Source: a virus
Virus record (IMG/VR): IMGVR_UViG_3300018719_000009
Span: 1-39,407 of that record
Direction: 5' to 3' (one strand)
DNA: 39,407 nt
Below are positions 1-39,407 of this stretch, in pieces (within the stretch, counting starts at the first letter, position 1; the number at the start of each line of letters is the position of its first letter). The translations under genes and the position numbers were made by a program. The notes beneath the pieces were generated by a model. It was not told the origin of the DNA. It worked only from the letters and a program-made list of their open reading frames with translations, and searched no databases.

Positions 1-41
1 GGGGCCGCCGAAAACCTTGATCGGGTTCTCCCCCTGGGGGG
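1..41. other. Left window end, probable packaging-end region
   Basis: No gene is seen here. The stretch has a short C5-T-G5 inverted repeat at 30-40. If the window is a phage genome joined end to end, this segment together with 39360-39407 lies between the HNH genes and the small terminase gene, the usual place of a cos or pac site. The site itself cannot be identified from sequence alone. Confidence 0.35.
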
Positions 42-113
42 TCAGACACGCCGAACGAAGTAGCCGACGACGATAAGAATCGTGACGACGATAAGCACTC
101 CGCCGATGTCCAC
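42..113 (-). CDS. Small hydrophobic peptide (23 aa)
   Basis: This is a very short open frame with a GTG start at 111-113, preceded by a near-ideal ribosome site (AAGGAGG) about six bases upstream. The 23-residue product is almost one membrane helix (GGVLIVVTILIVVGYF) followed by a basic end (VRRV). It lies just after the HNH-like gene and reads in the late direction towards terminase. The hydrophobic segment and strong ribosome site suggest a real single-span peptide. Its function is unknown. A chance frame is possible because it is so short. Confidence 0.5.
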   Translation of the reverse strand: MDIGGVLIVVTILIVVGYFVRRV

Positions 114-123
114 GACGCCTCCT

Positions 124-675
124 TCATGCCACGCGGGCGATGTAGTCGAGGTCGAACGTCTTGTGGCACGGCACGCATCGGGGATCGCAATAGGACGAGT
201 CGAGGCTGTAGGCCATGCCGTCTTGGATGAGCTCGTTGGGGTCGGCGTGACCGTAGGACCATTGCCGCGCTCGTCTACCGCAGTCGATGCAAGAATGTTG
301 ACTTGCTGGACCACGGTCGTGCCTGACTCGTTGGTGCGCGGCGGTGTACCTGATTTGGTCCCGGCGTCGGTGTGACCGTTTGCCACAACTCTGCGCGGTT
401 CCTCTATTCAGGTCGCCGATGCGCACGACGGTTTCGTCGCCGCAATCGCAGACGCAGCGCCAGCGGTTGCCCACTCGCTCGATCACGGAAAGCATCCCGA
501 ATCGCTGCCCAGTGATGTCGTTGTACCAATACGCCTTGACCCGGGCGTATGGCCCTCGTGTCGGGACGTGCAACGGATCGCCGTATCGCCACTTTCGCAT
601 GTAGTGCCCGCCGCAATATCCGGCACGGTATGTCGCCTGCGTGCAGTCGGGGATGGCACAGATAGCGTCTGTCAT
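124..675 (-). CDS. Zinc-ribbon HNH-like DNA-binding protein
   Basis: The 183-residue protein starts at ATG 673-675 with an AAGAGG site upstream. It is rich in paired cysteines: a CAIPDC motif near residue 6, C/H residues to about 24, CVCDCG near 75, and a C-terminal CIDCG...WSYGH...CVPCHK block (about residues 129-174). That last block resembles the short HNH-like zinc domains of actinophage endonucleases, in which the tyrosine/histidine and CxxC pairs form the fold. It lies beside a second, more typical HNH gene at 748-987 and near the presumed packaging end. Phage HNH proteins in this position often assist terminase in end cutting. Nuclease activity is inferred. A DNA-binding structural role is also possible. 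Confidence 0.65.
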   Translation of the reverse strand: MTDAICAIPDCTQATYRAGYCGGHYMRKWRYGDPLHVPTRGPYARVKAYWYNDITGQRFGMLSVIERVGNRWRCVCDCGDETVVRIGDLNRGTAQSCGKRSHRRRDQIRYTAAHQRVRHDRGPASQHSCIDCGRRARQWSYGHADPNELIQDGMAYSLDSSYCDPRCVPCHKTFDLDYIARVA

Positions 676-747
676 GTTCAGCCTCTTATCCAGGTTGGGC
701 CACGCCCCGGGAGTGTTGACGCACTCGCCGGGGTTCTTGCATTTCTT

Positions 748-987
748 CTAATCGAGCGCGCCGGACCGTCGGATGATCGGCGCGTATGGCTTGTCGCTCT
801 TGGCGAGGTTGCACCGCAGACAGGCCGGAGCCAAGTTGCTCACGTCGTCGGTGCCGCCGCGTGCGATGGGCACGATGTGGTCGATGCTGTCGGCGCCGGG
901 TTGTCCGCAGATCCAGCAGATGTCTGATGCGTTGAGGATGCGGGCGCGGAGGGTGCGCCATTGGCGGCCGCGGACGGGGCGTGGCAT
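748..987 (-). CDS. HNH endonuclease
   Basis: A compact 79-residue HNH nuclease. It carries CWICG at about residues 24-28, DHIVPIARGG (the first HNH histidine) at about 36-45, then N and CLRC at about 50-59. Its ATG overlaps the stop of the fibre gene (TGATG), so the two are translationally coupled. In HK97-type siphoviruses an HNH gene lies directly upstream of terminase and is needed for cos cleavage and packaging. Here terminase lies at the other end of the window, so joining the ends restores that order. The family call is firm; the packaging role is inferred from position. Confidence 0.87.
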   Translation of the reverse strand: MPRPVRGRQWRTLRARILNASDICWICGQPGADSIDHIVPIARGGTDDVSNLAPACLRCNLAKSDKPYAPIIRRSGALD

Positions 988-2531
988 CAGAACGCGATGT
1001 CGAAACGGACTGCCGAGGTCGTACCGCCGGTGGCTGGGTGCGTTGTGGGCCAGGAGTTCGAACCGAGGGTCTGTGCGCCTACATACCAGCTAGCGGCGGC
1101 GCTGCTGCTCGAAGGGGCCGCGGAAAGCGGTATCCCACCGCCGCCGTTGATGCAGCGGAGGGCTGGACTGCCTGCACCGTTGATCGACGCGACCAGGCAG
1201 TAGGCGCCTGCGGGGATGGCCCCGCCGGGGGCCACTGTCTTGGTGCCTGTTGTGCTGACGTCGACGCTGCCTAAGTCGCGGACCAGTGTTGTGGGGTAGG
1301 CGGTGTCGGGGTCGGCGTTGTACAACGCCAGGCGCAAGGCGGTGCTCGCGGCAGCGGTGGACACGTTCACACCGATGGACGCGGGTGTAACGCTTCCCTT
1401 GAAGTAGACGGGAGTGGTTCTGAATTCGCCTGAGCCCATTGTGACGGTGGCGGCGGTTCCTTGTCCGGGTGCGATGTACCAGGCGCTGGTCCGTGGCACG
1501 GAGGGGATGACGGTGAACCCGGGTCCGATGGATGATCCACCGGAGCCGCTGGGTCCGACCAGGGATCGTCCTCCGGGCCATGCCCCGGCGGCTTTGGGTC
1601 CGTAGATGATGCCGGCGGCGGTGTCCATGGCATATTCGCCGTCGCGGCCGAGGGCGTTGTTCGGGGCGCCGGTAGTGGCGAGGACTGAGAGGCCGTCAGC
1701 TCCGGGTTGCCCGGGGGCTCCGTCTTGCCCTTGCAGGGACGCGAGCCATGCGGCTTGGGTTCCTGCGTAGCCGTTGGCGACGGCGACTTGGTAGGCGCTT
1801 GCGCCGTCTTGGCCGTTCTGACCGGGGGCGCCGTTCTGCCCGTCGGTGCCGTCTTGGCCGGGTTCGCCGGCGGGGCCGCGGAGGGACAAGAGCCATGCGG
1901 CTTCGGTGCCGCTGAATCCGTGGGTGACGGCGATGTCGTAGGCGGAGGCTCCTGCGGGTCCTTGTTCGCCTGTTCCGCCGGTGCCACCGCCGCCGGTGCC
2001 GTCGGCGCCTGGGGGGCCGACGAGGCTGTCGAGCCATTGACTGAGGGTGCCGGTGAATCCTTGCTGTACGGCGAGGTCGTAGGCGGACGCTCCGGGCTGT
2101 CCTGGGGTGCCTGGGGCTCCGTTGGTGCCGTTGGTGCCGGGTTGGCCGGGTTCCCCGCGGAGGCTGGCGAGCCATGCGGTGACGGTGCCGTTGTAGCCGT
2201 TGTCGACGGCGAGCTGGTAGGCGGAGCGGCCGGGTTGGCCGTCCTGCCCGGGTTCACCGCGGAGGCTGTTGAGCCAGTCGGTGACGGTGCCGCTGTAACC
2301 GGCGTCGACGGCGATGGCGTACGCGGATCGGCCTGGGGTACCGGGTTCGCCTTGGGGGCCGTTGCGGAGGGAGTTGAGCCACTCGGCTTCGGTGCCGTCG
2401 AACCCGTTGGTGACGGCTAGGTCGTAGGCGCTGGGTCCTGGGCCGCCGGGTGGCCCAGGGCGGCCACCGCCGGAGACAACGCGGACGACCCGTTCGCCGG
2501 TGCTTTTCACGACGACTGTGGCGCTAGGCAA
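987..2531 (-). CDS. Collagen-like tail fibre / receptor-binding protein
   Basis: The 514-residue protein is built of Gly-X-Y collagen stretches alternating with six copies of a compact module (SAY..AV..G..GT....WL.SL) at about residues 34-55, 69-90, 103-124, 149-170, 196-217 and 245-266. From about residue 285 to the end it is a threonine/serine/glycine-rich beta-type domain, likely the receptor-binding tip. This is typical of trimeric phage fibres, in which collagen triplets form the shaft. The start used is TTG at 2529-2531, overlapping the stop of the upstream tail gene; no clear Shine-Dalgarno is seen, and GTG at 2510 is an alternative. The gene sits with other probable tail-tip genes, away from the main tail operon but next to it if the genome is circular. 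Confidence 0.8.
   Translation of the reverse strand: MPSATVVVKSTGERVVRVVSGGGRPGPPGGPGPSAYDLAVTNGFDGTEAEWLNSLRNGPQGEPGTPGRSAYAIAVDAGYSGTVTDWLNSLRGEPGQDGQPGRSAYQLAVDNGYNGTVTAWLASLRGEPGQPGTNGTNGAPGTPGQPGASAYDLAVQQGFTGTLSQWLDSLVGPPGADGTGGGGTGGTGEQGPAGASAYDIAVTHGFSGTEAAWLLSLRGPAGEPGQDGTDGQNGAPGQNGQDGASAYQVAVANGYAGTQAAWLASLQGQDGAPGQPGADGLSVLATTGAPNNALGRDGEYAMDTAAGIIYGPKAAGAWPGGRSLVGPSGSGGSSIGPGFTVIPSVPRTSAWYIAPGQGTAATVTMGSGEFRTTPVYFKGSVTPASIGVNVSTAAASTALRLALYNADPDTAYPTTLVRDLGSVDVSTTGTKTVAPGGAIPAGAYCLVASINGAGSPALRCINGGGGIPLSAAPSSSSAAASWYVGAQTLGSNSWPTTHPATGGTTSAVRFDIAF
1690..2435 (-). repeat. Six coding repeats with collagen-like spacers
   Basis: This DNA encodes six imperfect copies of a 22-residue module separated by 12 to 25 residues of Gly-X-Y sequence. 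At the DNA level the copies share blocks such as those encoding GEPGQ and SAY. Such repeats can change copy number by recombination, altering shaft length. Confidence 0.75.
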
Positions 2532-2910
2532 GGGTGGTCACCGCCCGGTGGATTGTGACGTTGCCGTGGAGCATCTGTTCGTCGGCGATGCTGTCGGAGG
2601 CGTGGACGAGGTAGAGGTCCCACACGCCGGCGCGGTCGAGGGTCCGGGTGATGTTGCCGGGGATGCTGAGGACGAGTGCTTGTCCGGTGGTTGTGGTTCC
2701 GTCGTCGAGTTCGTCGTCGACGTCGTGGGTGATGGTGATGTGGGGGGTGAGGTCGAGGAGGGCGGTGCCGCCGGGGCGTGGGCGGATCTGGGCGCGGGCG
2801 GTGTACCCGGTGAAGGTGCGCCGTTGCCCGTCTTCGCCGTAGAGGAAGAACGTTTCGACTTTGCCGGCGCCTTGGGTGATGTGGAGGTGGAACGGGGCGC
2901 CGTCGGCCAC
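2524..2910 (-). CDS. Probable tail protein, beta-sandwich (LtfC-like)
   Basis: A 128-residue protein with a GTG start at 2908-2910 and GGGAG six bases upstream. The text is rich in beta strands (FHLHITQGAGKVETFFLY, TARAQIRPRPGG, GVWDLYLVHA) and ends with a short element, VTIHRAVTTLA. The pattern resembles small immunoglobulin-like beta-sandwich proteins encoded beside actinophage fibres (LtfC/p132/Gp6 type). Its stop overlaps the TTG start of the collagen-like fibre, so the two are probably made together; it may be the fibre's attachment or baseplate adaptor. The family name is recalled from general resemblance and is tentative. Confidence 0.6.
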   Translation of the reverse strand: MADGAPFHLHITQGAGKVETFFLYGEDGQRRTFTGYTARAQIRPRPGGTALLDLTPHITITHDVDDELDDGTTTTGQALVLSIPGNITRTLDRAGVWDLYLVHASDSIADEQMLHGNVTIHRAVTTLA

Positions 2911-2920
2911 TGCGTCTCCC

Positions 2921-3118
2921 CTAGTCGTCGTCGGCGAGTTCGCCGACGGGTTGGTCGACGTCTTCTAGCCGGGTCATGGTGAGTTCGGTTTCCATGCCGT
3001 CGAGGGCGAGGCCGAAGGCGGTGCGGGAGAAGTGTTCGGCAACGCGGAGGGCGGCTGCGACGTCGGTGGTGGTGACGGTGAGGGTGAGTTCGAGGGCGGC
3101 GGGTTCGTGGTCGGTCAC
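2921..3118 (-). CDS. Small protein of unknown function (65 aa)
   Basis: The best start is GTG at 3116-3118, inside the first copy of a 25-base direct repeat; the G-rich part of that repeat could serve as a weak ribosome site. The product has an amphipathic core (LTVTTTDVAAALRVAEHFSR) and an acidic tail (ELADDD). A longer reading of the frame would run through the tRNA gene and is rejected. It lies between the tRNA and the tail protein gene. No family is recognised. Confidence 0.55.
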   Translation of the reverse strand: MTDHEPAALELTLTVTTTDVAAALRVAEHFSRTAFGLALDGMETELTMTRLEDVDQPVGELADDD

Positions 3119-3137
3119 CGTGCCCCCGCGGGCACGT
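3113..3137. repeat. 25-bp direct repeat, copy 1 (tRNA flank)
   Basis: Identical, base for base, to 3220-3244 and 107 bases away from it. It contains the hairpin GTGCCC-CCGC-GGGCAC and the GTG start of the 65-aa gene. The two copies bracket the tRNA gene. Confidence 0.9.
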
Positions 3138-3141
3138 CGCG

Positions 3142-3214
3142 TAGCGCGGGTGGGACTCGAACCCACGACCCTCGGCTTATGAAACCGAGATGCTGCCAAC
3201 TGCACCACCGCGCT
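3142..3214 (-). tRNA. tRNA-Met (anticodon CAU)
   Basis: The minus strand folds into a full cloverleaf: seven-pair acceptor AGCGCGG/CCGCGCU, D-stem GUGC/GCAU, anticodon stem UCGGU/GCCGA with loop UUCAUAA (anticodon CAU), a five-base variable loop, and T-arm GUGGG-UUCGAGU-CCCAC. The A at 3142 is the discriminator; CCA is not encoded. The paired A1-U72 and the lack of three G-C pairs at the base of the anticodon stem argue against an initiator tRNA. An isoleucine tRNA with a modified CAU anticodon cannot be excluded. It lies at the head of the probable late operon, flanked by perfect 25-base repeats, which suggests acquisition by recombination. Confidence 0.95.
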
Positions 3215-3219
3215 GGGTG

Positions 3220-3244
3220 GGTCACCGTGCCCCCGCGGGCACGT
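3220..3244. repeat. 25-bp direct repeat, copy 2 (tRNA flank)
   Basis: Second perfect copy of 3113-3137. It holds the same GTGCCC/GGGCAC hairpin, but its GTG opens only a 36-codon frame that runs through the tRNA. It therefore looks like a duplicated start region left behind when the tRNA entered. Confidence 0.9.
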
Positions 3245-3288
3245 GGCTGATGACGTTCGCGGGGGTCACGGTGGCCGTTGCGGGTGGG

Positions 3289-3453
3289 TTAGGCCTGGCC
3301 GTTGACGCTCGTGGCGTCGTCGTCGGTGCCGGTGTCGCCACCCTCGTCGGTGGTGTCGTCGAGTCCTTGGGCGACGGCTTCGCCGGTGGTGTTGACGTCG
3401 GCCTGGTCGGCTTCGCCGGGGATGTCGAGGTTGTTGTTGGGCTGCTCGCTCAT
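3289..3453 (-). CDS. Small acidic protein (54 aa)
   Basis: Starts at ATG 3451-3453, with AGGGAGG seven bases upstream; the longer frame above this ATG crosses a terminator and is rejected. The product is strongly acidic and disordered in look (EQPNNNLDIPGEADQAD, DDTTDEGGDTGTDDD), with no cysteines or membrane segment. It is the first gene after the terminator at 3479-3506 and precedes the tRNA. No family is recognised; a small head-decoration or regulatory role would be guesswork. Confidence 0.6.
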   Translation of the reverse strand: MSEQPNNNLDIPGEADQADVNTTGEAVAQGLDDTTDEGGDTGTDDDATSVNGQA

Positions 3454-3478
3454 GGGTTGCCTCCCTGGCGTGGGCATG

Positions 3479-3506
3479 AAAAAACCCGCCGCGTGGTGGC
3501 GGCGGG
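3479..3506 (-). terminator. Rho-independent terminator
   Basis: On the minus strand, CCCGCCGC / GCGGCGGG forms an eight-pair stem with a six-base loop, followed by six T residues. It lies after the early operon (last gene 3591-3785) and only 25 bases before the ATG of the next gene. This suggests either an early/late boundary or a leader terminator subject to antitermination. Confidence 0.88.
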
Positions 3507-3590
3507 TGAGTGATGCGGACATAGTCCGGGGGCTTACATCACAAAGGATGCACTAACGGTGTTGCGGGGTCAACGATGGGGGGGTGTGTC

Positions 3591-3785
3591 TCAGGACGCC
3601 AACATTCCCTTGGCGTCTAGTCGGCTCAGTTGGCGTGCCTTGCGCTTGGCGGCCCACTGGGCACCGACACGGGTGAAGCGTGACCCGGTCCAGTACGGGT
3701 CACGTGCACCTGGGACCCGCACCTGGGCGAACCACCCCTCTTTGGTGTACCTGACCTCGGGCACAAACGCGCGGGCTCCGCTCAT
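3591..3785 (-). CDS. Small basic protein (64 aa)
   Basis: The ATG at 3783-3785 overlaps the stop of the DUF6221-like gene (ATGA). The product has an aromatic/charged pattern (EVRYTKEGWFAQVRVPGA, DPYWTGSRFTRVGAQWAAKRKARQLSRL) like a short beta-hairpin followed by a basic helix, which would suit binding to nucleic acid. It resembles short integrase-arm-like or phage hypothetical proteins only in general character. It is the last gene of the early operon before the terminator. Confidence 0.6.
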   Translation of the reverse strand: MSGARAFVPEVRYTKEGWFAQVRVPGARDPYWTGSRFTRVGAQWAAKRKARQLSRLDAKGMLAS

Positions 3786-4093
3786 GGTGCCCATTCTTGT
3801 TGGTAGTCGGGGTGGTCGGCGTAGACGGCGGCGAGGAAAAGCACTACCTGGCCTAAGCCATCTACAGCACCGCCGTAGGCCTCGTGGTACTCCTCGAGGG
3901 TGCGTCGCTTGGCGCGGCATTCGGCGAGGAGACGGGCGGGGGTGGCGAGGACTGTTCCTACGTCGTCGAAGCCGAGGCCGTTGACGTCACCTTCGTAGTC
4001 GCGACCGTGTCGCTCCCGGCCGACCTCTCGAACGGTCACGGCCATCTCTTCGTCTTCGGCGATGCGGGCGTAGAGGAACTCGGTCAGGGTCAC
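3782..4093 (-). CDS. DUF6221-family protein
   Basis: Starts at GTG 4091-4093 (VTLTEFLYARIAEDE) and runs 103 residues. The N-terminal TLTEFLYARIAEDE, the central LLAECRAKRRTLEEYHE helix and the C-terminal YADHPDYQQEWAP are the hallmarks of DUF6221, a family found in Streptomyces and other actinobacterial genomes and prophages. The WxP end is typical. Its function is not known. It shares a stop-start overlap with the next gene. The ribosome site is weak, so coupling with the upstream gene (stop at 4104) is likely. Confidence 0.78.
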   Translation of the reverse strand: MTLTEFLYARIAEDEEMAVTVREVGRERHGRDYEGDVNGLGFDDVGTVLATPARLLAECRAKRRTLEEYHEAYGGAVDGLGQVVLFLAAVYADHPDYQQEWAP

Positions 4094-4103
4094 ACGCTGG
4101 ATC

Positions 4104-4289
4104 TTAGGCCGCTCGTCGTTTCTGTACGGCTGCGCTGAGGTTGACGAGTTCGGTGAGGTCGACGAGGAGTGCGCGGGTGCGGACGTCGCAGGCGGTGTGG
4201 GTGAGCCGGCCGGTGTAGATCCAGCGGCGGATGAGTTGTGGGTGGCGGCGGGTGATGTATGCGGCGGCGGTGATGGGGCGCAGGGGCAT
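4104..4289 (-). CDS. Helix-turn-helix DNA-binding protein (61 aa)
   Basis: The ATG at 4287-4289 has AAGGGAAC upstream. Residues 5-30 (PITAAAYITRRHPQLIRRWIYTGRLT) read as a MerR/excisionase-type helix-turn-helix with the usual W-x-x-x-G-x-L recognition end. The remainder, ACDVRTRALLVDLTELVNL, is the short beta-wing and helix common in such proteins. Likely roles are excisionase or a small regulator. It is far from the integrase, so a regulator of the early operon is as likely as a recombination directionality factor. Confidence 0.7.
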   Translation of the reverse strand: MPLRPITAAAYITRRHPQLIRRWIYTGRLTHTACDVRTRALLVDLTELVNLSAAVQKRRAA

Positions 4290-4305
4290 GTGCTGATTGT
4301 TCCCT

Positions 4306-4434
4306 TCAGTAGGGCATCGACAACGCCGCGTGCCCGTGGCACAAGGCGTGCCCCGTGCAGTGCGGGAGACCGTGGGCGGTGCAGTCGGCGCAGAACGGGT
4401 ACCACCGCCAGTGGGGGGCCGGGTCGGCGCACAT
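4306..4434 (-). CDS. Cys/His-rich mini-protein (42 aa)
   Basis: ATG at 4432-4434. Of 42 residues, five are cysteine and seven histidine, arranged as FCADCTAHGLPHCTGHALCHGH. This is too regular for a shadow frame and suggests a metal-binding knuckle. It lies between the methyltransferase and helix-turn-helix genes in the same direction, with a weak GGCGG ribosome site. Its function is unknown. The two overlapping frames lack a comparable pattern. Confidence 0.55.
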   Translation of the reverse strand: MCADPAPHWRWYPFCADCTAHGLPHCTGHALCHGHAALSMPY

Positions 4435-4459
4435 GACCGCCTGGGGGCCGAGGAGTTTT

Positions 4460-5101
4460 TCACAAGGCCGCATTGGTCACCGCCGCCAGGAGATACGCGC
4501 CGATGTGTTCGGTGTAGGCGGGTGGGATGGCTTGGGACAGTTCGGCGCGGCTCATCCAGTCGATGCCCATCGCCGTCTTGGCCTCGTCAGGTTGGAATTT
4601 GTAGCCGCGGGTCATCTGCCCGGCGCCACCGGTGCCGTACACCCCGCCGACCGGTCGGCCGGTGCACCCGTCGGGTGGGGTCGTCACGGGAAACGTCGCC
4701 TCAAACAGGCGGTGCCGGCGCAGGACCCGCCCGGCGGCGCGCAGCCCGAACATCGACCCGCACAGCATGACGGGGTTGATGAGGGGCGCGCCGACGACGT
4801 TTTCGATGACGTACGGCTTCCCGGTTGCCTGGAGTGCGGCTCGGGTGGCGTCGACGAGGTCGACGTACTCGCCGCCGGTGCGGTGCCTGAGCGTCGAGTA
4901 CGCCTGGCATGGAGGTGAGGCGTGGATGGCGTCGAACTCCGCCCCGTGCGCGGCGAGGTAGTCGAGGGCGTCGGCCTGGTGGAAGGTGTGCGGGTAGCGG
5001 GGCATGGGTGCGAGGTCGACGCCGGTGACGGTGAATCCGGCGGCGGCGTACCCGGCTGATGCTCCGCCGGCGCCGCTGAACAGGTCGAGCAGCCTGATCA
5101 C
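4460..5101 (-). CDS. DNA C5-cytosine methyltransferase
   Basis: The 213-residue enzyme starts at GTG 5099-5101, overlapping the stop of the upstream gene (GTGA). Motif I is LLDLFSGAGGASAGY (residues 4-18, S-adenosylmethionine loop). Motif IV is SPPCQAYS, with the catalytic Cys65. Motif VI is the YVIENV segment at about 96-101. A C-terminal MGIDWMSRAELSQAIPPAYTEHIG block matches the end seen in compact phage enzymes (motifs IX-X). At 213 residues it is much shorter than bacterial enzymes and has almost no target recognition domain, as in many actinophage solo methyltransferases. No cognate restriction gene is nearby, so it probably protects phage DNA from host restriction. Confidence 0.9.
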   Translation of the reverse strand: MIRLLDLFSGAGGASAGYAAAGFTVTGVDLAPMPRYPHTFHQADALDYLAAHGAEFDAIHASPPCQAYSTLRHRTGGEYVDLVDATRAALQATGKPYVIENVVGAPLINPVMLCGSMFGLRAAGRVLRRHRLFEATFPVTTPPDGCTGRPVGGVYGTGGAGQMTRGYKFQPDEAKTAMGIDWMSRAELSQAIPPAYTEHIGAYLLAAVTNAAL

Positions 5102-5972
5102 AGGTCACCCGCCCCGGCGTCTTGTTCGTCGGTGCGGCAGGCGAATGGTGAGCAGCCGGTGATGTTGAAGTCGTCGTCTTCGTCGGCGAGGACGTCGAGC
5201 AGGTCAACTTCCGCGACCAGCAGCCCGCCGAATGGGCCCAGGCAGTCGCATTCGACGAAGCGATACGCCACAACCGCCCAGGGGTGCAGCAGTACGTCCA
5301 CCGATCCCTCAAGCCGCTCGCAGAGGCGCACATCGACCGGGCCACCCGCGCCGAATACCAAGACCGGCAAATATAGCGCCATTGCCTGTTGCGGTGGAAC
5401 GGGCACGCGACGCACGCGCTCTTCGGTGTGGCGCCCCAACCGGTCCGGTCGAGGTAACGGACGCAGTCTTTGCGGGTCCACCCGAGTTCGAGTAGTGGGA
5501 ACACGTTGCGGGTGTAGTTGACGTCGGACTCCTTGGCGCGGTCGGCCTCGTCGGCGCTGATCCCGATGGCCTGCTCGGCGTACACACCGCGCGGTACGGG
5601 TGTGGGGTGGGGGTAGCCGAGGAATTCCCGCACCTTCGTCTTAAGGGGGCGCAGCTTGAACTGGTGGGTGCATTGCCGACGGCCCATCCCGCTGGTGCCG
5701 TCGGCGTTTTTCACGTACAGCGGAATGGAGGTAAATCGACCCGCGGGGGCGTCGTCGCGGAGGTTGCCTTGGGAGACGCGGTGGATGGGGATGCGGACGG
5801 CTTGTTCGAGCCGGGTGAGGTGGTTGTAGACCTCTTGGGGTTCCCAGCCGGTGTCGGCGAATATCGCGGCGTCGTAGCGGCCGATGCGGCCTTCGTCGGC
5901 GAGGAGGAGGAGGGTGGTGGATTGGACGCCTGCGCCGAGGCTGAGGAGTCGGAGGGTCGGCCGGTCGGTCAC
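5098..5972 (-). pseudogene. PAPS-reductase-like gene with internal inversion
   Basis: The N-terminal 200 residues (GTG at 5970-5972) are a clear PP-loop / phosphoadenosine-phosphosulfate-reductase-like domain: SLGAGVQSTT (residues 11-20), FADTGWEP, GRRQCTHQFK (about 98-106), ELGWTRKDC and the CVACPFHRNRQW block. Then the reading breaks. The missing 53 codons are found on the opposite strand at 5212-5370. The C-terminal tail (EVDLLDVLADED..., ending GCSPFACRTDEQ) follows on the minus strand at 5098-5211. As written, the minus frame stays open but reads nonsense past 5371, running into the methyltransferase gene. The restored protein would have about 291 residues. These proteins occur in phages beside DNA-modification genes. 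In this copy it is presumably inactive, unless the block can flip. Confidence 0.85.
5212..5370 (+). other. Inverted internal gene segment (53 codons)
   Basis: Read on the plus strand, this block encodes RDQQPAEWAQAVAF, then DEAIRH, YVHRSLKPLAEAHID and ATRAEYQDRQ. That is the expected middle of the minus-strand PAPS-reductase-like protein, between its CPFHRNRQWRYI and VDLLDVLADED parts. The length is an exact multiple of three. Restoring the orientation mends the gene except for one missing base at the 5370/5371 junction. No long inverted repeats flank it; only a weak CAGG(T)CAA / TTGCCTG pair lies outside, at 5200-5207 and 5382-5388. Confidence 0.88.
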
Positions 5973-6682
5973 GCGACGTCCCCCACGGTCTGCTCGTCGA
6001 CCAGCAACAGGTGCCACGTCTCACGGGCCCACCGCGGCCTTCTCCCGCCTTCATCGACGCAGCCGTGGGTGGCGCAGGTGACGTCGCTGGAGGCGTCTGA
6101 GCGGACGCGGAGCGGCCCGCCGCAGTACCGGCAGGCGACGTCCCTGAGCGTCGCCAGGGGCGCCTCGTAGGCGAGCGCTTCCCGGCACGCGGCGACGTAC
6201 AGGCCGGTGACCCGGGCGACCTCAACGCGGTGGTCCTCGCCCAGGGCGTGGGCGAGTCCGCGGATGTCGTGGAGGGCGGTGGTCAGCCCGACGCGGGTAC
6301 GTGGGGTATCCGGTGTCTGTCGGCCGGCGGCGCGGCGCAGGTACCTGCGCAGCTCCCACACCCCAGGGGTGTAGTCATGCCGGGTGGCCCACCCGTTCAC
6401 GACCCGGTCGAACGCGGCGGTGGCGGGGGCGTACGACGGTGGGCGGCTGCGTGGCTTCCCCCGCGACGTCGGCTCGGCGCCGGCGACCGCACCAGGGGGC
6501 ATCGCCTCGATCAGCGCCAAGAGCAGCGGAGGTTGGCGTACGGCGTGCCGGCCGTGTTCGGGTGAGCGGCGGTGAATCCCATCTGCTCCCGTGCCGGGCT
6601 GGCGGGTGTATTCGACGGACGTGGTTTGCGCGCGGGTGAGCTGGTCGACATTGTCCGCGATTTGCTGGAGGACGTCTTTCAC
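5969..6682 (-). CDS. Protein with C-terminal zinc ribbon, unknown function
   Basis: 237 residues from GTG 6680-6682, with its stop overlapping the start of the PAPS-reductase-like gene (GTGA). The N-terminus is helical (VKDVLQQIADNVDQLTR). The centre, with VVNGWATRHDYTPGVWELRRYLRRAAG, looks like a helical DNA- or protein-binding region. The C-terminus carries CRYCGGPLRVRS...CATHGC, a CxxC...CxxxxC zinc ribbon at about residues 194-217. Similar proteins with a central helical part and a terminal zinc ribbon recur in actinophage early operons. No biochemical role is known to me. Confidence 0.65.
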   Translation of the reverse strand: MKDVLQQIADNVDQLTRAQTTSVEYTRQPGTGADGIHRRSPEHGRHAVRQPPLLLALIEAMPPGAVAGAEPTSRGKPRSRPPSYAPATAAFDRVVNGWATRHDYTPGVWELRRYLRRAAGRQTPDTPRTRVGLTTALHDIRGLAHALGEDHRVEVARVTGLYVAACREALAYEAPLATLRDVACRYCGGPLRVRSDASSDVTCATHGCVDEGGRRPRWARETWHLLLVDEQTVGDVA

Positions 6683-6792
6683 AGGAGGTCGCCTTTCACC
6701 TTCACCGTTTCGACCGGGCGGTATTCGCCATCGTCCCAGTCCTCGAAGTCCATTTCGCAGTACAGGCACGGTTCAGCACGGCGGTCGGTCAT
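6679..6792 (-). CDS. Small CxxC protein (37 aa)
   Basis: The ATG at 6790-6792 has an ideal GAGGAGG site. The product contains one CLYC pair and many acidic residues (EMDFEDWDDGEY). Its stop overlaps the GTG of the next gene. The longer frame upstream of this ATG lacks a ribosome site and coding character. Its function is unknown. Confidence 0.6.
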   Translation of the reverse strand: MTDRRAEPCLYCEMDFEDWDDGEYRPVETVKVKGDLL

Positions 6793-7171
6793 CGTTTTTC
6801 CTCCTCGGTGGCAGCGGGTCGGATGCGAATACGTGCAGCGGCGATGAGTGGCACGCGTGTTCGGCGAGGACAACCGCTGAGTGCGCCGGCCGGGATTTGA
6901 TGCCGTGTTTGTCGCGGCGCCACAGTGCGGGGGGTTTCCCGTCGAGGTCGTAGGTGCTCAGCCCGGTGGTGAGGGCTTGCAGTTCCCCGAGGGGGGTGAT
7001 GCGGTGCGGGTCGGCCCGGGCTTCGAAGGCGCACATGTCGGCGTCGAGTCCGCGCAGGATCGGGGTGGAGCAGTGCCGACACGAGCTCCAGGTGGCGCGT
7101 CGGGTGAGCCCGCGGGGGTCGACTCCGGTGCGGGTGGCGATGGCGTCGAGGACGCGGGCGGGGAGGGTCAT
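6773..7171 (-). CDS. Zinc-finger-like protein (132 aa)
   Basis: The ATG at 7169-7171 overlaps the stop of the primase-helicase gene (ATGA). After an N-terminal helix (LPARVLDAIATRTGVDPR) comes SCRHCSTPILRGLDADMC, a probable zinc knuckle at about residues 30-46, then a region with HAC and H residues near the end (LAEHACHSS). Comparable short proteins follow primase genes in actinophages. A replication accessory role is possible but not shown. Confidence 0.6.
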   Translation of the reverse strand: MTLPARVLDAIATRTGVDPRGLTRRATWSSCRHCSTPILRGLDADMCAFEARADPHRITPLGELQALTTGLSTYDLDGKPPALWRRDKHGIKSRPAHSAVVLAEHACHSSPLHVFASDPLPPRRKNDDRPPC

Positions 7172-9456
7172 CCGAGGATCTGTCCGGTGTGCCGGTCGAC
7201 GAGCTGTCCCTCGACGTAGTCGAGATCGCCGGGCGGGGGTGTGCCGTGCCGTGCCCCCCCATAGGGAGGGGGGCACGGCGGCACGGTCACATCCCCCCCT
7301 GCACCACCTTGCCGCGGCAAGGTTCCGGCAAGGTCCGGCACGCCCGGCAAGGTCCGCCCAAACAGGCCTTCGAGATGCTCGGCGATAGACCAGCGCCGCA
7401 CCAGCCGGTGCGCCATCCCGACCCCACTCGGGGCGGTCTCGCGAGCGACGAATCCGGCGTCAACCAGCTGGTCCAAGGCCTCGTCGACGTCCTCGTTCGT
7501 TCCTTTCACGGCCTTCCGGCTGGCCCCGCGACCTGTCTTCTCTGGCCTGCCGGCAAGCCAAGTGCAGAGGTCCTCCATGTGCTGCATCAGCGCCAGCCGC
7601 TCCCGCTGCGTGGGCGTGATGTTCTCGGCCGGGTTGATGCGAACCGAAACAGCGCCGGACTCGGAGTTCGATTCGAGAATGGCCAGACCGGCATGCCTTG
7701 CGTCCACAGAGATGGCACGGACATGCCCAGGTCGGTCCTTGTCGACCGTTAACTTCAAACGACCACTCATGCCACGCCCGAAAGGTGTGATGACGTCCAC
7801 GAGTAACGCACAGCCGGTCGTCATGGCACGTTTCGCCTGAGCGCCGATGCCGCCTTTTCCGCGGCTTTCTTTGGCCTTCGGAACGTGGTCGACGTAGACG
7901 ACGGCCGCCCCGGATTCAGATAGTGGCCGGAGCAGCATTTGTGCGAACTTGGTGGCGTCGCCGTTGTCGTTGATGTCGAGGCCGAGGAGGGTCATGGCGG
8001 CGTTGAACCCGTCGAGCACGATGAGGTCAGGCCGGGTCGTGGTGATGGTGTCGCGCAGATCGCTGGTGGCGGCGGCGTGGAGGGTTTCCTCTGGGCCGAT
8101 GTAGTGGAGGTTCGCCAGCTGGGCGTCGGTGACACCGAGCGCGCGGAGCCGGCCGACAATGCCTGCGGGGGTGTCTTCGAAGTCGAGGTAGACCACGGCC
8201 CGCCCGGCGGCGAGAGTCTGGGCGACATCGAGGAGGACGACCCAAGTCTTCCCACTCTCGGACTCACCGATCAGGCCGTTGACCTTGCCGCGGTAGAACA
8301 GGGCGGCGCCGTCGGTACGCTGCAGGTGGTCGGGTTCCGGCTCGGTGATGTGGCCGCTGATGACACCGGTCAGGTTCTTCGGCCACCACGTCGTCCGCTC
8401 TTCCTCGGGGTCGGGGGCCGAGTCGAGAGCCGGGTTGAGCGCGTTGGCGCCGTCAGTGGGCGGCGGCGACGTGAGGGTCAAGGCCGTGATCTGCCCGGCG
8501 CAGTCGCAGCTGTCGAGATGGGACGGGTCGGCGGTGACCAGGTTCACGGCTGACCCGACGATGCTGTTCCACTCCCTCGCGGCCTCGGCCGGGCTGCGGC
8601 GGTACTCTCCCCGCGGCTGGCGGGCGGCGCTGGTCGCTTCTTTGGTGAAAGTGCTGTGCAGGGTGGCGATGGCGGGCAGCACCCCAGGGTGGCCTTCATC
8701 GGCGAGTCGGATGACCCGCAGTGCGCCGTCGCGGGCGCCGTTGTGTGCGCTGCTAGTGGCGATGTCGCGGGTGGCCTGGTCGATGGCGGCCTGCATTCGC
8801 CGGCACGGTTGCTCGAGGCTGCCTGGTCGAGCCACGAGGTACTGCTGCGCCTGCCCGGTGGTCAGGTCGTTACGTGCAACCTCGCGTGCGAGCTGCCCAC
8901 CGGTCAGACCGGCCACCCAGGCGTCAGGAAGCAGGGGGAGGGCGTCGAAATCGGGGATGGTGGTGGAGGTGACCCCATCTGGACTGATCCACCGGTAGGT
9001 GCGTCCTTCGGGGTGGACCGACGGTGGGGCGACGGCGTACCGGTGTCCGTGTTGGATGAGCTCAGTGCCGGGGCCGAGCTCGCCGGGCCACTCGAGGCCT
9101 TCGGGGATCCGGTAGATGCGGATGCCGCTGATGCCGTCGTCGCGACTGGTGGTGCGCCAGGTCGGCGGGAGCGGCCCCCACCGTTGTTCAGCTTCAGTAA
9201 GGGTGGCTGCGCCTCTCTTCTGGCCGTAGTCGTCTACGTCGACTCCGAGGCCGTTGCGTGGCATGCGCAGGGCGACGTTCCCGGCGCCTTCTGGGCCGTT
9301 GGCCCAGGTGTAGATGTCGGGGTAGCTGGTGTCGGCACCGTTGCGGCCGGTGTACCCGTCGGGTGGGTTCGCCTTCCGCTGATATGGCAGAGGGAGAACT
9401 CCGCGCCAACCGGCGCTCCAGTACTGCTCGGCCGCTTGCGCGTAAGGGCCGGTCAC
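7168..9456 (-). CDS. Primase-polymerase / RepA-type helicase
   Basis: A 762-residue replication protein with a GTG start at 9454-9456 (GTGA overlap with the upstream gene). Residues 1-200 form a bifunctional primase-polymerase domain of the archaeo-eukaryotic type: catalytic VDVDDY (Asp73, Asp75) and PPSVHPEG (Ser146, His148). Residues about 385-640 form a RecA-fold hexameric helicase related to plasmid RepA: Walker A GESESGKT (397-404), Walker B DLIVLDGFN (Asp482), and VVYVDHVPK. A helical and basic segment follows, then a proline/glycine-rich tail that ends DRHTGQILG. This single protein probably primes and unwinds at the phage origin. The stretch near 7250-7300, with runs of six or seven C/G, codes for the low-complexity tail and could be slip-prone. 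Confidence 0.88.
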   Translation of the reverse strand: MTGPYAQAAEQYWSAGWRGVLPLPYQRKANPPDGYTGRNGADTSYPDIYTWANGPEGAGNVALRMPRNGLGVDVDDYGQKRGAATLTEAEQRWGPLPPTWRTTSRDDGISGIRIYRIPEGLEWPGELGPGTELIQHGHRYAVAPPSVHPEGRTYRWISPDGVTSTTIPDFDALPLLPDAWVAGLTGGQLAREVARNDLTTGQAQQYLVARPGSLEQPCRRMQAAIDQATRDIATSSAHNGARDGALRVIRLADEGHPGVLPAIATLHSTFTKEATSAARQPRGEYRRSPAEAAREWNSIVGSAVNLVTADPSHLDSCDCAGQITALTLTSPPPTDGANALNPALDSAPDPEEERTTWWPKNLTGVISGHITEPEPDHLQRTDGAALFYRGKVNGLIGESESGKTWVVLLDVAQTLAAGRAVVYLDFEDTPAGIVGRLRALGVTDAQLANLHYIGPEETLHAAATSDLRDTITTTRPDLIVLDGFNAAMTLLGLDINDNGDATKFAQMLLRPLSESGAAVVYVDHVPKAKESRGKGGIGAQAKRAMTTGCALLVDVITPFGRGMSGRLKLTVDKDRPGHVRAISVDARHAGLAILESNSESGAVSVRINPAENITPTQRERLALMQHMEDLCTWLAGRPEKTGRGASRKAVKGTNEDVDEALDQLVDAGFVARETAPSGVGMAHRLVRRWSIAEHLEGLFGRTLPGVPDLAGTLPRQGGAGGDVTVPPCPPPYGGARHGTPPPGDLDYVEGQLVDRHTGQILG

Positions 9457-9620
9457 ACCGCACCGACCGGCGGCAGAGGCGTCACGGTGACGAAGCGACC
9501 GCCGTCGACGAGGCGGGCACAGGGCAGGCAAACCCGAAAAGCACGCTGACCATCGCCGAAGTCGACCTCGTGCGTTGCCGCCCCGGGTCGGCTGCAGGCT
9601 TCGCAGCGCCGGGGGTTCAT
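9453..9620 (-). CDS. Small zinc-finger protein (55 aa)
   Basis: The ATG at 9618-9620 overlaps the preceding stop (ATGA), and its own stop overlaps the GTG of the primase-helicase. The product has CEACSRPG at residues 6-13 and CLPC at 31-34, a two-pair zinc-binding core around DFGDGQRAFRV. Such proteins are common in actinobacterial genomes. The role is probably nucleic-acid or protein binding; no specific function is known. Confidence 0.65.
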   Translation of the reverse strand: MNPRRCEACSRPGAATHEVDFGDGQRAFRVCLPCARLVDGGRFVTVTPLPPVGAV

Positions 9621-9943
9621 GCCGTCACCACCGCGACGAGCTGACGTGACCGCACCCTCGTGGTGGCCCTGCTGCCCTCGACGCGGATGAGTCCGCAGCG
9701 GAACTTGCCGTTGCGCCACAGTCCGACGACCCGTAGCGGCGAGCGCCACAAGCGAACCGCCACGGAGTCGACGACCATGCTCGGATTGCCGTACTGGTCG
9801 AGCGACGTTCCCCGGGCGAATGTCGTGGAGACTCGCCACCCGTTTGCCTCCGCCTCCGTGGCGAGGGATTGAGCGGTCTTCGGCGTCTCTTCCAGGCGCG
9901 CGGGGCGGCACGGTACTTCCGGGGCGGGGTGGAGCTGAAGCAT
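9617..9943 (-). CDS. Hypothetical protein (108 aa)
   Basis: The ATG at 9941-9943 has CAGGGAG nine bases upstream. The C-terminal half (SMVVDSVAVRLWRSPLRVVGLWRNGKFRCGLIRVEG) is rich in alternating hydrophobic residues and tryptophans, suggesting a small beta-barrel. The N-terminal half is helical (TPKTAQSLATEAEANGW). No family is recognised. It begins the coupled run into the primase-helicase gene. Confidence 0.55.
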   Translation of the reverse strand: MLQLHPAPEVPCRPARLEETPKTAQSLATEAEANGWRVSTTFARGTSLDQYGNPSMVVDSVAVRLWRSPLRVVGLWRNGKFRCGLIRVEGSRATTRVRSRQLVAVVTA

Positions 9944-9986
9944 GTGAACGACTCCCTGAGCCGAAGGACGGATGACGGCATGCGCT

Positions 9987-10015
9987 GGGTCGGGAGTGGG
10001 TTCGGTTGGGTTGGG
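9987..10015 (+). repeat. G-run repeat with G-quadruplex potential, copy A
   Basis: Five GGG runs on the plus strand (9987, 9992, 9998, 10008, 10013) with short loops; the last two are in the form GGGTTGGG. It lies downstream of the OB-like gene. A sister block lies at 10601-10618 on its other side. Confidence 0.55.
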
Positions 10016-10032
10016 CTGGAAACGGAGAAGAG

Positions 10033-10064
10033 GGCGGCCCGGCTGCTGCTGCAGCCGGGCCGCC
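10033..10064 (-). terminator. Strong stem-loop after the OB-like gene
   Basis: A perfect 14-pair GC-rich stem with loop TGCT lies just after the stop at 10073. On the minus strand it is followed by CTCTTCTCCGTTT rather than a clean T run. It may terminate in part, reducing expression of downstream early genes, or may protect the message end. Confidence 0.6.
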
Positions 10065-10072
10065 GAGGGGGC

Positions 10073-10543
10073 TCAGGCGAAGCCGAGAGCGGCGCGCTGC
10101 TCCGGTGTCATGTTCTGTAGTGCGGCGGCTACCGCTGCCGGATCGGGCTGCACGGCGGCCGGTGTTGTAGGCGCCGACGCCGGTGGCTCAGTTGTCGCAG
10201 GTGCTGCGCCACCGTTCCCGCCGCCGGGCTTCACGTCGAGCGAGAAGTGCTTGAGCGTCTTCCCGCCGGCGCGCTTCTCGACGTCGGTGAGCCGGATAGT
10301 GATGTGATCTCCGGCCTCGGGGCGCTTCTCGCCGAGCAGCGCCTTGAGGCGGACTTGACCGGCTGTGAGCGTCTTTTCCTCACCGTCGTCGGTGACGAGG
10401 AACACTTGCGGGCAGACGCTGCCGTCTTCCCAACGGTGCTTACGGATGGCGCTGACGGTGCCGGCGACGCTGTCGCCGACGGCTTCAAGCTTGACGAACT
10501 CACCGCTCGCGCGGAGTTCGGGGTCGTCCCAAACGGTTGTCAT
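10073..10543 (-). CDS. Probable OB-fold single-strand DNA-binding-like protein
   Basis: 156 residues from ATG 10541-10543 (AGGA site). Residues about 12-115 read as a beta-barrel: KLEAVGDSVAGTVSAIRKH, VFLVTDDGEEKTLTAGQVRLK, DHITIRLTDVEKR, then GKTLKHFSLDVK. A long Pro/Ala/Thr linker and a short conserved tip (LQNMTPEQRAALGFA) follow, reminiscent of the disordered tail and partner-binding tip of single-strand-binding proteins. It lies between the Cas4/RecB-like nuclease and the replication gene. The SSB-like role is inferred from shape and place. The gene is flanked by GGG-repeat blocks and followed by a strong hairpin. Confidence 0.6.
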   Translation of the reverse strand: MTTVWDDPELRASGEFVKLEAVGDSVAGTVSAIRKHRWEDGSVCPQVFLVTDDGEEKTLTAGQVRLKALLGEKRPEAGDHITIRLTDVEKRAGGKTLKHFSLDVKPGGGNGGAAPATTEPPASAPTTPAAVQPDPAAVAAALQNMTPEQRAALGFA

Positions 10544-10600
10544 GGAGTTCCTGTTCTGTAGTCGATTGATCACAGTGGGTAGTCGTGCTTAGGCATGGTT

Positions 10601-10618
10601 GGGTCGGGTTGGGTTGGG
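10601..10618 (+). repeat. G-quadruplex motif, copy B
   Basis: Four GGG runs separated by exactly two bases (10601, 10606, 10611, 10616) on the plus strand form a canonical G-quadruplex motif. The transcript would carry the C-rich strand. It sits in the 75-base gap between the nuclease stop and the OB-like gene start. Confidence 0.7.
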
Positions 10619-11422
10619 TCAGGCGACGGCGTTCAGTGCCGCCGCCGGCTCGCGGTGACCGGGACACGCCTCGGTCAGATCAGTGGCCGCCGGCAGATGC
10701 CACGGGCAGTACGAACACCAGGCGTCGGCGGTGGGCAGCGCGGCCGCCGCGTGTGACCCGCCTTGGCCGACAAGCCGGGCGACGAGCGTCGCCCGGTCGA
10801 TCGCAGCCGTGGCGACGTCCGGGGCATACGGTTCGTGCCAGAACACCGCGTCGGTCAACTCGCCCGCTGACGGAAGGAACACCAAGGCGACGCGCCGCAC
10901 CGGCATCCCCCGGCGCTCCCACCCGAGGGCGTAGGTGTGGGCTTGGATGCGGTACTGCTCCCCCGGCCCGTCCTTGCGGTACTTCTTCAGTGCGGTAGCA
11001 CCAACGACCTTCCAGTCCACCACGGTGTCGGTGACCCGGCAGTAGAGGTCGCACGACCCGTCGAGCACCTGGTCGCCGACCATCCCGGCGTTCACCTTGA
11101 ACTCCACCAGCCACCGGGCGGGGTCGTGCCGGGCGTTGTCTTGGATGAACTTGTCGGCGAGCCACTCATGCACGGCGGTACCCACGGTCGGCCGCCACGC
11201 TGGGCCACGCTCGTTGACCTCGGGCGTGCCGGCCAGCTTGTGCGCCAGTCGGCGGGTGCAGGGTGTGCCGATCTCGGAGGGGCCGATGCGGGTCTGCTGA
11301 GACCGTGGGTGCCCGGCGATGGCGCCGATGATGACGTGCTGCAGCTCACCGAACAGCCGGTCGGGGTCGGCGTGCTGCTCGGCGATCGGTGGCAGGCCGG
11401 ATAGGTCGGCGTAGAAGCTCAC
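10619..11422 (-). CDS. Cas4/RecB-like PD-(D/E)XK exonuclease
   Basis: 267 residues from GTG 11420-11422. N-terminal GPSEIGTPCTRRLAHKL carries the first of the cysteines that bind an iron-sulfur cluster in this family. The nuclease core is LDGSCDLYC...VVDWKVV, giving the D and DxK of the PD-(D/E)XK fold; YRIQAHTYALGW is the Q-x-x-x-Y motif IV. The C-terminal CSYCPWH...C supplies the other cluster ligands. Phage members process DNA ends during recombination or replication, and the gene fits the replication/recombination block here. It overlaps the small gene upstream (GTGA). Confidence 0.82.
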   Translation of the reverse strand: MSFYADLSGLPPIAEQHADPDRLFGELQHVIIGAIAGHPRSQQTRIGPSEIGTPCTRRLAHKLAGTPEVNERGPAWRPTVGTAVHEWLADKFIQDNARHDPARWLVEFKVNAGMVGDQVLDGSCDLYCRVTDTVVDWKVVGATALKKYRKDGPGEQYRIQAHTYALGWERRGMPVRRVALVFLPSAGELTDAVFWHEPYAPDVATAAIDRATLVARLVGQGGSHAAAALPTADAWCSYCPWHLPAATDLTEACPGHREPAAALNAVA

Positions 11423-11559
11423 TGGTCACCGCCGAGGATCCAGAACCGCTGGTAGGCGGCGGCTCGGGCGAGCACCTGAGGGTCGCGGTCGCCGTACTTG
11501 GCGGCGTTCCACGCGGGTTCGCATGAGCGCAGCCACGCGGCGAACATGATGGGTGTCAT
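11419..11559 (-). CDS. Small protein (46 aa)
   Basis: The ATG at 11557-11559 has GAGGAGGAG upstream. The sequence is TPIMFAAWLRSCEPAWNAAKY followed by a helix ending in FWILGGDQ. It is probably helical and possibly an adaptor for the nuclease it is coupled to. No family is recognised. Confidence 0.55.
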   Translation of the reverse strand: MTPIMFAAWLRSCEPAWNAAKYGDRDPQVLARAAAYQRFWILGGDQ

Positions 11560-11684
11560 CGCCGCTCCTCCTCTTCTTCTTGGTGGGTGAGCCAGTCGTC
11601 TTCGGCGAGTTCGCGAGTAGTGGGGAGGTCGTCGGGGTGGTGGAGGGCACCGGCGACGACGACCCACTCGTCGTAGGGGTTCAC
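11556..11684 (-). CDS. Small acidic protein (42 aa)
   Basis: GTG at 11682-11684, coupled by GTGA to the preceding gene and by ATGA to the next. The sequence begins VNPYDEWVVVAGALHHPDD and ends in a run of five glutamates and two arginines. The N-terminal YDEWVVVAGALHHP pattern recurs in small actinobacterial proteins. Its function is unknown. Confidence 0.55.
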   Translation of the reverse strand: MNPYDEWVVVAGALHHPDDLPTTRELAEDDWLTHQEEEEERR

Positions 11685-11884
11685 AAGACGCCCTGCATCG
11701 GGAGGAACCCGATGACTGCGGAACCGAAGCCGAAGAACCCGGTGAGTGCCGCGGTCTCCTCGAATCGGCCGTCGCCGGTCCAGATGGCCAGCAGGGCACA
11801 GGCGAAGCACGTCAGCAGGAGCAGGACACCGAAGGCGCCGAGGACGAGGCCGGCGCGGCGGCGGGCTCTATCAGTCGAAGTCAT
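11681..11884 (-). CDS. Small two-span membrane protein (67 aa)
   Basis: ATG at 11882-11884. Two hydrophobic segments are clear: GLVLGAFGVLLLLTCFACALLAIW (about residues 12-35) and ALTGFFGFGSAVIGFL (about 46-62), preceded by a basic RARRR. It overlaps the end of the upstream gene by 14 bases. It is one of several small membrane proteins in the early operon, which might alter the host membrane or exclude other phages. Confidence 0.6.
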   Translation of the reverse strand: MTSTDRARRRAGLVLGAFGVLLLLTCFACALLAIWTGDGRFEETAALTGFFGFGSAVIGFLPMQGVL

Positions 11885-12023
11885 GGGGCCAGTCCGTTTC
11901 CATGTGGGCGGGGCAGTGGGGGTCACCCGAGTCGCACGGTTCCCCGCAGATCTCTGCGGGTTCGGGGTCGACCCAGCGGCGTTCCGCGTAGACCTGCATC
12001 GGGCAGGGCGTCGGTTCGTTCAT
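11871..12023 (-). CDS. Small cysteine-containing protein (50 aa)
   Basis: The ATG at 12021-12023 overlaps the sigma-factor stop (ATGA). Cysteines occur at CPMQ, CGEPC and HCPAH, forming a probable zinc knuckle with DPEPAEICGEPCDSGDPHCPAHM. This C-x-E-P-C...H-C-P-A-H pattern is common in short actinobacterial proteins. Its function is unknown. Direct coupling to the sigma factor raises the possibility of a shared task. Confidence 0.58.
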   Translation of the reverse strand: MNEPTPCPMQVYAERRWVDPEPAEICGEPCDSGDPHCPAHMETDWPHDFD

Positions 12024-13024
12024 GCGATTCCCACCGGGGCCGGGCGGCCGACGCGCTGGTAGACGCGGGCGATGGTGCGGCCGGAGACACCGACGCGGCG
12101 GGGGATGTCGTGGATCGGGGAGCCGGTCTCGAGGAGCCAGTCGACGTCCTCGATGAGGTACCGGTACCGCTGTTCGCGGCTGACCTTGGAGTCCTCGACC
12201 ACCGCAGACGGTGTCTGGACGTGGTTGCGCAGCCATGCGTACGCCTCCGTCTTGAGTTGGGACACCCGCGACTGGGACAGCCCGAGCTCGCCCGCGAGGA
12301 GCTCGATGGGTTCCTCGCGGAGGCAGATTCGTTCGACGACCACGCGCAACCTGTCGGGTAGTTGCTCGACGGCGGCGAGCAGTTCCGCGTCCCGCTCAGC
12401 GTTGAGGAGTAGCTGCTCCGGCCCCGGCCGGGCATCAACGATGGTCTCCGTGAGTGCGTACCCGTCCTCGGATTCCACGTCGAGCCGCAGTGGTGCTACT
12501 AGCGCGCCGCTCGGCTCGGGGACCGTGCCGTCTTTGATGCGCCGCCGGTCCCCGCGGCTGAGCCAGTCCTGAGAGCGGAGCTCATCGAGGATCGCGCCCT
12601 GGACGCGGCGCTTGGCGTACGCGCCAAACGGCACTCCGCGGGCGGGTTCGAACCGGCGGGCACAGTTGATGAGGGCGGCCACACCGACGGAGATGAGGTC
12701 TTCCTTGTCGACGTGGCGCGGCAGCCGCTTGAGTGTGATGGTCACTTCGCGGTCGACCATGCCCAGGTGCTCACGGATGAGCGCCTCTTCACCGAGGGCC
12801 GCGGCGGGCGCTTCGGTGGTGAGATGTGCGGGGTTGATGCAGTCGTGGCTGCGGCAGGTGGAGTGGGCCGGTGCAGTCCCTGCGGCGAGCTGCTGCAGGT
12901 CGATCTGCCGCCCCTGGTGGGTGAGGACTGGCCGGCCTCGCTGGTCGCGTGGCCCGGCCCACTCCCAGCACAGGTCGGGTCCGAGCCTCTTCGCGCTCAC
13001 TTCCCATGGCATGGCGATGCTCAC
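12020..13024 (-). CDS. Sigma factor with HNH-like and extra HTH domains
   Basis: 334 residues from GTG 13022-13024. Residues 19-68 form an HNH-like zinc module: CWEW, then H54, C57, C62, N64 and H67 in HSTCRSHDCINPAHL. Residues about 105-155 match sigma region 2 of the FliA/SigF group (EDLISVGVAALINCARRFEP...FGAYAKRRVQGAILDELR). Residues about 215-268 match region 4, with helix-turn-helix IELLAGELGLSQSRVSQLKTE. Region 3 is absent or very short. The C-terminus adds a second helix-turn-helix (IHDIPRRVGVSGRTIARVYQRVG, about 304-326) like that of resolvases. The protein probably directs host RNA polymerase to phage promoters, perhaps late ones. The Shine-Dalgarno is distant (AAGGA). An IS element lies just upstream. 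Confidence 0.82.
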   Translation of the reverse strand: MSIAMPWEVSAKRLGPDLCWEWAGPRDQRGRPVLTHQGRQIDLQQLAAGTAPAHSTCRSHDCINPAHLTTEAPAAALGEEALIREHLGMVDREVTITLKRLPRHVDKEDLISVGVAALINCARRFEPARGVPFGAYAKRRVQGAILDELRSQDWLSRGDRRRIKDGTVPEPSGALVAPLRLDVESEDGYALTETIVDARPGPEQLLLNAERDAELLAAVEQLPDRLRVVVERICLREEPIELLAGELGLSQSRVSQLKTEAYAWLRNHVQTPSAVVEDSKVSREQRYRYLIEDVDWLLETGSPIHDIPRRVGVSGRTIARVYQRVGRPAPVGIA

Positions 13025-13089
13025 TGGTGCACCATCCTTCGGTCGGCGGTTCCGGATGGGCTGCTGATGCACCCCTGGTCCCCACCGGG

Positions 13090-13269
13090 CCATCGCCAGC
13101 GATGTTCGACTTCCGAGGTCCAGCATGAGTTCCGCGAGGCCCGGTGGCCCAGGACACCCAGACCGGCTACAGGGCTGTGCGCCGGAGAGCGCCGATCAGT
13201 GAGCGACCGGCTGCGGGGTCCCGGGACCACCGGGTGGCTTCCCACTGCTGCCACAGTCAGGAAACCAAC
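13090..13269 (+). ncRNA. Candidate IS110 bridge RNA region
   Basis: About 180 bases lie upstream of the transposase, with no convincing gene on either strand. They include a 12-base palindrome GGTCCCGGGACC at 13217-13228 and several GC-rich inverted repeats. In IS110-group elements the left non-coding end encodes a bridge RNA that guides the recombinase to donor and target. Position and size fit, but the fold was not computed. Bounds are approximate. Confidence 0.45.
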
Positions 13270-14508
13270 ATGAGTGTTCCCCTCCAGGACACTGCGCGTG
13301 TCTGCGCGGGTGTCGATTGGGCCAAAGACGACCACGCGGTCTGCATCGTCGACACCGATGGCGAGGTGTTGGACCGCTTCACCGTTGACCACAGCGCAGC
13401 CGGTTTGAAACGGCTCGTTCATCGGCTGCTGGCCGCTGGTGTGAGCGAGGTCGGCATCGAACGCGGGGACGGCCCGGTCGTCGAGGCGTTGCTGGCCGCC
13501 GAACTGATGGTGTTCGTGATCGCCCCGAACCAGTTGAAGAATCTGCGTTCCCGGTACGGGGCGGCCGGCAACAAAGACGACCGGTACGACGCCTACGTCC
13601 TCGCCGATGTCGTGCGCACCGACCGGCGTCGCCTGACCGCGCTCACCCGCTCGACCCCGGCCACCATCGCGTTGCGCACGAGCGTGCGTGCCCGCCGCGA
13701 CCTGGTCGAACACCGGGTCGCCGCAGCCAACCAGCTGCGCGCCCACCTGCAAATCGTCTTCCCCGGTGCCGTGGGACTGTTCGCAGCTATCGACTCCGCA
13801 GTCAGCCTGGCGTTCCTGGAACGGTTTCCCACCCAGACCAAAGCCGACTGGCTCACTCCCGCCCGCCTGGGCACTTGGCTGGGCAAGGTCGGCTACTCCG
13901 GCCACGTCGCACCCGAGGTACTGCAGCAACGGCTGACCGCTGCCCCACGAGGCACCACCAACACCGACGCCGACGCTCACGCCGCGGTGACTCTGGCGTT
14001 CATCGCCGTGCTGCGCAGCCTCAACACCCAGATCGCCGCTCTCGCCGAGTCCATCGCCGAGCAACTCCAGGTCCATCCCGACGCGCACATCGTGACCTCG
14101 CTGCCCCGAGCGGGCACCCTGCGTGCCGCCCGGCTGCTCGCCGAAATCGGTGACGCCCGCGGACGATTCCCCACCGCCGACTCCCTCGCCTGCCTGGCCG
14201 GCGTCGCGCCCTCGACCCGACAATCCGGCAAGACGAAAGCCGTCACCTTCCGATGGTCGGCGGACAAAGAACTCCGCGACGCCGTATGTGACTTCGCCGG
14301 AGACTGCCGACGAGCCAATCCCTGGGCTGAAGACCTCTACCAACGAGCTCGCGCCCGTGGCCACGACCATCCCCACGCCGTGCGCATCCTCGGCCGAGCC
14401 TGGGCAGACATCATCTGGAGATGCTGGCAAGACCGCGTCGCCTACAACCCCGACCGGCACAACGCTCTCCAACGCGTCCTCAGCAACCACGCCGCGAAAG
14501 CCGCCTGA
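13270..14508 (+). CDS. IS110-family transposase (DEDD recombinase)
   Basis: 412 residues from ATG 13270 with AGGAAA upstream. The N-terminal RuvC-like DEDD domain shows VCAGVDWAKDDH (Asp16), VGIERGDG (Glu64) and NKDDRYDAYVLAD (Asp103 and Asp107). A coiled linker follows. The C-terminal transposase_20 domain carries LPRAGTLRAARLLAEIGDARGRF and CLAGVAPSTRQSGKTK, with the probable catalytic serine at QSG (Ser319). Length matches the family and the frame is intact, so the element may still be active. It is transcribed against the early operon, and its antisense frame also stays open over most of its length. Confidence 0.93.
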   Translation: MSVPLQDTARVCAGVDWAKDDHAVCIVDTDGEVLDRFTVDHSAAGLKRLVHRLLAAGVSEVGIERGDGPVVEALLAAELMVFVIAPNQLKNLRSRYGAAGNKDDRYDAYVLADVVRTDRRRLTALTRSTPATIALRTSVRARRDLVEHRVAAANQLRAHLQIVFPGAVGLFAAIDSAVSLAFLERFPTQTKADWLTPARLGTWLGKVGYSGHVAPEVLQQRLTAAPRGTTNTDADAHAAVTLAFIAVLRSLNTQIAALAESIAEQLQVHPDAHIVTSLPRAGTLRAARLLAEIGDARGRFPTADSLACLAGVAPSTRQSGKTKAVTFRWSADKELRDAVCDFAGDCRRANPWAEDLYQRARARGHDHPHAVRILGRAWADIIWRCWQDRVAYNPDRHNALQRVLSNHAAKAA

Positions 14509-14534
14509 CACGGGGGACGTTGACACAGGGCAAC

Positions 14535-14999
14535 TCATGACCCACCGCCGAGGGTGTGAATGGCGATGACTGCTCCGGGTTCGGCGAGCCGGCCGCCGGG
14601 GCGGGGGTATGTCTTGCCAGCGGTGACGGAGACGACTTGGACGTCGTCGTGCCAGATGCCGGCGTCGCTGAGTGCGTCGAAGATGGCGCGGGTGTACTTG
14701 TCGACGTCTCCACTGCCTCGGCTGGTTGGTAGGTCGGGGGCGTTGTCGCGGAGCAGGTGGGCGTTCCGCCCGGTTCGGTAGTGGTACTTCGGACGGGGCA
14801 GGATCACGTCCAGGCCGACGGCAAGCGGGCCGGTGAGCGGGGGCGCCGGCTTCACCAACGCCCGAGCCTGCGCGGTGACAGCTGCCCGCCACGGGTGCAG
14901 CGTCTTCGCGTTGTCGTCGTACATGCCGTACCGGGTGCGGGTCTTCGACCCCTGCGGTGCCGGCGTGCCCTTGATGACGAGGAACAGGTGCTCACTCAC
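14535..14999 (-). CDS. RusA-type Holliday junction resolvase
   Basis: 154 residues from GTG 14997-14999 (GTGA overlap). Hallmarks are the N-terminal IKGTPAPQGSKTRTR and the acidic block GDVDKYTRAIFDALSDAGIWHDDVQVV (about residues 97-123), holding the catalytic aspartates. The basic GKTYPRPGG segment follows. The enzyme cuts four-way junctions, resolving recombination and replication intermediates before packaging. The IS element is inserted directly after, or at, its 3' end, so the last few codons may not be original; all catalytic residues are upstream of that. Confidence 0.88.
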   Translation of the reverse strand: MSEHLFLVIKGTPAPQGSKTRTRYGMYDDNAKTLHPWRAAVTAQARALVKPAPPLTGPLAVGLDVILPRPKYHYRTGRNAHLLRDNAPDLPTSRGSGDVDKYTRAIFDALSDAGIWHDDVQVVSVTAGKTYPRPGGRLAEPGAVIAIHTLGGGS

Positions 15000-15358
15000 T
15001 CCGCCACCACCTCGATGTGGTGGCGGGGCCAGGCCATGTCGCCGTGGCGGTACAGGTCGCCTTTCCACCACGACCACACCCGGCCCTCGGCGTCGGTGAC
15101 GTCGGGATGCCCATCGGGACGACCGGCGTCGTCCGCGGTCCATGCCTCTTCGCGGATCCCCCGGCGGACGAGGGCGGTGTCCATGAACGGGTCGCCGCTG
15201 AACACTTCCCGCAGCACGTCGGCGCGGTGCTGGGCGAGGATGCCGGGCAGGGCCCGTTGGAGGCTCCGGTGCATGTGCTCTCGCCAGCTGACGGCTTCAC
15301 CGGTGACCTCAGCCGCCAGCGACACGGCCTCGTCGGTGATGTACCGGTCGACGTTCAC
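14996..15358 (-). CDS. Hypothetical protein, paralogue of 15537-15842
   Basis: 120 residues from GTG 15356-15358. The N-terminus (VNVDRYITDEAV) and the helix LPGILAQHRADVLREV match the gene at 15537-15842 (VNVDAYISGNAV, LPAILAQHKKDVLREL), so the two arose by duplication. The C-terminal part has TDAEGRVWSWWKGDLYRHGD, an aromatic beta-hairpin. Its function is unknown. Confidence 0.6.
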   Translation of the reverse strand: MNVDRYITDEAVSLAAEVTGEAVSWREHMHRSLQRALPGILAQHRADVLREVFSGDPFMDTALVRRGIREEAWTADDAGRPDGHPDVTDAEGRVWSWWKGDLYRHGDMAWPRHHIEVVAE

Positions 15359-15540
15359 TCGCCCACCGCCTTCACGACGTGGTCGCGGAGGAGCCCAGCG
15401 CCGTCGAGCATGCGCGCGAGGTGCTCAGAATGAGAGTCGCCTAGGCGTAGTTGCCCGCACATGCAGTTGCCCGAGATCCCCTCCATGCGCTGGTGCATCC
15501 TGAGGACGGCGGCCGCGGCCCTCACGGTGTCGTGGGTCAT
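15355..15540 (-). CDS. Small protein with CMC motif (61 aa)
   Basis: ATG at 15538-15540, overlapping the upstream stop (ATGA). The sequence THDTVRAAAAVLRMHQRM is helical; then NCMCGQLRLGDSHSEHLARML may bind metal through C, C, H and H; a helix ends the protein. It is coupled on both sides. No specific family is known to me. Confidence 0.55.
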   Translation of the reverse strand: MTHDTVRAAAAVLRMHQRMEGISGNCMCGQLRLGDSHSEHLARMLDGAGLLRDHVVKAVGE

Positions 15541-15842
15541 CCGTCCACCGCCGGGTCGTCGACGTGGATGACGTCCCAGGAGTGGCCGCACCGGTCGCAG
15601 TAGAAGCGAAGCGGGTCGCGGGGGTTCGACGTGTGCAGGACGGGGGTGTAGTCGTGCCCGTAGTCGAGGCAGGCCCGTTCGTTGAGTTCCCGGAGGACGT
15701 CTTTCTTGTGCTGGGCGAGGATGGCGGGGAGGAGCAGTCGTAGGACGTCTGCCGCTTGGGCGGGCGAGCCGGGTTGATACGGCGACGCTTGAAGGGCAGC
15801 ACGAACGGCATTGCCACTGATGTAGGCGTCGACGTTCACCAC
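15537..15842 (-). CDS. Hypothetical protein with zinc ribbon, paralogue of 14996-15358
   Basis: About 101 residues; two adjacent GTG codons (15840-15842 and 15837-15839) may serve as start. It shares its N-terminal third with the gene two places downstream. In place of that protein's aromatic tail it has ACLDYGHDY...FYCDRCGHSW, a zinc-ribbon-like end. The shared part may be a common docking domain with different effector ends. Its function is unknown. Confidence 0.6.
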   Translation of the reverse strand: MVNVDAYISGNAVRAALQASPYQPGSPAQAADVLRLLLPAILAQHKKDVLRELNERACLDYGHDYTPVLHTSNPRDPLRFYCDRCGHSWDVIHVDDPAVDG

Positions 15843-15952
15843 AGCGTCACCTCGATCATCTTGGCGACGGTGATGGTGATCGCGGAGCCGAGGAGTGCGG
15901 CGGCGACGAGGTCAGCGAACGTGGATGGGCGGTCCCACCTGCCCCGCCTCAC
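15836..15952 (-). CDS. Single-span membrane protein (38 aa)
   Basis: GTG at 15950-15952 overlaps the preceding stop (GTGA), and its own stop overlaps the next start. A basic N-terminus (RRGRWDRP) precedes one hydrophobic span (FADLVAAALLGSAITITVA). The coupling on both sides is the main evidence that this very short frame is real. Confidence 0.55.
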   Translation of the reverse strand: MRRGRWDRPSTFADLVAAALLGSAITITVAKMIEVTLW

Positions 15953-16281
15953 GACATCACCTCACCGAGGTACCCCCGCGCCACCGCGAGGGCGGACCGG
16001 TACACGTGCTCGAGGTCGATGGACTGGTGCGTCGTTGCTGCGTCGTCGGCCTCTTCATCGAGCCAGTCGGCGACGGCGAGGGCGACGCCCGGGTGCCACG
16101 ACGCGACGTGCTGCACGCAGGCAGGGCACGGGACCTCGGCAACGACGAGGCGGTCAGCGACAACGTCGTAACCGTGTGGCCGGTGTTCTGCCGGGTGAAT
16201 CACCCACGGGGGACCCTCGGCGGCGTGTGCCCGTCCCCGCATGAGCCGCGCCGCCGACCGGAGCGTGTCCGCCGGCGTCAT
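15949..16281 (-). CDS. Hypothetical protein (110 aa), related to 16376-16687
   Basis: ATG at 16279-16281. It begins TPADTLRSAARLMRGRA, continues with CPAC and ends with SWHPGVALAVADWLDEEAD plus a helix (YRSALAVARGYLGE). Proteins with this layout are frequent in Streptomyces-type phages and prophages. The gene at 16376-16687 begins the same way (TPADRLRAAADLIERTA) and has the same A-L-A-x-W-L motif, so the two are diverged copies. Its function is unknown. Confidence 0.62.
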   Translation of the reverse strand: MTPADTLRSAARLMRGRAHAAEGPPWVIHPAEHRPHGYDVVADRLVVAEVPCPACVQHVASWHPGVALAVADWLDEEADDAATTHQSIDLEHVYRSALAVARGYLGEVMS

Positions 16282-16379
16282 CGGTCACGCCAAGCGTCGA
16301 TTGCCGCTCCGATGAACCCGGCAGTAACGACCGCCAGCAGGAGCAGCGAAAGGAGAGCGAAGTAGTCGTCGGTATTCAC
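16278..16379 (-). CDS. Single-span membrane peptide (33 aa)
   Basis: GTG at 16377-16379 with a GTGA overlap upstream and an ATGA overlap downstream. The product is VNTDDYF, a membrane helix (ALLSLLLLAVVTAGFIGAAI), then DAWRDR. It has the same build as the 38-aa gene nearby. Confidence 0.55.
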   Translation of the reverse strand: MNTDDYFALLSLLLLAVVTAGFIGAAIDAWRDR

Positions 16380-16687
16380 GACTGCCCCCGCAGGATCAGG
16401 TCAGCGAACGCAAGCGCGGCTGCGGATGGAGCCCAGCCAGCCAGTTCGGAATCGTCGAGCTGCCCCATGTCGGCGGCATCGGCATCACCCCGTAGCCATG
16501 CGGCGAGCGCGGGTGCGGTGTCGGGGCCGACCAGCGCGATCCACGCGGCGTCAGCGCCAGGTAGCGGGCAGTGCCGCTGCGTCAGTTGTCCCTCGATCTG
16601 GTTGTACCAGCGTTGCGGCACCTCAACCTCGGCGGCGGTGCGTTCGATCAGGTCGGCGGCGGCGCGAAGCCGATCAGCGGGGGTCAC
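16376..16687 (-). CDS. Hypothetical protein (103 aa), related to 15949-16281
   Basis: GTG at 16685-16687 (GTGA). The N-terminal TPADRLRAAADLIERTAAEV and central VGPDTAPALAAWLRGDADAAD resemble the neighbouring 110-aa protein; the end, ALAFADLILRG, is helical. It lacks that protein's CPAC pair. It is probably an early accessory protein. Confidence 0.6.
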   Translation of the reverse strand: MTPADRLRAAADLIERTAAEVEVPQRWYNQIEGQLTQRHCPLPGADAAWIALVGPDTAPALAAWLRGDADAADMGQLDDSELAGWAPSAAALAFADLILRGQS

Positions 16688-16863
16688 TGTTGGACCTCGA
16701 CATGCGCGTCGACATGTCGCCAGAGCGGAGAGAGGTCCACGATCGACGTTGCGACGAGGTACGGCTCGCCGTGCTTCGGATCGTTCGGACCGATCACGGT
16801 CATCGGCATCTCGATCGTCTTCCCGCACAGCGGGCAGTCCGGCACGTCGACGGCTGCGCTCAC
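16684..16863 (-). CDS. Small CxxC protein (59 aa)
   Basis: GTG at 16861-16863 (GTGA). It has DCPLCGKTIEMPMT near the N-terminus, then VATSIVDLSPLWRHVDAHV. One zinc-type CPLC pair and a histidine pair near the end suggest metal binding. It is coupled to both neighbours. Confidence 0.58.
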   Translation of the reverse strand: MSAAVDVPDCPLCGKTIEMPMTVIGPNDPKHGEPYLVATSIVDLSPLWRHVDAHVEVQQ

Positions 16864-17042
16864 CTGGTGCCCCCTTCGGGGCCGGTGAACAGCCGCGTCA
16901 CTGCGGCGGTGGTGGTGTCGCGGCGGATGTGGCGGGCGGTGTCGCGGCGGTCCTGCGCCCGCATCTGCCACAACAACAACGCGACGGTCTGCACGGCGAC
17001 GGTGATGACAACCCCGGCGAGGATCCCGAGGACCGTGGTCAT
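16860..17042 (-). CDS. Small membrane protein (60 aa)
   Basis: The ATG at 17040-17042 overlaps the stop of the gene before it. One strong membrane span (VLGILAGVVITVAVQTVALLLW, residues 4-25) is followed by a basic cytoplasmic-type helix (RAQDRRDTARHIRRDT). It is typical of small phage early membrane proteins; the target is unknown. Confidence 0.6.
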   Translation of the reverse strand: MTTVLGILAGVVITVAVQTVALLLWQMRAQDRRDTARHIRRDTTTAAVTRLFTGPEGGTR

Positions 17043-17281
17043 GCGGCGGCGTCCTTGTTCGCCTTCGCCATGTTCATCCGCGCGGCGTGCGCCCGTTTCG
17101 CGGCGGCGACAAGTGGTGCTGCTTCAGCCTCGGTGAGGAGGTGGTCAGGGTCGACCTGGTCGCGGAAACGCTTCTCGATGGCGGCGCTGATAGCCGCGGA
17201 CTGGTCTTCCCGGGCAAACGGGCGGGACCACCGGGAGTTCGCTGCAATCTTCGCCCGCTGCTTCCGCTGTTCCGGAGTCAT
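17039..17281 (-). CDS. Small helical protein (80 aa)
   Basis: The ATG at 17279-17281 overlaps the stop of the Cro-like gene (ATGA). The basic N-terminus TPEQRKQRAKIAANSRW is followed by AAISAAIEKRFRDQVDPDHLL and an alanine-rich helix. Proteins of this kind appear in actinobacteria next to regulators. DNA binding through the basic N-terminus is possible. No function is assigned. Confidence 0.58.
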   Translation of the reverse strand: MTPEQRKQRAKIAANSRWSRPFAREDQSAAISAAIEKRFRDQVDPDHLLTEAEAAPLVAAAKRAHAARMNMAKANKDAAA

Positions 17282-17517
17282 GAGTGGACGTCCTGCAGCT
17301 CGATCTGCTCGACGTCGAGTGGTGTGACGGCGAGGGCGTGTGCCCAGGCGACCATGAGCGGCCGCGCGGCACGACGCCGCCCCAGCTCGACGTTGCTCAA
17401 GGTGTCGGGGTGGACGTCCACACCGAACGACTTGATGCGCTCAGCAAGATCGCTGAGCGTGAGGCCGTGGGCCTTTCGGAGTTCTCTGATGGAGACCTTT
17501 GGTCCTGGTATCGCCAT
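17278..17517 (-). CDS. XRE-family regulator, Cro-like
   Basis: 79 residues with a complete helix-turn-helix of the Xre/Cro type: VSIRELRKAHGLTLSDLAERI, then VHPDTLSNVELGRRR, then a helix (LMVAWAHALAV). It is the first gene of the leftward early operon and faces the plus-strand repressor across a 157-base region with four repeated boxes, the classical lysogeny/lysis switch. No Shine-Dalgarno precedes the ATG at 17515-17517, suggesting a leaderless message. Cro function is inferred from place and fold. Confidence 0.8.
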   Translation of the reverse strand: MAIPGPKVSIRELRKAHGLTLSDLAERIKSFGVDVHPDTLSNVELGRRRAARPLMVAWAHALAVTPLDVEQIELQDVHS

Positions 17518-17540
17518 GCCACGGACGGTAGACAGCCATC

Positions 17541-17657
17541 GACAGGTAGCGCAACTGAGTGTGACAGGTTGATCACAGCTAGTCGATCTAGCGATGTCAG
17601 CGACAACAAAGACGAAGACACAGCGCTACTGGCGATTGAGCCTGTCAAAACCTGTCA
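17541..17657. promoter_or_regulatory. Switch region with four repressor-type boxes
   Basis: The seven-base box GACAGGT or TGACAGG occurs at 17541 and 17562 (21 bases apart, about two helix turns). Its reverse, CCTGTCA, occurs at 17641 and 17651 (10 bases apart, one turn). The pairs flank the two divergent starts, so each pair can cover one promoter. Binding by the repressor and/or Cro-like protein is inferred. Confidence 0.65.
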
Positions 17658-17674
17658 GCAGCCACAATGATGTT

Positions 17675-18109
17675 GTGGCTACCCGTACAGAGGACTGGCA
17701 GCGGCTGGGTCGCGTCGTACGTGACTGGCGCGAAGAGGTCGCCCTCACCCAGCAACAGATCCAGGCTGCCGGCGGCCCGTCAACCGCCAAGCTGCGTGAG
17801 ATCGAACGCGGCGATGGCGCCGGCACCGAGGAGCGCACCAAACGACGCCTGGAGAAAGCCCTCGGGTGGGCACACGGAAGTATCGACACCGTGCTTGGCG
17901 GTGGAGATCCCGCACCCGCACCGCTTAGGCAAGCCGAAACCGGCGTGTCCGTCCCTCGCGCTCAAGGTTTCGACGTCGAAGTCGTCCTCGTCCGGATTCG
18001 TCGAGACCTGCACGCCGACAGTCGGGAAGAAATCAGGCAGGCTGCCGAGCGGCTCGCTCAAAGCGCGGTGGACAAGATGCAGTTGTCAGCCGAGTTGATC
18101 GAACACTGA
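17675..18109 (+). CDS. Phage repressor (XRE-like)
   Basis: 144 residues from GTG 17675. The N-terminal WQRLGRVVRDWREEVALTQQQIQAAGGPSTAKLREIERG is a helix-turn-helix with the E-I-E-R-G end typical of the XRE group, followed by a TKRRLEKALGWAHGSIDTVL helix. The C-terminal half (FDVEVVLVRIRRDL, then EEIRQAAERLAQSAVDKM) probably mediates dimerisation. No LexA-type self-cleavage Ser/Lys pair is evident. There is no Shine-Dalgarno, and the CACAAT at 17663-17668 fits a -10 box for a leaderless start. A CCTGTCA operator pair lies just upstream, implying autoregulation. Confidence 0.78.
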   Translation: MATRTEDWQRLGRVVRDWREEVALTQQQIQAAGGPSTAKLREIERGDGAGTEERTKRRLEKALGWAHGSIDTVLGGGDPAPAPLRQAETGVSVPRAQGFDVEVVLVRIRRDLHADSREEIRQAAERLAQSAVDKMQLSAELIEH

Positions 18110-18158
18110 ACGCGTATGACTCGAGAAGCCTGAGATCGTTCACTGGGCGTTCGCCCCC

Positions 18159-18345
18159 GTAGCATCTCGGACCTGTGCATAACGGCATATATGCTGGTCA
18201 CAGCGTTGTAGCATCTCGATTGGGCACGCTTCCCTCCGGAGGCGAAAGCGCAGGTTCGAATCCTGCCGGGGGCACAAAAAAGCTTCTAACCTGCGGGTTT
18301 ACCACTTTATCCACAGGTTTTCGGCAGTCTCCCGCCAAGCATCTA
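18159..18345. repeat. AGCATCT repeats around attP (arm-type sites?)
   Basis: An 11-base direct repeat, GTAGCATCTCG, occurs at 18159-18169 and 18208-18218, 49 bases apart; a third partial copy, AGCATCT, begins at 18339. They flank the tRNA-derived core and could be arm-type integrase binding sites. The whole 18110-18414 stretch holds no gene. Confidence 0.5.
18234..18276 (+). other. attP core: 3' half of a tRNA-Arg(CCG)-like gene
   Basis: The sequence reads as the tail of a tRNA: anticodon loop CTCCGGA (U33, anticodon CCG), anticodon stem 3' strand, variable loop, T-arm GCAGG-TTCGAAT-CCTGC, acceptor 3' strand CGGGGGC and discriminator A (18274). The 5' half of a tRNA is not present upstream. 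This is the usual form of an attP core that restores a host tRNA gene after integration, with crossover at the anticodon loop. It lies 138 bases before the integrase start. Confidence 0.75.
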
Positions 18346-18414
18346 GGTCCCTAGGCTGTCTCCTTTTCTCCCCTGAGGAACGCCTAGCGGCCCCGGCCGA
18401 GGAGACAACACGCC

Positions 18415-19434
18415 ATGAGCGCCACCCCGTACATCCCACCGATCCGACCCACCCAGGAGCGCGCGCTGCGTCCCATCGACGGCACTGGCGCAGCTGCGGA
18501 ACGCCGCCGGCAGCACAACTACTTCCTGATCCACCTGCGGGCGTCCACCACCCGCAAGGGCACCGACTTCAAAGAGAACGCGATCAACACCCACGACGAC
18601 GCTCTCATCGCGCTCGACAAGTGGCTGACGTCGATGGACTTCCCCGGCGACTACCGGGACGTGGACACCGCGACGCTCGGCGCGTTCCTGAAGTGGTGGT
18701 CGACCAACTACACCCAGGGTGGGGCGAACACGAAGCAGCGGAAGCTGTCGAAGTTCTTCCGGTGGCTGTCGGAGGAGTACGGCACCCCGAACCCCTACAC
18801 CGACAAGCTCGCGCGGTACGCACCGGCGAAGCCGGGAGCGAGCAAGAAGGTCCTCGATGATGAGGTGGTGCGGGGGATGTTGCGGGTGACCAGCGGCAAG
18901 GACTTCGAGTCGGTGCGTGACCACGCCATCATCCGGGTGCTCGTCGGATCGGGGATGCGCCGCGGGCAGTGCGCGTTCCTGCGCGTGGAGGACATCGACC
19001 TGCGTGGCCGCACCGCAACGGTGATCGGTCAGAAGGGATGGGACGACGGGCACCGCAAGCCGTTCGACAACAAGGCTGCTGAGGCGTTGGCGCGGTATCT
19101 GCGGATGCGGTCGGGGCACAAGCTGGCCGGCGGTGCGGAGTGGGGATGGTTGTGGCTGGGCACGCGGGGCCGGGGTCATCTGTCAGGTAACGCCATCCTG
19201 CAGATGCTCAAGCGCCGGGCGGAGCAGTCAGGGTTCGCCCGGTCGGCGGTGCACGCGCACATGTTCCGCCACACCTACGCCCATCACCACCTGGCGAGCG
19301 GCGGCTCCGAGACGGATCTGATGAATGTGATGTCGTGGAGTGACCCGGCGATGGTGCGGGTGTACGCGGCGGAGCTGGCGGAGCAGCGGGCGTTAGAAGA
19401 CGCCCGGCGGCGGTCGGTTGGTGGGCGGTACTGA
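18415..19434 (+). CDS. int: Tyrosine-family integrase
   Basis: 339 residues from ATG 18415 (GAGGAG upstream). An N-terminal core-binding SAM-like domain covers about residues 30-135. The catalytic domain carries LVGSGMRRGQCAFL (Arg182 in the first box), HAHMFRHTYAHHHL (His282, Arg285) and MSWSDPAMVRVYA with nucleophile Tyr317; tryptophan 308 replaces the usual second histidine. The glutamate usually found after the first arginine box is Gln185 here. The enzyme joins attP to a host tRNA site, and the adjacent tRNA 3' end fits this. Confidence 0.93.
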   Translation: MSATPYIPPIRPTQERALRPIDGTGAAAERRRQHNYFLIHLRASTTRKGTDFKENAINTHDDALIALDKWLTSMDFPGDYRDVDTATLGAFLKWWSTNYTQGGANTKQRKLSKFFRWLSEEYGTPNPYTDKLARYAPAKPGASKKVLDDEVVRGMLRVTSGKDFESVRDHAIIRVLVGSGMRRGQCAFLRVEDIDLRGRTATVIGQKGWDDGHRKPFDNKAAEALARYLRMRSGHKLAGGAEWGWLWLGTRGRGHLSGNAILQMLKRRAEQSGFARSAVHAHMFRHTYAHHHLASGGSETDLMNVMSWSDPAMVRVYAAELAEQRALEDARRRSVGGRY

Positions 19435-19513
19435 AGTCCCGCCTGGCGCCATCTAGCGCTACGTGTCGTTGGACCCTGTCATGCCTCGACGGTGCGGGCG
19501 CACTGTGGTCCGC

Positions 19514-19765
19514 ATGGTGGAGCAGCAGGCGTGTCAGGGATGCGGGGATCCGGTGGAGCCGACGGGGGCGGCGGTGGTATTCGAGCGGCACCTGTCGTAT
19601 GTGCGGCCGGGCGGGGCACCGGAGGCGCCGACGAGCGGGGGTGCGGTCATCATCGTGCAACTGTGCATGCCGTGCGCCTGGAAGAACATGGACCGGATTG
19701 AGCGGGCGATCGCCGATGCGTTGGCGGCGGGTGACGCCCCCGAGGCTGTGGTGGCGTCGCCGTGA
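19514..19765 (+). CDS. Zinc-ribbon protein (83 aa)
   Basis: ACQGCGDPVEPTG near the N-terminus and LCMPCAW near residue 54 form a two-pair zinc ribbon around a beta region (AAVVFERHLSYVR...GAVIIVQL). A helix follows (MDRIERAIADALAAG). The start is uncertain: ATG 19514 removes an unconvincing leader, while the frame extends to GTG 19463; neither has a clear ribosome site. It follows the integrase in the same direction. Its function is unknown. Confidence 0.6.
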   Translation: MVEQQACQGCGDPVEPTGAAVVFERHLSYVRPGGAPEAPTSGGAVIIVQLCMPCAWKNMDRIERAIADALAAGDAPEAVVASP

Positions 19766-19947
19766 TGGTGGCAGCCGAGGACTCGCTGGATGGGCTTGTT
19801 CCGGCTGGGCTGACGTGGGCGATGCTGCACGCGGAGTTGCAGGCGTCGTATGAGCGTGGGTTCGCCGCTGGGGTGGCGCGTGAGCGGGCTGACCGTGAGG
19901 CTGGGGCGGAGGGTGATCCGCGTTCGTTGCGGTGTTTGTGTCACTGA
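19762..19947 (+). CDS. Small helical protein (61 aa)
   Basis: GTG 19762 overlaps the previous stop (GTGA); the ATG at 19765 is an alternative. The sequence has DGLVPAGLTWAMLHAELQASYERGFAAGVARERADRE, a long amphipathic helix, and ends LRCLCH. It is similar in character to short actinobacterial hypothetical proteins. Its function is unknown. Confidence 0.5.
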   Translation: MMVAAEDSLDGLVPAGLTWAMLHAELQASYERGFAAGVARERADREAGAEGDPRSLRCLCH

Positions 19948-20001
19948 GGCCCACCCGTTCGGCGGCTCCCCTTCCGGCGCAACCAAGCCGACGTTCGGGC
20001 T

Positions 20002-20577
20002 ATGCGTGGATACCTCTTGCCTGTTGCCTTGTCTGCTGTTGTGCTGCTTGCTGGCTGCGGCGGTCCCACGGCACCGGCGCCCGCGGAGGGCGCGTCGTTC
20101 AATGACAGCGCCCTCGGCGGACTCATCGATGCTCCGACCGCAGCCGCTGCGCCGGCGACCGCCCGCAAGGCAACGTTCGGCGAGGCCGTCGACGCGTACG
20201 ACAGCGAGGGCAAGCGCGTCGGCACGATGACCGTGGCCGGCCCAGGCAAGACGTACGCCAAGGAGCCGGGCGAGTTCGGATCCACTCCGAGCAACGGTCA
20301 GTTCATCATCTACCAAATCAGCGCCCAGGCTGACGCAGGGAACACCGGCGCTTGGACCTCGCACGTCTACGACTTCTACGTCCGCACGACAGAAGGCGAC
20401 CGGTACGACGCTTCGGTGCTGACCGAGGCCAAGCCAACGTTCCAGGGCGGTTCGTTGAACGCCGGCGAGCGGCAGCGCGGGAACATCGGCTTCGATGTGC
20501 CGAAGGGGCAGTCGTACACGCTGGTATACGCCCCGGGCTTGATGGCTTCGGCGCAGGCGGAGTGGCCCACCACCTGA
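20002..20577 (+). CDS. Lipoprotein, DUF4352-like
   Basis: 191 residues. A lipoprotein signal is clear: MRGYLLPVALSAVVLLAGCGG, with lipobox LAGC. A flexible Ala/Pro/Thr stretch leads to a beta-sandwich (about residues 60-190: RVGTMTVAGPGKTYA, NGQFIIYQISAQAD, VYDFYVRTTEGDRYD, GNIGFDVPKGQSYTLVYAPG), which matches the telokin-like DUF4352 group. It sits in the lysogeny block and is therefore probably expressed from the prophage. Surface lipoproteins of this sort in phages often exclude related phages; that role is inferred. No clear ribosome site is seen. Confidence 0.75.
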   Translation: MRGYLLPVALSAVVLLAGCGGPTAPAPAEGASFNDSALGGLIDAPTAAAAPATARKATFGEAVDAYDSEGKRVGTMTVAGPGKTYAKEPGEFGSTPSNGQFIIYQISAQADAGNTGAWTSHVYDFYVRTTEGDRYDASVLTEAKPTFQGGSLNAGERQRGNIGFDVPKGQSYTLVYAPGLMASAQAEWPTT

Positions 20578-20585
20578 GGCGCCTA

Positions 20586-20645
20586 GCTACCGTTTGCCCC
20601 ATGCCGTGGCGCAGGAGGGCTACCGTTTCCCCTCATGACGTGGCG
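20586..20645 (+). promoter_or_regulatory. Tandemly duplicated leaderless promoter and start
   Basis: Two near-identical units of about 27 bases (20586-20611 and 20619-20645) each contain GCTACCGTTT, a short C-rich spacer, ATG and CGTGGCG. TACCGT (20588, 20621) fits the actinobacterial -10 form TANNNT and lies 7 or 8 bases before the ATG, as in leaderless messages. The first ATG opens only a 15-codon frame; the second starts the 55-aa gene. Confidence 0.6.
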
Positions 20646-20802
20646 TAGGGGTCGGAAGCTGGGCCGCACGATCTACGTGCAGGCCGGCGCATTGTCGAGC
20701 GACAACGACGTGTTGATCGGTGTGATGGACACGCCGGAGCTGGCGGCGCTGGTCGTCGACGCGGTGAACCATCTCGAGGCTGAAGCGCAGCGGTCGCCCT
20801 AG
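20635..20802 (+). CDS. Small protein (55 aa)
   Basis: ATG 20635 lies eight bases after a TACCGT -10 box, so the message is probably leaderless. The sequence begins TWRRGRKLGRTIYVQ and continues GALSSDNDVLIGVMDTPELAALVVDAVNHLEAEA. The TIYVQ...D..IG.MDTPELA..VV.AVN pattern is well known in short conserved proteins of actinobacteria and their phages. Its function is unknown. Confidence 0.65.
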   Translation: MTWRRGRKLGRTIYVQAGALSSDNDVLIGVMDTPELAALVVDAVNHLEAEAQRSP

Positions 20803-20812
20803 ACGCCGGGTC

Positions 20813-20818
20813 TATGGT
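20813..20818 (+). promoter_or_regulatory. -10 box (TATGGT) of a leaderless gene
   Basis: TATGGT fits TANNNT and is followed after seven bases by ATG 20826, with no Shine-Dalgarno in between. The same layout occurs upstream of the 55-aa gene. Confidence 0.55.
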
Positions 20819-20825
20819 GATCGCC

Positions 20826-21194
20826 ATGACTGATCAACCAGAGCAGCAGGTCGGATTCGTTCTCCAGGTCCCCGACGAGCTGACAGCAGGGGTGTACTCG
20901 AACGTCGTTGGCGTGTGGCACACGCCCTACGAGTTCACCCTCGACTTCGCGGTGATGCTGCCGACGCAGATGGCTGAAGATCCCGATGGCAACTCGGTAC
21001 CTGTTGTGCCGGCGCGAGTGGTCTCTCGGGTGAAGCTCCCCCCGGCGCAGGTTTTCGAGCTGATGCAGGCGCTGAGTCTGAACGAGCGGACTTACGAACA
21101 GGGCATTGGGCCGATCTGGCGACCGGGCCGTCCGGAACAGGAACCACCTCTGTATCCGCCGGACATCCCGGCCGATGATGGGGAAAATGAGTAG
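20826..21194 (+). CDS. DUF3467-like small protein (122 aa)
   Basis: 122 residues: QVGFVLQVPDELTAGVYSNVVGVWHTPYEFTLDFAV, then VVPARVVSRVKLPPAQVFELMQALSLNERTYE. This matches the layout of DUF3467 proteins (Y-x-N-x-x-x-V-x-x-T-x-x-E-F-x-L-D-F followed by a R-V-x-x-P motif), common in bacteria. It ends with a proline-rich tail. Function is unknown in that family. The apparent leaderless start is ATG 20826. Confidence 0.68.
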   Translation: MTDQPEQQVGFVLQVPDELTAGVYSNVVGVWHTPYEFTLDFAVMLPTQMAEDPDGNSVPVVPARVVSRVKLPPAQVFELMQALSLNERTYEQGIGPIWRPGRPEQEPPLYPPDIPADDGENE

Positions 21195-21221
21195 GTGTTA
21201 GGCAGCGAGGAGGCACCCACC

Positions 21222-21377
21222 ATGTCGAGCAAACCGGTAGGAACTGGCACCGCGGGAGACATTCCCGTCTCTCCTGACCGTCGTGTCGCATACGTCGCCT
21301 TGCCTCCGAAGGGCAAGGCTCACGCCACTTACGTGGTACCCGCTGTGACCCCGGCCCCTCGGAGCAAAGGCCGCTAG
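21222..21377 (+). CDS. Small basic protein (51 aa)
   Basis: ATG 21222 with a good GAGGAGG site. The sequence has GTAGDIPVSPDRRVAYVALPPKGKAHATYVVPAV and ends in PRSKGR. It is probably extended or disordered. It is the last plus-strand gene before the strong terminator. No family is recognised. Confidence 0.5.
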   Translation: MSSKPVGTGTAGDIPVSPDRRVAYVALPPKGKAHATYVVPAVTPAPRSKGR

Positions 21378-21387
21378 AACGCACGAA

Positions 21388-21426
21388 AGCGCCCCCGCAC
21401 CGCCTACGTGGCGGTGCGGGGGCGCT
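21388..21426. terminator. Bidirectional terminator between converging operons
   Basis: A perfect 17-pair GC-rich stem with a five-base loop (TACGT) separates the plus-strand lysogeny genes from the minus-strand late genes. T residues follow on either side (TTTCGTG leftward, ATTCG rightward). Its right arm overlaps the stop of the last minus-strand frame. Confidence 0.85.
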
Positions 21427-21610
21427 ATTCGTGGAGGGGCCACCCGAGGAGGGTGATGGTGGTCAGTGCCCACCGGGCGGCGGTCATCCCGTCGTGGGTG
21501 GGTTGGCGGAGTACGGATGCGGTGCCGCCGTCGCGGATGAGGATGAGCACTGCGACGCGGCGGGTTCCGCGGTGGTCGGTGAGGTGGACGGTCAGTTGCC
21601 GCAGGTGCAG
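21425..21610 (-). CDS. Probable small protein after the holin (CTG start or readthrough)
   Basis: After the holin's TAG stop the same frame stays open for another 63 codons, with protein-like text (LRQLTVHLTDHRGTRRVAVLILIRDGG...AARWALTTITLLGWPLHE). There is no ATG or GTG before GTG 21550. Either a CTG at 21608-21610, six bases after an AGGGGTAGG-type site, starts it, or the TAG is read through to extend the holin. The beta-like pattern argues that it is coding. Its function is unknown. Confidence 0.4.
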   Translation of the reverse strand: MHLRQLTVHLTDHRGTRRVAVLILIRDGGTASVLRQPTHDGMTAARWALTTITLLGWPLHE

Positions 21611-21616
21611 CGGGCC

Positions 21617-21829
21617 CTACCCCTGCTCGGACATGCGGGGGTCGGATGCGCGGCCGGCGGGTGGGGTGTTGGGGAGGGCGACGACACCCATAGCGGTGAG
21701 GAAGGCGATGGCGCCGTTGACGAGGCCGAGGTAGTCGAGGTCGACCAGGCCGGATGAGGCGACGATGCCGAGGAACCCGGCGAACGCGGTCCAGAACTTG
21801 GTGTAGCGGGTGGTGAACAGGTCAGACAT
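21617..21829 (-). CDS. Holin-like membrane protein (70 aa)
   Basis: ATG at 21827-21829 with an AAGGAG site. The N-terminal charged helix DLFTTRYTKFWTAFAGFLGIVASSGLV leads into a second hydrophobic segment, VNGAIAFLTAMGVVAL, followed by a short proline-rich polar tail. Size, two spans and position just after the lysin support a holin, which would form the membrane lesion that releases the lysins at the end of infection. Confidence 0.7.
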   Translation of the reverse strand: MSDLFTTRYTKFWTAFAGFLGIVASSGLVDLDYLGLVNGAIAFLTAMGVVALPNTPPAGRASDPRMSEQG

Positions 21830-21841
21830 GGTGCTCCTTCG

Positions 21842-22480
21842 TTAGGTGACGTGCAGCCCGAGGAGGGCGCAGGTGCGGGGGCCGACCTTGCCGAGGTCTT
21901 GGGACCAGCCGAGGGTGCGTTGGTACCCGGTGACCATCCGCACCGTTTCGGGGCCGAAGTAGCCGGTGGCGCCTGAGGGGTTGAGCCGGGCCTGGCCGTT
22001 GCGGCGGAGGGCGAGTTGGAGGTCTCGGACGTCGTCGTTGCGGAGGCCGCGGCGGAGGTTCGTGAGCCGCACGGTGACCGGTTCGGGGATGGTGAGGCCG
22101 GTGACGCGGACACCGTTGACGTCTTCGGCCCACCCCTGGTACGTGAGGTTGCCCCAGCGGGCGACGATCCCGGCGATGGGGTAGCGGTCGATGCGGCCGG
22201 CGCGGCGGATGTCGGTGGACCAGCAGTACCCGCGGCCGTCGGATACGGCGATGTGGCCGTATCCGTGGCCGCCGCCGGTCCAGTACACGAATGATCCGCG
22301 GGGTGGGGTGCCGGTGAGGTGGCGGTGGTTCGCGTTCCGCCAGGCGGTGGAGGCGTCGGGGGTTCCGGCGGGTGCGCCCGCCGTGCTGCGGACAAACCTC
22401 AGGCAGTAGCCAACGCCCCACCAGGTGCTGTTCGCGGCGTGTTCGGCTGCGCGGTCGGCGACCCAGTCGGCGCTAGGCAT
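21842..22480 (-). CDS. Endolysin: CHAP/NlpC-like peptidase plus peptidoglycan-binding domain
   Basis: 212 residues from ATG 22478-22480 (GAGGAG site), overlapping the preceding gene by eight bases. The catalytic domain covers about residues 1-115, with Cys26 in WWGVGYCLRFV and His76 in HGYGHIAVSDGRGY, the usual Cys-His pair of CHAP/NlpC-type amidases or endopeptidases. The C-terminal domain (about 140-212: LRRGLRNDDVRDLQLALRR, GYFGPETVRMVTGYQRTLGW) is a PG_binding_1-like repeat. It acts on the cell wall at lysis. A longer N-terminal reading is rejected because it lacks a ribosome site. Confidence 0.83.
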   Translation of the reverse strand: MPSADWVADRAAEHAANSTWWGVGYCLRFVRSTAGAPAGTPDASTAWRNANHRHLTGTPPRGSFVYWTGGGHGYGHIAVSDGRGYCWSTDIRRAGRIDRYPIAGIVARWGNLTYQGWAEDVNGVRVTGLTIPEPVTVRLTNLRRGLRNDDVRDLQLALRRNGQARLNPSGATGYFGPETVRMVTGYQRTLGWSQDLGKVGPRTCALLGLHVT

Positions 22481-22625
22481 CCCGCAACTCCTCATCCTCG
22501 AGGACAGTGGGGGCTGGCGGGGGCTCGCCGGTGCCGGGGAAGTCTTGCGCCTCGACGGCTGGGTAGTCGGCTGGTTCGACGGTGGTGAGGTTCTCGGCGC
22601 CGGTCTGGTCATCGCGGTCGGGCAT
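22473..22625 (-). CDS. Small acidic protein (50 aa) in the lysis cassette
   Basis: ATG at 22623-22625 with a GAGGGGA site. It is acidic and proline-rich (ENLTTVEPADYPAVEAQDFPG, ending TVLEDEELRDA), with no membrane span. The same frame is open upstream to 22768 and encodes a basic stretch (HRPHGYGIWRSRRVR) that also looks protein-like, but a start there would have to be CTG, overlapping the stop of the previous lysin. Its function is unknown. Confidence 0.5.
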   Translation of the reverse strand: MPDRDDQTGAENLTTVEPADYPAVEAQDFPGTGEPPPAPTVLEDEELRDA

Positions 22626-22765
22626 GGCAGTCCCCTCTGGGGTTACGGTGGCCGGTGGTCTGGTTGGTCGCGTGCGGACGCGTCGTGAGCGCCAGATGCC
22701 GTATCCGTGAGGACGGTGGCGGCCCTCGGCCCCGCGCCGACGGGCGCGGATAAGCCGGGGGTTCG

Positions 22766-23575
22766 TCAGTAGATCGCGTTGAGTACGCCGGACACGTAGG
22801 CGGCGGCTGAGCTCGATGGCATGACCCCGGTGTTGGCGTACTTCCCGGCGGCGGATGGGTTGTTGTGGGCGAGGACGGCGGCGTCCCAGTAGAGGTCGTT
22901 GCTCTTGCCGGGGTAGCGGCTCGCGAACAGGTCGCGGTAGTACCGCATGCGTTTGGCGGACCAGTCGGCGGCGAACCGGAAGTCGTACGCCTGCGCCCAC
23001 GTGATCGACGCCCACGCCTTGCTGTTGATCTGGAAGGCGGAGCGGTCGACACCCCGGTACTCGAACTCGGTGCCGTAGTAGATGTAGAACCCGACCGACC
23101 CCGGGTCGAGCGCGGATTCGTGGTTGCACTCCCCCCGCAGCAAGTGGCGGGGTACGCCGTGGCGGGCTTCGGCGGCGTCGATGATGGGGGTGAACAGGGC
23201 GCGGGCGTCCGGGCGTCCGAAGATGCCGTCGACGACGAGCTGCGCACCGGTCTCGGGGTCGGTGTTGGCGTACTGGAACGCCTTCACGGCGGTGTGCGTG
23301 CGCGGGCCGAAGATGCCCCGCTCCCCGTCGGCCAGCGCGGCGAGGTGTCCGGCGCGGATCAGTTCGGTTTGGATGGTGTGGCAGCCGGCGGCGACCGACC
23401 AGTGCGCCAACGACTGCTCGGCGACCGTCCCGATGCGTGGCTGGCCGTCGGGGTTAATGGTGTACCGGTTGAGGAACCCGATGCCCTCCCTGGTCCACGC
23501 GCCGCGGCCGTTGGCGGGAAGGTTGCGGGTGGGGTCGATGAACCGTTCGGGGTCCACGCTGGGGTAGATGGCCAT
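22766..23575 (-). CDS. Lysin with peptidoglycan-binding and transglycosylase-like domains
   Basis: 269 residues from ATG 23573-23575 (AAAGGA site). Residues about 50-130 hold a peptidoglycan-binding region (IFGPRTHTAVKAFQYAN, VDGIFGRPDARALF). The C-terminal domain carries GECNHESALDPGSVGFY, with Glu153 of the HES segment as the likely catalytic acid, and later RSAFQINSKAW and LAHNNPSAAGKY, in the manner of soluble lytic transglycosylases. Together with the CHAP/NlpC-like enzyme it would cut both glycan and peptide bonds. It could instead be a virion-associated enzyme, as it follows the tail genes. Confidence 0.75.
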   Translation of the reverse strand: MAIYPSVDPERFIDPTRNLPANGRGAWTREGIGFLNRYTINPDGQPRIGTVAEQSLAHWSVAAGCHTIQTELIRAGHLAALADGERGIFGPRTHTAVKAFQYANTDPETGAQLVVDGIFGRPDARALFTPIIDAAEARHGVPRHLLRGECNHESALDPGSVGFYIYYGTEFEYRGVDRSAFQINSKAWASITWAQAYDFRFAADWSAKRMRYYRDLFASRYPGKSNDLYWDAAVLAHNNPSAAGKYANTGVMPSSSAAAYVSGVLNAIY

Positions 23576-23784
23576 CAGCCGCGTCCTTTCCCTGCCGGGT
23601 GGTTCAGTTGTGAGGAGTGCAGCCGCACCAGCTCGAGCAGGTCGGACAGGCTGATCGTGGACCGGTCTTCGTACCGTCGGCCGCCGACGACCATCCCGCA
23701 GGAGCACTTGACGATGAGCCCGAGGGAGTAGTGGACGGACAGTTCGTGGGCCACGTTGCGCCGCGGAGCGCGTCGCTCATCCAC
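23575..23784 (-). CDS. Small protein with CSCG motif (69 aa)
   Basis: GTG at 23782-23784 with a GGGAGG site; the stop overlaps the ATG of the lysin (TGATG). The sequence has ELSVHYSLGLIVKCSCGMVVGGRRYEDRSTISLSDLLELVRLHSSQ, with one CSC pair and several histidines, possibly binding metal. It lies within the lysis region. No family is recognised. Confidence 0.58.
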   Translation of the reverse strand: MDERRAPRRNVAHELSVHYSLGLIVKCSCGMVVGGRRYEDRSTISLSDLLELVRLHSSQLNHPAGKGRG

Positions 23785-24274
23785 CGTCGGCCTCCCGTCC
23801 GCGGGTCTGTTCGAACTCTTCGCGGGTGGGGAAGTCGCGGGTGAAGTCGGTGCGGCGGGTGAACTCGGTACGCGGGTGCGGCGGCGCCGGCGGTTCGGGG
23901 ATGTCCATCCCCGCGGCGCGCATCTGGTCTGCCACCACTTTCTGCTGGGCGGTGACGTCGGCGTGGTACTGCGCCCACGCCCGGTTCTCCTGGGACAGGA
24001 TCCCGATCCGGTCGAGCGCTGCGTCGAGGTCGTTCTGGGTGCGGTTGTAGGACTTCCGCACCGACTCGAGCTCGGCTTCGACGTGCGCGAGGCGTTGCTG
24101 CACGGTGGCGTACAGGGCGCGCATCTCCGTCGCCGGGTAGGACGCGTTCGCGAGGCGTTGCGCTTCGGCGTCGGCCACGGCTTTCGGTTTGTCGTAGGTG
24201 ACTTTGATGAGGGCGCCGAGGGCGGTGAGGAACGCGACGATGGCACCGACGACGGGGACCAGGTCGGTGTTCAC
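23777..24274 (-). CDS. Membrane-anchored coiled-coil protein (165 aa)
   Basis: GTG at 24272-24274, overlapping the preceding stop (GTGA). A single membrane span (LVPVVGAIVAFLTALGALIKV, residues 5-25) is followed by a long coiled coil (about 35-115: AEAQRLANASYPATEMRALYATVQQRLAHVEAELESVRKS and on) and a polar tail. One anchor plus a coiled coil in a lysis cassette is consistent with a holin partner or a protein that controls lysis timing. The exact role is not known. Confidence 0.6.
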   Translation of the reverse strand: MNTDLVPVVGAIVAFLTALGALIKVTYDKPKAVADAEAQRLANASYPATEMRALYATVQQRLAHVEAELESVRKSYNRTQNDLDAALDRIGILSQENRAWAQYHADVTAQQKVVADQMRAAGMDIPEPPAPPHPRTEFTRRTDFTRDFPTREEFEQTRGREADGG

Positions 24275-24666
24275 CGCCGCGGCCTGCTCACCCACGCAAC
24301 GAGGAAGTGGAGGACGGCGGCGTTCAGCGCCCACCCGAACCAGTGCAGGCTGACGTCGAGGTGGCGGGTGGTGGCGGCGACCCACAGGCAACCGGCGACG
24401 AGGACCGCGAGGACGGTCGCCGCACCGTGGGCGACGCGGATAACGGCCACGCTGGGCAGGATCTGGCCGACGAGGCCGAGGAGCCCGGCGGCGAGGAACA
24501 CCACCCCCCAGGCAGGTAGCGGCGCGAGTTCGGCCATCACCCGGTTCGACGGTCCCTGCCGGCCGACGACGAGCAGGACACCGATGAGGATGGTGCTGGC
24601 GGCGAGGGCAGCAGCGAACAGGGTGTTCGCCCGTTCGTTGACGTCCCGGTGGCGGTACCGGCGCAT
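24271..24666 (-). CDS. Multi-span membrane protein, candidate holin (131 aa)
   Basis: ATG at 24664-24666, overlapping the previous stop (TGATG). Four hydrophobic segments are visible: TLFAAALAASTILIGVLLVV, AWGVVFLAAGLLGLVGQIL, AATVLAVLVAGCLWVA and GWALNAAVLHFLVAWV; the ends are basic. Position among lysis genes makes it a second holin candidate beside 21617-21829. The ribosome site is weak, so it probably depends on translational coupling. Confidence 0.62.
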   Translation of the reverse strand: MRRYRHRDVNERANTLFAAALAASTILIGVLLVVGRQGPSNRVMAELAPLPAWGVVFLAAGLLGLVGQILPSVAVIRVAHGAATVLAVLVAGCLWVAATTRHLDVSLHWFGWALNAAVLHFLVAWVSRPRR

Positions 24667-25016
24667 CAGATGAGAACCGCGATCCACCCGACGGTGGTGA
24701 CGGTGGTGTTCGTCCGTTTGAACACGATGGTGAATCCCGTCGGGGACGTGTTGGTGATGGTGCATTGCAGGACGGCACCGTCGGTGGAGGAGTGGGGGGT
24801 GACAGTGACAACCGGGGTGGCCGCGAACGCCGTGGGGAATGTCACCGCGTGTGTCACCAGAGTGTTCGCCACGGGTGTGACTGAAGCGAAAGCTGCTTGT
24901 ACGTTGCGGGGCAGGATGTTTTCCAGTACCGCGGCGAGGGCTTGGATGTGCTGAGGCACGTTGGGTGCGTCGGTGAGCGACGGGTATGGCAGCTTCACCC
25001 TCGATGTGTTCGGCAA
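24666..25016 (-). CDS. Tail-tip-associated beta protein (116 aa), TTG start
   Basis: The start is TTG at 25014-25016, with a strong AAAGGAG seven bases upstream and no better codon nearby. The N-terminal PYPSLTDAPNVPQHIQALAAVLEN is a helix pattern common in phage tail-tip or fibre adaptor proteins. The C-terminal part (TPVVTVTPHSSTDGAVLQCTITNTSPTGFTIVFKR ... VGWIAV) is a beta-sandwich with the terminal W-I-A motif seen in many phage fibre heads. A fibre or receptor-binding role is inferred. Confidence 0.65.
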   Translation of the reverse strand: MPNTSRVKLPYPSLTDAPNVPQHIQALAAVLENILPRNVQAAFASVTPVANTLVTHAVTFPTAFAATPVVTVTPHSSTDGAVLQCTITNTSPTGFTIVFKRTNTTVTTVGWIAVLI

Positions 25017-25028
25017 CGCAGGCTCCTT

Positions 25029-25331
25029 TTAGTTGGGGGTGCCGACGATCCGGCCGAGGATCAGCAGCAGCGGCCCGGTTTTCAGGACGGCGACGACGTG
25101 GTTGACGACCGGGGTGTAGCTGGACAGGTAGGGAACTTCGACATTCGTCCCGTCCCAATCGATGACCACCAGGGAGCCGTTGGACGCACCGCCGGCCGCG
25201 ACCGAAACGACCGTCGCTTGAATCAGCTGGGTGGCTAGGGGGCTGCGGCTCAAGTGCTGGTCGAACCGTTCGGTGACCGCTTCCAGGAACCTGATCTGAG
25301 CGAGCCCGGCGGTTGGGGTAGCGGGGGGCAT
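25029..25331 (-). CDS. Minor tail protein (100 aa)
   Basis: ATG at 25329-25331 with AGGAGGAG. An N-terminal helix (AQIRFLEAVTERFDQHLSRS) is followed by a small beta-barrel (TVVSVAAGGASNGSLVVIDWDGTNVEVPYLSSYTPVVNHVVAVLKTGPLLLILGRI), OB-like in rhythm. Such short barrels lie between the tail-tip and fibre genes of actinophages. The assignment rests on position and fold pattern. Confidence 0.62.
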   Translation of the reverse strand: MPPATPTAGLAQIRFLEAVTERFDQHLSRSPLATQLIQATVVSVAAGGASNGSLVVIDWDGTNVEVPYLSSYTPVVNHVVAVLKTGPLLLILGRIVGTPN

Positions 25332-25334
25332 CGG

Positions 25335-26450
25335 CTACTCCTCCTGAGGTACGTCACCTTCGGGTCGGCTGGAACGGGTGACGAGTTGCTGGGTGCCGTC
25401 GGCGGTGAGCGGCACGGTGACCGAGTCGATGAGGTGGCGTTCCACGCGGCGGGCGTCACCGGCGCGGGCGGGTAGCACCACCTGGATGACGTCGCCGGGT
25501 TCCAGCGCCGGGTTCACCACCGACGTCAGTTCCATGTCGGCGGCAAGGCCCTTGAGGCGGCGGAGCATCGCGTAGGCCGGTCGGTTACCGAAGGCCCGGC
25601 TCAGAATGAGCGACCGGGTCATGAAGAACGGGACGCGGCCGAACGGCCCGCCGGCGTAGGTGGGAGACGTGGGGTCGTCGTCGGCGATGATGAGCGGGGC
25701 GACCTTTGCGCTGCTGTTCATGCGAGTGAAGTTCACGACGATCACGTTGTAGGTGCGTTGGCGGGACCGGTCACGGTTGGCGTCGAGGAGCACACCGGAC
25801 GCGGAGGCGTCGACGGTCCACACCGGGGTGCCACTCAGGTACGGCACGTCGCGGGCGACGACCCGCCCGGCGGTGTCGGTGTGGATCCACACCCCGTAGG
25901 ACCAAGACAGTTCGCGGATCGCTTCTTCCCGGTCGCGTTCCCACACCGCTTTGCTGATGGCGGTGGTGTCGGTGACAACATCTCCGACACCCAGCCCGAT
26001 CGCCTCGCGGGCCAGTTCCACCGCTTCGGCGATGCCGTTGGTGCCGGTGGTGCGGGGCTTCTCGAACCGGGCGCGTTGCACCCGCACCCACACGTCCGGC
26101 GCGGTGATGGACAGGGTGCCGTCGGGTGCGTAGGACATCGACTGCTCGTCGACGTCGAACACCCCGAGCGGCACCCGCTCGACGGTGCCGTCGACGTAAC
26201 GCACCCCACGCCACACCTTCAGGGTGGTGCCGACCGGCGCGAGGGCGTCCCACAACCCTTTCTCCGGGGCGAGCTCGAGGCTGAGGGTGCGCCTCGGGGG
26301 GCTGGTCGCGCCGGCGGCGTTCGACACCTGCCCACCGAGGACGGCGAGGGTGCCCCCGACCCGGGTGTCGCCCCGCCACGCCTCCACGCGGATGTCGACC
26401 TGGTGGGAGCTGCGGATCGCGGCGAGGAAGTCCGCCGACACTGCCTGCAC
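25335..26450 (-). CDS. Minor tail protein (DUF5047-like)
   Basis: About 371 residues; start taken at GTG 26448-26450, shortly after the preceding stop, with GTG 26441 as the alternative. Features are FLAAIRSSHQVDIRVEAWRG, RTLSLELAPEKGLWDALAPVGTTLKVWRGV, PLGVFDVDEQSMSYAPDG and a central segment with ERDREEAIRELSWSYGVWIHTDTAGR, then MTRSLILSRAFGNRPAYAMLRRLK. This layout is that of the actinophage minor tail proteins with a DUF5047 domain, equivalent to a tail-tip hub protein. It probably forms part of the baseplate. Confidence 0.75.
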   Translation of the reverse strand: MQAVSADFLAAIRSSHQVDIRVEAWRGDTRVGGTLAVLGGQVSNAAGATSPPRRTLSLELAPEKGLWDALAPVGTTLKVWRGVRYVDGTVERVPLGVFDVDEQSMSYAPDGTLSITAPDVWVRVQRARFEKPRTTGTNGIAEAVELAREAIGLGVGDVVTDTTAISKAVWERDREEAIRELSWSYGVWIHTDTAGRVVARDVPYLSGTPVWTVDASASGVLLDANRDRSRQRTYNVIVVNFTRMNSSAKVAPLIIADDDPTSPTYAGGPFGRVPFFMTRSLILSRAFGNRPAYAMLRRLKGLAADMELTSVVNPALEPGDVIQVVLPARAGDARRVERHLIDSVTVPLTADGTQQLVTRSSRPEGDVPQEE

Positions 26451-26455
26451 CGGGG

Positions 26456-26800
26456 TTACCCGCCGCCCGTCGCGGTCCACACCGCCGCGAGGGTTTCGCG
26501 GAGGGCTTGGTCGGTGATGCTGTCGGCGCCGCCCTGGGCGTACGCGTCGGGGAGGGTGCTGGGGTGCCAGCACGCCAACGCCCACTGCGCGCGGGTGGTG
26601 TGCCCGGGCACGTCGGAGGTGACGTCGAGGGCGTAGCTGCGGCGGCGGGCTTGGGCGGCTCGCTCCAGCGGTGGGGTGGTGTCGGGGTCGAGGGTCGATT
26701 CGGATATCACCTGTATCGCCAGGCCGATCATCGCGGCGGCGACGCGGGGGCGCAACGCGGCGTCGACGCCCATCGCGGCGCGGGTCGCCAGATCAGCCAT
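26456..26800 (-). CDS. Small minor tail protein (114 aa)
   Basis: ATG at 26798-26800 with AGGAG nine bases upstream. It is helical: ADLATRAAMGVDAALRPRVAAAMIGLAIQVISES, then RRRSYALDVTSDVPGHTTRAQWALACWHP and DQALRETLAAVWTATGGG. Short helical proteins of this type lie between the tail-tip genes of siphoviruses of actinobacteria. The specific role is not known. Confidence 0.6.
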   Translation of the reverse strand: MADLATRAAMGVDAALRPRVAAAMIGLAIQVISESTLDPDTTPPLERAAQARRRSYALDVTSDVPGHTTRAQWALACWHPSTLPDAYAQGGADSITDQALRETLAAVWTATGGG

Positions 26801-26811
26801 GCGCGGGGCTC

Positions 26812-28062
26812 CTACTCTTCGGTGAGGGCGGCGTTCTGCACGAGGTGGGTGTAGGTGGCGTGCGCGGTGAGGAGCGACCGGTAGGCCCCGTACGCGCCGA
26901 GCACACCGGTGTAGGTCCACTCCGAGATTTGAGCGCCGACGGGGCGGGTCACCACCCGGTAGGGCAGAGTGAACGTACGGACGGGGCTCAAGCCGCGGTT
27001 GAAGTACGCCTCGGTGACGTCACCGACTGCCATCCACTCGTACGTCACGCCCCACCCGAGGGAGGGTGGCACGTTCAGCAGCAGCGGAACCCCCCGGCCG
27101 AGGGCGTTGTTCAGGGCGTTGCGCTGGTCGAGGGTTTCGGTGGCGATGGTGATCCCCGTTTCGGGGGCTGACCGGACGTCGGACACCACAATGGGGAACG
27201 TGCGCCCGAGGGGCTGCAACGTGGCGGACCGGGCGGAGCGGGTGCGCGACTCGAGTGATTCAACGTTCCACGGAGACACCGGCACCGACATGGTCGGCAC
27301 CCCCGGGTAGACCAGCCACACGTCGGTGACGTCGAGGGTGACTGGGTCGCTAGTCGGGACGCGACGCACGGTGATGAGGTCAACGTGGTGCTGTTCCCCG
27401 CCGGCGGTCGTCCCGTGGATCGTGACGACAATCGCACCCGTCGCCGCGCCGACGGGTGCGACACCGTCGACGCTGACCTGCTGCCACGTGGCCGGGGGCA
27501 ATGACTGGCGGGTGGTCGCACCCGTCCCGACCACCGTGCCGCTCGCGTTGAACCACGTCAACGTCACGCTGACATCGCGAGGGGTCCCCGCGTTCACACG
27601 GGCGTACGCGGCGCCGGTGTAATTCTCCCCCACTATGACGGGGTAGCCGCCGGTCCCGCGGGTGGTGGAGGCGGCCATGTCCCCGGCGGCGACGGAGTCC
27701 ATCCGCAGCGACGAAGAGCCGACGTACCCCAGGAAGTGGCTGCGGGCGATAGTGCAGTTGCTGTGTGCAACCCACCCGGTGGTGCCGATCTCCACGCTTT
27801 CTTGGTTCTCGGTGAGCAGGTTCACGTCGAGCGCGGGGGATGTGACGGCGGTGTAGGTAACTGGCACCCCCAACGGCGCCTCGTAGTCGAACCCGGTCCA
27901 CCCGCCGGCGACGAGTTGCGCCGGTTCGGCTGCGCGGACGGGGCGGGTCTTCCCGTCGGCGTCGGTCCGGGTGAGGTTCGTTTCGGTGCCCGGAAGGTTG
28001 GACACTTCCACTTGAATTCTGGGGGGTGTGTTGTCCGGTTGTGGTGTGGCGACGATAGGCAC
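26812..28062 (-). CDS. Distal/minor tail protein with carbohydrate-binding-like insert
   Basis: 416 residues from GTG 28060-28062. The first 90 residues form a beta domain; residues about 80-235 (ESVEIGTTGWVAHSNCTIARS...GSSSLRMDS..GENYTGAAYARVN...WQQVSVDGVAPVGAATGAIVVTIHG..HHVDLITV) match the jelly-roll of carbohydrate-binding modules. The C-terminal half (STPWNVESLE-like strands, RTFPIVVSDVRSAPETG, WMAVGDVTEAYFNRGLSPVRTFTLPYRVV) resembles the distal-tail ring protein. The protein may both build the tail end and touch the host cell-wall sugar. It follows the tape measure, as a distal tail protein should. Confidence 0.75.
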   Translation of the reverse strand: MPIVATPQPDNTPPRIQVEVSNLPGTETNLTRTDADGKTRPVRAAEPAQLVAGGWTGFDYEAPLGVPVTYTAVTSPALDVNLLTENQESVEIGTTGWVAHSNCTIARSHFLGYVGSSSLRMDSVAAGDMAASTTRGTGGYPVIVGENYTGAAYARVNAGTPRDVSVTLTWFNASGTVVGTGATTRQSLPPATWQQVSVDGVAPVGAATGAIVVTIHGTTAGGEQHHVDLITVRRVPTSDPVTLDVTDVWLVYPGVPTMSVPVSPWNVESLESRTRSARSATLQPLGRTFPIVVSDVRSAPETGITIATETLDQRNALNNALGRGVPLLLNVPPSLGWGVTYEWMAVGDVTEAYFNRGLSPVRTFTLPYRVVTRPVGAQISEWTYTGVLGAYGAYRSLLTAHATYTHLVQNAALTEE

Positions 28063-28066
28063 CGGG

Positions 28067-30889
28067 TCACACCTGCCCGTAGGCGAGGCTGTTCGTCATC
28101 GCCTGGTCGCGGCCATCGACGACAACCCGCACGATGTCGGTGATCTCACGCGTGCCCAGGTAAACCTGTAGGTGGGTGCCGTTGGCGCCACCGCGGACGT
28201 CGGCCCACTGTTGGCGGGTGAGGACCGGCTCGGGGCCGCCGGTGCCGTTGTAGGTGAGGTTCATCCCCGGGGGGAGCCACCCGCCGGAGTCGAACGACAA
28301 CAGATGACGCGGGTTGATCCGCTGCCCGTTCTCGCGGAACTCTGCGTGGAGGTGACTACCGGTGCTGTTACCGGTCGAACCGACCCGGCCGATGAGGTCG
28401 CCGGCGCTGACCATCCCCGTCTTGCCGAACGCGGACAGGTGCGCCCCGATGAACCGCATCCCACCGGCGACGAGGTTGACGTACTTGCCGTAGCTGCTGT
28501 TCCCCAGGTCACGCACCGACACGAATCCCGGGTAGGGGGCATAGACGGGCGTCCCTTGCTGCGCGGGGAAGTCCCACCCACCGTGATAGCCACCGGAAGG
28601 GTAGTTGGGGTAGCCGGCACCGACCGAGTACGACCCGCGTGGAAGGGGGAACACCCACCCGTTCCGGCCCACGGCCGGGGCCGAACCGAACCCGGCGGGC
28701 ACTTCGGAGTCTTTCGCGCCGAGGAACCCGAGCATGCGGTCGATGATGTTGCTGGGGATGTTGCGGGCCATGTCGCCGTACGGTGTGCCCCCGCCGGGGA
28801 TGGCGTTGATGAGCCCGCGCACGGGTTGCAGGAGGTGTTCCGCGGCGGCGCGCAACCCGCCTAGGGTGACCTCCCCGAGTTCCTCTGCGCGGTCGCGGAC
28901 CCACCCGGCGCCGCGTCCAACGACGCTGGCGGCGCTGCGTGCCCAGTCACCGGGGCCGCCCATCGCCCCGAACGCGGCGGCGGTCTGCTCGGCCGTGTAC
29001 ACACGGCCCGGATTGGTGAAGTTCACCAGCTCCGGTCCTTGTTCGCCGACCATCGCCCACCCGCGGGGGGCGCGGCCACCTTTCGCGAACCCTTGGATGG
29101 GGTTGAGCTTGTCCCCGCCGAACTTGTCGATGACGGAGTTCCAGACCGGAAGGATCCCCCGGTTGAACACCGTGTCGACAACGAACCGGATCGGCGCGGC
29201 GGCTTTCTCCCGCACCTGATCCCATGCCCGGCCGATCGCGTCCTTCGCGAGGGAGAACGCCGTCGACACCACCGTCAGGGCGGTCCGCAGTCTGTCGAAT
29301 GTGGGGCGGATCGTATTTGCCCACACGAACGAGATAACCCGGCCGATCGCTTGGAACGCTGGCTGCACCGAGGTGCGCCACAGCCACGACACGACGCCAC
29401 CGACGGTGCGCAGCAGCGCCATGAACATCCCGAGGATGGGGCGGGCGAAGCTGTTGAACCAGACGCTAATGACGGTGCGGATTCCCGCGAATGCTGGGGC
29501 GGCGACGTTGCGCCACAGCCAGGAAACCACGGATCCGGCGGAGCGCAGCAGGCCCATGAACTGGCCGAAAACCGGCTTAATGACGTTCTCCCACGCCGCG
29601 GACACCGCCGCTTTGATGCCCGCCCAAGCGGCGTTGACGATGTTGCGGAACGTCTCCGATCTCTTGTACGCCACGACTAGGGCAACGCCGAGACCGACAA
29701 GGGCGGCGACCACCAGCCCGATGGGGTTGAGCGCTAGTACGGCGTTCCACGCTGCGGTGGCGCCAGTGGCGATGGTGGTGGCGATTGTCGCGCGGGCCTG
29801 CCACATCGCGTACAGCGCCAAAGCGGCAGTTTGCGCTCTCACGGTGATGGTGTAGGCCGCCCACATCGCTGCAGCTGTAGCGATGACACCACCAGTCGCG
29901 ATGAGGGTCTCGCGGTTACGGCTGACCCAGTCGCCGAGACTGCGGAAACCTGGAATGACGCTGCCGGTGATGAAATTCGCAGCGCTCGTCAGCGCAGGTA
30001 GGAAGGCACTGCCCAGCGCTGTCTTCGCTTCGGTGAACTTGGCAGCGAGGATCCGTTGCTGATTCGCCAACCCCCCAGAGGTGCGAGCGAAGTCACCCTG
30101 CGCCGTCTTCGTCTGCTCGAGGATGAGCGCCTGCGCGGACAGTACTTTCTGTTGCGGGGTGAGGGCATCCTTCGTAGTGGAGATCAGCCCCATCTTTAGT
30201 GCCTGCTGCCGCATCGACGCGTCGTCGAGGAGGACGCCGAACTGGCGCATCGGTTCCGCTTCGCCGCGCAACGCGGACCCGATGGCGTTGATCGCTGCCT
30301 CGGGCGTGGTGTTGTTGAACGACGCCAAGTCAGTCGCCAGCGTGGTGAGCGAGCCGGTGAAGTTGGTGAGGTCCGCCCCGGCGAGGCCGGCGGACTTCCC
30401 GAAGATGCCGAACGTGGCGTTGGCGTCCAACGCCTGCTGTTTGGTCTGCCCGAGTGAAGTAGACGCGCTCGCGGCGAACGCCTGCACCGCACCGGCGGAG
30501 TCACCGAAGATCTGTTGAATCTTCGACGTGGTCTCGGCCAGGTCCGACGCGCCGGTAACGGCATCCTTGAAGAACCCGGCGACCCCCACGGCGGCGAAAG
30601 CCGCACCCGCCCCCGCTGCGAGGGTCTTGAAGGACCCGCCGGCGGCGCCGGAGAACTTCGCCCCGAACTGCCTCCCGGCCTTGTCCCCGCCCTGGGCGAT
30701 CTGCCGGGTCATCTTCGCGTTGGCGGCTTTGAGGTTCCCACCGGCGGCGCGGTCGAAGGACTGCCCGAACGACTTCCCGGATTGCACACCGGCGGCGGTC
30801 GACCCGCTTTGCACACCGCTGCGCATCGCCGCGCCGAATTTCGACATGTCCGGGAGGACGTCAACCCACACTGCACCGGCAACAGCCAC
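28067..30889 (-). CDS. Tape measure protein with M23 peptidase domain
   Basis: 940 residues from GTG 30887-30889. The N-terminus is glycine/alanine-rich (FGQSFDRAAGGNLKAAN). A long helical body contains hydrophobic stretches (residues about 330-400), then repeated W-R-x-V-x-P-A-F segments typical of tape measures, and a linker. Residues about 769-850 are an M23 (lysostaphin-type) zinc peptidase: HGGWD (His769, Asp773), GAHLS (His817) and HLHAEF (His846, His848). The peptidase probably helps the tail tip cross the peptidoglycan. Tail length scales with this protein, so the tail should be roughly 140 nm. The order G/GT chaperones, tape measure, distal tail is classical. Confidence 0.93.
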   Translation of the reverse strand: MAVAGAVWVDVLPDMSKFGAAMRSGVQSGSTAAGVQSGKSFGQSFDRAAGGNLKAANAKMTRQIAQGGDKAGRQFGAKFSGAAGGSFKTLAAGAGAAFAAVGVAGFFKDAVTGASDLAETTSKIQQIFGDSAGAVQAFAASASTSLGQTKQQALDANATFGIFGKSAGLAGADLTNFTGSLTTLATDLASFNNTTPEAAINAIGSALRGEAEPMRQFGVLLDDASMRQQALKMGLISTTKDALTPQQKVLSAQALILEQTKTAQGDFARTSGGLANQQRILAAKFTEAKTALGSAFLPALTSAANFITGSVIPGFRSLGDWVSRNRETLIATGGVIATAAAMWAAYTITVRAQTAALALYAMWQARATIATTIATGATAAWNAVLALNPIGLVVAALVGLGVALVVAYKRSETFRNIVNAAWAGIKAAVSAAWENVIKPVFGQFMGLLRSAGSVVSWLWRNVAAPAFAGIRTVISVWFNSFARPILGMFMALLRTVGGVVSWLWRTSVQPAFQAIGRVISFVWANTIRPTFDRLRTALTVVSTAFSLAKDAIGRAWDQVREKAAAPIRFVVDTVFNRGILPVWNSVIDKFGGDKLNPIQGFAKGGRAPRGWAMVGEQGPELVNFTNPGRVYTAEQTAAAFGAMGGPGDWARSAASVVGRGAGWVRDRAEELGEVTLGGLRAAAEHLLQPVRGLINAIPGGGTPYGDMARNIPSNIIDRMLGFLGAKDSEVPAGFGSAPAVGRNGWVFPLPRGSYSVGAGYPNYPSGGYHGGWDFPAQQGTPVYAPYPGFVSVRDLGNSSYGKYVNLVAGGMRFIGAHLSAFGKTGMVSAGDLIGRVGSTGNSTGSHLHAEFRENGQRINPRHLLSFDSGGWLPPGMNLTYNGTGGPEPVLTRQQWADVRGGANGTHLQVYLGTREITDIVRVVVDGRDQAMTNSLAYGQV

Positions 30890-30894
30890 AGGCG

Positions 30895-31338
30895 TCAGCC
30901 CTCCCTCCGTTGTCGGTACTGCTCGATGTAGGTGAGCGCGGACACGCTGGACAGTTCCCGCCGATCCGCCTTCTCGCGGATCTTGTCCGGGCGGGGGAAG
31001 GGGTCGGGTTGTTTGACCTTGCCGTCTTTGCTGTTCGCTGCGACGGTCACCGCAACCAGCGCGCCGACCCGGTCGAATAGATCGGCGAGCTGAAAGTTGA
31101 TGTCGGTCCAGGTATGCCCGCGGTGTTCCCGCGCCGCCGCGGAGTCCAGGGGCAGGTGCTGCACCAGCACCCGCAGCTGCCGCAGCGACGTCGCCCCCCG
31201 CCAGTAGTCGGCGACGTAGTCCCGCCCGTAATGGGCGATCAGATCAGCCTCAACGGCTTCGGGGTGTTCCCCTAAGACGTCGAGGACTGTGTAGGGGTGC
31301 CGTCGGGTGCGGTGTCGGCTTCTGCAGCCGTCACCTCA
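30895..31338 (-). CDS. Tail assembly chaperone, GT frameshift part
   Basis: This frame is open from 31338 to its stop at 30895 and has no own good start near its beginning. Read from the overlap it gives YTVLDVLGEHPEAVEADLIAHYGRDY, then TSLRQLRVLVQHLPLDSAAARE, the well-known C-terminal part of siphovirus T chaperones. It lies in the -1 frame relative to the G gene and overlaps it for about 67 bases, so it is made as a G-T fusion of about 235 residues by -1 frameshifting. The GT product loads onto the tape measure during tail assembly. GTG 31170 would truncate this conserved part and is rejected as the start. Confidence 0.85.
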
Positions 31339-31601
31339 TCAATGATGGCCTTGAGGAACGAGGCCTGCCCGCCGTCGGCGTGGAACTGTTCGTAGTGGTC
31401 ACCCAGAACGGCGACGCCGAGTTCTCGTGGCGTGCGCGCCTTGGCGAGCCCGTCTTGATACTCATCGGTGGCGAAACTCGGGTGGGGGAAGGTGTACACC
31501 TTGCCGCCGTATTCGAACTCGATGTCGCGCCCGCCGGTGACTTCTTCCCGCTTCTGCAGGATCTGCTCCAGCTTGAGTCGCTTCTTGTTGGGTTTCGACA
31601 T
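31272..31601 (-). CDS. Tail assembly chaperone G
   Basis: 109 residues from ATG 31599-31601 (distant CGGAG). The sequence begins SKPNKKRLKLEQILQKREE, then IEFEYGGKVYTFPHPSFATDEYQDGLAKAR, then a helix ending FLKAIIDEVTAAEAD, as in siphovirus G proteins. The candidate slip site is ACCCCTAC at about 31291-31298: a CCU-decoding tRNA can re-pair on CCC one base back, giving codon TAC next. It lies between the major tail protein and the tape measure, as expected. Confidence 0.82.
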   Translation of the reverse strand: MSKPNKKRLKLEQILQKREEVTGGRDIEFEYGGKVYTFPHPSFATDEYQDGLAKARTPRELGVAVLGDHYEQFHADGGQASFLKAIIDEVTAAEADTAPDGTPTQSSTS

Positions 31602-31620
31602 GCCTGGGTGCTCCGTTCGC

Positions 31621-31663
31621 GGGGTGAGTGGGGTGAAGTCCGGGTCGGCGCGGCGCTCACCCC
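31621..31663 (-). terminator. Stem-loop between major tail protein and chaperone genes
   Basis: GGGGTGAG (31621-31628) pairs perfectly with CTCACCCC (31656-31663) around a 27-base loop, just after the major tail protein gene. No T run follows. It may weaken read-through or stabilise the 3' end of the abundant tail-protein message, lowering chaperone levels. Confidence 0.45.
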
Positions 31664-31691
31664 TGGCACCGCGCCAACCCGGTCAGGTGGG

Positions 31692-32252
31692 TTACGCGGG
31701 CAGCGCCCAGCCCTCGGAGAACAGGCGGCGGATCGACACACCGTCGGTGCCCGGGTACGCGGTGACGGTCAGCTCGTAGCCGACCATCTCGCCGCTGCTG
31801 TAGGTGATGTCACCGCGGCCGGTGACCTCCGCGCGGGGCAGGATGAACCGGCGCTGGTTCGCCCCGTCGAAGATGTCGAAGATGAACGCACGGGGGTCTG
31901 GCGCGTGGCGGGCCGCCTCTTCCAGGGTGACCACCCCAGCATTGGCGGTCATGCTCGCGGTGGGGGTCTGGTAGTAAAGGCTGATCACCGCGGCGGAGGA
32001 CTCCCAGCAGGTGAAGCTGAAGGTCTTCGTCGCACTGGTGATCTCGGTGCGGATCGGCTGGGTCGACTGCCACGGGGTGAACTCCGCGCGGTCCTCATCC
32101 CGGGCCTCGGTCAGGCCGTCCTCAGAGATGGCTCCGAGGTCAGTCCAGCCGGTGCCGGGGACGGCGAGTCCGGTGGGCAGCGTGGCGCCCAAGTTGGCAA
32201 CGAAGGCCGCGCCGGTGACTCCGACGCGGGCAAGAGCGGCGTTGATAGCCAC
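31692..32252 (-). CDS. Major tail protein
   Basis: 186 residues from GTG 32250-32252 (GGGAG upstream). It shows the fold and order of siphovirus tube proteins: ALPTGLAVPGTGWTDLGAISEDGLTE-type opening, RTEITSATKTFSFTCWESSAAVISLYY, FIFDIFDGANQRRFILPRAEVTGRGDITYSSGEMVGYELTVTAYPG. It polymerises into the tail tube around the tape measure. Position immediately upstream of the G/GT chaperones supports the call. Confidence 0.88.
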   Translation of the reverse strand: MAINAALARVGVTGAAFVANLGATLPTGLAVPGTGWTDLGAISEDGLTEARDEDRAEFTPWQSTQPIRTEITSATKTFSFTCWESSAAVISLYYQTPTASMTANAGVVTLEEAARHAPDPRAFIFDIFDGANQRRFILPRAEVTGRGDITYSSGEMVGYELTVTAYPGTDGVSIRRLFSEGWALPA

Positions 32253-32298
32253 GGTGGCGCTCCCTTACTGATGAGTGGGATATCTGACGTGGGGTGAC

Positions 32299-32700
32299 TT
32301 AGGCGGGGCGCAGTACGACCCGCAGGGTGAGCCCGAACCGGCGAACGTTCGGGTTCGTTTCGGGCCGCCACGACGGCCCCGTTTCTTCGAAGACGCGCAC
32401 CACGACCGCCCCACCGGTTTCGGTGTTCGTCAGCAACGCGACGAGAGTGCGGAGTTGCCCGGCGAGGCCGGCGGCGGCGGTGCGGGTCGCGGCGTAGCAG
32501 TCGATGTCGACGCGGGCGGTGTCGAGGCGGTAGGAGAAGTCCCGGCCGCCGCCGACACGGGTGACCTGCACCACCGGCAGCTGCTGCTCCAGGTCGGCGG
32601 GGAGGTCGGTGAGGACGCGGACCCCCGGCAGCTGGGGGCGCAGCCAGTCGAGCAGGACAAGCTCGACGTTGGGCCACACCACCGCCGGGGGTGCGGTCAC
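32299..32700 (-). CDS. Tail terminator / completion protein
   Basis: 133 residues from GTG 32698-32700 (GTGA overlap). An alpha-beta fold is suggested by NVELVLLDWLRPQLPGVRVLTDLPADLEQQLPVVQVTRVGG, FSYRLDTARVDIDCYAATRTAAAGLAGQLRTLVALL and a C-terminal strand pair. This is the arrangement of the lambda gpU-like tail terminator family. It would cap the tail tube and join it to the head. It lies just before the major tail protein, as expected. Confidence 0.75.
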   Translation of the reverse strand: MTAPPAVVWPNVELVLLDWLRPQLPGVRVLTDLPADLEQQLPVVQVTRVGGGRDFSYRLDTARVDIDCYAATRTAAAGLAGQLRTLVALLTNTETGGAVVVRVFEETGPSWRPETNPNVRRFGLTLRVVLRPA

Positions 32701-32852
32701 TTCTCGGCCTTCTTCTCCTGCGCTTCGGTGGCGTACCGGACGCGGCCCTCGGTGACTGCCTGCCGGGCGGCGAGGGCGTCCATCTCGACGGTCTTGCCTT
32801 CGCCTTCGCCGCCGGGGGCGAACACCACAACGACCTTCACCTTGTCTGACAC
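32697..32852 (-). CDS. Small structural-module protein (51 aa)
   Basis: GTG at 32850-32852 with AAAGGAACCACC. The sequence is VKVVVVFAPGGEGEGKTVEMDALAARQAVTEGRVRYATEAQ, with a lysine/glutamate tail. A similar short lysine-rich protein (33950-34114) follows the capsid gene; both may be neck or connector accessories. No function is proven. Confidence 0.6.
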   Translation of the reverse strand: MSDKVKVVVVFAPGGEGEGKTVEMDALAARQAVTEGRVRYATEAQEKKAEK

Positions 32853-32863
32853 GGTGGTTCCTT

Positions 32864-33142
32864 TCACTTGATGTCGGCGGCGCGGCCGAGGATTCGGCGG
32901 CGCTTGATTCCGTACGTCCCGAACTCCTGGTCGGCGTCGTAGGAGATGACCCGGGCGTACGGGCGGCCCTTCGGGCGGATCCCCTCTTCGACCTTGGCGT
33001 TCATCTCGTACGCAGGTGGCTGCGTGGCGAGCTGATCGGCGCGGGCGGCGATCGCGCGTGCCCGGTCCGCCAGGGCCTTTCGCACCTTCGACGTGCCGGC
33101 GACGGTGCGGAGCAGCCCGCGGTGGATCTGCACCTTGGGCAT
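32864..33142 (-). CDS. Head-tail / neck protein (92 aa)
   Basis: ATG at 33140-33142, overlapping the preceding stop (TGATG). A helix rich in arginine and alanine (SKVRKALADRARAIAARADQLAT) is followed by strands (YEMNAKVEEGIRPKGRPYARVISYDADQEFGTYGIKRRRILGRAA). This is the pattern of the short gp10-like neck proteins that sit between the stopper and the tail terminator in HK97-type phages. Confidence 0.72.
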   Translation of the reverse strand: MPKVQIHRGLLRTVAGTSKVRKALADRARAIAARADQLATQPPAYEMNAKVEEGIRPKGRPYARVISYDADQEFGTYGIKRRRILGRAADIK

Positions 33143-33471
33143 CAGCCGGTGACCCGCCGCAACGCGACTTGCTGGTGGTCGAAGAGGCCGATGGGGGAAC
33201 GCCACACCCCGGGGTCACCAACGACTTCGTAACGCCGCCCGTCGTGTTCAACGACGTCTGACGCCCCGATGGGGGTGTGCGCCGGGGCGTACAACACGAC
33301 ACCGCTGATGACCTGCGCCCTGCCCGCACCATCCTCGACGGACGCCCGTGGCTGCACCGAACACCCATCGATCGAGAGGCGCACGGTGGCGTGGATGTCG
33401 TTGCCGAAGCCGTCCTGGTCGACCACCTCGCGGCGGACCAGCGTGACGGTCTGACGCCCGAGCGGGATCAT
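33142..33471 (-). CDS. Head-tail stopper (head closure) protein
   Basis: 109 residues; its ATG (33469-33471) overlaps the previous stop (ATGA). It is a small beta-barrel pattern: RQTVTLVRREVVDQDGFGNDIHATVRLSIDGCSVQPR, GVVLYAPAHTPIGASDVVEHDGRRYEVVGDPGVW. It matches SPP1 gp16-like stoppers that close the DNA channel before the tail joins. The gene order agrees. Confidence 0.78.
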   Translation of the reverse strand: MIPLGRQTVTLVRREVVDQDGFGNDIHATVRLSIDGCSVQPRASVEDGAGRAQVISGVVLYAPAHTPIGASDVVEHDGRRYEVVGDPGVWRSPIGLFDHQQVALRRVTG

Positions 33472-33893
33472 GTGTACGGCACCCAGAGGTCAGGCTGCGC
33501 CCAGTAGCCCGCCCGCAGCGAATCGATGGGGGTGGTGTCAATGGTGAACGCCCGCGCCCGCGACGGCCCACTCGTTTCACCAAGCATCGCCCGGTCGTCC
33601 TCGGTCAGTTGCAACCCGCCCGGCCGGTCACCGGCGTAGGTGACACCCGCCGCGCCGATATTCGTCACACGCACGTTGTCCGGGTTGCGTAACGCGCGAA
33701 TGACCACCCGCGATACGACAAGCTGCACCCGGTCCAGCGGCAACACCTCATCGGCGATGCGGACGTCGATGTCGGGGTACTCAAACCGGATCAGCGTTTC
33801 GGCGTCGGCGATCCACTGGTCCACCGTCGCCTCGCCGGGGGCGCCCTCACCGACCCACCGGGCAAGGACCTCATGCGCGCTGACCCAAGCCAT
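33468..33893 (-). CDS. Head-tail adaptor protein
   Basis: 141 residues from ATG 33891-33893 (AAAGGGGG site). It is mainly helical in its first 75 residues (VSAHEVLARWVGEG, EATVDQWIADAETLIRFEYPDID, VQLVVSRVVIRALRNPDN), then a short beta end (AFTIDTTPIDSLRAGYWAQPDLWVPYT). This resembles the adaptor family (gp15/Gp19-like) that binds below the portal. It comes directly after the capsid block. Confidence 0.78.
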   Translation of the reverse strand: MAWVSAHEVLARWVGEGAPGEATVDQWIADAETLIRFEYPDIDVRIADEVLPLDRVQLVVSRVVIRALRNPDNVRVTNIGAAGVTYAGDRPGGLQLTEDDRAMLGETSGPSRARAFTIDTTPIDSLRAGYWAQPDLWVPYT

Positions 33894-33912
33894 GCCGCCC
33901 CCTTTCGGTGGG

Positions 33913-33943
33913 GGGGCGCGGCGGTGTGACCCCGCCGCGCCCC
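33913..33943 (-). terminator. Stem-loop after the capsid cluster
   Basis: A perfect 12-pair GC stem (GGGGCGCGGCGG / CCGCCGCGCCCC) with a seven-base loop lies between the small gene after the capsid and the adaptor gene. No T run follows on the minus strand. It may act as a partial terminator or RNA-stability element, favouring capsid expression. Confidence 0.5.
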
Positions 33944-33949
33944 GCTCCG

Positions 33950-34114
33950 CTACTCCGACGACTTGCTCTTCTTCGTTTCCTTCGGCTGCTCCGCCTCAGC
34001 GGCGCCCGCCTTCTTGGTGACCTCCTGCGACCAGCCGAGGGCGGTGTAAGTCCCGACAGACTCGTCGGCGACCTCCACCACACCCCCACCCGGGACGCGT
34101 AGCCGCGCCACCAC
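33950..34114 (-). CDS. Small protein after the capsid gene (54 aa)
   Basis: GTG at 34112-34114 (or the adjacent GTG at 34109), four bases after the capsid stop. The sequence begins ARLRVPGGGVVEVADESVGTYTALGWSQEV and ends in a lysine/glutamate-rich tail (PKETKKSKSSE). This build (a short beta hairpin with a GW-x-x pair, then a charged tail) is common in genes between capsid and adaptor in actinophages. Its function is unknown; a capsid or neck accessory is likely. Confidence 0.65.
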   Translation of the reverse strand: MVARLRVPGGGVVEVADESVGTYTALGWSQEVTKKAGAAEAEQPKETKKSKSSE

Positions 34115-34117
34115 CGG

Positions 34118-34993
34118 CTAGGCCTGAGCGGCGGCGGTCAGGCGGACGAACGAAGCGGCGTCCCGCACGCGGAATCCAACCTCGATCTCCGCGCGGACCG
34201 CGAACATGTTCCGCTGCCACAGGTGCAGCGGCGTGCCCGCGTCGTCCAACGTGGCCTGGTCGGAGATGCTGACCTGCACACCCTCGACCGTGCCGTACGA
34301 CGCCTGCGACCAGTCACCGGCGAACCCGAGGACGTCGGTAGCGGCGTCCAGGTACACCGCCTTCGTCATCTGCACCGGAGCGCCCAGCAGCTGGGGCACC
34401 GCACCATCGGCGGTCATGCTGTTCACGAACAGCGGCCGGCCGGTGGTGTCGGTCTCCCCTAGCAGGATTGAACGGGCCTGGGGCGCGAGGGCCCACCCGG
34501 TCAGCATGCCGCCGGCGGCGGACACCGCAGCGTCGGCGGCGATGAGCCCCGCCCACGTGTTGCCGGTGATACCGACCGCCGGTGCGGCTGTGAGGACGTC
34601 GAAGTCCGACCCGGGTGCCGTGCCGTGGAACACCGTGGCGTCGAACCGGCGGGCCAGGGCGTTCGGGAGGCGACGGACCAGCTCCGCGTACAGCGCGGGC
34701 AGGTCCCGGCGGAACTCGTTGCTGAACGGCTCGATGACAGCGAGCTTGTAGGGCCGCATCGTCTTCGACCCGAGGGTGTGCCGTGACACCGGCTTCGCGG
34801 CGGTCTCCGCGACCCACTCGGCGGTCGGCTCGCCGGTGATGGTCTGAACCGTCACACCCGAGCCGGGCAACTGCACCTGACGGGCGAGCTGCATGACCGC
34901 GCTGGTCTCCTGGGTTGTTGCCCAGATTTCGCCGGAGACAGCCGCAGGGAGGAGTACGCCTGCGGTGGTCCGGTTGATGTCAATGCCTGCCAT
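34118..34993 (-). CDS. Major capsid protein (HK97 fold)
   Basis: 291 residues from ATG 34991-34993 (AAAGGAG site). Typical signs are LLPAAVSGEIWATTQETSAVMQLARQV near the start, AEWVAETAAKPVSRHTLGSKTMRPYKLAVIEPFSNEFRRDLPAL, a P-loop-like RSILLGETDTTGRPLFV region, and the terminal MFAVRAEIEVGFRVRDAASFVRLTAA, the P-domain strand of HK97 coats. There is no N-terminal delta domain, so the separate scaffold gene upstream supplies that function. It forms the icosahedral shell. Confidence 0.92.
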   Translation of the reverse strand: MAGIDINRTTAGVLLPAAVSGEIWATTQETSAVMQLARQVQLPGSGVTVQTITGEPTAEWVAETAAKPVSRHTLGSKTMRPYKLAVIEPFSNEFRRDLPALYAELVRRLPNALARRFDATVFHGTAPGSDFDVLTAAPAVGITGNTWAGLIAADAAVSAAGGMLTGWALAPQARSILLGETDTTGRPLFVNSMTADGAVPQLLGAPVQMTKAVYLDAATDVLGFAGDWSQASYGTVEGVQVSISDQATLDDAGTPLHLWQRNMFAVRAEIEVGFRVRDAASFVRLTAAAQA

Positions 34994-35018
34994 CGCAGGT
35001 GACTCCTTTCAGGAGGGT

Positions 35019-35495
35019 CTAAAGGATCCCCGTCAGTGCCGCGGCGAACTGGTCCGCCGTCGACGTGCCCGGCGGGGTGCGCCGCCCCTGCGAGGGGTCG
35101 GGCTGTGGTTTGCGTGGTGCACCGGATTCGGCGAGGCGGGCAGCGAGACGCTTCGCCCGGTCCTCGATCTCATCCGCCGACCCCGACCCGAGGAGGTCGA
35201 GGTCGTTCATGTCGAGCCCATGTCTTAAGGCCGCCTCGACCCGCGCCAACTTCGACACCGCGTCATCACGCTCGCGCGCCGTTTCGGCGAGATCCGCTGA
35301 GATACGTTCGGTTTCGGTCATGTTGGCGTGCTTGAGACGGTCAAGTTCGACCTTGGCGGTCTTGTTCTCCTTGGCCCGCGCCTCCCACTTACGCGCTTCG
35401 GCCTGCCAGTCGGTGCCGCTTTCCGCTTCTACCGGCTCAGGCGCTGCATCGTTTGTGTCGGGGGTGGTGGCTTCGGATGACGTGGACTCGGTCAC
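35019..35495 (-). CDS. Capsid scaffolding protein
   Basis: 158 residues from GTG 35493-35495 (GGGAG site). The N-terminus is acidic and disordered (SSEATTPDTNDAAPEPVEAESG). A coiled coil follows (about 28-110: DWQAEARKWEARAKENKTAKVELDRLK...LAETARERDDAVSKLARVEAALRH). The C-terminus has a Pro/Arg linker and a short helix (TADQFAAALTGIL) that probably docks to the coat. It precedes the major capsid gene, as scaffolds do. Confidence 0.88.
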   Translation of the reverse strand: MTESTSSEATTPDTNDAAPEPVEAESGTDWQAEARKWEARAKENKTAKVELDRLKHANMTETERISADLAETARERDDAVSKLARVEAALRHGLDMNDLDLLGSGSADEIEDRAKRLAARLAESGAPRKPQPDPSQGRRTPPGTSTADQFAAALTGIL

Positions 35496-35545
35496 AGTGG
35501 GTCTCCCGTGCGGGACTGCGCAGCCGTGCGGCTACGGGTTGAACA

Positions 35546-35563
35546 CCCCACCGGATGGTGGGG
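35546..35563 (-). terminator. Small hairpin between MuF-like and scaffold genes
   Basis: CCCCACC-GGAT-GGTGGGG forms a seven-pair stem, followed on the minus strand by TGTTCAA. It lies just after the MuF-like gene stop. It may attenuate transcription or mark a processing site ahead of the highly expressed scaffold and capsid genes. Confidence 0.4.
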
Positions 35564-35569
35564 AAATCT

Positions 35570-36274
35570 TCAGCGGGCGCCGGTCTTCGCGCGCATCTCG
35601 GCCAAGATGGCCTTCGTCCCGCCACCGGCCTCAGCACGAGCGGCGGCGTAGTCGTCGGACCACTGCTGCACGTACGGCGCCTGCTCAAGGGGGGCGTCGT
35701 CCCACACCGGCACCGCCATGCAATGGCAATGATCGTGGTAGTCCTTCGTCGCAGTGGTTTCCGACCAGTACACGGCCCCGCGGGTGGCGAGCAACCGGCA
35801 GAACGCACACGCATTCGCTGACGCATGCCGCGCGAACCGAGCACCGGCGGGGTCGCGGCGGACATTGACCGTGACGGTGTCGCGGCTCCCGTTCGCCACT
35901 GTCCGCTGCAACCCGCCGGCGAGTTTCGACAACGCCACATCGGGGTCAGGAGACGCCCCGAACAGCGACCCAGCGGCCCACCTGGCGAGGACCTCACCAC
36001 GCTCGGGCCCTGGCGCTGACGCCGGCACAGCCCGGTAACGCCCCGGCGCCCCAGCCTCCTCGCGGAGGTCGTCATACCAGTCCGCGGCGACACCAGCCGC
36101 CGCCCCGGCGTACGCCGCCGTCAACTCCGGCATCACCCGGCTCAACGCCGCCGCTGCCGCCTTCGGCTGCGCCACGTCCAACGCCCGCCAGAACGCGAGC
36201 AAGTCCCGCATCGCCAACGCGACGAGGTCATTGATGGCACGGCGCTGGGCGTCAGCCTGCGCTTGCGTCGCCAC
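35570..36274 (-). CDS. MuF-like minor head protein
   Basis: 234 residues from GTG 36272-36274, overlapping the portal gene by 23 bases. The N-terminal half is helical. The C-terminal half carries ANACAFCRLLATRGAVYWSET...YHDHCHCMAVPVW, the CxxC...H..CHC signature of MuF/VG15-type minor head proteins found directly after portal genes in actinophages. Such proteins bind the portal and are carried in the head; some members are labelled capsid maturation protease, but no protease motif is visible here. Confidence 0.82.
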   Translation of the reverse strand: MATQAQADAQRRAINDLVALAMRDLLAFWRALDVAQPKAAAAALSRVMPELTAAYAGAAAGVAADWYDDLREEAGAPGRYRAVPASAPGPERGEVLARWAAGSLFGASPDPDVALSKLAGGLQRTVANGSRDTVTVNVRRDPAGARFARHASANACAFCRLLATRGAVYWSETTATKDYHDHCHCMAVPVWDDAPLEQAPYVQQWSDDYAAARAEAGGGTKAILAEMRAKTGAR

Positions 36275-37700
36275 GGCGATCCGCCAACTCAGCCACCAGC
36301 GGATCCGTCCGCGCCGCCTGCGCCGCCGCCGCCAGCACCGACACCGACGCCGTCGCCGTAGCCCGCCGCTTATCCGCGATCAGCCGCTGCTTGTCGGTGT
36401 CCGACAGGCCGATCCGCTCATACGTCACCTCAGAATCCGGGGGGAACACCCCAGACCCGATCAGCTTGACCGCCTCATCCGCGGCCGCCGCCCTGGTGGG
36501 GGTCGACGGGTCACGCCACAACGGCCGCACCGAACCGAACCCCTCGGGCACCTCACCATCGCGGACCAGCAGCGCCAACCGCGCCGCCTCCGTCCACGCC
36601 ATCCCGAACATCCGCTGCCGGCGCTCCGCACGCTTCACCAGCCGCGCCTCCGCCTGCCGGATCGCATCCGCACTCGACGGGTTCTCCGTGTGGAACCCCA
36701 GATACGACGCGGGGATCGCAGCCTCCGCCGCGAGTAATTGCGCCAACCCCCGCACCTGATCCAGGTACGGCGCCGGCGACGACGACGCGAACGTCCCCAT
36801 CTCCGGCACGTTCCCATCCTCATCACGGCCGATCGCCAGGAACCGGCCCATCACCGTCTCCCACGACGACAACGCGTTCCCATCCCGGTCGGTGAACGAA
36901 TCCGGGTCAGCACCCAGCGCGTACCGCTGCGGGCTGCTGTAAAACTCGCGGTTCACTTCCATGCCCAGCAACGTCCGCACCGCCTGCTGGGTGTACGACC
37001 GGACAGCCCTCGTGATCTCCGAGCGGCCGTCCATCCGCGCCGTACGCGGACGGTTCACCAACCGCGCCACCGGCACCCGGCCCAGCCGGTGCCGATCCCG
37101 ATCCACCACCACCCACACACCACGATCACGCTCGACGCGCACCGTCTCATCCGCCCGGTACACCGTCGCCTGGACCGTGTTCCCGTCCTTGTCCGCGACC
37201 CGAGACACCGCCGACACAATCCGCCGCGACCGCGGATCGAACTCCGCCGTCATCGACAACGGCGACTCCACCGTCACCAGCGGATCCGGCTCCCCCGCCG
37301 CACCCGAACCCACCACCACAAACGCAACGCCGTAAATCAACGCGTCCAGATGCGCCAACGACGACAACACGTCCAAGTCGTTCTCGCGGAACACCTCCGA
37401 CAAGCCGAGGTCCGCCCCCGGGGACAGCCAGTCCTCCAGGTCCAACCGCTCCTCAAGAACGTCAACCGTCGTCCCCGGCCACCCCACCACCGTTTCCAGG
37501 TCCCGCAGATGCGGCGGGATGGAGATACCAAGATCCGGGATTTGCCGGGTTCCCTCGTACCACTGCTCCTTGTCCGCGTTCGTCGACGCGAACGACCGCA
37601 ACCGGTCCAGCATCGCCTCGAGCGGGCGGCGGTCCTCAAGTTCAAGCACATCCGGCGGGATGAGCGGAACCGCCGCCGGCACGAACGGTGCAACGGTCAC
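36252..37700 (-). CDS. Portal protein
   Basis: 482 residues from GTG 37698-37700 (GTGA overlap with terminase). The sequence follows the SPP1 gp6-like portal family: EDRRPLEAMLDRLRSFASTNADKEQWYEGTRQIP near the start, VVGWPGTTVDVLEERLDLEDW, VFRENDLDVLSSLAHLDALIYGVAFVVVG, and a crown region ending DPLVAELADRRG. The central helix QAVRTLLGMEVNREFYSSPQRYALG is characteristic. Twelve copies would form the packaging channel. It is flanked by the terminase and MuF-like genes, as expected. Confidence 0.92.
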   Translation of the reverse strand: MTVAPFVPAAVPLIPPDVLELEDRRPLEAMLDRLRSFASTNADKEQWYEGTRQIPDLGISIPPHLRDLETVVGWPGTTVDVLEERLDLEDWLSPGADLGLSEVFRENDLDVLSSLAHLDALIYGVAFVVVGSGAAGEPDPLVTVESPLSMTAEFDPRSRRIVSAVSRVADKDGNTVQATVYRADETVRVERDRGVWVVVDRDRHRLGRVPVARLVNRPRTARMDGRSEITRAVRSYTQQAVRTLLGMEVNREFYSSPQRYALGADPDSFTDRDGNALSSWETVMGRFLAIGRDEDGNVPEMGTFASSSPAPYLDQVRGLAQLLAAEAAIPASYLGFHTENPSSADAIRQAEARLVKRAERRQRMFGMAWTEAARLALLVRDGEVPEGFGSVRPLWRDPSTPTRAAAADEAVKLIGSGVFPPDSEVTYERIGLSDTDKQRLIADKRRATATASVSVLAAAAQAARTDPLVAELADRRGDASAG

Positions 37701-39130
37701 AACATCACCACCCTTGTTCGCTTACCGGACCGGACCGGCCGCTTAACGGTCGAAGATTGAGCACCCCACAGGGCCAACGTGCACGCCACCAGCGCCGTGA
37801 TGTCCGACGCCGAGTTCTTCCGGTTCCACGCCCACGCATCACCCAACGGACGCTTACGAGCAGCCCCCAACGCCGTGTTCACCTGCGGCTGGTCCGTGTG
37901 CTTCAGCCACCCGTCCATCACACCGTCGAAGAACATCCCGCACGCCCGCGCCATGTCCCGGCTGTCAGTCGTGGTCACCTTCACTTTGCGGGCACGCAGC
38001 TCGTCGATGATGCTCGACGCCGGGGAAGCCGCATCAATCACAACCGCGCGGATGTCGTTACGGGCGCACCGATCCACGATCCACCCGGCGAGCCAGCCGA
38101 CGCCGTTGCGCTGCTCATCCAGCTCCACGTGCCAACCGCCGTCCGCGCGCAACCCCGCGAACCCCACCGACGCCACCGAACGGTCCGGGTTCACATCCAC
38201 CGCCAACGCGAACTGCTCCGCCGGCCGCGACATCACATCCGCACACGCCGCCCACGACCCGACGTCAATCACACGGTTCGACGACGCCTCGTCCCACATC
38301 CCAAGACGCTCACGGCCGAACGTGGCGTCATCCATCGACGCGCGCTCCGCCACGATGCGCTCCGGGTCGATCCTGTTCCCGAGCGCAGGGTTCGCCTGCG
38401 CCCATGAGTCTCGATCGTCCAAGTCGGCGTCGCCCGGGCACGACCATTCAAACCACGCCAGGTGACGTTCCTTCGCCTCGTGCCCAGCGAGGCGGACGCG
38501 GGTGAACACCTCCCCCGACATGCCCGGCGCCGGCGGAGTACCCAGCAGCCAGATCTGCGGGTTGGCACGCGCCGAGATCGTCGGGAGCATCGCCGCCCAC
38601 GTGTCGTCGGACAGTTCCTGCGCCTCGTCGAGGATCAGACAGTCAGCCGAGAAGCCACGCCCCGACGACTTGCTCCGCGCCATGAACCGCAGCCGCTGCC
38701 CCGACGTGAACTCGATGCCTTGCTCCGTGTGCGACTCGCGCACCCGGCGGACCCGCTTCCGCAGGTCATCGTAGTTGTCGAAGTAGGAACGGATCCGCCG
38801 GAACCCATCGAGCGCCGTCTGCACCTGATGTGCGGAGTGGATTATGAGTTCCTCCCCGAACAGCAACAGCCCGGCCAGCTCCCGCGCCTCGATCAGCGCA
38901 CCCTTGCCGTTCTGCCTGGGCACCGCGACACCGACCTGGGTCGCCGCCCACCGGCCGTCTGAGCGCTCCCCTAGCGACCCCTCCAACACGCCTTCCTGCC
39001 AGTCGTCCAAGACCAGCCCGTACGAGGAGCAGAGGTCCGCCACGTCCTCCCACGAGTTACCCCGAACGCTGGGCGCGTGCCTTACCCGGGGAGCCTGCCC
39101 GCCTCTTCGCACGACGAGCTGCGATCTCAT
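37697..39130 (-). CDS. terL: Terminase large subunit
   Basis: 477 residues from ATG 39128-39130. The ATPase domain has Walker A PRQNGKG (residues 71-77) and Walker B LILDEA (165-170, Asp168/Glu169), with the coupling region WLLGTPP. The C-terminal nuclease shows acidic residues in ALAVDVNPDRSVASVGF, AVVIDAAS and NSASDITALVAC, as in the RNase-H-like nuclease of TerL. It packages DNA into the head and makes the end cuts. It overlaps the small subunit gene by 74 bases; a later start could reduce this, as the ribosome site is weak. Confidence 0.94.
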   Translation of the reverse strand: MRSQLVVRRGGQAPRVRHAPSVRGNSWEDVADLCSSYGLVLDDWQEGVLEGSLGERSDGRWAATQVGVAVPRQNGKGALIEARELAGLLLFGEELIIHSAHQVQTALDGFRRIRSYFDNYDDLRKRVRRVRESHTEQGIEFTSGQRLRFMARSKSSGRGFSADCLILDEAQELSDDTWAAMLPTISARANPQIWLLGTPPAPGMSGEVFTRVRLAGHEAKERHLAWFEWSCPGDADLDDRDSWAQANPALGNRIDPERIVAERASMDDATFGRERLGMWDEASSNRVIDVGSWAACADVMSRPAEQFALAVDVNPDRSVASVGFAGLRADGGWHVELDEQRNGVGWLAGWIVDRCARNDIRAVVIDAASPASSIIDELRARKVKVTTTDSRDMARACGMFFDGVMDGWLKHTDQPQVNTALGAARKRPLGDAWAWNRKNSASDITALVACTLALWGAQSSTVKRPVRSGKRTRVVML

Positions 39131-39359
39131 CGGCGGCGCTCACTTCTCGCTTGTCGGGCAGTGCATCGATCTGCGCCAACACATCCGCGAGGCGGGCTGC
39201 GATCGGTGCCCGTTCCCGCAAGGGGGTGTCGTGTGTGAGGGACGCCGCGAGGTAGTCACGCAGCGCCCGCAACGTGTCGCCCCTGTCCCCCGACGTTGCG
39301 ACGGCCGCAAGGTCCGTCGGCGGGTCGGCTGCCGCCTCCGCTCTTGGTTTCCTGGGCAC
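39057..39359 (-). CDS. Terminase small subunit-like protein
   Basis: About 100 residues. GTG 39357-39359 is preferred because GGGAGG lies five bases before it; an upstream ATG (39389) has no such site. The product is helical (DLAAVATSGDRGDTLRALRDYLAASL, IAARLADVLAQIDALPD) with a very basic C-terminus (AARRAKRRAGSPGKARAQR). This is the layout of short actinophage TerS-like proteins, which recognise the packaging site and hand DNA to TerL. Position directly upstream of TerL supports it. Confidence 0.72.
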   Translation of the reverse strand: MPRKPRAEAAADPPTDLAAVATSGDRGDTLRALRDYLAASLTHDTPLRERAPIAARLADVLAQIDALPDKREVSAADEIAARRAKRRAGSPGKARAQRSG

Positions 39360-39407
39360 GTCGCCCTCCCGATCTTGGGTGAGAGACATCGGGGAGAAAA
39401 AGGCTCT
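39360..39407. other. Right window end, upstream of terminase
   Basis: No other gene is seen. It carries the ribosome site for the small terminase gene and, in minus orientation, a CTTTTTCTCCCC stretch. With 1-41 joined it would form the presumed packaging-site region between the HNH genes and terminase. Confidence 0.35.

Follow-up and report, generated by a model that had tools for sequence, protein, structure and literature searches.

Organization of the locus

The stretch of DNA analysed here (to be referred to as the window) is the whole of record IMGVR_UViG_3300018719_000009, an IMG/VR-type virus contig of 39,407 bases from an uncultured virus. It is of the actinobacteriophage type, with 65–72% DNA identity to phages of Rhodococcus, Gordonia and Mycobacterium in the portal and capsid region. 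A gene on the minus strand (5972–5098) corresponds to a phage PAPS-reductase-like protein, phrog_424. It is flanked by a C5 cytosine methyltransferase-like gene downstream (4460–5101, minus strand; PF00145, E = 9.2e-6), which is intact as far as tested, and by a reading frame at 5969–6769.

The N-terminal part of the PAPS-reductase-like gene (5373–5972, minus strand) comprises 200 codons. It has a GTG start at 5972, carries the PP-loop motif SLGAGVQS, and ends with CPFHRNRQWRY(I). In profile searches it matches phrog_424 with an E value of 1.5e-39 and PF01507 with an E value of 2.4e-5 (above the PF01507 cut-off), and its identity to actinobacterial homologues reaches 67%. The C-terminal part (5098–5208, VDLLDVLADED to GCSPFACR) is also on the minus strand, in a frame of its own. 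It contains the family-invariant Cys and has homologous tblastn matches at 5205–5110. Both parts read on the minus strand, as the earlier note on this DNA had described. Between them lies a block (5209–5372, with the codons certain for 5212–5370) that reads on the plus strand, from RDQQPAEW to EYQDRQ and with no stop, as the middle of the same protein.

The middle of the gene is inverted

The earlier note had claimed that a 53-codon block of this gene is inverted, the expected middle being found on the plus strand only, and had proposed an alignment of related proteins to both strands. This alignment was carried out with 161 intact homologues from phages, viral contigs and bacterial genomes. 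Homologues in viral contigs were found with the alignment scan; scans with single proteins gave none. In tblastn comparisons with a 3-kb stretch around the gene, 153 of the 161 homologues have a plus-strand match in the block, with a best E value of 1.4e-13 and most commonly with the limits 5212–5370. The best matches place the N- and C-terminal parts on the minus strand on either side of it. The DNA of relatives gives the same picture: in all nine that match the block, it follows directly after the N-terminal part, and relative to that part its strand is the reverse of that in the window. Codon usage in the block comes closest to that of the phage in the plus-strand reading, and its sequence is present in a single copy in the record. 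At the level of sequence comparison, it is thus confirmed, well beyond chance, that the middle of the PAPS-reductase-like gene lies back to front.

The left breakpoint zone is at 5205–5213, from enumeration of the possible junctions and from DNA matches of the block, which start at 5207–5212. The right zone is at 5368–5376, from the same enumeration and from independent DNA matches in plasmid records, which begin at 5376–5377. The breakpoints define a segment of about 158–164 bp at best, so that the 159 bases given by the earlier note stand as a codon-level length and not as an exact distance between breakpoints.

Consequences for the gene product

The present open frame (4701–6017, minus strand) runs through the N-terminal part and the antisense of the block, and then continues out of frame over the neighboring methyltransferase gene, to 4701. 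The product lacks the invariant Asp, Arg and His residues of the block as well as the C-terminal cysteine motif. The inversion has broken the gene, and because of these losses we infer that its function is lost. An intact homologue was modelled with AlphaFold2 (pLDDT 85.7); the model has weak Foldseek matches (TM about 0.35–0.5), spread over PP-loop ATP pyrophosphatases and PAPS reductases, with GMP synthetase and LarE among the proteins matched. In this model the block covers the end of helix 197–206, helix 208–222 and strand 234–236, and the product of the window gene is now without this part of the fold.

The phrog_424 family accounts for all three pieces of the gene (N-terminal part, block and C-terminal part). 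The PP-loop motif and the profile match expected for phrog_424 and PF01507 are present in the N-terminal part, and the intact middle and the C-terminal cysteine motif are not found together in one frame. In contrast to the rest of the family, the window copy alone has an inverted middle, and its product is truncated and altered.

The inversion is unique and shows no decay

The earlier note had also proposed a search of related prophages for the uninverted gene. Among the matches listed, an inverted block occurs in 0 of 167 homologous loci, and the same loci entered the tblastn and conservation comparisons. Nearly all of them, again among the matches listed, can be read from end to end, and a single one carries a frameshift. 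The latter is in another viral contig (L039, 4001–4628), where the frame of the PAPS-reductase-like gene is lost beyond about residue 163, so that the gene is broken by an indel and not by an inversion.

The family has 11 block columns with at least 85% conservation, and the window agrees with every one of them. The ratio of block identity to N-terminal identity is 0.785, compared with a median of 0.82 for intact pairs, and 41 of the 161 intact genes have a lower ratio. Intact genes thus cover this value, and no decay of the block can be detected. Searches for close relatives of the phage with its primase and portal proteins gave loci of at most 65% identity, none of which has the PAPS-reductase-like gene in the stretch covered.

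The two joins of the block

Conserved spacings in the family define how the two joins should read. At the first join, exactly two residues separate WR from R/K in 146 of 150 homologues. At the second, a single residue separates RQ from D in all 29 homologues that have this motif. If the center of an inversion is expressed as the sum of its end coordinates, junction enumeration gives 10581 for the first join and 10579 for the second, or 10582 with one extra residue. A conservative flip has only one center, and would therefore restore only one of the two frames. Restoring both needs different centers, so the event must have lost one base or gained two, and this net change (−1 or +2) is located at the right or the left junction. 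The earlier note had found the gene mended by flipping except for one base at the right junction; its arithmetic holds, in that the frame closes only with this net change.

There are no inverted repeats near the breakpoints beyond those expected by chance. Inverted matches within 30 nt reach 6 nt at most, which is the chance level given by 1000 random pairs, in agreement with the earlier statement that long inverted repeats are lacking. Within 12 nt the longest match is 4 nt, also at chance level, as are the inverted matches of 3–4 nt near the edges of the block. The joins contain neither a duplicated overlap nor Ns.

Origin of the inversion

With the plus frame open across it, the block could in principle be a gene in its own right on that strand, or a chance antisense reading. 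This reading has practically no probability, and is refuted by the alignment of 153 homologues, with E values down to 1e-13, which places the block at the missing middle of the minus-strand protein, and by the order in the DNA of relatives, where the block adjoins the N-terminal part. A phase-variable switch, the first reading offered in the earlier note, would have a site-specific recombinase flip the block, and this is very unlikely. The enzyme could be a serine invertase, the tyrosine integrase encoded at 18415–19434 or the IS110-family enzyme encoded at 13144–14508, and intact genes for the last two are present within the window. The earlier remark that no invertase gene is visible overlooked these two genes, but neither of the enzymes accounts for the joins. 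Bacterial intragenic invertons, reportedly described by Chanin et al. in Nature in 2024, are said to be flanked by repeats and to appear in both orientations in sequencing reads. They share with the window an inversion inside a coding frame, but flanking inverted repeats are absent here, conservative recombination cannot close both frames, and a second orientation is found in none of the 167 homologous loci, among the matches listed. A CT pair is present near both ends of the block (5208–5209 and 5375–5376), which we take to be a possible IS110-type core; a flip on this core was rejected, as it leaves an in-frame TAG stop at the second join. Inversions within genes by site-specific recombinases have been published for bacteria (Chanin et al., as cited in PMC11868660). 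In the window, the non-conservative joins and the missing inverted repeats argue against a classical switch, and as far as can be read from the DNA the joins argue against an invertase, a tyrosine recombinase and the IS110 enzyme of the window alike. The joins weigh against conservative recombinases in general. Formally, a recombinase inversion with a later, independent indel at one join could have given the same result, but no recognition repeats speak for it.

A more serious competitor, though one we hold less probable than an event in the phage, is a chimera produced during DNA amplification or library making and then fixed in the low-coverage assembly of an uncultured virus. The record, an IMG/VR-type virus contig, would fit this, and a block without decay fits an event only as old as the library. 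To our knowledge, a block must be flanked by inverted repeats of at least k-mer length for a de Bruijn assembler to flip it. With a longest inverted match of 6 nt, the assembler would have had no repeat to flip on, and a mis-oriented short contig would have left a duplicated overlap or Ns at the joins. Chimeras of multiple displacement amplification (MDA) are predominantly inversions (85%), which mostly join at 2–21 nt of complementarity (PMC1855051). They share with the window the inverted joining of neighboring segments at little or no complementarity. However, they have one join and an intervening deletion, whereas the window has two joins, with the block in place and almost nothing lost.

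The explanation that we favor, with some reserve, is that about 160 bp were inverted once and recently, in a non-homologous micro-inversion that broke the gene. Among the three readings of the earlier note, the best fit is the second, a gene-killing illegitimate inversion of recent date, given the lack of repeats, the non-conservative joins and the absence of decay. Two nearby breakpoints, about 160 bp apart, would have arisen in the phage gene, either as replication switched templates to the opposite strand and then back, or by end joining at two nearby breaks. The block would have been put back reversed, with one base lost or two gained on balance and the reading frame destroyed. Replacement of a segment in place by precise copying, as in template switching, is what the window displays, the block being intact apart from this net change. 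We infer both the route of the event and its occurrence in the phage rather than in the tube. On the other hand, it is uncommon for one event to produce two joins this close together. Human–chimpanzee micro-inversions, in which a segment is likewise replaced in place by its own reverse complement, have been attributed to template switching or break repair; they are 17–33 nt in length and all are flanked by inverted repeats of at least 3 nt (PMC8755829). These events are mostly clean, whereas that in the window is about 160 nt long, has a net base change and has repeats at chance level only. The biological comparison is therefore imperfect, as the human–chimpanzee cases are shorter and always flanked by repeats.

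If the micro-inversion is real, it would show cleanly how a short inversion can break a phage gene in nature, and its length and freshness would allow the joins to be read; it would also warn that such genes escape annotation pipelines. If it is an artefact, it would be a defect in a public virus record. It is improbable that a real inversion of this repeat-less and non-conservative kind, caught early enough in a phage population for its flipped codons still to read perfectly, would mean that replication strand switching in phages can flip unusually long blocks, or that an imprecise recombinase (such as an IS110 enzyme) acts without inverted repeats. Either way there would be no new system, and the most likely meaning is an ordinary one, a gene-breaking accident or an artefact and not a switch.

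Other features of the window

A codon-usage path through the window gives a few other short plus-strand stretches, at 9484–9632, 31662–31710 and 35475–35574. The last of these was rejected as a second inverted block, as the surrounding capsid genes are intact. Codon usage slightly favors the plus strand at 9484–9632, at the start of the primase gene, and neither a DNA match nor a homologue was found for this stretch. The IS110-family transposase (454 residues) is encoded on the plus strand, in surroundings of phage genes that are on the minus strand. Its gene is located between a RusA-like gene and the gene for a sigma-70-like factor with regions 2 and 4 (12020–13126, minus strand). A collagen-like, repeat-rich tail protein is encoded at 987–2531 (minus strand), and a tRNA gene at 3142–3214 (minus strand) is the only Rfam match in the window.
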